This document shows positions 1 to 64,000 of a stretch of 64,000 nt of DNA, piece after piece. The position numbers and the translations under genes are program-made. The DNA is from Polytrichum commune. Lineage: Eukaryota; Streptophyta; Polytrichopsida; Polytrichales; Polytrichaceae. Every line of letters starts with the position of its first letter. Within the stretch, counting starts at the first letter, position 1. The notes beneath the pieces were generated by a model, which saw nothing but the letters and a program-made list of their open reading frames with translations, did no database searches and was not told the origin of the DNA. The stretch covers positions 26,556,527 to 26,620,526 of the forward strand of contig OX485808.1 of assembly GCA_950295325.1 (NCBI GenBank), in the 5' to 3' direction.

Positions 1-1084
1 AAGGCTAACCAACTAGTTATATAATAAGTAGGCCTAGCCACTAGACCCGACACCACCCTAAATCCGGTCTCCCCCAAAAATACATGAGGCCCACGGCCCC
101 ACCCCGCCTTGGTGGCAAGCACCACCCCCGCCCCCCACCCCACCGCCACCTAGGATCATTGAGGCCCTTGGATGGGCCTTGGTGGATCAACGGTCCGGAT
201 GCACCATGAAGAATCTCATATATAGCGCTTCAGTGACACAGCAACTGAACCGGCAAAAATGTGTGAATCTAGCCAAAAAAGGTGTAGAAATAGCGATACC
301 TTATATTTAATAAATATTTAATAAATATATATATAATTTTTTCATTTAAAATTCTATTGATTAAGTTTTAATATAAATAATTTGTTAGATAAGGTATTGT
401 ATTTTATAAAATCTATAGATAATATGTATAATTTGTCCAAAATAGGTTATCGTCAACATTATGGCTTACTCTATGGTTATCCAATCGCCCTATACGGAGA
501 CCTTCAATCACCGCCACTTGCCATGGGCGAAATCTACTTGCGGAATGCGACCTTATAGGATATCTCGCATTCCATTACATCGTTTGGATGACTTCTAAAA
601 AGGAGAATAAATTGATGATGAAGACATTGAAATTTCTTGGACTATTCACAAAATTCGGAGGTTCCTCTACCATCTGAATATATAATGCTTCGAAAGCAAG
701 TTCGATCTACATCAAGTCTTAGACACATAACGTAAGATACCTAAATTGGATATGAATGTAGATAAGGTATAGTCAGGATTTTTCTTGTGATATTACTATA
801 TATTCATATTTTTGTATTATTACAGATATCATTGTTCATATGGCCCTGATGACCATAAAAACAAAAAAATTCAGACAAAATCATAAATAAGGATCTCTTA
901 TATGATATTCTATTAAGATTTTGGCTAAACCTGTGGACACGGTAGAGATAGCCTATTTCCATGAAGAACACACCTGAATCGATAGAACACCGGCGCATGA
1001 CGCATGGCATTCACTACGCGATGGTCGGATTCCTTGAAAACCTATATCGACAATAGGTTGAAAAGCGGCCTTAGTGCAAGTCAA
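1..1084. other. Non-coding, no gene recognised
   Basis: The first 230 bases are GC-rich and full of C runs; the rest is AT-rich. Only short open frames with no family resemblance are present. I see no promoter, RNA gene or repeat boundary that I can defend. Confidence 0.5.
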
Positions 1085-1640
1085 ATTTATGATGAACATT
1101 ATCAAGTGTTTGCGGATTGATCACACACGGGTTCTCTAATGCACAAGGATAATACTTTCCTTTTGAAAAACATTCGAAACATTGAGCGTATATTTTTACG
1201 AAATAAGTGGAAACGACACACTGACGAAGCGAAAAATGTTGATTCGTGTATTACAGAAAAAAAAAATGATGTTTTTGTTTTACAAGAGTCAAGTTTGTGG
1301 ATGGAAAGAATACGACATTTGTGTTGGGTTAGCAATCACCCGAACAATTCAATGTCATATTAGAATATGGTGATAAGTCCGCTATATGTATGGATTCTAC
1401 GTTTGAAACTAGTACGTGCAATTATTTTCTCTACAGACTTATGATATTCGATGTTTGCCGCAATAGGTTATCATGATGGATTACCGCATGGATTATAACA
1501 AACAAGCAGAATTCCGAAAGACTCATTATTTTCTTTAAGCCTTTGGTGGAGAAGTTGCGAGCGGCCCGACCAGGATGGCGCCCAAATGTTTTTATTGTTG
1601 ACAATAATGAGGCCGAACACAACGCTTTGATATACGTATA
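1085..1640 (+). pseudogene. Decayed MULE-type transposase fragment
   Basis: Conceptual translation across frames gives a string of motifs in the order of the Mutator-like (MULE) transposase core. First comes a DVFVLQE-like segment near 1268. Then comes MDSTFET near 1390, equivalent to the usual DSTFGT. This is followed by an AWIITNKQ segment near 1490 and a GWRPNVFIVDNNEAEHNAL segment near 1572-1626, matching the W-x-P-x-x-FIVDDA-x-x-E block. The frame is broken by at least one stop around the 'IP' position before AWIIT and by a shift near 1370-1385. No intact ORF exceeds about 86 codons. This is a dead element, not a working transposase. The family call rests on motif order; terminal repeats were not found. 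Confidence 0.6.
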
Positions 1641-4600
1641 GTAAATTTTTAATGTTGTATGAGTTTAGCCTATCTAATTTAAATTTTGGTTGATCTTGAT
1701 ATAGCCTATCTAGAATCCATATCATCTTCATTTTGGTTTAAGTATATTCTATCCGGATATATTATTCTAGTATGTTTTTTTATAGCCTATCTAATGTTTT
1801 TATCATTTCCAGTTTAATTTACCTTAGCTAATTTTTAGTACTCTTCATTCTAGTTAGTTATTTTATTTCATTTTATATGTAGATGCATATTTTGAGAGGA
1901 GATGTCCATATATTTATGTCAATGGCATGTATTGAAGTGTTGAAAAATAAATGCTTTGGCGATGATGAGATCGGATGAAGAATCTCGAGATTTGGAAATT
2001 GGGGTAGGGTTCTTACAAAAAGATAACACAATTGAAGTGGATGAAGATATTCTTCATGCAAAGGTAACAAAAGATTATAAGAAATTTAAGGATTGATAGA
2101 ATGAAACGGATTACGCATGGTAAAGCACGCTAGGTCCAAATTTCGTGCGTTATTGAATCGGATGTCGGAGTTGTGTCTCACGGATTACCAAGGCATATTA
2201 CATCCAGAAACCCAATTTGCGAAATTAGATACGGGTATGGGTAATTCAATCCGTAGAAAATAAGGATGGTATGAAATATCAAAAAGACCTCGCAAATTGA
2301 ATATTTAGTTAGATTGATTGTTAATATCTCGGTATATCTAGGATAATTGTATTGTTTTAGGATGTTTTATCTCTTTACATATTATTGTAGGCAAATATAT
2401 TCATAATCATATATAATAGATAATTATATTTTTCCATATATCTTATTCAATTATAGGATCCCTTATTAATATATTTATCTTTGTAAATGGAAAATTATAA
2501 AAATTATAAATAGAATATTGGTGTTTTACAGTTTGAAGATAATATCAAAAACAACAAATATAAGGTATACTCAGAAAATGTTTACTTTCTGAATATATCC
2601 TATTTATATGTTTATCTATGAAAGTGGAAAAAATAACCATTATGGATAAGATATTGTTGTTTTATACTTTATATATAATATGGAAGCAAAAATGATAAGG
2701 TATACCCAGAATATGAATACTCTCTGGCTATAGTCTATCTTACAACCTATAGAATACCTTATCCATATGTATATCTTAGAAAGTACAAAAATATAACCAT
2801 TATGGATAAGGTATCGGTATTTTACACTACCATTACTACATTCAGATTGCTACATCTTCTCATTTTTATTCATTTTGTTCATCTTCTTTGTCTACAAAGT
2901 CTGCTTCGTCGCTATTTTCGGGCTTTGGCGCCCTCCAATCGATGCCATCATCGGTTATTCAGGATTGTGATTCCCGAGCCAATGTCGTTCCCCTCTCAGC
3001 TTTGAGGGCACGAATGTTCGAAGAAGATGTGCGAAGACGGGCTTTCAACATGACATAATGGTTAATGAAAGCCTCAAAGTTTTGAAAAAACTGCATCTTT
3101 TTATAAACATGCGATATGGTATTATAGTCTGCAAGTTTATGAAAAGCAAGATCGCGGATATTCGCGGATTCTTTAATTTCGTACCGTTCGCGAATAAATG
3201 CGGGTGCAAACACAGACATATATGGCAATCTCCACTTAGTTATCCGGTTACGAATTTGTTTGCTGCGCTTGAACGCCGTCTATGTGGCTGGATCTAAAAT
3301 AACATCACTCCACGCCGCAAAGCCTAAATTACCTTTAACCAACCGGATAAAAAAACAATGTAAGAGGGGGTAATTGCTCTGACAAAGGATTTTTAGCCGC
3401 ATCGCGAAGCATATTGTCCCACTGTCGTACGGCGGCGATAGCCCACCTCAACTTTGTCTTTGCGTCTTGCCGTTTCGCGACGCTCAACTGGATTGAACAA
3501 ATCGCAAAGATTGTTCCTTCGATTATTTTCTACCGATGTAGTACGCGTTCTTGTGAGGCCCGCCATTCGCGGACTACCTCCATTGCCACCGCCTTCAACA
3601 TCAATAAAACAATAATTATTTATTATTGTTTTTAAAAATTTTGTTTACTTACGTAATTTCTTTTACACTCCACCCAAAGACAATAGAAATTTTTTCGGGC
3701 ATCTTTTCCTCGAATAATCTAATGCACATTCATTTGAGCGATACCGTCGGCAGAGAGGTTACATTCACGCAAATGCGGTAAGCCTTCGGAGGCATCGTCG
3801 TCGTCCATAAGATTGAAATCCTCTTGCACCTCTTCATTCATTGCATTATTCTCTCCCGTTGCCTTAATAAGGGACGATAATGAAGCCAAACTCACATGGA
3901 TGGGTGAAACATCTCCAAAAGAGACAAAGTTTATGATAAAGTAACGCAAATTTTCAATTCCTTGGATTACAAATGAAAAAAATAAAAAAAAACCCCATCT
4001 TTGCTACTCAATGAGTGGTAAAGATGGTTGAAAAATTATCTTGCAAATAACCTTGCACTGAAGTTGTAATGGTACATTCCTAAAGGAGAATGCCCACTAT
4101 TGTTGGGGGAATTGGTTCGGTATTAAGAGCCATGCGAATTTCAGTGGTTATTGCAGTTCCAATAATTGGAATATTTGCCATAATTCTGTACAAAAACTCC
4201 AAAAAAATTCACATTTAGTCAATGAATGAGATAAACTAACCATTAGTTACAAAAAAACCAGTTAAGTTTGAGAAATAACAAGTTAGAGTTCAAGAGAAAG
4301 AAATCTATTATTTTATAGAAATTTATTAAATAATAATGATTATAAAATAAAAAATGTCAATATGTAACCGGTTGGATTAGAAAATATGATTCATATTTTT
4401 GTTTCATGACTACTACTTCATGACATACATGAAGTTAAGTGATATCCATGAGTACTTTAGTTTCAAACAGAAGTCATATTGTTTCTGTTGTTGCAACCAA
4501 TTCAGTTTGAGATATAACAGTTCAGTTTGAGAAATAACAGTTTCGACTGTGTGGATGAAAATGCATAGCGGTTGCAAGAATGTTAGCGGAAGGGGAGGCA

Positions 4601-5520
4601 GGGGAGGTCGCCATAGCCAGGAGACAACATGGTCTTGTGCTTCAAGTTTCTTTGACAATAACGTACAGAGTCCAACCATACGTACAGAGTCCAAGATCTT
4701 GCCTCCAGGTTGATATGGAAAATCTACCTATATATAGATTATTGCATGCAAGTTGGATATCATGGCCAACAAGACATTGATAGTTCACTTTGAGAAATAT
4801 TAGTTAAACTAATTTGCATCCGTAGAGACTAGCTGCCAACAAGACATTGATACTCGGCCAAGTAGAAAACAAATTTTGAGAAATAAATTGAATGCGCCTC
4901 TCTATTCAGTCTTAATTGCTGGAAACAAATTTCATTTAGCAGACCCATAGTTGTGTACAATCTATTGCCTCAAAGTGGATTCTAGAGTTCATAATTACAT
5001 GTGCTAAACATAAGTAAGATAGAGGCGTTTAAATGCACTAAACTTTTCACTCCGTAGCCACTTCTCCTAGGATATGAAACACATAATTAGTGTGATATGA
5101 GTAGTGAATCCAAATGCAAGTGGAAGATTTCAAAACAAATGAGGGCCAACATTTGCCACAAAACACAAAACAATATATTGGAGGGAAAAAATGCAAGGAG
5201 AGTGATATGAGAAAGAATGTGAGGTGAAAGTCACTACAAGGAAAGTGGTCCTATTTGACATGTGGCCCATGACATGAAAAACTTTCATGTTCGAGTTTTG
5301 AGCTCCGCGCTTGAGTTTTGAACTCCGTGACATATTTCTTACATGTGTGGGAATTATGTCACTTTCATGTCATGCAAAAGGTCCGTGAAGAAATATTCTA
5401 TCTTTATTTAGTTTTTTAGATCTTCTAGGTAGATCTAGACCTAGATGTGAGTCACCTTCTTCATTAATTATTAAGGTAGGAGAGAGGCAATTACCGCATA
5501 CAAGTGTATCTTTCATTCAT
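1641..5520. other. AT-rich intergenic DNA with probable transposon remnants
   Basis: No intact gene is seen. Short frames on both strands (for example around 2960-3630, which is locally less AT-rich) look like degraded element sequence but I cannot assign a family. The phrase 'tagcctatct' recurs around 1660, 1700 and 1785, with related forms near 2730 and 12160, suggesting shared repeat ancestry. Confidence 0.4.
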
Positions 5521-5524
5521 CCAA

Positions 5525-5960
5525 CATTGAAATAATAGATCGTAAATAATAAACTCTATATATTTCATAATAAATAATAAACAATCTATTATAAACATTA
5601 AATTAACAATAACTGACCATAAATAGTAAATAAGTTACTTTAACCAGTAACTATTAAATAGTAAATATTCTAAATATATAATTATATTAAATAGTAATAA
5701 TAGTAAATAAATAGTAAATGATATACTATAAAAGTAAATAATAATATCATACCATAAATAGTAAATAATAATCTATAAACATAAATAATAGACAATAATA
5801 ATAAATAATGGACAATAAACAATAAATAGTGGGCAATAAACAATAAATAATAGATAGTAAATATTAAAAATAAATATCATAAAGTAAATATTAGACAATA
5901 AATAGTAAAAGGAAGGCAGTAAATTATACACAGTAAATAGTGACTAGTAGAGAGAAAATA
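5525..5960. repeat. AT-rich degenerate simple repeat (TAAATA/AATAG units)
   Basis: About 430 bases consist almost entirely of irregular reiterations of words such as taaatagtaaa, aataataa and aacaataaat. There is no fixed period, so it reads as a degenerate low-complexity microsatellite rather than a satellite with a defined unit. Confidence 0.75.
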
Positions 5961-6002
5961 ATGGCCTTAGTCTAGAAAGGTTTGAAGCACTCCATGTATA
6001 TC

Positions 6003-6190
6003 ATGTATGATGTGATGACTTAGTGGCTAAGGCACATGTGTGGGTGTCACAAGGTGCAAGGTTCGAATCCCTTGGCCGCCACTCTTGGCCTTGCCATCTA
6101 GGTGAGTTGTAAGTGGTCTATTCTTGTAGGTGAGTAGGTTGAAGGTCATACCTATCTAGGAGGGGTTAGAAGGTGCGGACCTCCCAACCA
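6003..6190 (+). mobile_element. tRNA-derived SINE-like element
   Basis: The segment contains a pol III box A-like word, tgacttagtggctaagg (about 6015-6031), and about 30 bases later a perfect box B, ggttcgaatcc (6060-6070). After a short tRNA-like stretch the sequence continues into an unrelated body ending near 6190. The arrangement is that of a tRNA-derived SINE. It is not an intact tRNA: I cannot fold a convincing acceptor stem, and the body runs on past box B. The 3' end and target duplication were not resolved. Confidence 0.6.
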
Positions 6191-6651
6191 TCCATATTTG
6201 ATATTTAATGATAATATTACATTAAATAATTTATGTGATATATTAAATTAAATTACTTCTAAACTTTATCCATAATCATAATTTACCACCGTAGTAAAAA
6301 TTACTTGCAAAAATCTCATCTTTGTTAGATAATAGGATTGTTCCAAGATGACACGGTGTCCACAGTGGCTGCAACCTTCATGACATGTGTCTTGGTTGTA
6401 GAAAACTCTTGATTTTACTGTCCTTGTGGTGTGCAAATGGACCCCCTTTCCTAGTATAGTAGTGAGTGTAAGAGAAATACTCAAGAGGGGAGAGAAGAAC
6501 CCGGAGTGTTGGGAAAGAGGTGCTCACAAAAAGATGTTTGGGTGAGAGGGCAAAGAGCCTTAAATGGCTTAACAAAATGACTTGCTAATCTATTAAAAAA
6601 AATCGGATGAGTAGTCATGGGTTGGCAACCCATGATGCACCCACTTACTCA

Positions 6652-7216
6652 TAAAAATATCCAGACTAATAGTGATGGGTTGCCAACCCATGATGCACCT
6701 CTTGCTTCCATATGAGGCATTGTTTTTTTATATCTAACTCCTTTGTATTATCGCCTTAAGTATTTGATTAGGCTTGGATTAATTTGGAACTACTAAAGGT
6801 TGGTATTAGCGGAACCCTTGGGACAAGGAGCCGGCGACATAAGGTAATGTCTAAAATTGTTTAGCTCATCCGCAAAGATGGATGAGCTCTCACCAATGAA
6901 AATACTTGAGTGCCACGAATCCCCGGCCAGTGCCGAGGGCCGGGGATTCGTGGCACTCATGTATTCTCATTAGTGAGAGTTCATTCATCTTTGCGGATGA
7001 GATGAACTAGTTTAGATACTTCCATACGTCCTCGGCTCCTTGTCTGAAGGGTTTCAAAAATAACAAGTTTTAGTAGTTTTAAAAATCCTAGTCTAATCTA
7101 ATACTTAAGGCACCAATATAAAGGGGTATAGACATAAAAAAATAAGTAATGCCTCATATAGAGCAAGTGGGGGCATCTTGTGTTGCCAACCTATCACTAT
7201 TAATCCGGTTATTTTA
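6652..7216. mobile_element. Foldback/MITE-type element with two about 280-bp inverted arms
   Basis: The whole segment is one long inverted repeat centred near 6933. The inner arms are nearly identical: 6909-6928 and 6939-6959 are perfect complements (gagtgccacgaatccccggc on the left). Pairing continues outward through the 'gatgag' words, the ggctccttg words (6820s against 7035-7044) and the atgaggcatt words (6711-6720 against about 7150). It ends at tails related to TAAAA(A)TA..CC-GA-TAATAGTGAT. No coding capacity is present. Such a hairpin-forming non-autonomous element fits a foldback element or large MITE. The superfamily is unknown and no target duplication was confirmed. Confidence 0.75.
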
Positions 7217-7793
7217 AAGAAAAGGTAACATGGGCGGAGGTTAAATACCCCCTCACGAACTTTCGGAGGTATCAAATCCGGGTTGGGGCAACCTTCTAGA
7301 GAAATTTTCTAAACCCGACCGAAAATTGTTGTCTGCCTTGTCCAACTTCGAAAAAAACATTGCCCTTGCATTCTTGAAGGCCGCTTGACTACAAATCCCA
7401 TATTGAGTGCACTTCACCTTCAAGGTCTAAAATTCAATATATATATGTGCACTTCTAATTAGTAAATAAGCAATTGATTGGGATTTCATTCCGGAAGTGA
7501 AACCATCAATGAAGCACGTAATTAACTTGGAGGTCAAAAACATTACAAACTCCTCATTAACATTGAGGTTATAATTTTGTGACTTACTGTGAGCCAAATT
7601 TTTGGCCAATTAGTTTAACTATAGACATATAGTTGAGTCTTGGATGAAGTTCTTCAAGCGGATGAATATAGTTGAACTATAGGCTAGGAAGTTGGTTATA
7701 ACCATAGGCACGGCCGTAGGTGGCCTTAGTTGGTTATTGGAACTATCGTCTTCTTCCCCGCCGAGCTAAGAGGGCTGGTGAAGAGGAGGAAGT
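7217..7793. other. Non-coding spacer
   Basis: No ORF, RNA or repeat that I can support. Confidence 0.4.
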
Positions 7794-10300
7794 GTGAGCC
7801 CAAAATGGTGCTCACATGTGTTCTTAACTTTTCAAAACCATTAGAAGTTATGTTTTGATGTTTTATGATTATTCACAAAAATATAAAAAGAATGAAGCTT
7901 GAATGAAGTTATGTTTAGACCTTAGGCTCGTGTGGAGTAGTTGATTAAAAGTTTAGGGGTGTGAAGAAAATTCCTTAGTTAGGTGAGCGTAGTGTATGGT
8001 GAACCAATGGTGGCTCCTTGAGTTAAATGTTTGAATTAGAATCTATGTTGTGGGTTTAAGAGTTGAAAGCTTAAATGATAGGATGAGAGCCTACAAAGTA
8101 GGAAATGATCAAAAGATTTATCTTGAGCCTTGGGGGTGCTCACATACTCCCTTGAAGGCTTAAAGGATAGGATGAGAGCCTACAAAGTAGCAAAGGATCA
8201 AAAGGCTTATCTTGAGCTTTGGGGGTGCTCACCTACTCCCTCTCAACTCATTATATAAACCCTCATTCTTCCTTCTCTCATCCTCTCTTTCCTTTGTGCT
8301 CCTTGGCACCCCAGGTGTTATGAGTGTGGGTGTGTGAGAAGTAAGAAAGGAGCACGGGTGTGTGCAAGGTCTCGAGGTGAAGAACCATGATTAATTACCC
8401 TTGAAGTTAGTTGATACTTGTTAGGAGTAGTTTTTGGGTTGAGGCATTTAGAGCTTAGCTTGTTGTGTTCAACTTATAGAATTTAGACTTATATCATTTA
8501 AGTTTATAGTCATGAGGGGATAAGCTTAGTGAGGATTTGAGTGTGGGGGTTGTGAATTAATGTAGGAGGAAGGGAATAAATATAGAAAAACATTTTTCAA
8601 TGCTTGTACCCGTATTATGGAATAAATTGGTGTGCAAAAATTGATGGGGAATGAAATGGATTTGTACAAACATGGGAAGAGGGAGTTATATGAACATGAA
8701 TGTGATCCCCATTCCCTCACCCGGACTAGGATGCTTAAGGGTGGGTGGTTTGGCCTCACAGGAAGCCAGACATTACTTTGATCATTTTTTAGCGCATTGT
8801 TTAACTGATAGTTTTGTCTCCCTCGACACAGATTGTGTAAGGTCAATAGTTTAACTATTTTCTTAAGTAAACACCGCAGTGATTGCGGGTTACTGTTTTC
8901 TGTGAAAGAGCATTGTTATTATGAATGGAATTTGTTGAGTGACTGAGAGCGAGTCGAACTATGTCCTGGCTTTAGAGAGTGCGTGTGTATTGTGACACTA
9001 TAATATGGGAGTGTAACCTTGTTCAATGCGAGTACAATTGAGTGAATACATGGTCATGAACGTAATTCAGTGAGTGAGAATGTGAGTAAGAATCGAGTAA
9101 TATGATAAGCAAGAGAGTTGAGAGGGAAGAAGAATTATGGGTGAAAGCTATTGGCGAATGGAGTGGAACATTGTGCAACCATAATTAGAGCGAAGGCTCT
9201 CAAATATAGTTGAGTAATCTGGAGCGGAGAATTGAATAAGTATGAGAGTGAATAAGAGAATTTCCGAGATGAAGAAAGCAAAGTGAATTGCGAATGATGA
9301 ACTGAGAGTGAAAAGTGTGCGCATTCATATTATTGTGAGTAAATCGAGATAGACAAAGAACAAGAAGAATAAACAATGAGCGAGTAAGCGAGAGATCTCG
9401 ATCATAGTTGAATTCCCTGGAGTTGTGTGCCAGAAAGGGGAGAATGTCGAATGAAATAACTATTGTCTGACTGAGGATTACAGTTGTCTGAAACAAGAAA
9501 TAACATGTTAAGAGCCACAAGAGGGTGAAGTATAGTAGAACCATAAACAGAGGAGGGTAACTGAGATGTGGAGAGTAAGGAATTCCGAAGCCATCGGTGC
9601 AGAGTGATGGAATGTTGGCCGAGAGAGGGATTGGATATAGTGAAAACTATAATCGGGTAGCTCTGAGAGGGAGGTGTACCTGTGAGTGAGTGAGGGAGTT
9701 GAACAATCGTTTGGCAAAGCCAAGGGCGAGTTGAGATTATTGAGGGACAATTCCAATCACCCTGTGAGAGGGATGAATCAGGACAGTCAAGGGTTAGTCC
9801 GAGAAGGAAACTATTGGCTATAGTGTTACTTACTATAGGATGAGAGGAAGCCGAGAGGCCAAACGTCAGTCTGCAGTCGAATGATTGATTATTGTTGAAG
9901 CCTGTGAGAGGCAGAGAAAAGAAAAGCTAATAGTTCAGCCACATGAGATTATAATTGAATCCTGAATTTAGGCTGATAGGTTTATAATTGAGAAGAATAG
10001 AATTTATGAGAGAATCTCAATCAACTGAAGTGATGAGAAATCACTTCTGATCAATTGATTAAAGGAGGAATTGAGGTATGTAAGAGACATTGAATGAACT
10101 TAAGATAGAGTGAGTTTTGGAATATAAAGGAAATCTAGGCATAAGTTATTATAATCTTAATTAAAGTTGTAAATTGATAATTAGTCAAGAGATTAGATCT
10201 TTGAATATGAGATGCACATTAACACAATCAACTATTGTCTTGTGTGTTACCCTGGTTGTTGTTGTTGCAGGTTGTGCAGGGCGACCAAGACTATAGCTGA
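7794..10300 (+). mobile_element. Possible solo LTR / retroelement remnant
   Basis: The stretch begins with a TGTGAG-type start. It contains an internal tandem 89-bp duplication, then a TATATAA box at about 8253 followed by a CT-rich leader, and a long AT-rich body with frequent 'gagag' words. That layout (TG start, distal TATA, long non-coding body) is typical of a large plant LTR. No gag-pol coding frame, primer-binding site or second LTR was found, and no target duplication was confirmed. The element call is therefore tentative. The region shares short words with 17.6-19.05 kb in the opposite orientation. Confidence 0.3.
8070..8247. repeat. 89-bp tandem duplication
   Basis: Two head-to-tail copies, 8070-8158 and 8159-8247. 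Both contain ggatgagagcctacaaagta and a ttatcttgag..ttgggggtgctcac block, and they differ at a handful of bases. They lie just upstream of the TATATAA word at about 8253. Confidence 0.8.
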
Positions 10301-11261
10301 CCGTTAAGCTTTGTTAGTTGCATAAGTTGTGAGTAATGATTAAATATGAAGTTAAGGAATAAACAATTTGTCTTGTATTGGAATTAACATTGACCAAGTG
10401 ATGAAGGAATTGTTTTGATTTGAAGATGCATTGGCCAATGGTTACCAAAGACAATTGTGATACTCAAAGACTATTGTTCTTTCTTGACTATTGTTATACA
10501 AAATCCATAGCATTGGAAATATGTCCTCTACATAATTATTTGTAAAATAGGGTGGTGAATAATTCCTCCATTTTAGTAATCAGTAGAAAAAAATAGGGTA
10601 TTAGATATTGGATCCCCCCAAATGTGTGTAGTAGGATCAATAGAATAATTATGGGTTTGACTACTTGGATGAAGAATTGTGTAAATTTTGTCCCAATTTG
10701 AATGAAACGCGTTAGTATGGAAGGAAATGTTGTGGATTTTTTGGAGGGAAGGAATGTTGTGACTTCTCAATGGCCCTTGGTTTGCTTAGGGTCGGGCAAA
10801 CACAGTGGCGTGAAGGCGGTGAAGCGTTCGGGTAGGAGGTCTCGCGTTGGTGAAGTGTGGCGCATAGGCGGTAGGTAAAACACATTTTTTGGAATATTCT
10901 TCTTTGCTTCATAACGTTCATACAAGGTGTTTCATGAGCACCAAAGATTCAGCTTGTTCCGCTTGCATGCGGTAAGGTTGAATGTGTTTGTGAACACAAT
11001 TGAAGTAAATGTTTTCAATTCGTGTATTTAACTTTCTTTCATTTGAATGCAATCTTTTGTTTTTGGAGTACATAGTTGTGCAAAAAATAATGTTTTGTGA
11101 TAATTGATTGTGTTTCTTGTTTTGTTCTATCCGTTTTTACAACTTGTCTATGTTAGCTTGTACATTTTGTTATCTCCATGGTTATTGGTAACCTTTTAAA
11201 TAATATCCAAGTGTTATTGATTGTGTTTTGAACGGCATTTTGAACGGTTTAGCATTGGTAA
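10301..11261. other. AT-rich non-coding DNA
   Basis: No supportable gene. Short minus-strand frames around 10570-10920 carry no recognisable motif. Confidence 0.4.
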
Positions 11262-11899
11262 AACTAATTGAAACCGATTAAATGACAAGATGGATGCTAT
11301 GGAACGTTTGTTGCTCACATAGTCAACTTTGCAATGCTATAGTATTCCGTCTACTATTTGGTACTTGTACAATTTATAAAAAAAAAATGATACCAAAAAT
11401 TAGCCTTTCGAAACAATTACAAATAAATATAAGGTGTTAAAAAATACGTCAAAGTAGCTTTATATCTACATATAGGGAGGGAAAAAATATTGAGAGGTGC
11501 ATAAATATCCCCCCATTAAATACCCCATTATCACACGTGGTTACAAAATGTAAGGAGGTGTGATCCCCCCCGTGCGATATAACTAATTGAAACCGATTAA
11601 ATGACAAGATGGATGGTATGGAACGTTTGTTGCTCACATAGTCGATTTTGCAATGCTATAGTATTCTGTTCATTATTTGGTACATGTACAATTTATAAAA
11701 AAAATATGATGCTAAAAATTGGTCTTTCCAAAAAATTACAAATAAACATAGGGTGCTTAAAAATATGTCAAAACAACTTTATATCTACAAATAGGGAGGG
11801 AAAAAATACCGAGAGGTGCATAAATACCCCCCCATTAAATACCCCATTATTGCACGTGGTTACAAAATGTAAGAGGGTGTGATCCCCCCGTGGGGTTAT
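11262..11899. repeat. 319-bp tandem duplication
   Basis: Two direct copies, 11262-11580 and 11581-11899, both start with aactaattgaaaccgattaa and end in a gatcccccc word. They are about 90% alike by eye. No conserved ORF is maintained between them, so the repeat looks non-coding. Confidence 0.85.
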
Positions 11900-12770
11900 T
11901 TAGTTGAGAACAAAAACTTAATACACTGATCATTTAAAATTACCTTTGTCATTCTAATGATAGATTAGTGCAAGTGTTCATAAGATGACCAAAATGAACA
12001 ATGAAGATAGAATATAAAACATATAACAAAAAATTATATAAATACCATTTTTGTTTTTTAGGTAATATAATATAAGGTATAAATAAATGATATGTTATTT
12101 GGAATTAGACTTGTGGGACAACGTTCTGGATGGGGTATACTCATAAAATCATAAGTTTCTGACTATAGCCTATCTGAATTATTGTAATAATTTATCCTCA
12201 TCACATATTGTATTATCTTTAAAATCACATGGTGTATATTATTTATTTTTAAATTAATATAATAATAATAATATTGAATTGATTTTTTTAGTTCACCAAT
12301 TTATCATTAGGTGATATATATTATTTTGACATATTACAAATGTTTGAGCAATCACATCCGTGCATAATAAATGAATTATGAACAAAAAAAAAGGTCTATG
12401 ACAACATGTCATAATTATATATTGCACACATTGAAATCTTGCGGTATTTATCAAAATAAGCATGTGGAATTCAAAGCCACATCATGGCCTTGGAAACAAC
12501 TCATGGGAGGTTAGAAAATAGGCTTAGAGCATCCAAGGTCAATCATTGCCCCGCGTCACTGAGGCGCAAATTAGGGAGCCGGCCACAATCTGAGCTGTTC
12601 ACTTCTAAACATTCATCCAACGGTTCAAAATATCCTAGGTGGCGGGCGCCCATGGTCGGGCACGGGTCCCAAACGCGGGCGGGCATGCAAGGTCCGGCAC
12701 GGGTCCCGGAACGCAGCTCCCCAATAATTGCAGTCCAAATTAATTGATGTCCAAATGCGTGGGAGTTACT
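11900..12770. other. Non-coding spacer before the membrane-protein repeat
   Basis: AT-rich to about 12470, then a GC-rich patch (12480-12750). Frames on both strands in that patch overlap each other and lack family features. Confidence 0.4.
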
Positions 12771-12991
12771 CAGTGCGTTCTTCATGTTCTCCAACTTCTA
12801 TGACTTACATTTCCACAACAAAACTCGTGTCACTTAGCATATCTACGATGAAGCACGCTCACAAAACGGATTAGAAATCGGACCTCCGTGAGTTGATTAT
12901 AGTCATCGCAAGTGCGTGCCTGTTAATTCCTCAACTGAATATGGAGGTCCTCCCACTTGTGTTCACAATGGAGTGTGGAGCAGTCAACAAA

Positions 12992-13273
12992 ATGTCCATC
13001 TCAGGCATGCTGACGTTATTCGACTATCTTGAAAAACAAACCAAATCACGGTATGCACTCACCGCGCAAAGCTTGAATGCTCACATACAAATGCGAGAAG
13101 GAAAGAGAAAAGTGTTCGACAGTGCTGGTGGAAACTTGGGTGAGGACCCAAGTTCCAGAGAGATTGAAGGCCCATCCTCAAATCTGAGTGCCCGATCCCA
13201 GCTTGAGGGGTATCTTCAGGTGGGGACCATGCTTCGGGCGGAGAATTGGAAGCCCCGATGTCGTGACTCGTGA
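12992..13273 (+). CDS. Small conserved upstream ORF, copy 1 (93 aa, unknown)
   Basis: The ORF begins at the ATG shared with the paralogous block (MSISGMLTLFDYLEK...) and ends at a TGA. The counterpart at 23049-23324 keeps the same frame for over 90 codons. In the first 27 codons the base differences I could find are all silent, which hints at constraint on the protein. I do not recognise a family; the first half is mixed polar and amphipathic, the second half Gly/Ser/Pro-rich. It lies about 670 bases upstream of the membrane-protein ORF. It could be an independent small gene, a 5' exon of that gene joined by a splice I could not identify, or an upstream ORF in its leader. Confidence 0.4.
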   Translation: MSISGMLTLFDYLEKQTKSRYALTAQSLNAHIQMREGKRKVFDSAGGNLGEDPSSREIEGPSSNLSARSQLEGYLQVGTMLRAENWKPRCRDS

Positions 13274-13941
13274 CAAATTCATTTTTGGCATCTACGGAAT
13301 CAGTATCGTTCTGAGCAAGTCATGTTCACGGCTTGCCAGCTTGGCTCGGGGGTGATAGGCAGACGTAGGATGTAGATATTATGTACGGCTGAGATACTCC
13401 ACCCCTTCCGTGGCTCCATCGGCTGTTAGTGAAGCTTTATGCTCTTAAGCTCCCTGCAAGCTTTCCTTAGCCGACCTTTGAATAGCTGCAGTGCATTTCT
13501 TAATTTTCTTTCAATCTAGCTTTAGCGCATCAACTTGTGGTATTGTGCTGGTGCAGGTGTTGGCGAAGTTGTTCGCTATAAGTGGGTGTCGAGATGTTGG
13601 GCATGATGACGTCAAGAAGGATGGCTTAATAATCTGGGGTTTTATTTTATAGCGTATCGGCAAGAGCTTGTTGGAAATCCAGTGTGACTTGTTCCAAACA
13701 TTCACAAACAATCTGGCATCAAAGAGTTGTAACCGATGAGTACTCTCTCGTTCAAGTGAGGTAGATCATGGCTTCTACAACTTCTGAACCAAGAGTGCCT
13801 GGGCGAAGGCAATCGCAAGGCAGCAGAAAGATCAGTGGCACTAACATGTGATGGATAAACAGATGCTAATGCCGGCAGAATTTTGACGAGTGCAAAGGAA
13901 AAGTCTTCTCATTTCGAGGTGAAATAAAGCCGTTGGTACAA

Positions 13942-15198
13942 ATGAAGGTGGTTTTGGAATGGCTGCGCAGGTTGCGTTGGTGTACGCAGTTGGATCGTCT
14001 GATTTCCTCAGCCATAGTGATCAGTTTGTTGTCCGTTGTGTCTGCTGCTCAAACTTATGGGACATGCGAATGTGATCAAAACTCGCCTAAAACAAGGGAG
14101 TTGGTGACAACTGTGTGGGGGGGGGGGGGTGCTGTCACCCTCGTTGTGCTCTCCTTTGATTCCTGGGGGGTAGTGAAGACATATGTAAGGGATTCTGCGT
14201 CGACATCGTATAAAGTTATGGAGTACATCACAACTTTCTTTGTGATCATTTTGAATCCGATTCTAATGTTTCTTCAGCTTGTTTGGAAGGCACCGTGGAG
14301 TTATCACATGAGGCGGAGAATCTCTGGGTTTACAGGTTTGTCCTTGTTGTCACCATGGACGAAAGATCCTGCAAAGATCTTATGTTGTTGTGAAGTTGTC
14401 ATCACTGTCCCTACTGTAATTTCAATTCCTGCTAAATTTATTGATGAATCATACATGCCGAGCCTTTCAAAAGCGGTTGTGATTGGTCGTGGACAAGAAG
14501 AATCACGGGAGACCAAAAACATTTGCCTTGGTGATATGGGAAAAGAAGTTTTGTTGCAAATGGATGCTCTTCCTCCATACGATCAACTCACGGCCTTGCA
14601 AGGAAGTTCCGGGTTGGCTACAATTATTTCCGCAGTGCAGAGTATTGGATATATATATGGTGTTGTGTTTCGGACTATACAAGGACTCTCGGTGAGTCCA
14701 ATTGAAGTTGTTGCGTTAACGTTGAGCATACAAATCTTGATCAAGGCTCTCCTACACAATATTGTAAGTACATGTCATAGGTCCCTTCATGTTTATTTGA
14801 CAGATGAGGATGCACTCACTTTTGTAGGTAAGTGCGCAGAATACAAAACAGATGTCGTAATTCCTGACAGTCACGTTGTAGGCCCACCGGTGGTTATGGT
14901 CTTGTTGGTCTCAAGTGTCATGATTTATTACATCATACATATGTGGTAAACAATAAGGAGGATCATGGTTGTCCCAATAATGCTAACACTTGTTGGATTG
15001 CATTTACAACTATGGGCTTACATAGTACTTTGGAATCGTAATTTAATTGCCGGTTCGGCCATTTTACCAATGTGTGCCATGATAAATGCAACGTCATATA
15101 TTTTAGCATTAGTTGTTACAATTAAATATTGGGAGGTTGATAGGTTGAATGTGAAGACTTCTAGCATGTTAGCTCAAATATTTCCATACATTGGTTAA
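13942..15198 (+). pseudogene. Multi-pass membrane protein, copy 1, with premature stop
   Basis: Reading from the ATG at 13942 (shared with the paralog) gives a continuous frame to a TAA at 14947-14949. The same frame resumes straight after it and ends at the same C-terminus as the intact paralog (SSMLAQIFPYIG). At the stop, the intact copy at 23946-25226 has CAA (Gln), so one C-to-T change creates the nonsense codon. The product would be about 335 aa and lose the last two membrane spans. Hydrophobic segments and conserved blocks (SYHMRRR, AVVIGRGQEESRET, SPIEVVALTLSIQIL) match the paralog. A poly-G run near 14115-14128 adds two residues (WGGGG against WGG). Function unknown. A truncated but functional product cannot be excluded. 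Confidence 0.65.
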
Positions 15199-15290
15199 TA
15201 AAAATATTTTCCATTATGATTTGCACGTGTAGTGTGCTTTTATTGGAATATATTTCATTTCCATTTGTATTAGGCTAGTAAATATATGCT

Positions 15291-16976
15291 ATTTAGAAAA
15301 ACATTAAATTATTAATGAATTGACCTATGTCAAATATGTGCATCAAATTAGAATTTGATAGTCATTCCAAGTTGGGTTTGATGATGAATCTTGTCAAAAT
15401 GTTGTTATTCTAAATCCTCAAAACATATTGTAATGGGCAGGCCCACTATTTGGTGTCATTGACCCCTTAATTGGTAGCATATTCTTTGCACATACAGTCT
15501 CACCTCGATATTACAACATTTGGATTATATGACGTATTTCATGTCAACCAAACTCTCTTGTCTTAATTTATCTCCATATTACAATTATGATGCTTGTAAT
15601 CTACAAATTTTAGGCCTAATTTGTCATGTTTAGAGGTAATTAATGTGTACAAGTGGTGTACCCACACTAAAGGTAATTCTTTGGGATTGACGAGTTGTTC
15701 CGAGTACAACATTGGTTCGATGGTGGGTTAGCTTCACTTAACTCAAGTTCATGGTTTTAAATCTTGGTTCCAAAAAACAAATGTTGCACTTTTGAGTCTT
15801 TGGGTTTGGGTGGAGGTTGTAGAGTTTAGGGATTGCAACTATTGAGATCAACCTTTTGGATATGGGATGCGGTGAGCATTGTAATCGAGTGACCTGATAT
15901 GAGGTGAGAGAGACACAAGTTGCTCATGAGCGTTGTTGCCACCCTTGGCTCCTCGTGAAGTAGGAAGTGCATTATGTAGTATTTTAGGTTTGACGTTACA
16001 CTAGTGATGCAACAAACATATTTAAAGTTGACAATTCTGAAAAAAGGTTTTTTGAGGATCTTAGGAAGGGCGAGAGCATACAACAAAGTTGTTCCATGGA
16101 TGGCACATGGGAGCTTTTCGTAGTGCATCACCTTTGAAGGTTTTGTTTAACTTGGCAGACTTCACATTTGAATCTTGGAATTTGGAAATCTTTTGAATCT
16201 TTGAATCTTGGAAGTGAATAAAATGTGTAGTTGATAGACAACCTATTAAAGAATATGAGCAATTGTTATGGGAGTATTGTTGATGAAATTGGCATGAGGG
16301 TGAGAAAACCCTTTGGATTTAGATTTGAAGAAATAACGAATGGATGGTAATGATGTGGATGACCAACCAACACCAATAGTCTATCTTACTAAACCTCGTG
16401 AGTGTGCCCAATTACTATGACGTTTTGCAATGGAACATTCTTTGGAAATAACAATCGTAGATGTGATGAACATGTAATCTTTTACGGATAAATTGAACAG
16501 GATGTCAAATTCCAACATCAAAAAGCATTATCGGATGACTATAGAGTCTTACTTTCATAGTGTGTGATATGATGAAGACATCATCATGGGAGTATAATAT
16601 TTCTAACTCTATATTGTGTGATGTTGGAAGCATATTTCTTTAATAAAAATGTTTTTTCGTACTTTTGTATCTTCATTGTGTATACCAAGTGATATTTTAG
16701 ATTGAAATAGGCCATTCCCTTGAGAAAACCTCATAGTACGACATTTGAGATTAAAATGTCATATTATTGAGAATATGGCATTCGGATGATACGATACTTT
16801 CTTGCATGATCAAACATGTCATCTCAAAGAAGCAGAACAGTAGTCCAATCATTTTCTAACCTTGTCAAAGAATTACTCACTTATACCCTAAGTAATCAAA
16901 GTATCCTTATTGACCCTATTCTAGATTAAGTTACCGATTATTACAAATAAAATGGTGATTCTAAATACAATATTTA
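15291..16976. other. Non-coding DNA between duplicated block and transposon
   Basis: AT-rich, no recognisable gene. A 101-codon minus frame at 15826-16131 has no motif and no partner in the second copy. Confidence 0.4.
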
Positions 16977-19900
16977 GGGCCGCTTTACACTACGGTGGAG
17001 AAATCCACCAGTCATGAATTCTAAGGGAATTATGATATTTGATTGGCCAAGAGTGACACTCCTGTCCGGGGGTGGTTTTCACTACGGCCAAGAGTCCTTT
17101 GGTAGAGAACTTTATACATAGATGAAAAAATAACATGGTTGCCAACATGGCGACACTTTTTGAAGGGGAGTTCTCCGGAGTTCAAGTTTCTTGGGCAATC
17201 TCAAACCCTCGGACAAGAAACTTGGCCTCCAGAGACCTCCAACTTGAATAAAATATTTTTTCCTTGGAGAAATTTGAACCATTAGATTGAAAGCCTATCA
17301 TATTCAAAACCTATTGAATGGCGTTTCAATTTGGCAAAATGGCACTGTAGTTAGCTTTTTGGATTAGAAACAAACCCAGGGAACAAATCAGGGAAGACTT
17401 AAAAGGTGATTATTATATCATTTAGGTGTGTCTTAGACAAGGTTTTGTTAGGGAAAACACAAGGGTACAACACTTCATTTCAACTTTGGTATGACAATTA
17501 ATTTACGGGCAAGGGATAAAAACATCTAAAAGATCACTCCATTCCAGTACATGCAAAAGTGACAGTCTCTCACCTCACTTTAAATTCCCTGGCAATTGTC
17601 TGGCAGTGGATTCTTGTTATTAGGACCAAGTGTGGTGCACAAGCATAGGCACAACCATCGACTATAGTCTTTGCAAGAGTAAAATCATTGAGTCTTATTT
17701 ATCAAAGCCAAGGGCACTTTGATCTTTGCTATAGTCTTTGATTTCACATTAACATAATTCATGTCTGGTTATGGTCTTTAATAGATTCTTAATTCATTAG
17801 GAATCGCAATTACAACAAGGCCATAGACTGGAATCACATAAATTCGATTATTACCAACTTATGATTCGAGAAGGTTAGAATTACCATCCTCTGGAATTTG
17901 AAATGTTCAGCTAGCGACTGTATTGTCCTTTCGGCTTCCCTCCAGAGCAACTGTTCAAGACCATAGCCTTTCCACTAGGCCCCTTCCTCTCCCAGCATGG
18001 CTATTGTCTTTTCAATACCTTTAGTTCACTTATAATTAGGATCACAAACACCATCATCGGTGCTTAAGTAGATTCATTGAATTCACTCAATTCTCATATT
18101 AGATCTTGTCATCAATTCCTTTGTTGATCTCACATTCTTACTTCAGCATAATTGGAATCCCAGGATTACACTCAGTTACATGTTGGCAATCCTCTCTCAA
18201 AGTTCCTCTTCATTACAAAGACTATAGCCTTGCCTTACTTATGATTTCTCCTATCTCTCAGGGAAATTCACTCATCAATTACAAAGACTATAGACTTCAC
18301 TCAAAGTAATCAAATACGAAATCTCATCATCTCTTGCTATGAGAGGTTAATTACCCAGGCCATAGCCTTGACATATTATTAGAGATGACAGTATCAAATA
18401 AATGCAGACAATTGCCTTACCATGTTCAATTCCTCTAAATCATTGTATAATGATAAACCAGAATATAGCCTGATTAGGTAATTGTATCATGCAATTATGT
18501 CATTTCAATTTGTCTTACAATCACTTACACCTAATGCACACGGCTATGGAATGTAGTTACTGTAGCAAAGTAAAAACAGTTCCTACACAAGTAGTTCCTT
18601 CACTTTGCAATCCCTGCAAAGTATGGAAACATACAACCCAAGACTATAGCCTTGATATACAACCAGATTCAATCTTCCATCCCAATATCAAGACTATTGC
18701 CTAGGCTTAGAAATTGGATTCAACACACACCTTAAAAGTTCATGAAATCACAGAAAAATACTACGAACCAGGAATCACTCATGTAGAAGTATTTAATTGG
18801 GATTAATATATAATAACACACATAAGAGAATCAATTGCCATGCACATCAGAAGTGCACTCGATTACAAACTATCCTTCACGTAAAGGTTCTAAAATTCAA
18901 CGGAGTTCAATCTCTCTCCCAGAGATAACTAACTTCTACCTCTCGCTCTCCTCTCTTTATACTTTTTTGAGGAGTCCTCAAGGTATTCCATCCTTTCATA
19001 TCAGACTATAGCCTTTGAATTCATGCTTTTTGGAATATGCAGACAATAGCCTATTTACAACTACATGGTTTTGGACTTCTAGTTCAGAACTAACCATTTT
19101 CACACTTAAATCTCATTTGCGAAAAGGTAAACTGAAATTTGCTATTACAGGCACTACCAAGCATCAAACCATGGACCTTATGGATTCAAAGTTTTATCCT
19201 TAGACATCACCAACCAACCTTCCTTTCTTTTTTTGATGCTAAAAGATCCATGCATTGCTTTTGTATTTATCCTATAGTATCCAAGCATGTGCTATTGTAA
19301 AAATTTCAAAGCTATCTTTGAAGGTTTAGGTTTTGTTTTTAAGCATTCTAGTGTGCTTCCATATGTTATATTACATTGTGTTCTAATATCATACTTCATT
19401 TTGAGCAGGAGTTGATACATGGGTTTGATTTCAAGCATGAATGTGGGCTGCAATTCCTCACGGGGAGGTCACTTCATTGTCAAGTTGACACCACGTGAGG
19501 ACAAAGTTTGCTACCCCTATATTACATGCCATAAATAATTTTAAAATTTATGATATTTTTTCTACATATACATAACCATTGATAGTATCTTTTGAATATT
19601 TTTTTGAAATTTTTAGTCATCTTTATTTTTTTAGTAATTGTTTTAGTTCAATTTTGTGTCATTCTAGTTAGAAACGGTATGTTTTATGAAAAAAAAAAAT
19701 CATCAAATTTAGTTACTACTTTTACCTATGTCATAGGTACTGTGTATATCTACTCGTGAAAAAAATTTGATAAAATTTTGACCCATTTTGGTGGTGCAAC
19801 TTACCAAAAGAAGATTTTTTTTGGTCGCAGGTGGTGTTCAACTTGACAATGGAGTGATCCCCGCGTGCAATTCCTAGATTTTCTCGTTCGAATGTTTTTT

Positions 19901-21239
19901 TCAATCACTAGAGCATGTTAGAAGAAGTTTGAAATTATTTTCAAATCATACGAGAAAAACAAACTTGCCAATTTGGTTTCATGGAATGATTGGCATAAAT
20001 GTAAATTCCTATAGTTTCTTAGATTAGTGGTGATACCAAGCCTACTCCGTAATGGAGCATACGGGTGCAATTATAATGAATAGTACAAATGGTGGTGGGC
20101 AATATAATTGTGAAAATGCAACTTAAGATGGATCTCAAAATATACAAATAGAACGAATCTCTCAATCCGAACTGTCATCAACTTTAAAGCAAAACAAATT
20201 TCAAGCCTAAATTTTATTCTACTTCGGGAAGATGGTAAACAATGAAATTACAATGTTGGACCACTTAGCCAAGACCAATGAATTATTACAAAAGGTAGAT
20301 CATAAAATGGATTAGCCCATCGATAAGCTTTAGTCTTCTTTTATATCAATGTTAATATCTATTGGGAATGTTATCTTGATTTTTTGTTTGTTGCTCCATA
20401 TAATAGTTTTTTGTAAAATCAAATGAATTTGGGTGGCTTTGTTTAATATTTTTTGAATCTTTTCCTCACGGTCTAATCTTGTTTAAGCAATTTTATTTTT
20501 AACTTCACAATGTCCAAATTACTTGTATCATTTTCCACAAAGTTATTAATTCTACTTGTACCTCTTGATTTTATATATTCCTCATCTCAGCTATGTCTAC
20601 TTTTAAGATTTTAAAGTAAATTTATATTTCTTAGGTCATCGATGAATTAAATGAATTCATTTTCATATCTTCTTGTGCATTTTTTTGTCTAATTCAAATC
20701 AAAATCATCATAATATATAATGCATAAGTTGTGGAGGCTAAAACAAGTTGTAACAATATATGGGATAGTTTGTAATGGCTTATTAATCCTCTTCAACAAC
20801 ATTCTCTATCTCCTCTTTAAGATCTCAAATGCACGTTTGATTGCCATTCGAGTATTTGATTGAATAAAATTTTAATGTTGTTTTTCTCTTGAAATAATTT
20901 TTTTCTTAAAAAATGAATAAAAATCATGAACGCATTGGATTTAGAACATCCCCTATAAGTTTCAATATAATGGTCATTTAGTGAGTAAGGTTTCTACTAT
21001 GGCTGGCTATGACCATTTTGTGAAGTTGTCTAGTGAACTACTTCTCTTCAAGTTGGTGAAGTTGTCCAATACACTTCTCCTCTAAGTGGTTACACTACGG
21101 CTGGTCAAGACTTTTTAAGGGATTTTTTTATTGTCTTTTCATCTTCTCCGGCATACCATCCTTTGCCTCAAATAACCATGTCTTAGGTTCAAATTCTTGA
21201 CCGATTGGTGCATTTTTCCACCATAGTGTAAAGCGGCCC
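16977..21239. mobile_element. Non-autonomous PIF/Harbinger-type element, 4.26 kb
   Basis: The left end GGGCCGCTTTACACTACGG (16977) is repeated inverted at the right end (21239). The two match over about 33 bases with only a few differences. Both sides are flanked by TTA (16974-16976 and 21240-21242), the standard 3-bp PIF/Harbinger target duplication. Further inside, an 'actacggc' word sits near each end in opposite orientation (about 17073 and 21098), giving a second subterminal inverted pair. The termini share the core CTTTACACTA with the coding-competent element at 45178-48919. No transposase or MYB-like ORF was found, so it would have to be mobilised in trans. Confidence 0.85.
17640..19050. 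repeat. Irregular reiteration of a GACTATAGCCTT-like word
   Basis: Within the transposon, variants of 'gactatagcctt' or 'gccatagcctt' recur at least eight times at uneven spacing (for example near 17950, 18225, 18360, 18640 and 19005). No fixed unit length was found, so it is not a clean satellite. Related words on the opposite strand occur at about 8.9-10.3 kb. Confidence 0.4.
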
Positions 21240-21242
21240 TTA

Positions 21243-22827
21243 GTGTAATGAGTTTGTGTATTGTTAACCATACGGATGCAATGATTCAATGGTGCTTTCT
21301 AACTTTTGTTTTGTGATGGTTTTCCATAAGCCCCTCGAATATAAGCACATCCAAGAGTTGACCATTGTATTTGGTTTTGGAACTTTTCATAGTCCAAAAA
21401 CATTTCGTATGAGATCCGCAACTCATAAATACTAATTCTTCAACAACGGGTGATGTCATTCCTAAGGTAGAGTTGTGAGATATAACACTCTTTCCATCTT
21501 CAATATAGATTGCATATTAACAAGTCTACTCAATGATGTAAATAAAGATTATGGATGGAATATCCTATACGATATAAGAAATGCACAAGAAAATGCAAAA
21601 TGAGTGGAATGTGGAATAATATTGAGTCATGATTGACAAGATTTGGCCCCTATTGGGGGACAAGTGGTGCCACATAAGCATGACCTAGTTTTCCATAATT
21701 CGGATTGGGACAGTAGTGTCAATTGCTTGGGTCCAATATGATTCAACTTTAGTTCGACCAATTTGATTGCTTGACCTTTGAGTTATCACAATTTCTTTGT
21801 TCTTGAACCCTAATGTAAACCGAACATAAGTTAAAGACCTAAGAAAGGGGTATTGTGTAAGTTAATATGGGGCTTGCCAAACCCCCACAAAAGAATTATT
21901 ATGTACTTAAGTGTGGGTTTATATTAAGGTCCAAGAGATTTGGGGTCCAAATAACCCTTCGATGAACCTTACTCTCGGCTTGACAATCAATATCTCAAAT
22001 TAGGTGACGTGTTTCTTGAATTGACGGGAACGGTTTGTCTCATTAATGCCACTTTAGTGTTCCAAACCTTGGACTCGAACCCTAGTGTGAATGCATCATA
22101 AAAAATAATATTCTGAGAGCATGACCATTGACCACATGTTATAATTACAAGCCCCTATAATGGAATAGTGGTGGGTTTAGCCAACGACCTAGACCCACAC
22201 GTTAAGCCTAAGTGCTATTGTACTATTGGTAGGACCCGGAAAGCCTTCCCAACTTTCAAATCTTTTATGAGAGGATCAATACCTCACAACCTTTGACCAA
22301 GTAGACTCTTACCTTCAAATGTTTCTATAAAGCCATTTGTGTTGTAAGGCATTCCTTGTGATCCTTGCCGACAGTCATTTCATGCCCAAGGCTCCCAAGA
22401 AGGGAAGCATGCGTGGGGTGCTATTCAATGCGTTGAGTGTTCAAGATTAAAGTCTTGAATGCCTTTCAAACACGATTTTGGCCCTTTAAAATATACCTCT
22501 CTCAAAATAACCCTTGAAAATGCAACCCTAGATTGAAAATGAAGACGTCACTTGAAGTCCTCAATATAATCTGCCCACCACAAGAACCAACAAGCATAGG
22601 GCATTGTCGCTACAAGAAGTGGAGTTAGGTGGTTGATTCTTAATTCTTCACATTGTACTAGAAACCATGTGCCATATAATTCATGCACAAACTTAATATG
22701 AGTTTTGTATTCCATTTCTATATTCTCGGATTGAAGTCTTGGATTTGAACCAACTCTTCAACTGAAGGGCTGAAACTTGAGAGCCCTTCAAATGAAACTC
22801 ATATGAGGGCTTCAATCTTAAACACAG
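21243..22827. other. Non-coding DNA
   Basis: No supported gene. On the minus strand near 22090-22070 a box B-like word (gggttcgagtcc) follows a weak box A-like stretch about 60 bases upstream, which could be a degenerate tRNA-derived SINE. Confidence 0.3.
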
Positions 22828-23048
22828 AGTGCGTTCTTCATGTTCTCCAACTTATACTAATTATATCTCCATAACAAAACTCATGTTGCTTAGCAAATAT
22901 ACAATGAAGCATGATCACGAAACATATCGAAAATCGCACCTCCGTGAATTGATTATAGTCATCACAAGTGCATGTTTGTTAATTCCTCAACTGAATACAT
23001 AGGTCCCTCCCACTTGTGTTCACAATCGAGTATAGAGCAGTCAACAAA

Positions 23049-23324
23049 ATGTCCATCTCAGGCATGCTTACCTTATTCGACTATCTTGAAAAACAAACAA
23101 AATCACGTTATGCACTCACCATGCAAAGCGTGAATACGCACATACAAATGCGAGAAGGAAAGAAAAATATGTTTGATAGTGCTGGTGGAAACTTGGGTGA
23201 GGGCCCAAGTTCGAAACCAATCGAAGGCCCATCCTCAAATCTGAGGTCCCGATCCCACCTCGAGGGGTATCTTCAGGTGGGGCCCATGCTTCGGGAGCAG
23301 AGTTGGGGAGCTCCGATGCCCTAA
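23049..23324 (+). CDS. Small conserved upstream ORF, copy 2 (91 aa, unknown)
   Basis: Starts at the ATG shared with copy 1 (MSISGMLTLFDYLEK) and stays in the same frame to a TAA. The segment KQTKSRYALT is identical in both copies despite base changes at third positions. Unrecognised family. See the copy-1 entry for the possible relation to the downstream membrane-protein gene. Confidence 0.4.
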   Translation: MSISGMLTLFDYLEKQTKSRYALTMQSVNTHIQMREGKKNMFDSAGGNLGEGPSSKPIEGPSSNLRSRSHLEGYLQVGPMLREQSWGAPMP

Positions 23325-23945
23325 CGAAGACTTTTTGGGCAACCGCGGAATCAGGATCGTTCTGAGCAAGTCAAGTCCACGCTTGGCAGCTGGGGTGGGG
23401 GGTGATAGGCAACCGTAGGATGTAGATAGGATGGACGGCCGAGATACTCCACGTCTCCAGTGGCTCCATCGGCTGTTCGTGAAGGTCCGTGCTCTTAAGC
23501 GACGGCCCTGCAACCTTTCCTTGGCCGACCTTCGGATAGCTGCAGCGCATTTCTTTCGAGATAGTCGTAGCGCGTTTCAATCGTGGTATTGCGCTGGTGC
23601 AGGTGTTGTAGTTCGCTATAAGTGGGTATGGAGATGTTGGGCTTAATCTGGGGTTTTATTTTATAGCGTATCGGCGCGCGGCAAGAGCTTGTTGGAAATC
23701 CAGTGTGACTTGTTTCTCAACATTCACAAACGATTGGCCATCAAAGAGCTGTAACTGATGAATACTCTCTCGTTCAAGTGAGCTAGGTCACCGCTACTAC
23801 ATCTTCTGAACCAAGAGTGCATGTCCGAAGTCAATCGCAATCGACATGTGATGAATTAATAGATGCTAATGCGGGCAGAATTTTGACGAGTTCCGAAGGA
23901 AAAAGCATTCGCATCTTGGGGTGAAACAAAGTCGTTGGGATAAAA

Positions 23946-25226
23946 ATGAAGGTGGTTTTGAGTTGGCTGCGCAGGTTGTTGCGTTGGTGTGCGCGCTTGG
24001 ATCTTCTGAATACCTTGGCCGTAGTGATCACGATGTGGTCCTCTGATTTACTCGCCCATAGTGATTTGTTTGTGACTGTTGCTCAAACGTCTGGGATATG
24101 CGAATGTGATCAACTGTGCCCTAAGACAAGGGAGTTGATGACAACTCTTTGGGGCGGTGTTGTCACCCTCTTTGTGCTCTCCTTTGATTCCTGGGAGTTA
24201 ATGAAGTCACAAATGGAGGATGATTCGTCGACATTGGATACAGTTGTGGTATGGTTTGTAGTTATCAATATGATCATTTTAAGTCCGATTGTAATGCTTG
24301 GTGATCTCGTTGGGAATGCGGCATGGAGTTATCACATGAGGCGGAGAGTGCCTGGGTTTACAGTTTTGTCCTTGTTGTTACCATGGACGAAACACCCTGC
24401 AAAGATCGTATGCGGTGGTGAAGTTGTCATCACTGTGTCTTCAGTGTTTTCTATTCCTGACAGCTTTACTGTATCAACCCTGCCGAGGCTTGCTAAAGCG
24501 GTTGTGATTGGTCGTGGACAAGAAGAATCACGGGAGACAAGAAACTTTCGCCTTGGTTATAAGGGAACAGAAGTTTTGTTGCAAATGGATGTTCTTCCTC
24601 CATACGATCAACTCAAGGTCTTGCAAGGAAGTTTTGGATTGGCTACAGTTATATCCGCAGTGCAGAGCACGGGATATATTTATGGTGTTGTGGTTCGGAC
24701 TATACAAGGACTCCCGGTGAGTCCAATTGAAGTTATTGCGTTAATGTTGAGCATACAAATCTTGATCAAGGCTCTCCTACACAATATTGTAAGTACATGT
24801 TATAAGCCCCTTCGTGTTTATTTGACAGATGATGAAGCACAAACTTTTGTAGATCAGTGCGAAAAATACACTGCACATGAAGTTCCTAAGAGTCAGGTTG
24901 TGGGCCCCTCAGTAGTTATGGTCTTGTTGGTGTCAAGTGTGGTGATTTATTACATCGTACATATGTGGCAAACAACGAGGACAATCACGGTTGTCCCAAT
25001 AATGCTAACACTTGTGGGATTCTATTTACAACTAATTACCAGATGGGTATATACTGTGGAAAATCTAGATGAAAACATAAGTGGGTGGATTCTGCAAATG
25101 ACTATCATGTTAAATTTCATATCATATGGTCTTGCATTAGCTGTTACAATTAAATTTTGGAAGGTTGATAGGTTGAATGCGAAAACTTCTAGCATGTTAG
25201 CTCAAATATTTCCATACATTGGTTAA
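23946..25226 (+). CDS. Multi-pass membrane protein, copy 2 (426 aa, unknown family)
   Basis: An uninterrupted 426-codon frame from ATG 23946 to TAA. The start is the ATG conserved with copy 1. The N-terminus is basic and amphipathic (WLRRLLRW). Hydrophobic spans are seen at roughly residues 20-45, 65-85, 103-122, 160-175, 230-250, 262-285, 330-350, 357-376 and 393-415, implying about seven to nine membrane passes. Conserved soluble blocks include a cysteine-rich ICECDQLCPKT (about residue 50), SYHMRRR, and AVVIGRGQEESRET (about 180). A 'SPIEV-x-AL' segment leads into a membrane span, somewhat like multi-pass proteins of filamentous fungi; that resemblance is weak and from memory. No enzyme motif is visible. 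No introns are needed. Confidence 0.65.
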   Translation: MKVVLSWLRRLLRWCARLDLLNTLAVVITMWSSDLLAHSDLFVTVAQTSGICECDQLCPKTRELMTTLWGGVVTLFVLSFDSWELMKSQMEDDSSTLDTVVVWFVVINMIILSPIVMLGDLVGNAAWSYHMRRRVPGFTVLSLLLPWTKHPAKIVCGGEVVITVSSVFSIPDSFTVSTLPRLAKAVVIGRGQEESRETRNFRLGYKGTEVLLQMDVLPPYDQLKVLQGSFGLATVISAVQSTGYIYGVVVRTIQGLPVSPIEVIALMLSIQILIKALLHNIVSTCYKPLRVYLTDDEAQTFVDQCEKYTAHEVPKSQVVGPSVVMVLLVSSVVIYYIVHMWQTTRTITVVPIMLTLVGFYLQLITRWVYTVENLDENISGWILQMTIMLNFISYGLALAVTIKFWKVDRLNAKTSSMLAQIFPYIG

Positions 25227-25310
25227 TAAATTTTCTTTTCAATATGGTTTGCACACGTAGCGTGCTTTTAATGGAGTATACTTCATTACCATTTGTACTA
25301 GTTTGACCGA

Positions 25311-27295
25311 CAATGAATTGATATAGAATGTTTTTTGTGCAAACCTCCACACTACCTCCAACCATGCACCAAGTATGGAAGATGTTGTATGCAAAACAAC
25401 CAATTCCTAACCAAAAGTTTCATTGACTTAAAGGATACCTCTATTGAGCAAGGTTCTAGTGATTATTTAAGTCAGTGTTTGAAGTAAATTTTAGGCATAA
25501 TCAGTCAAAGTCCTAGTGTTTCCAGGTGCAATCGGGTACATGTTGTGATCTGTCAGTTTTCTTCATCAATTTGAGGTATATTCTATAGATGCCTCTAGTA
25601 TGATCGGTACTATTCCTGAAGTCTTGGACTTCAACCGGTTATTTCCCAAACTCCACCAGTTCACCAGGAACTAGCAGTTGGTTCTCTTTGTTCGGCGATT
25701 CAAGTCGTGCTTTAATAGCAAAACCCATGTTAGACTCAAAACATATAAACTCCCAATACCTGGTGCCCTCTAGGAGTTGAGAACGGCTTAAGTGCAAAGA
25801 GACTGGAATAGATGGGGGACTGTTGTTGACCATTGGTACCAGCCTGAAATGATGTCCCATGTGAAACTACTCCTATCGGCCCTTCAGCAAGAATTGCTAA
25901 ATTGCCACTCTTCAATTGTGCTGTTATGATGTTCTCAATAGCCTTGAGAGCTTGTTCCTAAAATGCTAAACATGTTTAAAAAAAATTGTTACAGATCAAG
26001 GGAAGACAACAGTCTCTGAATAATGGGGATTGAACCTTTCTTGCCCTAAACATCAATGGGACTCTCAATTTCAAAAGATAACGTATTTCTCAGCAAACAT
26101 GTACCCCAGACTTAGCCATTGAAATTGTTTACCACCTTCAAAAGCTTGATCATAAATGGCTATTCTATACACTTTATGAAACGCTCACATCTCAAGTGAC
26201 ATTTTGACTGTTTAATCACTTCAAGATCATGTCATGCCTGCAACTTTCCATCAATCTCTAGTATGTGTATTATTAGTCAATCACATAAAGTTTTTCACAT
26301 CCAAAAGAGTGAGATTTGTGGTTGTTATGTATATTCAAGGGTTGTACTTCCAAATTCATTGGGGGAGAACCATAAGTACTTTTTGTAAATTTACTACATA
26401 GATGTGATCCTTTGATGACGCCTCGCAACTTTTCTTGTGTAATATATCTGAAGAAACCCTTGGAAATGTGATTTCAAGAACACGTCTTCAAAAATTCTTC
26501 ACTCCCTAGGCCTTGAAGGATTAATACACCATAACAAATTGCATGGCCAACTGGATGTGAAATCGCATTCTTACACACATCGTCACTAGATATATGAACA
26601 ATTCAATCTATGTAGATGGTCCTAATGTGGGAATCTAACACACCAAAAACCCCTCACAAGATTATGAGTACACAACAATCTAGTAGAAACAATTCAATAT
26701 AGTAGAAACGATGAGCAGACCTGGAGAGCCTTAGAACAAACCTCTAGAGCCATTATATTGATTCAATCATATTCAACTAAAACATTGAATCAACGCCTAT
26801 CAAACACAGGTGCACTTCCAATCTTTCCTTTCTCTATTTTATTGTGGAAACTAGGATCTAAGATGGTCGAAACATTACCTGAGTGTTGAATTGACATGGT
26901 AAAGATATCAAATTTTGAAGGGTGTGTAACGAGACAGACTCAACCTTAGATGCTCCCCTCTTGCATTTTGAGATGCTTAAACCCTAACCTTATATCCTGA
27001 ACCCTAGGCCCTAAATGTAAGCACTTGAGAGGGGCACGCAGCGAGCAACGTGGTAGATGAAGTTCCCTGGTGCTCCCACCGAAGACACAAAATAAAATGG
27101 CATGCTGAGTTGCATCTGGCAATGCTTAAAAGTGATGTCGTTCCATGCACCATTGTCAAAAACTTCCACTCCCAGAGTTTGCAAATTGCTCGAGCTGCTT
27201 CCGTCATACCAACTATGTTGCACTTTCTCATTCTTTTTATCGAGCTGGGCCACAACTGCAAATGGCTCCTTTGAGGGCTTCTCCCTGGCCAAAGC
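25311..27295. other. Mostly non-coding DNA
   Basis: Apart from the possible GOLD-like fragment at 25639-25860 and an unassigned 93-codon minus frame at 27011-27292, I see no coding sequence. The 27011-27292 frame reads like a real protein segment (LGVEVFDNGAWNDITFKHC) but I cannot name a family or find partner exons. Confidence 0.35.
25639..25860 (-). pseudogene. GOLD-domain-like coding fragment
   Basis: A 73-codon minus-strand frame contains an L-x-x-GT-x-Y-WEF pattern followed by a hydrophobic FAIK segment and a LLVPGELVEF tail. This order recalls the beta-sandwich GOLD domain of SEC14/patellin- and p24-type trafficking proteins. No flanking exons, start or splice sites were recognised, so it is at most an isolated exon or a relic. 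Confidence 0.25.
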
Positions 27296-27300
27296 TTACT

Positions 27301-27886
27301 TTGCAATTTCAGGTCATCTCCCCAGCTCGTTTAATAATTCCAGGTTGTTTTTCCTCGATGATCAAACGCAAGCCAAGCACGTCAAACCCCTGGGTAGCAA
27401 GCCTCATAGCTCCTCTGCCCAGGAAACATCAAAAATTAGCTCATGCATCTTCTGAACAGATCCCAAACTCCAATTCAACAACAAAACCCACGATCTTCCA
27501 TCATGGTAAATACTATAGGAGGTCCCAGTGTGGATGGGATTTTTTAAATCGGATCACTTAAAGTGTTGGAGAAAAGAATCAAACAATCTTCCTTTGCAAT
27601 TTCAAGTCACCTCCCAAGCACTTGTAATAATTTCGGGTTGTTTTCTCTCGATGATCAAAAGCAAGCCAAGCACGTCAAACCCCTAGGTAGCAGACCTTAC
27701 AGCTCCTCTGCCCATGAAACATAAAAAATTAGCTCATGCATCTTCTGAACAAACCCCAAACTCCAATTCAACAACAAAACCCACAATCTTCCATCATGGT
27801 AAATATTATAGGAGGTCTCAGTATGGATGGGATTTTTAAAAATCGGATCACTTAAAGTGTTGGAGAAAACAATCGAACAATCTCCT
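27301..27886. repeat. 293-bp tandem duplication
   Basis: Two direct copies, 27301-27593 and 27594-27886. Both run from ttgcaattt through the gcaagccaagcacgtcaaac word and the tcttccatcatggtaaat word to ggatcacttaaagtgttgga. Both are broken by stops on all frames, so the duplicated unit is not an intact exon now. Confidence 0.85.
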
Positions 27887-29341
27887 ATTGCTCGTCGGTT
27901 CCTATAACAATGTGAACCATGGGGACAAAAGCTACTTCTAGGTGAAGTTAAACCGACAGGAGGATAGTTGCCCGGTGCGAGGAGCAAAGAGCAAAGACGA
28001 CTCCCAAGTAGGGAAATCACCACCACACCTAGATTCTGGAGAATGCTTGAGAAACAAGGTCAACTATTACAAACCGTGTCAGGGCGTGCCATTTATGGAG
28101 AATGAGTGATTCACAACGGTGGTGTTCATACCCCCTTCCCAGTAGGAACAATGTTCGGGCTATGGGTGATCTTGTGCAAGCTTGTTGTTTTGAGTTTGGG
28201 GAGGTGGAGTTAGCCTCTATATTTGGCAAAAATGTATTTGATGAGGCCTTGGTAGATGGTGCCTGGTTGCCCAGGGTCATGAAGGGTTTGTAATAGTTGA
28301 GAAACAAGGTCGGCTCACCAATTTGCAATTCATGTGTATGGGTGCCATATTCTGGTATAGCACAAGCCAGACTAAATCATTTAAAATACATCTTGTTGGC
28401 ATACTTATGGTGTGCTACCCTCCAATGCACTATAGTGTGGTCCAAAATACACACCATCACACATTAAAAAAATGTAGAAATTTATAATTGAGGGTATTGT
28501 TTTTGCATCAATCCCTCCACATACCCAAAAATTCACAAAAATTGAATTTTAGGAAATTGAAATTTTACACGATCATAAGTTTTGGGGAAATAATTATTTA
28601 CAATGTGGTTGATAGGTTCAGATTCAAAACCATCCACGTAGGACGGGTATGAATTGGATCTCACTTAGTTGAAAGTCTCTCAAATGCATACTATTTCCAT
28701 CCAATTGACTAACAACATAGGCCTCCAATGTTATATACTACAGGTTGGAATACAGTGCGCACCCACAGTACTAACACCGATGTTTTTAGTGTTGGTTTCC
28801 TCATATGTAGTTGTGGCACACAGTAATTACCATTTAAATGTGTAGTAAATTACAACCACAAAGGCTCAATATTCCTCACATGGCTCTATGGGGTTTTATG
28901 GTTTAAATTTCTATAACATTCGTGTTTGCTCAAACAAATTCAATCTTTGCAATTTGACACATGTGTGAGATGATACCACAAAGTTGCTGACATATCCATC
29001 CACTCTCAACATTCTTGATGTAGTCTCCCACCTGCTGAAGACATGCATCACTCCCATTCAAGGATCAAGTGAGCTGCAAATATATTATATGCATGTTTCT
29101 TTTGCAGGTGATGCTCATGTTTGGCTTCCACTGCTTTGATACCAATCGGGGTAGTTCTTCTGTAATATGGTGAAAAGTTGAAAAGCTTATTCTCTTACCA
29201 TACATTTCGATGACTTGGAAGAATCCATTATTTTCGGATTAAAAGCCTCCCAAAAGTCTCCAGAAGTGTGAGATAGATATCTGAAACACACAAATCATAA
29301 AAAACATAGTCTCTAACATAATAAATCATCCAATTTTCTAG
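27887..29341. other. Non-coding DNA downstream of the protease gene
   Basis: No gene recognised. This lies 3' of the minus-strand protease and includes its 3' UTR at the right edge. Confidence 0.4.
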
Positions 29342-32300
29342 TTATTTCCTATCAAATGGATTGAATTTAAACATGCCTAGGGATAGAACCTTGGGGGCTT
29401 CACTGGAAGCTTTCAACAACCTACAACCACGCAGCTTCTCTTGCCCCTCCTCAGGACCTGAAATCATTACAATACACTTCAGCATCTGTACCTCGCATAA
29501 CTCAAAAAGTACCTCTATTGTGGCTGTTCCTGACACATGAAAAGAACTAAATGCTATCTGAAAAGTTAGTTGCCAACAGCCCCAAGACTGAGTTTGACCT
29601 CTTTGAAAAGGTGTGTCAAATTAACCACCTTGGAAACTAGGGTACGATCAAAACAATCATGCTTACAGAGAGTTCCAACTCAATCACAAGCACAGTAATC
29701 TAGCTGTTAATCGGAGAAACAAAAATATAACAATCATACTGCAGAAGCAAGTGATGAGACACTTTGGGGCGAGATTAACCAGGGAGTTGCTTAAGGTCTG
29801 GCTCAATGCCGGCTCTGTCAATGTCCTGGTGTCTAGGGGTGGCATATTTTCCCACGGTCAGAATAACTCCAGATCCATCACTCAATTCATACACTGCTTG
29901 GATTAAACCCTGTCACAAGCGAGAGATTGTATAAGTATACTTCAGCAACTATCCTAGGATTACCAGCCATCCTATTTGTTGACCCAGGAGAAAACATCCA
30001 ACTACTACGTTCAAATTAAGTCAAATCATGCAATAACACAACCATGAGATCAAATATGATTCATCCAAATACAAAATCTACGAAAAACTTGTAATTTTGC
30101 AGACCAGAGGTTGTGAAGTCAGGCTACACAACTAAACAGCATGTTTGTTGTCCCACTGTAACACGCATTTATCGCCAAAGACATTCAGCACAAAAGAAAC
30201 AGGCAGAGTACATTTAGTGCCAGGAGACTATCAATGCACTCCATGAACACAAAGACTGCCGTTTATGAGACTACGTAATGGATAAGCATAGCTGTCTCAG
30301 AAAGTATCATTCATAAATCCTATCAGGACTCAACAAAAATACTAGAGTCCTTCTGGTTTCAAGGTCGACATTGAGAAAGTTACTAGCTTGACCAGAATGT
30401 AGAATATGGTAATTAATTTGTCCTTGCACTAGACATCTACCTTTCCAAAAGTTCGTTTGCCCACTAGGAGAGCCCTGCAATTGTCATGTAGAGCTGCTGC
30501 TACCTGTGATTCAGCAAACCAGTGACACATACAGAGCAATTAGTATAAACACGTCAAGCAAACTGGACCCAAACCTATCCTCTTTTGATGTAGCAATTCT
30601 CTTAATTGAGCACGTTCAAACAAACAATGTTGACAATGAATGCGTATCATCTTGCAGAATGGTCTCCTGGTCCTTAAAGAACATGATATTTAGCCAGTAG
30701 AAATTGATATCAAGCAAGGAATTTTCTGAATTCGCAATCTCCAACTGGTCTATGATACAAGGTATAGTGAAGACCACTATTATCCATGTGGTCAGCATCA
30801 CTACTGCCTTGCCCTGCAACAATTCAGGGGAAGGCAGTAGTGAAGATGCCTATTGTCAGCTACATGTCCAATGACTCCCTTTCATCTAAGTATGACCCTG
30901 CCAACATATTAGAAATCACTTGGAATCTATCATCTAAGGTCAATGAACACTTACAATTTCACTTGCACTAGCCGTGTGATCATTGACCAGAATCTGCAGA
31001 GTAATTAACAAATTTATAGTTAGATGTTCCAAATTCTTACTGAATGAGAATGTCAAAATAGCGCACAAATGCACACAAATTTCCTCCAGCTATTTTGTGT
31101 TCACACAAATCCCTCCACAAGTTCTTACTGTTAGAGGAGCTTCTGTCAATGGTGGGTGTGAAGCAATTATGCTTCGAGATTTTGATGGATCACGTCCTAC
31201 AGTCTCAACAACCTGTATAGAACAAAATCATTTGCATTCCATCAATTTACAGTAAAAATTCTCACTTCCTAGCATATCAGTGGTATGAAGATAAACTCCA
31301 CAAGTAACTTATAAGATAGAATGTTGGAAGAAAATCACCAGAAATGATTATAAAAATGCATCAGAACTGCAAGTAACACCATAAATATAATGTTTGTTGC
31401 AGAAAAGAATATGGCACTTACAGTCTCGCCCTCATCTAAAAAAAGCATTGCAGTCTCAATTCCAGCCTGCATACCCAAGTGAACCCACATTTCCCATTCG
31501 CATGAATTTTCTATCACAATACAGTTTGTTTTCCTACACAATGACTTCATGAAGAGACCAAAACAAGTGATACCACACAATCTCTGGTTGGTGTGTCTAT
31601 ATGCAAATGTTGCAACATTGGTTCCTCCCTTCTCATGCTACCAACATACTGATATCAGCAACCCCGTGTTGGCGTGAAGACTCAAAAAACTGAATCCAGA
31701 CCATTGTCTGGTTGGTTAATCTATACAAATACTCCAAAAACGGTTCCTCCCTTTTCATGGAGGCTGAGACATGATGTCAGCATCATCATACTGACCCCCA
31801 GTCAGTAGCCCTAACTCTCCCTCTCTGATGTCAGCACCTGGTATTCACTACGATTCATGCAGTACCTACATTACTAGCAGTGAGTTTTACAACTTTCAGC
31901 AGAAAGCTGGCCCCTGAAAGTCCATTGACTTTGATTTTTTACTTTAATGAGTTAGCCACCCAAAAACCAGTCACTGCTGGTAAATTTGGCAAATGGCAGC
32001 AGGTTTCCATCATTGCCTCACCAGTCAATCGTGAGGTTCAATTGGGGAAGGTGTGCAAACCTGTACAAGACCACCTGGATTGTCTCGCAAGTCTAGTACA
32101 AAAGATGTAGCACCAGCATCTTGCATTCTCTTTATGGCTGCAGGCCAACAATGCTCTCACAATTTAACCAGCAAGCACTTGTCTCCCTCACCAGTCAAAG
32201 GCCACAGAGAAGAACCGGCACAAATGACAGGTAGAATTGACCAAGACAGTGCACAAGACAGACGTTGGTATACAGGTTAATATGCAAACCATGTCAAAAG

Positions 32301-35300
32301 GCAGAGTTTGATAGCTATATCTGTACTAGTTTCACAATAGGTGAAGAATTGGAGCTCTTAAATACTACAACTAGAGAAGTAAATGATAGATTCAATACCC
32401 GTAACCAGGTCACGCTTGGCAAGGGCATTAAACTCTTTGAGATGAATATAGCCAGTAAGCTGCTTTGAGTCTTGGACTCGCTCCAATCGATAGTATACTG
32501 GTGACCGGACATCTTGTTGGCGTTCAACTTCCAGATCTTGTGGGATACCACATGGCCCATGTCTAATCTGTAAAACATCAAACAGGAAGTGCCTTATCTT
32601 CTGCAGCATAGTAAAGCTGCCTAGGACTATTCCTCTGATAATATGACCAAGTCTGCTCATGCATCCAAGCGATCAAAGAGTTTTATTTGCCTCGACATAG
32701 ATACACTAGGTCTGAAACTATGGACTGGTCAACAATCCCTTTGAATGTAATCATAATAAAAAGAACTTATTCCACAGGAATTAGGATGAGTGCATTACTG
32801 CAAAATCTAGCTATAATCACTTCAAAACGATGGGAAGCATAGTAGGTTACTATTTGCTCGATAGTTTTACACTCAAAGTCTGGGGACAAAAAATTCAACA
32901 GAAAAAGACTAGACCAACCTTAATAGAAACAAGAGTTCCTTTTGGCCCTTGAATAAGCGATGCTGCTTCAAATGCTGTCTTACCACTCACACTATTTCCA
33001 CCCACCGCCAGCAGCTCATCACCCTGTTAAAAATCAGCAACAGCACAAGATGATTAACTTCGATGAGGTGGACTTCAACAAATCCTTTCTGCAGACAAAT
33101 ATAACTGTGCAACACCTTGAGGTTTCATCGGCAGGGCATTGTAAACTGCAAACATCATGCCATGTTGCAACTTCTTTAATTTCATTTCCTAGGCATAAGA
33201 ACCAAGAGAATCAGAAATTTCAGGCAACAGAATAGCATAATGGAGAAGGGTGGGATATAGAGCATTTGAAATCAAGAAGTGCTGAAGTTGCTTAGAACCA
33301 GTTGAGAAACACTTGCATCAGAAAATATACAACTGACTGGAAGAAGTTGAAAGCAAATCTGACCCAAAAAAAAACAAAAAAACTTTAACAAAACCAAAAC
33401 CAACACAAACACACCTGTCTAACCCCGGCAAGTTGAGCTGGACTCCCCAAGACAATGCCGAATACTTTTAAACTAGGCTCCCCGTTGGCATTTGCAGATT
33501 CCCCAATGTTGAGACCAATTCCAGTTACATCATACTTGGAGAGCTGGGAAAACTGCCATGGAAACAGGCCAGGCCCTGCATGTGAGAACAACCCAACTTC
33601 AGCCACATGTCAACCTTCCACTAAAGATCCCCAACTAAACTCAAACTTTAGATGAGAAAACAGACTCTAACTATCCAGCATGTAACATAATAAAGTGGAT
33701 GAACCACTAGGAACCAGACAAATGACAAGGACCATCTAAAGACTGCAGCAGAATAGTGGGAACTACAACAATAACTGCACCCAATTGTGTCTGGAGAAGA
33801 AACGGCTACTTATAGGCCTTCATCTCCTTTCTTATCAGTAACTGGGATGCAGTTAAAAGGCTCCTTGATTGGATTTTCAAACTACTCAAACAAAGATTGC
33901 AATCAACCTATTCTCTTGTCTGAAATAATAGTCCCATTATTGACTTGATTCCTTTTCCAGCAAGATACCTTCAATTCAACTCCCAAGCAAGAACTCAAAC
34001 CAACCTAAATAATTACACAGTTCAGGCGAGGGGTCAAATTGCAACTATTTGGGCTTGTGATTAGATGTTCTCATACTTGGTCAGGAGCAAGAAAGCGGGT
34101 GTATGGGTCATTTAAACTTGACAACATGTTTCGGATGGTTGAATATGCTGCCATTCTGCTTCGAAGTGGACTCTTCAAGGCCTCCTGCTTCGTCTTCTGC
34201 AATCAACACACTCTTCTTTCAATTCCTTAATCAACAGAAAAAGAAGTTCAGGACATGGATGATGGAGCCACAACAGCCAACACACAGTGAATGTTCCATA
34301 AATCATATTGAAGTGTCATGAACGTAAGTCTGCTTAAACTCACCCCTCCATCAACAGTGTAACCATATAAACAGGAAGCCATATCCATGCATGCAGTACC
34401 AAAATATTATCTCCGCATACCAAGAATGCCCTGCTCGCATTAAACAAAAAGTCCATGCTGGTAGAATTGTTGCAAGATTAGGAAGGGGCTGAAACAAACC
34501 AGCCATGCATCTGAGGACCAAAAATTATGCCGAGCATCCAGAAAGTTTTCATTGACTACTTGCCATGCTTCTTCAACAACTTCTTCATTTGAAACCTCCT
34601 CCACTACTTCCTCTTTAGAAACAATGCTGGCAGCAGCTTCTTCAGAACACTCTGATGGAATAGTGACATCCTGAACTGCACTGAGTGTGGCTACCTCATT
34701 GAGGTGATTTGGTTGCAAAGAACCCTGCTCAATCCAGGAAAATTGAGTCAATTACATTCCATTAAGAGGTTTATAAAAATTATAAAAGTAATAAAAAGCA
34801 ACACAAAGTTGCACACAGAGAAACCACTTCAACAGGTGTTGTAGACAACTAAAGCCATCCCGTTAGGAAAGAGAACCTAGAGAACAAAGTCAAAGAAATA
34901 GGGGAAGATATCCGTGTTTTATGAGGTCCACACCCAAAACAGTTCAAGCTGAATTGATTGAGATGGATGAGATACTCAATAAGTATGTATAGGTCAATTC
35001 TATGCAGCAAACAAATAAATATGAGGAATTGTGATTTTAAACGCAACTTAGCTTTTCAATAAAATGAGAACATGAATTTCAGAACAAGGTAAACCAGCGT
35101 AATCCCATGGCCCCTGTGAACAAACTGCATGTGTTCTTAGGATTCACCAAGAAAATTGTCGTCCATTAGAAAATCGATTTTCAGGTCGTAAAGATGGTCT
35201 GTGCTATTGCTTTCTTTCCATTTGCAGTATGCCCACTAGTAAAGAATAATATGGAGGTCCAACACCAACGCACCCTATGGAAATTCTATTCCATCTCGTA

Positions 35301-36962
35301 TACTATGGAAATGAGATAAGAATGCCACACATCCAATTAGTTCTTGAAAGAAACTCTCACCAATATATTTTGCATATCACTTTGAGCGCAAATCCCACTA
35401 TAAATTTTAACACGTTTGGATTTGGAGACGTTTATTACTCAAAACACTTGCCCAGAAATTGCATGGATGTCTTGTGTTTGAAGCTCTTCCCATCTGTGAG
35501 AAGGACAACTTTAGTACATAAAAGGGAATCGATTCTTACATTTAGAGGAATAGAGAATCTTGTAGAGTCGATGCCTCCTCCAGACCCTGAGCTGGTCACG
35601 TGAATATTCTCCTCAAATATTACACCTGCTTGAGACTCATCGAAGGAACTTTCCAGGCCCAGGTCGGAGCTAGCAAACGCCGGACCATTTGCAGTGAAGG
35701 TGATCAGTGCAACGAGCAGCCCCACTCCAGGGCCTTTTAGAGAATTGGACGCAATGCTGCCCTGTAAAGATACACATAGAAATTACATGAGAATCGAATA
35801 TACTATCGACGTGCTCGGTCTCCATTAAGACTTTAATAAATGACACTGCCATTACCCTCCCAGAAGTGCCTCGTAACAAAAAGACGGACTTAACACTCGA
35901 ATATAGACTTCGATTGTTCTCAATGTCAATTTCCACGGACGAAAAAGATGCATGCACGCACCCCCGCATCGCTCTCGATTCGCCCCTTTCTTAAACAGCA
36001 ACAAGGAGAAAGCGAGAACTCCACCCGACTAGAATTGGCCTCCCGCAACCGCCTCCCCGAAAAAACGCCTGTGGTGGACTCCTTCCTGAAGACAAAAGAG
36101 ACATCCTTAAAAATGCAAACGCAAATGTGGATGAAATGAGGGCAAGTAATATCTAAATATATATTCAGCCGCAGATGCTCAAAAAGAAAGCTAAACTTCG
36201 GCTGAGTTGTTTTGTAATTAAGTTGAAGCACTGTCTGCAAGCTGCGGCCGGGACAAAAGAGAACACCGAAAACAACAGAACGAAACCGTGTATAAAGCGA
36301 GGGCGCGCATTTATCTAATCACATTCTCAATCGCAGATGCTCAAAAGAAAGCCAAAATTCGGCTGAACTGTTTTGTGATAAAGTTAGAGCAGTAACTGCA
36401 AGCTGTGGCCGTGACAAAAGAGAAAATTTTAAACAACAGAACTAAAATGTAGATGAAACGAGGGCACTCAATATCTAAACACATTCTCAATCTCAGATGC
36501 TCAATAGATAGCCAAATTTGGCTGAATTATTTTGTAATTAAGTAAGAGCAGTGACTGCAAGATGCGGACGTGAAATAAAGAGAAATCCTTCAACAATAGA
36601 ACGCAAATATGGATGAAGCGAGGGCACGCAATATCTAAACACATTCTCAGTCGCAGATGCTCAATAGAAAGCCAAAACTATGCTTGATTGTTATGTAATC
36701 AAGTAAGAGCAGTAAATGCAATCTGCGTCCATGAAATGAAGAGAAATCCTCCAACAATCGAACGCAAATGTGGATGAAACGAGGGCACGCAATATTTAAA
36801 ACACATTCTCAGCCGCAGACTCACGCTCAAAAGAAAGCCAAAATCCGGCTGGATTTTTTTGCAATTGAAGTAAGAGCAGCACCTGCAAGCTGCGGACGTA
36901 AAAGCATCGAGGTGGAGGCTGGAGGGGAGGCGAACAGCAGCGCTGGCGAGCAAGGCCGCCAT
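29342..36962 (-). CDS. ctpA: Chloroplast lumenal carboxyl-terminal processing protease (D1 processing type)
   Basis: Spliced gene, predicted 578 aa. Exons, 5' to 3': 36962-36883, 36085-35962, 35761-35540, 34724-34500, 34196-34077, 33552-33415, 33023-32919, 32567-32399, 32137-32061, 31466-31422, 31212-31129, 30993-30955, 30503-30441, 29909-29780, 29457-29342. All junctions keep frame. Residues 1-78 are Ala/Ser/Arg-rich, then a hydrophobic run ends in AFA-S (about 96-98), a stroma-plus-lumen targeting peptide. A PDZ domain (about 258-345, YDVTGIGLNIGE to LAGVRQGDELLAVGG) precedes the tail-specific protease core. The catalytic Ser is in NDHTASASEI (S472) and the Lys in GKRTFGKG (K497), 25 residues apart as in D1P. 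The family (MEROPS S41) trims the D1 precursor C-terminus for photosystem II. The first two exons are less certain; an alternative start is ATG 35969. The last exon is supported by phase only. Confidence 0.88.
36086..36882. repeat. Tandem array, about 161-bp unit, filling intron 1 of ctpA
   Basis: Five copies are marked by the word gcagatgctc or a close variant at about 36171, 36333, 36493, 36653 and 36815 (spacings 162, 160, 160, 162). Each unit also has 'gatgaaacgagggca' and 'aagagaaa' words. On the minus strand each unit junction reads pyrimidine-rich tract, then C/GCAG, then CTTGCAG or a variant. That is the same sequence that forms the exon 1 end, so the array seems to have grown by copying the exon 1 donor edge plus intron. 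Confidence 0.85.
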
Positions 36963-37044
36963 AGCTCCTCCCCTTTGCAACGAAGCACAGAAGCACCGAG
37001 TGTCGGAAGTGATAAGAAGCCTTGGCCCTATTAGTGTGGGCCAC

Positions 37045-37520
37045 ATTATTTCTCTAGAACCCACACTAGTTCTCTTAATGAGAATTTCACTAGTGTCACC
37101 AATTCTCCTTGTCTTGCTCAATACTACTTGTAAACCGCCTGTGTAGTGTCGCCTACACTAATTGTAAGTCTAACATTATTTTGTCATTCCTTGTAAAAAT
37201 ATTTGGGTATTATAGATCTACAATGTTGCAATTATTGTCACTTACTAAGTGACTTTTCATCCAAATTTCAATCATTCATGACAATATTACATTACATAAA
37301 TGTTAGGATGCATAATATATCAAAAAAAAAATCAATAATTAGGATTTGCATAATTTAAAAGTAAGTTGGGATGACAATACTTGTAAACATATTCATAGAA
37401 AGCGTCACAACAAAAGTTATAGCACTGTTCGAAAATACCATATGACACTAAATACAATGTTTAGTGTAGTGTGGGCCATGTTTTTTTTTAGCCCCACTAA
37501 ATTTCAAGATTAAAATTTCA
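37045..37520. other. Upstream spacer of ctpA
   Basis: AT-rich with repeated 'acactagt' and 'gtgtag' words, possibly promoter of the minus-strand protease near 37.0-37.1 kb. No TATA box stands out. Confidence 0.3.
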
Positions 37521-37521
37521 T

Positions 37522-38090
37522 TGGCTCTACCATGTGGGAAGAGACCTAGGGGTGGTCTTTGAAATAAGCCAAAGTTTAGCAACCAACCAAAACTAGCCAC
37601 ATATGGTGTTAATAACTTATTATTCAAGTGGAGTCCAATTGCGAGTGAGTGTTGATGTAAAGTGATCATAAAAAAAGCCAAAACATGTTTGGATTAGACA
37701 ACCAACCATAAATGGCCACATGTGCAAGATAATACAAGAGCAAAGCACACTTGCAACAAGTTGTTTGTTTAGGAAGTTGATGTGAGTGATTACTTGATTG
37801 GTTTTGCTATGTGGGAAGAGACCTAGGGGTCGGTCTCTAAAATGGGCCAAAGTTTGGCAGCCAACCAAAACCGGGCACATATATATGGTGTTAGCAACTC
37901 ACTCTTCGAGTGGAGTCCATCTGCAAGTGATTGTTGATGTAAAGTTTTCTCTAAAATGAGCCAAAATTTGGTCTTAATCAAACAACCAACTATAATTGAC
38001 ATGTGTGCAAAAAATTACTAAGGCATACCACTCTTGCGACTATCTGTTTGTTTTTATCCTATTTTTGTTTTTGAACTCTTACTCAAGGTG
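37522..38090. repeat. 278-bp direct repeat, two diverged copies
   Basis: The word gtgggaagagacctagggg occurs at 37533 and 37811, and the following about 250 bases align (the gccaaagttt, aaccaaccaaaac and ggtgtta words). A third, partial member of the family is at 44105-44222. This makes it a dispersed repeat rather than a purely local duplication. Confidence 0.75.
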
Positions 38091-39355
38091 TCTATTTCAT
38101 TTTTGTAGGAAGACTAAGGGAACGACCTAGGGTCTTTGGCCCATATTATTTTCACCCTAACTAGAAAACTGATGTGGCTCAAATTAATAATTTACATATT
38201 AATTTGTCCCCACACTAATAGGACTATATAGTGTACTTACCAAATCAGCATGTTGTTTGGTCCCAAAAAATGTTGTTACCAAATTAGTTGGGATATATAA
38301 AAACACGAAGCTTAGGGCCCTACACCTATATCGCATGATAAAAAATATAATTACATGTAATACCAATAGAGTTCATCCCTGAAAGAGGGTAGTAGCCTAC
38401 GGGTGAAGAGACTATCATTCATGCTTGCTACATCTAGAGTTGGCATTTATACCTACCTATTATTCCATAGCCCCAAGGCGGTTTAAGCAAAAGAGGTTGC
38501 CAAGTAGGGTGGAATTGAAAAATCTTAGAGATTGATTGTTGGACTATGACGAGTGGGCGAAGCAAATTTTGAAGCAATGCAAGGGTGTGCCTCATGCCCC
38601 GAAAATAATCTTGTCATTGTTGCATTGCTTGCAATTCGAAGCCAAAAACGATGAGCCTGAATATGGGGTGGAGGTCGGTAAGAAAATACGAGCCTCAATT
38701 TGCATATATGTACGCAATCTTAGAAAAAAATCATGGAAGATTGTAGGTTTTGCCATGGGAATGGAGCTTGGGAGTCCCCATACTCCCATATTGTTAACAA
38801 CTTACTTCATTAGCATTAGCATCCCTCTCCCCAATGTTCGGGGAGAACCAGCGGTTCTTTACAATGAACCGATTGGTTTGGACAAAAAACCGGATATAGA
38901 ATAGTGTAGTCGGATGGGCATCCGATCCATCAAGGGAGGGAACCAAATATTGATGGGTATTCATTTTAAATTGCCGGATAATGCACGGTTTCAATGTGTA
39001 AGTCTCCGGATATTAACCGTCCCCCCGAGGGTATTGGCGGATACCGGCCAACCACATAGGGTATGTGCCGGATCCCGGCCGGGTATGTGGAGGGTCGTGT
39101 TGGATCCTGGCCATGTATGGGGAGGGTCATGAGGGAGATAGGGGTCCCTCCCCCTCCCCCCCCCCCCCCCCCCATTTCTCCACTCATTTTTCACTCTCCT
39201 TCTCCTCCCCTTGGTCCTTCTCCTCCCTATGGCCATCGCTTTGGCCCTCCCCCACTGCCCCAACCTCATTTGTGAGCACTTAGGAGCATTTATGTAGCTC
39301 GGGTTCATCATCTTCGAAGCCCTTGCTCGTAACTCCAGGTGATCCCCTACTCTTG
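38091..39355. other. Spacer with one unassigned 122-codon frame
   Basis: The plus frame 38536-38904 (starting MLDYDEWAKQILKQ) has no recognised domain and no neighbours supporting it. A run of about 17 C bases lies near 39157-39173. The left end of the decayed hAT element may lie here but was not located. Confidence 0.3.
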
Positions 39356-39360
39356 AAATC

Positions 39361-40350
39361 TAATGTTGGTAGATATGTGGCTAGTTGTTGGTTTGATTGC
39401 TTGGATGCTAGGTTGGGTTTAGGGGTTAGTTGTTTAATTGAAATATGATGTTGTTAGATATGTGGCTAGGTTGGTGGTTTGATTGCTTGGATGCTAAGTT
39501 GGGTTTAGGGGTTAGTTGTTGTTTAGTTGAAATATGATGTTGTTATATATGTGGCTAGGTTGGTGGTTTGATTGCTTGGATGTTAGGTTGGGTTAGTGGG
39601 TTAGTTGAAATCTGATGTTGTTAGATTGTGGCTAGGTTGCTGGTTGATTGCTTGGCTGCTAGGTTGGGTTTGTGGGTTTGTGGGTTTAGGGGTTAGTTGT
39701 TTAGTTGAAATCTGATGTTGCTAGGTATGTGGCTAGTTGTTGGTTTGATTGTTTGGGTGCTAGGTTAGGTTTAAGGGTTAGTTGTTTAGTTGAAATCTGA
39801 TGTTGTTAGATACGTGGCTAGGTTGTTGGTTTGATTGTTTGGATTCTAGGTTGGGTTAGTGAGTTTAGGGGTTAGTTGTTTAGTTGAAATATGATGTTGT
39901 TAGATTGTGGCTAGGTTGTTGGTGGATTGTTTGGATGCTAGGTTGGGTTTGTGGGTTTAGGGGTTTGTTGTTTAGTTGAAATTTGATGTTGTTAGATATG
40001 TGGTTAGGTTGTTGGTTTGATTGTTTGGATGTTAGGTTGGGTTTGTGGGTTTGTTGTTTAGTTGAAATATGATGTTGTTATATATGTGGCTAGGTTGTTG
40101 GTTTGATTGCTTGGATACTAGGTTGGGTTTGTAAGTTTGCGGGTTAGTTATTTAATTGAAATATGATGCTGTTATATATGTGGATAGTTGTTGGTTTGAT
40201 TGTTTGATTGTTTGGGTTCTAGGTTGGGTTTGTGGGTTTGTAGATGTGTTGTTTTCTTGAAGCTTGATGTTGCTTGTTGTTTAATTAGGTTGGTGGTTTG
40301 ATTGTTTAGGTGTGTGGTTGGGTTTTGGGTTGTGAGTGTGTTCTTTTCTT
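39361..40350. repeat. Minisatellite, about 90-bp unit, about 10 copies
   Basis: A unit containing gttagttgtttagttgaaat, tgatgttgttagatatgtgg, ctaggttgttggtttgattg and gcttggatgctaggttgggt repeats head to tail. The 'gaaat.tgatg' word sits at about 39441, 39530, 39608, 39708, 39793, 39887, 39979, 40065 and 40159 (spacing 78-100). Strong T/G bias on this strand. No conserved frame runs through it. Copies decay towards the right end. Confidence 0.9.
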
Positions 40351-40796
40351 GAAGTGTGATGTTGGTTTTTGTGTAATTAAGTTGTTGGTGCGAGGGTTTA
40401 TTTTTTTAAGTTAATGGTTTATGTTGAAAGTTTCAAGACATGGTGTTGGTTGGGTGTGCATGAACACTTTATTGCATCAATGCATGGACACAATGGAGTT
40501 GGGTTTTATTTGTGATTCTCTTTAACTCAGGTGTTGGTAGAATAGTTGTAGTTGTTTTTTCTTCTTTGTTATGTTTATATTATGTTTGTCTTGTGATTGT
40601 ATTTAAGGATATTCGTGCAGTCTAGGAATTTTATCTTGACATGGCGAAAAGAAGAAAATACATGTGCACTATGTTATACAAGAACTCACAGAATGATGAC
40701 TCAACATTTATTCAAACATCATCATCATATGAAGGTTGCACCTCTCCTCCGGGTTTTACTCCATTGGAAATTGTTGTGAGTATGTGGAAAGATGCA

Positions 40797-42754
40797 TGAT
40801 ATAGTAAGTTTGATTGGATTGAATTTAATAATGTAACGGATAGGGTTTTTTGCAAAGTTTGTAAACAAAAAGGGGGCATATCCATCTTTGTCAGTATGGG
40901 CAATATTAACATTCGAATATCAACCTTTCAAGACCATGGGAAGAGTGCAGAGCATGGGCGTTTGACTTGGACAATGCAAAAATGAGAGCGAACAATGAAG
41001 AAAGGTATTGCAGAGGCGAATCGAACATGCGATGAAATCATGTATTCTTTATTCTAAGTAGCATATTATATAGGGAAAAAATTTATTCCCTTTCATAAGT
41101 TCTTAGATTTATGTTCTTTGCTTATAAATGTTAAAGTCAATATGACAATAAAACTTTATCATAATGAGAAAAATTGTGGTAATATTTTATTTTGCATCTC
41201 ATCAGTGGTTCAAAAAAACATGTTAGATAAGGTCCGAGACTCTAGGTTTTTTGGTATTATGATTGATGAGTTCACATATATATTTGTAACAGACCATCTT
41301 ATTGTTTTTGCTAGTTTTGTAAAGAAAGATCTTCCGCTTTGTATTTTTTTTAGATTGTTGCATATTGAAGAGGAAAAAAAAGATGTATGCATAATATTTG
41401 AAACCTTAACAATGAGTATGAAGGAATAAAGACTAAATTTTGAAAAGTGTGTGGAATTTTGGATCCGATGGAGCATCGACCATAATCGGCAAACAAAATG
41501 AAGTTGCTGCGCGTTTTGAAATAGAAGGTGAATCATTTTTTAACATCCGTGCATTGTGTGGCATATATGATAAACTTAGCGGCTATAGATACAACAAAAA
41601 TTGGACCTTGCAAATATATGTCTAAAAAAATAGATGTACTTTTGAATTTAGTAGTAATATATTTCAAGAAGTCATGCAAGAAGAAAAATACATTGTTTCG
41701 ATTGGAAGAAGAGCTTGCAGATTCTACAAAATGTTTGAAAATATACCATAAAATTAAATGGTTGTCACGATGGCAAGTCGTGACAACTCTTTATGATTAT
41801 TTAGAGAGCGTTCTAACTTATTTTCAGAACAATCACGATGCTATGGAGGATAGAGTTGGGTCCAATATATTTAGAAAATTTCGCACCTTCAAATACATCT
41901 ATGTGTTTTATTTTTTGGCTGATATTTTGCATGTTTTATTCATGTTATCACATTTACTTCAAAATAAAATTGTATGCATAGCTATAATAGGCTCGGTGAT
42001 AAATACCGATATTGTGCATATTCATGTGCTCTTCACTGAAGAGACCACGGATTTGAATAATAAAACTTTTAATGAGCAGATCGGATATCACATTCTACCG
42101 GAATTTGATCCTCAAGGAGAATATTTGAGAAGGCTATCGAACGAGATTAGGGGAGGTAAATTTCATGAAATTGAAATGATACGGGATAAAACATGACAAA
42201 ACCTTATGGATGCAATGCTATTTCAAATGCATTTTGCCTTGGCGGTATGCAATGCATAAGAATGTAGATTTGAAGATAATTCATCATGACAATGTTTAAA
42301 GTATTGGATCCGATACCATCTAGACAAGTCGGCTAATTGGAGGGTGGTTGATTTAAAATTGTTATGTGGCCAATACGGAATTGAGCGTGAAATTGGAGGA
42401 AAGAAGATTTCTCCATTAATAAATTCAGTTTTAATCAAGAGAGAGTTTTTTGTATTTAAATTATAAGCAACTACGGATTGATTGGACAAAAGTTTCAAAG
42501 ATGTTTGGTTAATGATCACTTGGAATTACATCTTAAAAATTAAGTATCTGAACTTGTTAGGTCTAGCTGAGATAGCTAGAGTACAATGCATTAGCATGGT
42601 GAGTTATGAGAGGGTATTTTCAATCCATAATTGCATAAAGACCAAATAAATAAATAAATTGTTAACAAAGAATTTAAATAGTGTTTTGCGGGTTGCTTTA
42701 GAAGGACCAATGGATGATTGTCATGAAGCTATTAATGAAGCTATACGAATATAG
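40797..42754 (+). pseudogene. Decayed hAT-superfamily transposase
   Basis: Three frames must be joined to read the protein. A TTF/BED-type zinc finger lies at 40801-40986 (FCKVCKQ..., then H-x5-H in QDHGKSAEHG), and ends in a stop. At 41118-41429 a frame has FFGIMIDEFTYI, the DDE-region 'DEstD' motif with D/E kept. At 41440-41560 another frame has NFGSDGAST, and a third frame (41555-42196) gives HCVAYMINLAA and a long helical part. The C-terminal dimerisation (hATC) motif SMVSYERVFSIHNCIKTK is at 42595-42650, followed by a stop. At least two frameshifts and several stops make it inactive. A possible right terminus with a CAGGGTG word (on the minus strand) is at 43439, but the matching left end was not found. 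Confidence 0.75.
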
Positions 42755-43439
42755 AAAAACAACACCAAATTTAGATTTTTTTTTTTTACCCGGAACGGTA
42801 TCTATGTGAAGTTGTTGGTTCCAAGCAAGAAGATTGTAATTTGTTGTGATTTGTACATGAAATATCAATTATTGTGTTGGTGGTTATTTATACTAACCTA
42901 ACCCCCTCTTGCCCTCAATGGCTTTAAATTATCTAAGTGTGTAGGAAAATCATAAATATGTATTTTTTTGTTTTGTATATGTGAATTTATTCTTAGATTA
43001 AGAAAGTTTATTGTTGTCAGTTTGTGTTCTATTGCATGACATGTGTATAAAAATATGTGTGCAAGATGACTTTATTGATCTTTGTAGTAATAGAGTCTTT
43101 GTAGCCATTAGTGATTTGAGGGGTTGTAATTCCTTAGCCTCCAATTGGTGGGGGGTATTTCAACCAAGTTCAACTTTTGCTAAGGATAAATTGAGTATTT
43201 TGATGAGAGAATGTAATTTAGTTGAGAAAATTATGAAAACCGGACAAAATATTATTTAAACAATCTTTTTACTGGCCGGATTTTTTTACATCCGGCTTTC
43301 AACCGAGGTAAAATATCAAGTCGGGGAAATGAACTGGATTAACTTGATGGATCCAACCAAAACCGACAAATAATATGTAGTAACCGGTTGGGGCCCATTT
43401 TAATCAGTTATTAGAAGGTTCGTGTGAAAAATCACCCTG

Positions 43440-45174
43440 ATCACTGCCTCTCCCATGTCAAAAACATTTAGCAAAAATGAAGATAGACAAGGGATCCATG
43501 GCATGATAAAAGTGAAGCATCATGGCTCGAATGCAAAATTGTGATTGTACGAGTGCAAAGGAGAAGTCCGCTTGAAGGATTGGCAAGGGAGGAGTGAAGG
43601 TTGATCTCTTAAATGTGTTGTGCACATGATCGCCTTTCATTTATCAAACATCTAAGTGGTGGGGTGACTTATCCTGCTTGACATAAAGAAGTTGTCTTGA
43701 CAAATGTTGATGTGTTATGTGTGTTGTACATAACAACCTTATGTTTCTCAAGCATCTCAGTGTTGTGGTGAGTTAACCTACTAGAAGGATTGGCAAACGA
43801 GAAGGTCTCTTGAAGAAGTTGGATGTCTTTAATATATTGCACATATCCGCTTTTTATTTCTCAAGCATCTAAATCTTGTGGTAACTGGATTGTTTTAAGG
43901 TAGAGCACTACCAAATGAAACCATGTTGATAAAGAAATTCACAATACTGCAAGAACATGAGGACAACACAACACAATGCAAATCAAGAAAGAAAACAAAT
44001 TGTTTTGATACCAAATTTGTAACAAACTTCTATTCAAGTTGTTAAATTGTCCACAATCACTAAAATATCACCTCAAAACTTACCACATGAATAAGCGACC
44101 ATAGATTGGCTTAGCTTTGTGGGAAGAGACCCAAAATTGGTCTTTAAAATGGGCCAAGTTTGGCAACCAACTGGAACTGACCACATATGGTGTTTGTAAC
44201 TCGCACTTCAAAGTGGAGTCTAGAATTCTCAAGGTCTTATTAGATGTAGGTTGTAATTCTCCTTATCCATATACAAGATTATTTCCCTTATGATCCTCTT
44301 TCTTATAAAGATAATAGTCATCCGACTTCTCATCCATGCTTCTTAGTCTTGGACATCCATCCTTGCAATTTTCCATCATCCTCAATATTCAATTGCCCAA
44401 TTAGTCCAATAAAGGCTCCGCAATGCTCCACCCAATCATGGAAGACGACAAATGATTGAGGTAACAAAAAAACAAAAAATAATATTGGTTTATTTATTTA
44501 GAAATTTTGATTTGTATTGTCAAATATGTATTTTTAATAAAAAATTGGTAATGAAACCATTTATGAACTATTTATTTTAATATTTTGTGTACCATTGGTG
44601 GAGGGGCAGTGAAAATTGTCCTCTACATGTTCACTATGAAGAACCATTTTCATAATAAAATAAAATAAAATTTTTTATGATATTAACCTATATGAGCTCA
44701 AAATGAAAGAATTTAAGGGGGAAATGATTGTTTAAAATTGATGGGGTTCCATATCAAATCAAAGATGTATTGTAAAATGTAATTTAATTCAAATACTTGC
44801 TCTAGAGTGAACATACGAAAGATAGTTTAATAAGTTGAATTTTAAACTACATCCTAATAATTGGAAATACATTGATTATCCCATTTAGTGAGCGTGGGCT
44901 AATTGAAGGTGACATTAAGTTTCTTTACTCTATGAAATTAGTGCCATCATAAGATCTAGGCTTTTGGGAGCCCAAAGTGCCAAAAATTGTCAAGGCAAGC
45001 TTTCTTTAGTTTTTTAATTTTAGGGGATGCCTTAGGAGTGAGTGACGCCAACTATTTTTTTTTTAAAAAAAAAACCTCTTTGAGCTCAGCATAACAAATA
45101 TGCACTCTACAAACACCTAAGAGCACATGCCAATTATCTTGAATTGTGTGGTAAACAAGCATGCATTCATGAGT
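43440..45174. other. Repeat-containing spacer
   Basis: A degenerate unit (tttctcaagcatct followed by gtgttgtggtgagtta-type sequence) occurs about three times at 43630-43900. The 44105-44222 stretch is a partial third copy of the 278-bp repeat found at 37.5-38.1 kb. No gene. Confidence 0.45.
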
Positions 45175-45471
45175 TTAGGCCCTCTTTACACTAGAAACGA
45201 GAAGTCGTGGAGAAAACCGGCCAAGGGCCATGGCTCATTTTTGAGAAGCCAAACTTTGAATTTGACGTCCTTTGGATATAGTGTAAAGTGAGAAGGGGCC
45301 ACAAAATAATGTGCTGATTTTTTTAATATAATTCTAATATAGGGTTGATCGCAACTTCCACTCCACTACCTCTCTTTTCTACCCCAAGACCGGTCTTTCT
45401 TTCTAGTTGTTGGCGGTTTCTTTTGCTTCTTTCTTTCTCGTTTTTGCCTTGTTTACTGAAATTTCAGCACT

Positions 45472-46887
45472 ATGGAGGAGAGGAGGAAGAAGCTTGTGGT
45501 GATGATGGTCTTGTATTGGTGTCTCTACATGATTACGCAGCATGTTAACAACATGCAAGCTTTGATTTTACAAGGTGAGTGGACGAATGTTGCAATTTTC
45601 AGCATTTGCCTTCAAAGTTTAGGGTTTAGAGAGAGAACTGTTTGGAGTTTTGAGAGGCCATCTGGCTTTGTAGACCGGCATTTGTTGGGTTCGTTTACGG
45701 AGAAGATGTTTAAGGAAAGGACTCGTGTCTCGCATGCTACATTCAGATTTTTATGTGAGAAATTAGGTCCGTTTTTTAAAAAACAGCATACTAATTTCAG
45801 AAGACCAATTTCTGTAGAAGAGAGGGTTGCAATGTCTTTGGCTAGACTTGGTACAGGAGATGGGTTGCGTATGGTTGGAGAGGTATATGGGGTGGCGGAA
45901 TGTACAATTTCAAGAATTGTGAGAGAATTTTGTAAAATGGTGAGACTTCATTTGCAAAAGATTTTTATTCAAGTTCCAAATGAAAACAAATTTAGGGTTT
46001 TAGCGAAAGAGTTTGAGAGATTGCATAACATACCTTACATAATAGGAGCCATAGACGGTTCACACATTCCGGTGCTAGCTCCAGTTATTGGTGGAGAAGA
46101 TTATTACTGTCGCAAATCTTTTCATTCGGCTTTGTTGCAAGGAATTGTTGATACCAATTGCATATTTTGGGATTATGAATTCGGGTGGGCTGGAAGCTTG
46201 CATGATTGGACTGTTTTTCAACAAACCAAAGTAGGAAGAGCTTGTATGGAGGGAAGATTTCTACCGTACAAGTTAATTGGAGATGCGGCATATCCGGTTC
46301 GCCCTTGGATGTATTGTCCATTTAAGGGTTGTAATGATGGACTAGAATCTTACAAGGCACATTGGAATTTTATCCAATCTTCAACCCGAATGTGTGTGGA
46401 ACGTGCGTTTGGAATTTTAAAGGGTAGATGGAGAATTATACAAAAAAGAGCAGATGTTTCTTTACGATCAATGGCAAATATTGTATCAACTTGTATTGTT
46501 TTGCATAATTTATGCATCACAACAAATGACAAGTTTGATGTAATATGGATTGAAGAAGCGGATGTGCAATTACATAAACGGGTTGAAGAGGGCACAGTGA
46601 AGGGAGGACAAGTCTTACGAGGAGAACAAGCATCCATTGATGAGGTAAAAACACGCATTTTGAAATCTGGTACTACAAGAACATTTCAAAATTTTGAGCA
46701 AGAAGAAATTGATGCTGAAGAAGAAGTTTTTTTAATCAAACAAAATGAGAAAGATGCTGATTTATTGAGAGAATCTACCATTGCTCATGAATCCATTGCC
46801 AAAACATTGTGGCAATACAATTTGTCAAAGGACTCGACCATTCAATTTTCAGAATCAAGTAGTGATTCTGATATTATGGAAGAATAG
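45472..46887 (+). CDS. PIF/Harbinger DDE transposase (471 aa)
   Basis: An intact single-exon frame. The N-terminal half has a helix-turn-helix-like region (RRPISVEERVAMSLARL, then GVAECTISRIVREFCK) typical of the DDE_Tnp_4 family. The catalytic triad is present: D195 in IGAIDGSHIP, D271 in IGDAAYP, and E310 in CVERAFGILKGRW. The C-terminus carries the VLHNLCI motif and an acidic tail. Start: first in-frame Met of MEERRKK; upstream frames are unrelated. It would cut and paste DNA at the element's inverted repeats with TTA/TAA target preference. Related proteins need a MYB/SANT-like partner for nuclear import or DNA binding. The partner here, encoded convergently, is damaged. All key residues are seen, so catalytic competence is plausible. 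Confidence 0.93.
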   Translation: MEERRKKLVVMMVLYWCLYMITQHVNNMQALILQGEWTNVAIFSICLQSLGFRERTVWSFERPSGFVDRHLLGSFTEKMFKERTRVSHATFRFLCEKLGPFFKKQHTNFRRPISVEERVAMSLARLGTGDGLRMVGEVYGVAECTISRIVREFCKMVRLHLQKIFIQVPNENKFRVLAKEFERLHNIPYIIGAIDGSHIPVLAPVIGGEDYYCRKSFHSALLQGIVDTNCIFWDYEFGWAGSLHDWTVFQQTKVGRACMEGRFLPYKLIGDAAYPVRPWMYCPFKGCNDGLESYKAHWNFIQSSTRMCVERAFGILKGRWRIIQKRADVSLRSMANIVSTCIVLHNLCITTNDKFDVIWIEEADVQLHKRVEEGTVKGGQVLRGEQASIDEVKTRILKSGTTRTFQNFEQEEIDAEEEVFLIKQNEKDADLLRESTIAHESIAKTLWQYNLSKDSTIQFSESSSDSDIMEE

Positions 46888-48347
46888 CTACAAATTTTCT
46901 AGAATTGCTGCCATATGCCTATCCATGTTCTTCAATAAAGCTGTGCTTTCTTGAAAAGTTGTAAGAAAGCTAGAAGAATTTGAGACAACCTTTTCCAAAA
47001 TGATTTCCAAATTTTCTTGGAATTTTTTCTTTTTCTTCTCTTGTTTTGGAGTAACCTCACGATCTTGCAAATCTGATGGTGTTTTGTCTTCATCGTTTTC
47101 ATCTTCACCTTCAGTGGCACTTGCTGGAATTTGGTTCTTTACACATGCACGTGTAGAATTCCAGACATCCAGTTGGTCAAACTACTTACAGTCTTGATGC
47201 CTATCCGAACCAGAAATCTCATTGGCCCTCTTGTCATTTTTGTACTCTGCGTAAATGGTTTTGTACTTCTTCTTGCATGATTCCCATGAGCGGTCAAAGC
47301 CACGAATGGCCGCCACCATCCTTGCTTGCAATTTTAACCATGTATTAATCCCTGAAATTTTACATTATAAGTCATTAGTGCAATTATATACAAGCATATG
47401 ATAGTGAAAACGTCCAGAAAATGTCAAAAAAACAACCGAAAGGCCCTCAAGAATGCAGACAGCATAGGTAGTGACCGGAAAAACCCATAATGTTCGTCAA
47501 GACACGTGTATGACTCATTTCTGCCGGGTATAAACCCCCCCCCCCCCCCCCCGGTTGAGAGTTGGCCGTAGAGCCTAGAAAGGGCACTTGGCAGGTAAGG
47601 ACCAATGGACTAGGGGAAAAAAACTATGGTGGAGTTGGCCGTAGAGCCTAGAAAATGCATTTGGCAGGTAAGGACCCATAGACTTGGGAAGAAAGCTAGG
47701 TAGGCCAATTCCTGGTTGAAGCTTTGAAAATTTATGAAAACCATTCATGTGTACAAAAAATTATAGAACCAAAAAATAAAACACATATACAAACCTTGTT
47801 TTTTTGCACATCTTGAAAATTCTTCTTCCATCTCTCCCCGAATTGATATCAAGGTTTCAACCTCGTAATCTTGCCACTTCCGACTTGCATTTTCTTCTTC
47901 CGAATCTGAACCAGCCAAATTCACCACTTCTTTTGTTGCCTTCTTTGTTGTGATCTTCATTTTCTTCTTCTTTGCTGGAGCATTTGTTTTTCCTCCTTTT
48001 GGTGGTCGTCCTCTCTTCTTTACTACAGGTACATCTTCTCCATTTAGTGCCTTTACTGCAGCCCGGATTGCCTCCTCCTCCTTCATATCCATCAAGTAAT
48101 TTCTTGCATTTGAACTCGGTGTCACTTCCTCACTTGATGGTTGCAAATCTGAACCATTACAAGGAGGCATTTCAAGAGGCATAAAATATCTAGGACTACC
48201 AGTACCAAAATGATCAAAATTTGAAACATGCATTTGAGGAGAAATGGGCTGAAATTGGGGTTGAGAGTAGCTCATCCAAGGCGAATTTTGACTCCATGCT
48301 TGTTCTTGAGATTAAGAGAATTCTCCATCTTGGGAGTAGCCTTCCAT
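46888..48347 (-). pseudogene. Harbinger MYB/SANT-like accessory protein, two nonsense codons
   Basis: Two exons, 48347-47795 and 47351-46888, join in phase across a GT-AG intron (KKQ-G/INTWLKLQ). Exon 1 codes a Gln/Pro-rich N-terminus, a basic NLS-like stretch (VKKRGRPPKGG, AKKKKMKI), then the start of a trihelix MYB/SANT-like domain (KWQDYEVETLISIRGEMEEEF). Exon 2 continues it (WESCKKKYKTIYAEYKNDK) and ends in a Lys-rich coiled helix. There is a TAA at 48314-48312, 11 codons after the likely original ATG (48347); the surrounding frame continues and a later ATG (48275) could rescue it. A TAG at 47184-47182 replaces Trp of the conserved CKWFD motif. The second stop removes the domain end, so the protein is probably inactive. 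Confidence 0.82.
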
Positions 48348-48665
48348 TGTAATGAACACAATGCAAAAAATATTTGGGCAAAATAATATCGATGGTGCAA
48401 AATAATTTGAGCAAAAATAAATAGCAAATAATTGGGCAAAAAAACATGCAAAAACAAGCAAATCTATACTTCTTTCTGGTCACACATGAGGAAGAAGAAA
48501 AAGATGACTTCGAATGATCAAGGAGCTGCCTTTAAGGACGAAAATCGGGAATGAATAGTAATAGTTGTTGGGTAGAAAACGGGTAAACAAATGGCCGTCA
48601 GTAAAAGTGGCCGTTCTGAAAAATTATTAAAAAAATGAAAATGATTGGCTGTGAGAATTTCGGCC

Positions 48666-48736
48666 AAACGGCCCCCCGGATTTTGCGTTAGGCCCACCTC
48701 TCGAGGTGGGCTTGACGAAAAATCCGGGGGTCTTGG
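48666..48736. repeat. Subterminal palindrome of the Harbinger element
   Basis: The left arm (cccccggattttgcgttagg, then cccacctc) and the right arm (gaggtgggcttgacg, then aaaatccggggg) are imperfect complements around a short centre. A related palindrome occurs in the MITE at 60391-60889 (about 60640-60705), where it is equally positioned towards the right end. Confidence 0.75.
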
Positions 48737-48922
48737 AAAATGTGTCTTCTTGCTGCCACCAAGGCAAAAGTGTTGTCCATGTCATTTTCTCCTCGTTTTG
48801 TCCTTTGGGCTGAAAATTTCGGGTGTAAAGTGACCTGGAATGGTCTTCTCAATTTCTACGCATCCCATTGGCTGAAATTTCTTTTCTCACGGCCCCTCGC
48901 CTCTAGTGTAAAGAGGGCCTTA

Positions 48923-50840
48923 GTACCACTTAGTAAAAATTAAAGCCTTCACTAATTTGAGATCTGGCAAAATAGTGTGTGTTTTGGGGTTTAGTACTGT
49001 GCATACTAAATTGGATAATAAGTGCAACAACATAATCATTGGTTTTCATCAAACGATTTTAGAAACATTTTACTGTTGATAAAAATACTAATTGATTTGG
49101 CCCCTCAAGTAGGGTAATATTTTTTGCCTGGCAAACCCTTGGTCCAACCGATGTGCAAATGAGCAATTTCTCTCCTCTTCAATTTATTACTCCTCTTTAC
49201 ATCCCTTTACCTTCGCATATTCCGGCACAACTACTACAAATGTGAAGAACATGTTTAGTTCAACTCTAGTGTTGAAATCTAGATTTTGAAATGTATGTGT
49301 ACAGAGTATGCCCAAACATAATAATCGAAACTTTAATGATTAAGCAATTCGGATTTCATCATAAAGGGCATAAGCCATCTCCAACTTTAGGTTGTCAATA
49401 AAATTACATGGCAAAATGGACAATATGAAGACCATACTAAGAACTGATTACTTTTCTACGTGCATGGTAATAGAGCAATACCCTTGTGTTATGCCGCCAA
49501 CAATAGGATCAATACCTTAATTCCAAACCTCAATAAGAATTGGTGGGTTAATTGTTTACACACACGGTGATAGGTCCAATACCCTACCTCCCAACTTTGG
49601 TAATAGGATCAGTACCATCCTTCATAGCTGTACTAAATGTTACTCACACGTCTACCCACCTTCCCAATGTCGGTACTAGGCTTGGTACCATACTTTGTAA
49701 ATCATAACCATACTAAAAGGGTCATTTACATTACCAAGGTGGTTGTGGTTGTGGTCGTGGTTAACCATCACATTCAATCACAATTTTATTTTATTTTCAT
49801 TCACATTTGTCTTGTGTAAATCCTTGTAGTTGTGGTTGACGGTGGGTTGGTTTTTTAAACCACAATCTATCATTGGTTAGGCCTTGAGGCTCAAGAGGAA
49901 ATTCAATTGATTATTATCCTCACTGGCTTTGGATTGTAATGTGAAAGTGGTTGCCTCCTCAACTCTCTCCCCAAACCCTAGTCTTAAGATTCTCTGATGA
50001 TGCCACATGAGCATGAATAACCACCCCAAGGGTGGTTTACCATGCGGAGAAAAGGGAGTTGATGAAAATAGACCACTATTTTTTTTAATATAAAAGACCT
50101 CAACCACAACCATAACAACTACCACCCCTATAGTAAATGACCCTTATGCACTAATTTCTTGTCTAGATGCACGGTGATACGTATAGGTCTATATATGGTG
50201 ATATCCTCAGTTATAGGTTCAATACCATAAGTTCGGATCCATATAAAGTAGAGGCTCCCATAACCGATCACTCAAGAAATTGTGTGCAAGATTTGGAGGA
50301 GTATAAGGTGATACACATTTTTCCTATGTAGGAAGATAGAAATCAAGAGGACCACAATTTTTTTGGTAATTTTATTCCTTAAATTGGAAATCTGTGAAAA
50401 TATGAAACCAAGAGTTGGCCCGAACATATACCAATGTCTAGAATCTACCATAACTGCTCATTCCTCTTCACTTTAGCACTCAAAACCAAGACATGTGTCA
50501 TGGCACGATTGGTAGAGCCTAATCTAAATTTAATCCCAGCCTGTTCAAAATCGAAATTTAGTCTCAAGCCGATCGAAATTCCAGTACTCTATATATTGCT
50601 GATGGGGTCCTGATCGGGAATAGGCACCTCTACTATAAGTAAGCATTTATTAGTTGTGGAAACGAGCGGTGATAGGTCCTGTACCCCACTTCCCATCCTC
50701 GGTAACGGGTTCGGCACCATTTCTCGTAACTGATGGGACTTCTCTTCGTCTCCTCTCGTGAATCCTGTGCGCGCAATCCTGCACGTGAAGTGTCACGAAT
50801 TCTTTCTGCAATTCGCAGTGGTACTTGCGAGGTAGGGATG
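48923..50840. other. Spacer upstream of the FYR-domain gene
   Basis: No gene. A recurring phrase built on 'ggtgataggtcc', 'ataccc', 'ggtaataggatc' and 'agtacc' appears between 49440 and 50720. A tRNA-like box A (tggcacgattggtagagc, about 50500) with a weak box B (gttcaaaatc, about 50547) may mark a degenerate SINE. Confidence 0.4.
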
Positions 50841-50849
50841 ACTGGAGAA

Positions 50850-51175
50850 TTGCGATGGAGATGTGGCAGGGAGCTGCGGTGATTGATTTGAGGCAATTTA
50901 GGTGGCGGTAATGTGGTGCGATGTGTTGGTGATGGTGCAATTGGACGAGACGGTCGGGGAGGGAGACGGGAAGTTAGGGTTTGGCGGGTGATTGAGGTAG
51001 GGTCGATTGGGAAATTGCGTTGGAGCTATGGCAGGGAGCAGCGGTGCTTGATTGGGGCCAATTGAGGTAGCGGCAATGTGGTGCGATGTGTTGGTGACGG
51101 TGCGATCGGACGAGACGGTCAGGGAGGGAGATGGGAGATTAGGGTTTGGCTGGTGATTGTTGCGTTGCGGAAGCA
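50850..51175. repeat. 165-bp tandem duplication in the 5' region of the FYR-domain gene
   Basis: The word atgtggtgcgatgtgttggtga is at 50911 and again at 51076, and flanking sequence (gacgagacggtc, gggagggagaygggar, ttagggtttggc) aligns over the whole period. It lies immediately upstream of the predicted ATG at 51183 and is probably promoter or 5' UTR. Confidence 0.8.
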
Positions 51176-51182
51176 AGGGGAG

Positions 51183-54100
51183 ATGGAGGACGCGATGGAG
51201 GGGTACCCGGTGCAGCCACGGCGCTACGGGGTTTTGAAGAAGAAGAAGAAGGCGGAGGAGGCGGAGGGAGGGGTAGGATTCGGAAAAGGAATAGGAATAG
51301 GAATAGGAATAGGAATGGGGATGGGGATGGGGATGGGGATGGGGGAGAGTGTAGTTGTGCCTGCGCCCCGGTTTGGCGTTTTGAAGAAGAAGAAGATGCT
51401 TGAGGTGGAGCGTATTGAGCCTCCACCACCTCAGCCCACGTTTGATGCTCCGCGGTTTGGTGTGCTGAAGAAGAGGAAGGCGCCGAAACCTGCGAGGCCG
51501 AATCTGGTGCTGGCCACAGGTAGGCAGGCAGCTGGTCTGATATTTGGAATATGAGTTTTGGTAGGTTGATGTTGTTGTCAAATACCATACTAAGTTGAGT
51601 CCTAATTTTACATGAATTATGATTGGGTTGGTAAAAAACCTGGGAATTCGGGGACTAATTCCTGGTGAGACAAATAGGCCGCAGGTACGAATTTTAGATG
51701 TGGAATTATCGATTTGTATAAAAGAAGGGAACACTAAAGAGTAATCAGTCATAATCGCAAACCAATACTTCATATCAGCCCCTGTTTTGGAATTAGGGAT
51801 AACAAAAAGAATAATGCTTCCTAACATGGACACTAGAATTTATTGATGTGGTGTGTGAATGCTAATGATGAATTACTGTTTGATGTGTCGGACAGTGGAT
51901 GATTCAGCCACGGAATCGGAAGGGGATGGCAATGACGGCGGCAGTATGCTGACGGTGGTTCCGCCGACCAGAACCGCTAAACGAGAGCCGCGGGAGCCCC
52001 GGGCCAAGGGTGTACTGAAGCGGAAACTGGTTGCTAGTGAGGGTCAGAGCAGAAAAGTAATGCGAACTTCATCTCCTCCTGCTGATCACCTCCTTCCTGT
52101 CGTTGTTGTGGAGGTGCAGCAGCCAAAAGGTGCAGTAATTTCAATTCAAGAAATGGAGAAAAATAGAAACATGGCAGTGTATTATACAGGACCTATAACT
52201 TAGGAGAATCCTTATATGTTGCTTTCATAGAGTATAGTTCAGTGCAACCAACCCCCTCCCATATTTTTTTCTCTTGAATGAGGGTGCCAAGGCTAAACCC
52301 TTACAATGAGTTAATGGAAATTGTGAGGTGAAGTGGACTAAATTCTAATGAAGAAGTACAGCATATGTTATAGCCGAACAACCCTCAGTGGTACATAATC
52401 TTGTGGATGTGGAGGGGCTAAAAATCCCTATGCAACACACTGTGAAGTCATAGAGGAATTCAAGTTATTTAGATATGTGGTCAGTGTGTGTCACATCTGT
52501 TCTTTACCTATCGTATAAAAGCAGAGGCTTTCTTTGGAAACTGTTGGCATGTAGGTGCTGCTAAAGCAAGTCCAAGCTACTATTATGGGGGACATGCAAT
52601 GCTAGTATCTAGAATACATGGCAGTTTCTTGATGCAAGGTTTCTAACCTACTCGGATGTTGCAGCTGCTGATAGAAGGAAAGCAATGATCAAAGAGCTTG
52701 CCGCAACATATCGTAATGAGTGTCAAACTTACTGCAGGCAGCTTCTACTTCTTCAACGTCAATGGCGACAGGTTTGAGTCCATTGCAATCTCACTTTTTT
52801 CTAATTTAATCTTAACATGTCTCTTGGCAATGCTGCACAGCCTAATTCACAACCTGATTAACCCATGAACGACTCAATATTACATTATTGCAACAGAAGT
52901 CCAAGTGACAAGACACTTTTTAGTATGTGTAGTGAAGGTTTGCAGTGCTGTGTTGCTGAATTCTTGAGCTGATTAGAGTGACAGTGGTCCCTAAACTGCC
53001 ATTGCAGGATTTATAATTAAATTGTGAGCTGACTCTTTGCAAATGGCTACTCTGCCTATTGAGGATATTCTCTATGTTTATTCCATAGCTCCTTTTCAGC
53101 AATATGTCCACTTGGTATCAGTTGCATTCCGGTTAATAATCTTTATTGCTGTAGTAGACATACTGTATCTATTGTCTTTGGCTCAATCTCTTGAAGAATT
53201 GAAGTTATTAAGTTTATTATCAAGGCATTCAAATCTAGTTTTGCTCCAGCTATTTTCAGGATGGTCGATTATGTCTATAGAAAGTGTTGCCAGGTAGTTG
53301 TCACATTGCATAACCATGTTACATGTCTATAGTTTAAAATGGCTGACTGCCAGAACCCACTAACATGTGTCTTTTGCATTATTCACTAATTAGAATTAGA
53401 ATTAGAATTAGAATGACCCTTGTAATCTAATTCTACATTATTGTCGATGGAAGACCCTTGTTTAGTGGAGAGGTCAATTTTGCTGCAGTGTTTCCTGATT
53501 TGAGAGTCGTAATTACTCTCTTCCTTCATTGATTGTTATAGCTAAAACAATAAATTACCAAGTTTGCAAATCAAATTGTAATATCTAATTATCTCTGGTG
53601 GTTGTTGCATATCAGCAAGAGATTCCTATACTTCCTCAAGCACAACCAGATGCTGAAAGTACTCGTGGATTGCCTCTGCGTAAGAAGGACGGGCCCCGTA
53701 GATTGGGTGCAGCTGGACGTAAATCACTCAAATCAAATGCAAACAACTCTGCAGTCAACTCAGAAGGTTCGTGACTCCAGAAAATCGTATTCTGTTTGTT
53801 CTAAATTGAGTGATATGCAGTGGTTGCTGAACAGTGACATGGGACTGTAATAAGTCCGCTGTTCACTAAAGTGGATGTTTGTGCAGAGAATGATGATGCT
53901 CCAGTACAATTGGTGAATGGGAAGATGCCATTACGCAGGAGGGTGGCATGGCGAGCTAATGAACGAGAGTCTCTGCGTCGAGGGCTTATGATGTTTGGAT
54001 TGGGCAGATCAGAGAAAGTTAGAAGTATCATGCGAACAATGCTGAAACTTACTCGTCACGGTCTTGGTGACATAGCAGACTGTTGCTGGGAATTTGTGCG

Positions 54101-57100
54101 ATGTTGTGGGGTCCTGGCAGAGCCTAAAGAGAAGGAGTATGCTGAGAAACGCCTACAAGATGCAAAGGAACAAGGCATTGAGATGGGTAAGAGTTGAAAT
54201 ATTGGTAAATGGTTTAGAGTATTTTGGCCCTATTGTACCAGTAGGAAAGCCTACTACACTGATAGAGTTTGTCCAGTCTGATCTTATGCTTTGAAATGTT
54301 ATTGGCAGTGGTTCAGTGTTGGAGAACACTGTGAGGCCATTTGAACCTAATTGTCTTCCGGTTAATATTAAGCTACAGGTATGGTTGAAGTGAGTATATT
54401 TATTGTCTGCATGAAAGGAGACATGTGCAGAGTGCAGACCAACCTGAAAGTCTGTCATCATAACCTTCCACTCTTTTAATTTGATGTTGCAAACTGTTAG
54501 ATATCATTTTCTGTCTATTTGATTCAGGTCCAGAAGTAACTGAGCGAGTTGGTGAATGGGACAAAATGGAAAAGAATTCCTCAGTTTGGCTGAAGCGTCT
54601 GAAGCTTCTAGACAGCCTTGCTGATGTGGTCAGGATCTGTGCAAACAAAGAGACTCGAGAGGCTGCATATAGAGCTATCGATCTTCTTAGAGATGCCAGT
54701 GTTCCCAATGAAGGTTGGGGAAGAGAGGCAGACTTGGCTTTGCTGGCTGGAGTTTACAAGCATGGCTTTGGCAATTACGAGGCCTTGCGCAAAGATGAAC
54801 AGTTTGCAGAGGCTTTCGAGAGAGTCTTCCACACACCTGCAGTAAGTGATTACTGGTCACATATCCCTCAACATTATCGACCTTGAATTGCCAGAGGTTC
54901 TTCGATTGAGGAGTGATTAGTAATTGTAATGTAGGAGGTTGAGCAGCATGCAAATTTGAATATTTAGAGCCCTCAACCTTTGCAGATCTATGGATAGGGT
55001 CTAGCATCATCCTGTATCTTTGCAGATCTAGCAGAGGTCTTCCTTAAAGATGATGAAGGTTGGTAGAGTCAATTCAAATTGTAATCCTTGTATGTGTATT
55101 ATGCTCATGAGGCTAGTATGTTCAACCAGGAATGTATTAGACTTTCGTTGACCTTTTCGGACACTCAAGCACCATTCATCTTATGCTTTTTTCGCAAAGG
55201 ACCCAGGGTCCAAATGTTTTCTAGGAGTCCCAGATTGCCAATGTACTGGAATTCACATTCTTGTCATAGGGTTAGTCAGCGATATGATTAAATTGAGGAT
55301 TATGTTTCAGTGAGAGTGGCACAAGAATGAATGTGCTTCTGAATGTACTGATTTCTCAGGATCGTGGAGACAGTGGGGGGGATGATACGGACCCACAATC
55401 ATCGAGCAGGTATGATATGCTTAGAACCAACTCTCTACCATGTTGTGATTTGTCCAGTTTTCAAGTAAGGTCAGGTGATTCCTGAATGACTAGGAATTTT
55501 TCCATTTCTGAAAGTCACAATGTGATGTTTCTTTTGTGTTGGTTTTGTGTAAGGGAAACTGGTGTACTTATCTACTGTAATTGAGTCCTGGTTGATGTGA
55601 TTTTCCAGTTGTGCCAACATTCTCAAGAAAGCAATTGGTTTTTTTGTGATGCAGAGAAAAACCAGAATGGCCGGATGCCAATACTTTGACCCGCAGGCTC
55701 AAGCGTCTAGTGGATCATGTGACTCGAGTTGGTCAACAGGTGATCATGCTGCTATTGAAGATGTGCAATAATTTATATGGTTCACATAACTAAAATCTTA
55801 TCTTAGGCACCAATGAACTTTAATGGGTCTATGTTTAGTGTTTCTCCCCTTTTGTGTGTTCTTGTAGGGCCCTGATTATTCTGTTCAATGAACTATGAGG
55901 TTGGTGGATTACCTATGCAGAACCAGGAAAATAAAATTTTGCTACAAGTATTTTTGAGTAGTTATAGTGGTAGCTTTCTTGTTTCTGCTATTATCGCACA
56001 CTTGTGTAAGCAGTTTCTGCTTCAAATTAATTTCAGCATTTTCTTTTACCAAAGGTGGCAGTCCAGTGAGCCCTGTATAGATAAGTTTGGATAAGTTAGA
56101 TAGGGGTGCATAGCATGCTGGGTATTCATATTAGGCTGTGTTTTTTGGAGTAAGTGGGTGACCTCTGCAGAATTAACTTTTGGATGACCAACTATTACCT
56201 GTCCTGAAATAAACATTGTGATGCTTTTGCAGGTCCACAAAGTACAGAAGGTTGCAGAAAGTCCACAAGTGCCACGATCACTGAAATGGAGTAAAAGAGA
56301 CAAGATGGAGTTTCTGAGACAACTGATGCGATGGGGTTTGCCATTGGTATCTTCCATAACAGACTTGATTTTGAATGTTGGGAGGTGCATTGCATCTATG
56401 AAAATAAATTTTGTGTTTGTCCTATTTACTATGTTAGGTCCCCTTTACACTAGACCTCGAGTTGAGAGCTTAAACTTGTTCTTTTCAAGAGTTTGATGCT
56501 TGGATTTGACAAGCTTTCATCTAAAGCTCAAACTTTTGAGGGGTTGACCAATCTTCTAGCTCCCAAGAGTTTGAGCAAGTTTAAAGTGGAGAGGCTTAAA
56601 GTGAGATATAAAGGGGGATTGATAGTGATCAAAAGAGAATCTATGACAAGTTAAAGAATGCTTGAAAGCCTGTTGGCTTGGGACCCACAAAATGAGAGCT
56701 TGAACTTTCAATATTCTCAAGCGACCTCCATTGAGGTAACTAGCTTAGGATTTTGACTGAGAGCTTGTTGTAGTTGTTCCAGAGGGGATCCATGAAGGTG
56801 CCATCTAAGCTTTGTAAGCCTGGTAAAAAGTTGTAGTTCTCAAGTTGTAAGCTCAAGTATAAAGTGGATTTGAATGAACAAGCGTGAGTTAAGAGGCTCC
56901 TCACCAATGAGAAGGCTCCTTCTTCAAGCTCCCCTGCTTCACTCAGCCTCTTGCATGACAAAGAATGTTATGGACAATACTGGCTAGAGCCAAGTCTTTT
57001 TTTCGAGCGTTACACCAGAAAAACATGTAGCATTTTAGTTTGCAGCTCTGAAATCCATGTTTTGGAATGGAGTAACAACTATGGGGGTTGGTGTCTTGTG

Positions 57101-60100
57101 ACAGGCACCAGGGAGAGCTAAAGTCAGGTGGCAACAATTGACTGAGAAATCAACGAATGCCTCATTCAAGAAGAGGAATGACAGCAGTCTGGAAGCTTGT
57201 TACCGTGATATTTTCAGGGAAATGAAGCAGCTTGTTGATGGCCCTGATGTTTACGCAGAGGATGGTGTGGAGAAGGCGAATGGAAAGGTAATTTTTTGTC
57301 CTAGGATGCTTTTTGTGTTTCTGCTTCTACCTTGATTTCAAACTAAGACTTGAGGTGCATGAGGACTGCATCAGTCAAAGGTAGATGTGCCAAATTCGGT
57401 TGCTGAACTCAATCACACATCTATATCTGAGTGGTATGTGGTTAGTTGTAGCTCCAAGAACGGACCCCTAAAAGACGTGTTTAAAAGGGATTGGACTATG
57501 TGCTCAAAATATAATAACCATTCTAGGCCCCATAGTCAACATACTTGGGGGGACATATGTGACCGTTTAATGAGCACAAGAATCTTTACTTTGATAATGA
57601 ATAAAGGTACAAGCTCCGACAATTGTTAGGAAAGCGGCTACAATCTGATTACTAAACATCTTGTACTAATCATGTGTTTCATATCCTAGGAGAAGCGGCT
57701 TATTGGAAGAAGTAACCATTTAAGTCCCATCTACCTTAGTATTGTCCTTGTAGTAGATTGTATCTCATCTGGTTATGGGTTTTAAGGAAATGCAAGCGTA
57801 ACCCCTGTATGCCTGGGGGTTCAGAGGTGAGAAAGAGACCGCATCCATATGGTTGGAATACAATAAATCAAATAAACTTGGATCTTTGATTAGGTTGGCT
57901 AAAAATATGAGTTTCATAACTTGGTGGGAAAAGCCAAAAATATTCATGTCTGTAACCTTGTTACTTTCCTCAAATTGCACATTTTCTATTAAAGAAAGCA
58001 TTGAGGGTTCCAGCCGCTTTGAGTCCATAATTATATTGGTAATATATGATTTCAATGGATTTGTTCAAGGTGGTGTAGAGCTGTATTAGTTGCAAGCCCT
58101 CAGGGGAAATTTTTAAAAACAAAATCTTAAAAATCATAACATGGCCTTGAGAAAATGTCTTTGAAAAAGGCTTGCAACCACTTCTTGGCTTCTTTTGCTA
58201 TTTAGGGTGAAGGAAGCATTTGATAATGTATGCTTACTGACCAGGAGGTATTCCATTATACTGGCCTTACTACCTGTTTGCTCTATTTTTCGGACAGCGG
58301 AAGAGGAACTCAGGTGCCAAGAAGCCTTCTGCAAAGGGCCAAGTCGTTAATCTGCTTGAACAAGGGGCACTAAGCCCCAACGCGCCTCAAGAACCTGTTG
58401 GACCTTCTATTCTGAACGAGAAGAGTGCGGTAGGTGTTCTTTTGGTTGTTGCATTTGTTTTGTACCGTTTTTCATGTGATCATCTGTCTTCAAGACCTGG
58501 CTGTTTCCTTCACAGCACTTTGCAGAGGTTGGGGATTGTTTAGAGACTGACAAGTTCAAAAGAACCAATATGTGTGGTTTTTAACTTCAGAAAGTTTCTT
58601 TGGAACAATGGCTGGGTGTTTTATAGGGGAGATTGAAAGAGAGGTTGGAGCTTCTTGATACGTTGCGGCAGGTGCCCGAGTCGTTACAAGATGATGATTG
58701 GGATACTCTAGGCCTTGCCTTACATCACGGCCATGACATGCCAGTGTGGTGGGAAGCTGGCATTCACGACAATTCTCTCATAAAGGTATCAATGGGAGCC
58801 TTTGTGGAGTGAATTGATGTTGGTTGAGCATCCTCATTTGTTGTAGACATCTTGGTCATCTTTTTCCATTTGTGGTTCCCTGCTGAATTCTGTTTCTCTT
58901 TGTCACACGATTCTCTACAGGGGGTCCTGGCACATGGGTATGGATTTTGGGATGACATTTTTGCTGACGACACTTTGGAATTCCCAGATGATATTGGTGA
59001 GTATGGTCTTTAATTTGCAACCCAGTTACTAGACATTGAAATTGCGAGCCTACTCTAGGCCAGCCACGTAATGGTAGGATAGACCACATTGTACTTGCTG
59101 CTAGCACAATTCTTTAGATATTGAAAGTTTAGCGTTTACTTATGACTGTCATCCTATGAATGATTTTAGGGGAATGTTGTGAAGCGACAATTTTTTTGAG
59201 AGGACAGACAATGACTGCCCACATTAAGAGTTAGTATGTTTTATTCTATTTGTTGATCACGGTTGTATTCTGCTTCACATGTTAAATGAGCTCGAAATTG
59301 GGCACATTGATATGTTTAGCAATTTAAGGAAGACATACCACTGACTTGGAACCAAGTTTGTCAACTTCTGTGCTGGACACTTTGTACATCTGAATTAAAG
59401 GATCCTCCTTTCGTTTGTTCCTGTGTAGAGCATCTCGTTCCATGTTTCATGACTCTTGAATTTGTTTGCTGTTTCTGCAGCCGGAAGGGAAGCCGAAGAT
59501 GGTCTATCACAGTCTGCCAAACCGACACCGAAAGCGTGCCTGAAGAGAGTGAAGTTTATTGTAAACAACTTGCGGCGTTATTTGCGGAAACTTAAGGTAC
59601 TGGATTCCCTCTCTCATGTTGATTGATTTCTCATTGCAAGGAATTGTCAACCATGTTCTGACCGTTGCCATCTGCTTCTTGTGCAGGTGCTGCAACCTAC
59701 GCGACGGAAGCGACTGGCTCCTGAGGGAAAGGAGCCCAAGGAACCAAAGGAGCTGAAGGAGCCAAAGCGTTTCAAATATGCACGTGCCGTGGAAGTTCCG
59801 AGGGACGATGATAGCAGGCCGATCCTTCCACTGGTCTTGACCGATCGGCTTGCACTCGTTGATCTCGTAAGTCATACGTTAAACTCGTTTTGCACACAAG
59901 GAGAGATAGAATGTGTAAATATAGATCATACAATATTAAAATTATTGAGAAGTGATAACCTAGTAGTGGCTCTGGTCTCTGCCAACTGTGAATCCAACAT
60001 CCACTGTCTGTGTTGGATGAACAGGGAAGAATAGAGCCGGATCGGCCCGGGTTTCATACAGAACGCCACATTTTTCCAATTGGATTCACCACTCTCAGGG

Positions 60101-61453
60101 ATCATGCAAGCATGGTGGATCCGAATGGACGAACGCAGTACACATGCATCATCATCGACAGTGGCGGTCCTGGCCCTCTGTTTCGTGTGATTCCAGAAGA
60201 TGATCCCGACCTAGTTATAGAGAAAGATTCAGCCTCTGGTGCGTGGGTGGTGGTATGTGCAGCTGTGAATAGAGTGCGGGGCATCGATCGTGAGAAGGTT
60301 TGTTTACACATTTTTGCCTCTGTTGTGATAATTGTCCTGTCATTCTGCTGTTTTTTAGGTTGTAAGAGCTCCTCTCTAGAGTCTACCTATGGACCACTTT
60401 ACACTAAAGCTGAGGCCCGTGACCATGAAATTGTGAGGGCCCTCGAAGCTCATCCGAAGGCTGTACTGTGGAACATTGAAATCAAATCTTGTGTGGTCAC
60501 GGCCTTCAATTGTAGTGTAAAGACATACACAAATGAGTTCTCAATAGAATGCTATATCATTACCATCCCATTCACTTGGACCCTTCTACACAATAGATTT
60601 TGATAAATCTAGGGTATGAGATTATGAAGTGTCATGGTCTTCTGGTTTTGTGTTAGACCCACCTCTATGAGGTGGGCTTGACTCAAAATCCGGTAGACCA
60701 TGAAATGATACCCATTGCATGCCATGTAGGACTCCATGTAGGTTTTCCATCCATTCAAACTTCCTTGGTTTCGTAGGATCTCAAGCTCTAGTGTAAAGTG
60801 AAGTGGGACGGTCCCAGCTTTTTCTACCTGTGAGTGGTTTCTTAGATTTCATTAATCATGGGCCTTCAAGCTCAAGTGTAAAGTGCCCCTAAGACTCGGC
60901 CCATTCTGATGTAAACATATGTAATGGGGCTTTGCAGGTGACTGTGAGTGGAACGGAGATGTTTGGATTGTCCCATCCTGAGGTCTGCCGGTTAATACAG
61001 GAGTTACCTGGTGCGGAGTTATGCAGGAATTTCCGACCGGAGCTGTCTTTCTCACGTTTCGGACCCCAAGTGGTTGCAAGACCGATTGGTGAAGACCACG
61101 GTGCATTTTTGCATCCAGAAAGCCCTCCAAGCCGTGACTTGGACCGAGGATTTGGAGGAAGGAGGCTGACGAATCCCTACTTGCATCCTGAGGTGGATGA
61201 AGGTGGAAGGGACGAGATGCCTCTGGCACTGTGGCATGTCAACAAAGCCAGAGAGGGGTCGAAAGGAAAGGGACTCTTTCATACCCCAATGTCACATCAA
61301 TATCGTGGACATCACCAGTCTCTGGATTTTGATGACAGGGCAGAGGAGGAAGAGGAGGAAGAGGAGGAGGAAGACGTGGAGGTGGATGCTGAGGAAAATG
61401 AAGAAGATAACAATGGGGATGGAGATGGAGAAAGCACAGAAGATGATGACTAG
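51183..61453 (+). CDS. Chromatin-associated protein: CHD6-9 C-terminal-like modules plus FYRN-FYRC
   Basis: A 17-exon gene predicted to encode 1108 aa. Exons: 51183-51519, 51896-52129, 52665-52771, 53616-53766, 53887-54186, 54528-54841, 55360-55409, 55655-55739, 56233-56346, 57105-57287, 58298-58429, 58627-58785, 58921-58996, 59481-59596, 59687-59866, 60025-60297, 60938-61453. Every junction is GT-AG and keeps phase. Residues 15-156 hold four [RK]-x-GVLK[KR] basic motifs around a Gly-Ile/Gly-Met run. Residues 285-480 have a SANT-like 'RANERESLRRGLMMFGLGR' segment and a 'READLALLAGVYKHGFGNY' segment. Residues 540-745 have WSKRDKMEFLRQL, ESLEACY-like spacing, WWEAGIHDNSLIKG and AHGYGFWDD. Their order matches the part of CHD6-9 remodelers after the helicase. 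Residues 850-980 form FYRN and FYRC (MVDPNGRTQYTC, GTEMFGLSHPEVCRLIQELPGAE). The acidic tail is Glu/Asp-rich. No ATPase or chromodomain is present. Probable nuclear chromatin or transcription factor; substrate unknown. Confidence 0.85.
51285..51350 (+). repeat. Coding hexanucleotide microsatellite (GGAATA)n (GGGGAT)n
   Basis: Perfect hexamer runs inside exon 1 encode alternating Gly-Ile then Gly-Met dipeptides (residues about 36-54). Because the unit is 6 bp, length changes would keep frame. Confidence 0.9.
56437..56868. mobile_element. Possible degraded Harbinger MITE in an intron
   Basis: The left end GGTCCCCTTTACACTAGA (56437), preceded by TTA, matches the TIR core of the other Harbinger elements. 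A weak inverted match (ctcaagtataaagtgga) ends near 56868. Interior is rich in 'gagagctt' and 'caagctc' words. Right boundary and target duplication unsure. It sits between exons 9 and 10 of the FYR-domain gene. Confidence 0.45.
60391..60889. mobile_element. Harbinger-type MITE, about 0.5 kb, in an intron of the FYR-domain gene
   Basis: The left end GGACCACTTTACACTAAAGC and the inverted right end (GGGGCACTTTACACTTGAGC) align for about 38 bases including a shared GGCCC..ATGAAAT stretch. The right flank is TAA while the left is TAT, so one copy of the target site may have mutated. An internal palindrome around 60640-60705 (gacccacctc/gaggtgggct core) is related to that of the full-length element at 45178-48919, suggesting a deletion derivative of that family. 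It lies between exons 16 and 17. Confidence 0.7.
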
Positions 61454-61710
61454 ATAAGAAAGATATCAATTGATGATCCATTCCATCAATCTTTGAAGCA
61501 TTCCATCTGCATCCCAATGTTCCACAACCCAATGTAAAAGTAGCATCGTGAACATCATCAGTCTCTGGATTTCGACGATGGGGCAGAGGAGGGAAAGGAA
61601 GAGTAAGAGGTGGAGGAAAATGAAGAAGATAACAATGGGGATGGTGGAGAAAGCAAGGAAGAAGATGACTAGGTAGCCAAAAACTTTTCAGATTATAACC
61701 CATCCCACAT
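61454..61710 (+). repeat. Duplicated 3' coding/UTR segment of the FYR-domain gene
   Basis: The sequence around 61480-61710 repeats 61260-61500: the agtctctggattt, gaagataacaatggggatgg and catcaatctttgaagcat words recur with an offset of about 220-245 bases. The second copy has lost the acidic reading frame (a TAA appears in the Glu-rich part), so it is now 3' UTR or spacer. Confidence 0.7.
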
Positions 61711-62970
61711 CAATCTTTGAAGCATTTTACCTGCATATAAGGATATCAGAGGGACACCCCTTGTGTGAAGACCCGTCAATAGAGCATCCCGATTGCACTC
61801 CTGCAAGAGAAACATACATATCAGGAACTGTACCAGTAATCTAAGCTCTTGGGCAAGAGCTTTGCTTACTTGACATTGATACAAATAGCAGAGCATCAGG
61901 TTTTCATATACAGGGTTATGACTATGGTAGCAAGTATGGTTATGTCTTTCAGGTTTTCTCTTCCTTCAGACATAGTTAGACAGCGCAAATAGCTGAGGAT
62001 TCGTAACCAGTGATAAAAAGGCTGAAAGATTGGACATTTTTCTATTTAGGTCATTTTGAAGGATCAGTCATATCTACACAGTGCACTGTCAATTTTGGCG
62101 GCAAGAGCAATGTAAAGCAATTCTCTTTATCTGCTAATCTGTACAAAATCAAATACCACAACCATGGTTGATCGGGTCATGTTTGAGTTATGCATATATG
62201 GCTGTCATGTTTTGTCTCATGCAGAATCATTTCTATGATCCTCTCTTGGACATCCTGCAATGCTGCAAAAACCCTGGCATTCAAACATGCACAAGTTTCT
62301 AGTGATCAGTTTTCTAATTTGCTTCATGGTCTATGTAAAATGGTCAGTTGCTATCATAATTGTTGGCTTTCTTACATATTTGAAGCTTGCGGAAGAAGAT
62401 GGGTCTACTAGGAAACTTGATTGCAGCTCAGGCATGCCATAGACTCAGCAGATTGCTCCAAATGACAAGTAACTATATTAAAAAGTCATCAACACTACCA
62501 TGGTCGTCACTGCCAATCGATCCTTAATAGATATCACATCCTGTAGATTCTTTACAACAATCCAACTTAGACGAAGCCTCACCAAGAAAGCATCAGAAGA
62601 AAACAACACTGGAGCATGAAATCCTTCCATGTATGCAATATGTTTGGCAAAACTTTATCTCGATTGCTGCTCTGGCATGTACATTGTTCCTCTTCTAAAC
62701 TCTAACATAATCTCCTCTGAAACTTCAAACTCTAATTGTAACTCCTTATAGGATGCTTGTTGCACATCCCATTGTGTGTAAACACAATTGGGTTGTAGGC
62801 GATATCCAGACAACTGATCTATAGTATGAACACTGTCCCAAACCTCCACACCCGCTAATTGAGGTTCTGGAGGAATGCAATTGCAGAAGGATTTCCAGGC
62901 TCCAGCTTTCTCGACCTTGAATGATTTATGCTGAAGAAAGTGTATTGACAGGACATGTGCAAGCTATAGC
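61711..62970. other. Spacer between convergent genes
   Basis: Mostly non-coding; includes 3' UTRs of the plus-strand FYR gene and of the minus-strand DUF3598-like gene. A minus frame at 62655-62849 (LEFEVSEEIMLEFRRG) reads protein-like but has no splice link that I could establish to the upstream gene. Confidence 0.35.
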
Positions 62971-64000
62971 TCACTGTTGAAGTTTTGATTCTGTGGCAAG
63001 GCTTGTAGATACCACCAAACCATCTGTGTCATAAGTACGCACTAGTCGCCGTCTGTGTACGGGGGATTGAATCCATGAAAATTCAAAATAGAATGCCTGT
63101 TTCCGACCCACACTTTGTCCCACACTGCCAGGGCTTGTCAAACCCATGCCTCCAGGAAGTAGCGTCGTCAGTAGACCACCTTCAAACCTCATGACAGCCC
63201 CTGTGGAAGTCCCAGTCATTACGATCTTTGTGCCCTCTCCCCTGGTGGTTGTGATTTCCTGAAATGAGCAATTGCCAGCAGAGGTCAACGATAGAGCCAG
63301 AATGAACAAAACACTAAACCAATTGACCCTGCACAACCTAGATTCTAGCAACAGAAGGTCCATCATTACAATCAAGAAAAAGTAGAGTTGATTGGAGTGT
63401 TTCGGCACATTCTTTCTCCGTAAGAGAATGGAACGTCAAATAAACCCTGAGCATTAGAATGGTCAGCAACAAATGGCTCCTTTGGAAATAATTTGTGCCA
63501 ACTTAAGTAAACTGCTGAGGTTAGAGGAGAGAGGGAGAGACAGAGAGAGAGAGAGAGAGCACCTGTTTCATTTTCCCCTCGTCGTCTCTTTCATAGTGCA
63601 CTTGCACGTTACATTCAGCCAGAGTAGCACCATAAATACCAGTTCGCCGTGTCACAAGCTGACCCGACCATTTTCCAAGAACTGCGTCAACTCGTGTTGC
63701 GAAATCATTGGCTAGTTTCTTTTGCGACTCAGCAAAAGATTCGCCCTCTCTGCTCTCATGAAAAACCCCGATGACATCAAGCAGACCGCGAGGGTCAAGC
63801 ACATGAAATGCCCTCACCCGGCTCTGCGCATCTTCTGAGTAAAGGCAGCTCTCGCATACTAGAGCTGGCCGCCGAGAGGGAAGCTTCACTCCTCTGCGTA
63901 TTAACAAATCAGCTGTCAAGACGAGAGTATAATTGGCCATGACTGACCAGGGGACTGACGCTGGACTGACAACAATGATGTATCCAAAGCTGGAGCACAA
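62971..64000 (-). CDS. DUF3598-like plant protein, 3' exons (5' end outside window)
   Basis: Two exons are visible: one entering from the window edge and ending at 63563 (possible acceptor near 63966), and 63258-62971. They join in phase (GKMKQ/EITTT) across a GT-AG intron, giving about 230 aa of C-terminal sequence to a TGA stop. The first exon has VLGKWSGQLVTRRTGIYGATLAE. The second has a TGTSTG segment, LLPGGMGLTSPGSVG, and FYFEFSWIQSPVHRRRLVRTYDTDGLVVS. This W-x-G/GVYGAT ... LLPGGM ... EF-W ... R-x-R-x-YD-x-x-G-x-VS order is that of the DUF3598 beta-barrel family known from cyanobacteria and plants. Biochemical role unknown; plastid location is common for plant members but the N-terminus is not in view. 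Confidence 0.7.
63519..63559 (-). repeat. GA/CT microsatellite at an intron 5' splice site
   Basis: A CT run (on the minus strand) begins four bases after the GT of the donor at 63562-63561 in the DUF3598-like gene. Confidence 0.85.

Follow-up and report, generated by a model that had tools for sequence, protein, structure and literature searches.

A Polytrichum commune gene very probably joins a CHD subfamily III-type SANT-SLIDE array to a TBRG1-type FYRN-FYRC pair without an ATPase

In this study, we analysed a 64,000-nucleotide stretch of the Polytrichum commune genome (the window; C6:26556527-26620526) and describe a predicted gene whose product very probably combines the array that follows the motor in remodelers of CHD subfamily III (CHD-III) with a TBRG1-type FYRN-FYRC pair, and has no ATPase. 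The same genome, searched over 408 Mb that lie nearly all in seven large contigs, carries two predicted CHD7-subfamily ATPases. We propose, at slightly below even confidence, that the window protein is a non-catalytic remodeler subunit that would assist an ATPase in trans, CHD-III enzymes being the first candidate partners.

The gene has the following features, with positions given in the window.

51183-61453, forward strand: whole gene model, 17 exons and 1108 aa, from splice sites, phases and the coding score of each exon
51183-51519, 51896-52129, 52665-52771, 53616-53766, 53887-54186, 54528-54841, forward strand: exons 1-6, rebuilt from sequence
55360-55409, 55655-55739, 56233-56346, 57105-57287, 58298-58429, 58627-58785, forward strand: exons 7-12, rebuilt from sequence
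58921-58996, 59481-59596, 59687-59866, 60025-60297, 60938-61453, forward strand: exons 13-17, rebuilt from sequence
51219-52029, forward strand: basic N-terminal region with a short motif present four times, from sequence
53943-54092, forward strand: SANT1-like segment, exon 5, residues ~296-345, from z scores against the SANT1 of the CHD-III protein on C5
54581-54841, forward strand: SLIDE-like module 1 (SLIDE1), exon 6, residues 395-481, Pfam PF23588
55668-55739, forward strand: linker helix WPDANTLTRRLKRL, exon 8, with CHD7 counterpart WPNTSTLTTRLRRL
56239-57230, forward strand: SANT2, the CHD6-9 tri-helical domain, exons 9-10, residues 529-606, Pfam PF23078
58627-58996, forward strand: SLIDE-like module 2 (SLIDE2) with MPVWWEAGIHDNSLIKGVLAHGYGFW, exons 12-13, the motif spanning the splice, Pfam PF08074
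59825-60159, forward strand: FYRN, exons 15-16, residues 833-891, Pfam E 9.7e-18
60172-61039, forward strand: FYRC, exons 16-17, residues 896-971, Pfam E 8.2e-22
61319-61450, forward strand: acidic C-terminal tail, from sequence

All introns of the gene are GT-AG and the exon phases agree. A codon score derived from five further genes of this genome was highest in the frame used, out of three, for 17 of 17 exons; the exons reached +0.22 to +0.64 bits per codon, whereas introns averaged -0.58. The splice borders, phases and coding scores thus bear out the phase-consistent 17-exon model of the initial annotation. The N-terminal motif copies are RRYGVLKKKK, PRFGVLKKKK, PRFGVLKKRK and AKGVLKRKL (residues 13, 62, 90 and 147); this RFxVLK motif, found four times here and once in a C5 ATPase, is too short to serve as evidence. 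The window also holds an exon for a BFA1-like chloroplast protein. Elsewhere in the genome there are LEAFY loci, one of which has a DNA-binding part more similar to Physcomitrium LEAFY 4bhk (E 6.5e-32) than to the other LEAFY chains.

In sequence comparisons, residues ~395-760 are homologous to the region that follows the ATPase in CHD6-9 and keep its order. Smith-Waterman alignment of the whole core with shuffles gave a score of 209 against CHD7 (z 31), compared with 70 against CHD4 and 81 against CHD1. Among the CHD references, the Pfam check covered the C-terminal part of human CHD7, which Pfam recognizes as that of a CHD6-9 protein (HTH_CHD6-9 at 145.7 bits, two BRK); this region carries the same three Pfam CHD families in the same order as the window protein. 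The individual modules were scored by shuffle tests and Pfam. SLIDE1, with the core W-G-R-E-A-D-L-A-L-L-A-G-V-Y-K-H-G at residues 437-469, matches HTH_CHD1_Hrp3 (PF23588) over those residues in two stretches (E 1.3e-16), scores z 14.5 against CHD7, 11.4 against CHD1 and 9.3 against CHD4, and in a structure-sequence comparison matched the yeast Chd1 chains 3ted/2xb0 (E 0.003). The linker reaches z 8.0 against CHD7 and gives no signal against CHD4 or CHD1. SANT2 scores z 8.5 against CHD7 and 2.9 against CHD4, with no clear significance against CHD4 or CHD1, and matches HTH_CHD6-9 (PF23078) at E 1.2e-4 and 22.3 bits, under the curated cut-off of 27; a genome-wide search with PF23078 likewise returned sub-threshold matches only. 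SLIDE2 matches CHDCT2 (PF08074) at residues 715-742 (E 2.5e-7) and scores z 13.7 against CHD7, 7.7 against CHD4 and 7.0 against CHD1. Since the core, the linker and SANT2 score far higher against CHD7, the series is of CHD6-9 type rather than CHD1 or Mi-2 type, and the post-ATPase double SANT-SLIDE array is present, including the tri-helical domain with its PF23078 score under the curated cut-off. For the SANT1-like segment, comparison with SANT1 of the C5 CHD-III protein from the same genome gave z 5.6 to 7.5, and by itself the segment was not significant against CHD7 (z 0.8), CHD4 or CHD1. AlphaFold models of single sequences without an alignment (pLDDT 60 for exon 6, 57 for exon 5) were too poor to use, and Foldseek with the exon 6 model found no usable match.

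The initial annotation had staked its reading on similarity of residues 280-750 to CHD6-9, and that similarity was found (z 8-14.5 by segment, z 31 over the core). Its in-order series of SANT-like segments holds for SLIDE1, the linker, SANT2 and SLIDE2, with the first SANT weak on its own, and the full FYRN and FYRC that it described are both complete in Pfam. The best solved structure for the pair is TBRG1 2wzo (residues 830-970, E 1.8e-25), and its identity is 41% to the FYR of a TBRG1-like gene on C7, 39% to human TBRG1 (over 141 residues) and 33% to the genome's ATX-type FYR. The structure match and these identities place the predicted pair in the TBRG1 type, so that of the two comparisons offered for it TBRG1 stands and trithorax/KDM5 is the wrong one. 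The FYR gene on C4 is an ATX-type methyltransferase. The C7 gene (C7:41516156-41520275) is short and closer to TBRG1 than to ATX, and no CHD modules were detected in the 4.1 kb examined.

The protein was also described as ATPase-less, and it is: it has no Pfam match to a chromodomain, an SNF2 ATPase or BRK, and the window contains no SNF2 match; the closest such match on this contig is ~1.6 Mb away. That the model has run together two neighbours, one a short gene for a CHD-III tail (exons 1-13/14) and the other an FYR gene, is very improbable. The model was built from genomic sequence, and splices 13-14 and 14-15 are spanned by no homologous domain; homology does support the splices on either side, since SLIDE2 extends over the join of exons 12 and 13, and FYRN-FYRC over those of exons 15, 16 and 17. 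There is no Met in residues 708-875, from SLIDE2 to mid-FYRN, which would leave these exons with no start for a separate FYR gene. Exon 14, moreover, codes in the joining frame, the splice sites are canonical, and exons 13 and 15 are only about 0.7 kb apart. The missing ATPase half and the diverged SANT1 might instead suggest a decaying pseudogene of a once-full CHD-III gene, but this is scarcely credible for a gene with 17 intact, in-phase exons that show coding bias, motifs conserved over splice junctions and a complete FYR fold.

The SNF2 loci of the genome were sorted by best-matching reference class, and the one best matched by CHD7 lies at the first of the following positions.

C5:27.33-27.34 Mb and C5:42.06 Mb: two CHD7-subfamily chromo-ATPases (loci L063, L075-L077, L079)

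The first of these, with 23 modelled exons and at least 1385 aa, has a chromodomain, a complete SNF2 ATPase, a diverged SANT1, SLIDE1 LPDWWGKQEDADLLKAAHLYGHKFFKRM and the linker MPSDSVLSSRLKKLLEAL, and no Pfam match to BRK. Its helicase is 52-53% identical to CHD7/CHD8, 45% to CHD4 and 44% to CHD1. In a maximum-likelihood tree of ten sequences it groups with CHD7 and CHD8 at 100/100, and the AU test rejected its placement with CHD3 (p 5e-4) or CHD1 (p 9e-5). In a PDB search its best solved relatives are CHD1 and CHD4, with no CHD6-9 chain among the best 60 matches listed. The second ATPase was classed by scores only (515 summed bits to CHD7 versus 387 to CHD1 or CHD4) and is 41-91% identical to the first by exon, with high values in the ATPase and about 40% around SANT1, a pattern that selection on the ATPase would produce. 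Both keep SANT1-SLIDE1-linker; SANT2-SLIDE2 was not detected in the stretches examined downstream of SLIDE1 in either, a search that short, diverged exons could escape. The best CHD7 tblastn match, at C5:33306769, turned out to be a PHD-chromo gene of CHR4 type (subfamily II). Plants have been reported to have only the Chd1 and Mi-2 subfamilies, without type III CHDs (PMC4036436; PMC5378177). The two CHD7-subfamily ATPases mean that this absence, and with it the statement in the initial annotation that plant CHDs belong to other subfamilies, fails for this genome, however well it reflects the literature.

We infer a nuclear role and DNA binding for the window protein, together with a partner and an evolutionary route. 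Its middle part, SANT1-SLIDE1-linker-SANT2-SLIDE2, corresponds to the DNA- and nucleosome-binding array of CHD-III. These SANT-SLIDE modules would most likely grip linker DNA and assist an ATPase in trans, while the TBRG1-type FYRN-FYRC fold would anchor the protein to chromatin or within a complex. In the animal CHD6-9 proteins, such an array is found in cis, on the same chain as the motor. As to origin, a CHD-III copy probably lost its chromodomains and ATPase and then joined a TBRG1-like gene. The first candidate partners would be the two CHD7-subfamily ATPases that this genome encodes, both without a detected SANT2-SLIDE2; their presence supports the suggestion in the initial annotation that the protein may be a split-off module or may work with a separate ATPase. 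A stronger form of this proposal, possible but on the doubtful side, is that mosses have a split CHD-III remodeler in which the ATPase chain ends after SANT1-SLIDE1 and the FYR protein supplies the full double array in trans. Because the C5 ATPases keep module 1, they overlap with the window protein and the split would not be a clean one. There is precedent for FYR proteins as remodeler partners: TBRG1 co-purifies substoichiometrically with human INO80 (PMC10954555) and with INO80 and B-WICH in mouse ES cells (PMC5557939), and the T. brucei ISWI complex contains the FYR protein FYRP (PMC4646403). Our literature search found no paper on point that connects TBRG1 to CHD8 or, in plants, FYR to CHD7.

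The association of TBRG1 with INO80 also makes INO80 the source of the main rival, in which the window protein would be a plant TBRG1-class subunit of INO80, or of another non-CHD remodeler, that gained a CHD-III array and guides INO80. We consider this unlikely. The best structural match of the FYR pair is TBRG1, with its INO80 co-purification (PMC10954555; PMC5557939), and a TBRG1-type FYR points equally well to INO80 and to a CHD; against this, CHD-III, not TBRG1, accounts for most of what is folded in the window protein, and such a role would fall more readily to the short TBRG1-like gene that the genome has separately on C7. The lack of a catalytic domain, the long basic N-terminus and the acidic tail would also suit a solitary DNA- or nucleosome-binding scaffold, or a competitor that blocks remodelers, with no stable ATPase partner. 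This is less probable again, given that FYR proteins with known partners belong to remodeler or methyltransferase assemblies.

Returning to a subunit that assists an ATPase in trans, the window protein can be set beside several known systems. It shares with CHD subfamily III (CHD6-9, Kismet, Dictyostelium ChdC, Tetrahymena Chd7) the order of the post-ATPase array, namely SANT1, SLIDE1 (WW-D/E-x-x-x-D..LL.GV.KHG), W-P...LTxRLxRL, the tri-helical SANT2 and SLIDE2, but lacks the chromodomains, SNF2 ATPase and BRK and gains FYRN-FYRC. TBRG1 (NIAM) has an adjacent FYRN-FYRC of the same type and lacks the SANT-SLIDE modules; the window protein has them and, by Pfam, is not short and contains folded domains other than FYR. 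Two further systems are likened by description. Plant MOM1 is, like the window protein, CHD-derived with loss of remodeler function. MOM1 is not known to contain a FYR. It goes back to CHD3, a subfamily II protein, and the conserved Helicase_C domain is missing from it (PMC4036436). FYRP of T. brucei is an FYR protein tied to a remodeler, as proposed here, with no CHD array reported there (PMC4646403).

Altogether, although plants are said to lack the CHD7 type, the one plant genome that we searched for the architecture encodes two predicted ATPases of this type and, separately, a relative that has no motor and is joined to a TBRG1-type FYR. If this is general in mosses, the CHD7-type family would be older and lost within plants, not an invention of animals and amoebae; the Chd7-subfamily protein of Tetrahymena (PMC9786623) fits an old origin with losses. 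Mosses would then also offer a natural separation of motor from DNA-binding array in the CHD7/CHD8 family, and a split CHD-III remodeler, if true, would be a natural two-subunit version of the animal single-chain enzyme. CHD7 is mutated in CHARGE syndrome and CHD8 in autism. The gene fusion ties FYR/TBRG1 to the CHD-III system and suggests that TBRG1 may be linked with CHD6-9 in animals.

Immediately 5' of the start codon of the window gene, a tandem pair of 165-bp copies that are 85% identical occupies 50829-51158, probably within the promoter or 5' leader. On the 3' side of the stop codon, 61520-61669 duplicates the final part of the last exon (61277-61422) in a diverged form, at 77-81%, and is interrupted by stops. 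Elsewhere in the window, the PIF/Harbinger-type transposase ORF at 45460-46884 (DDE_Tnp_4) appears intact, and a Myb/SANT-like ORF on the opposite strand (47748-48311) may be its partner. Two related open frames, one of 359 aa at 13870-14946 and the other of 433 aa at 23925-25223, resemble membrane proteins; they had no convincing match in Pfam and are probably paralogues.

On contig C2, two single-exon SNF2-like copies lie ~98 kb apart at 48901070-48902530 and 48999703-49001172 (loci L049 and L050); their identical match scores suggest that they were duplicated recently or belong to a mobile element.

Related genes outside the window
C7:41516156-41520275, minus strand, short TBRG1-like gene (FYRN-FYRC), separate from the window gene (loci L003/L006)
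C5:27334495-27343235, minus strand, CHD7-subfamily chromo-ATPase 1
C5:42061156-42068099, minus strand, CHD7-subfamily chromo-ATPase 2 (both jointly loci L063, L075, L076, L077, L079)

Across the FYR region, the TBRG1-like gene is 41% identical to human TBRG1. The short motif R-F/Y-G/S-V-L-K-K/T-K occurs four times in the window protein (51219-52029, plus strand), three of the copies being close and the fourth degenerate, and once in the model of chromo-ATPase 1, at residue 1347; it is possibly a shared binding motif, and the likeness may be due to chance.

Both chromo-ATPases retain undamaged Walker A and DEAH motifs. That a plant genome encodes this pair of CHD7-subfamily proteins contradicts published statements that plants have only the Chd1 and Mi-2 subfamilies and no type III CHDs (PMC4036436, PMC5378177).
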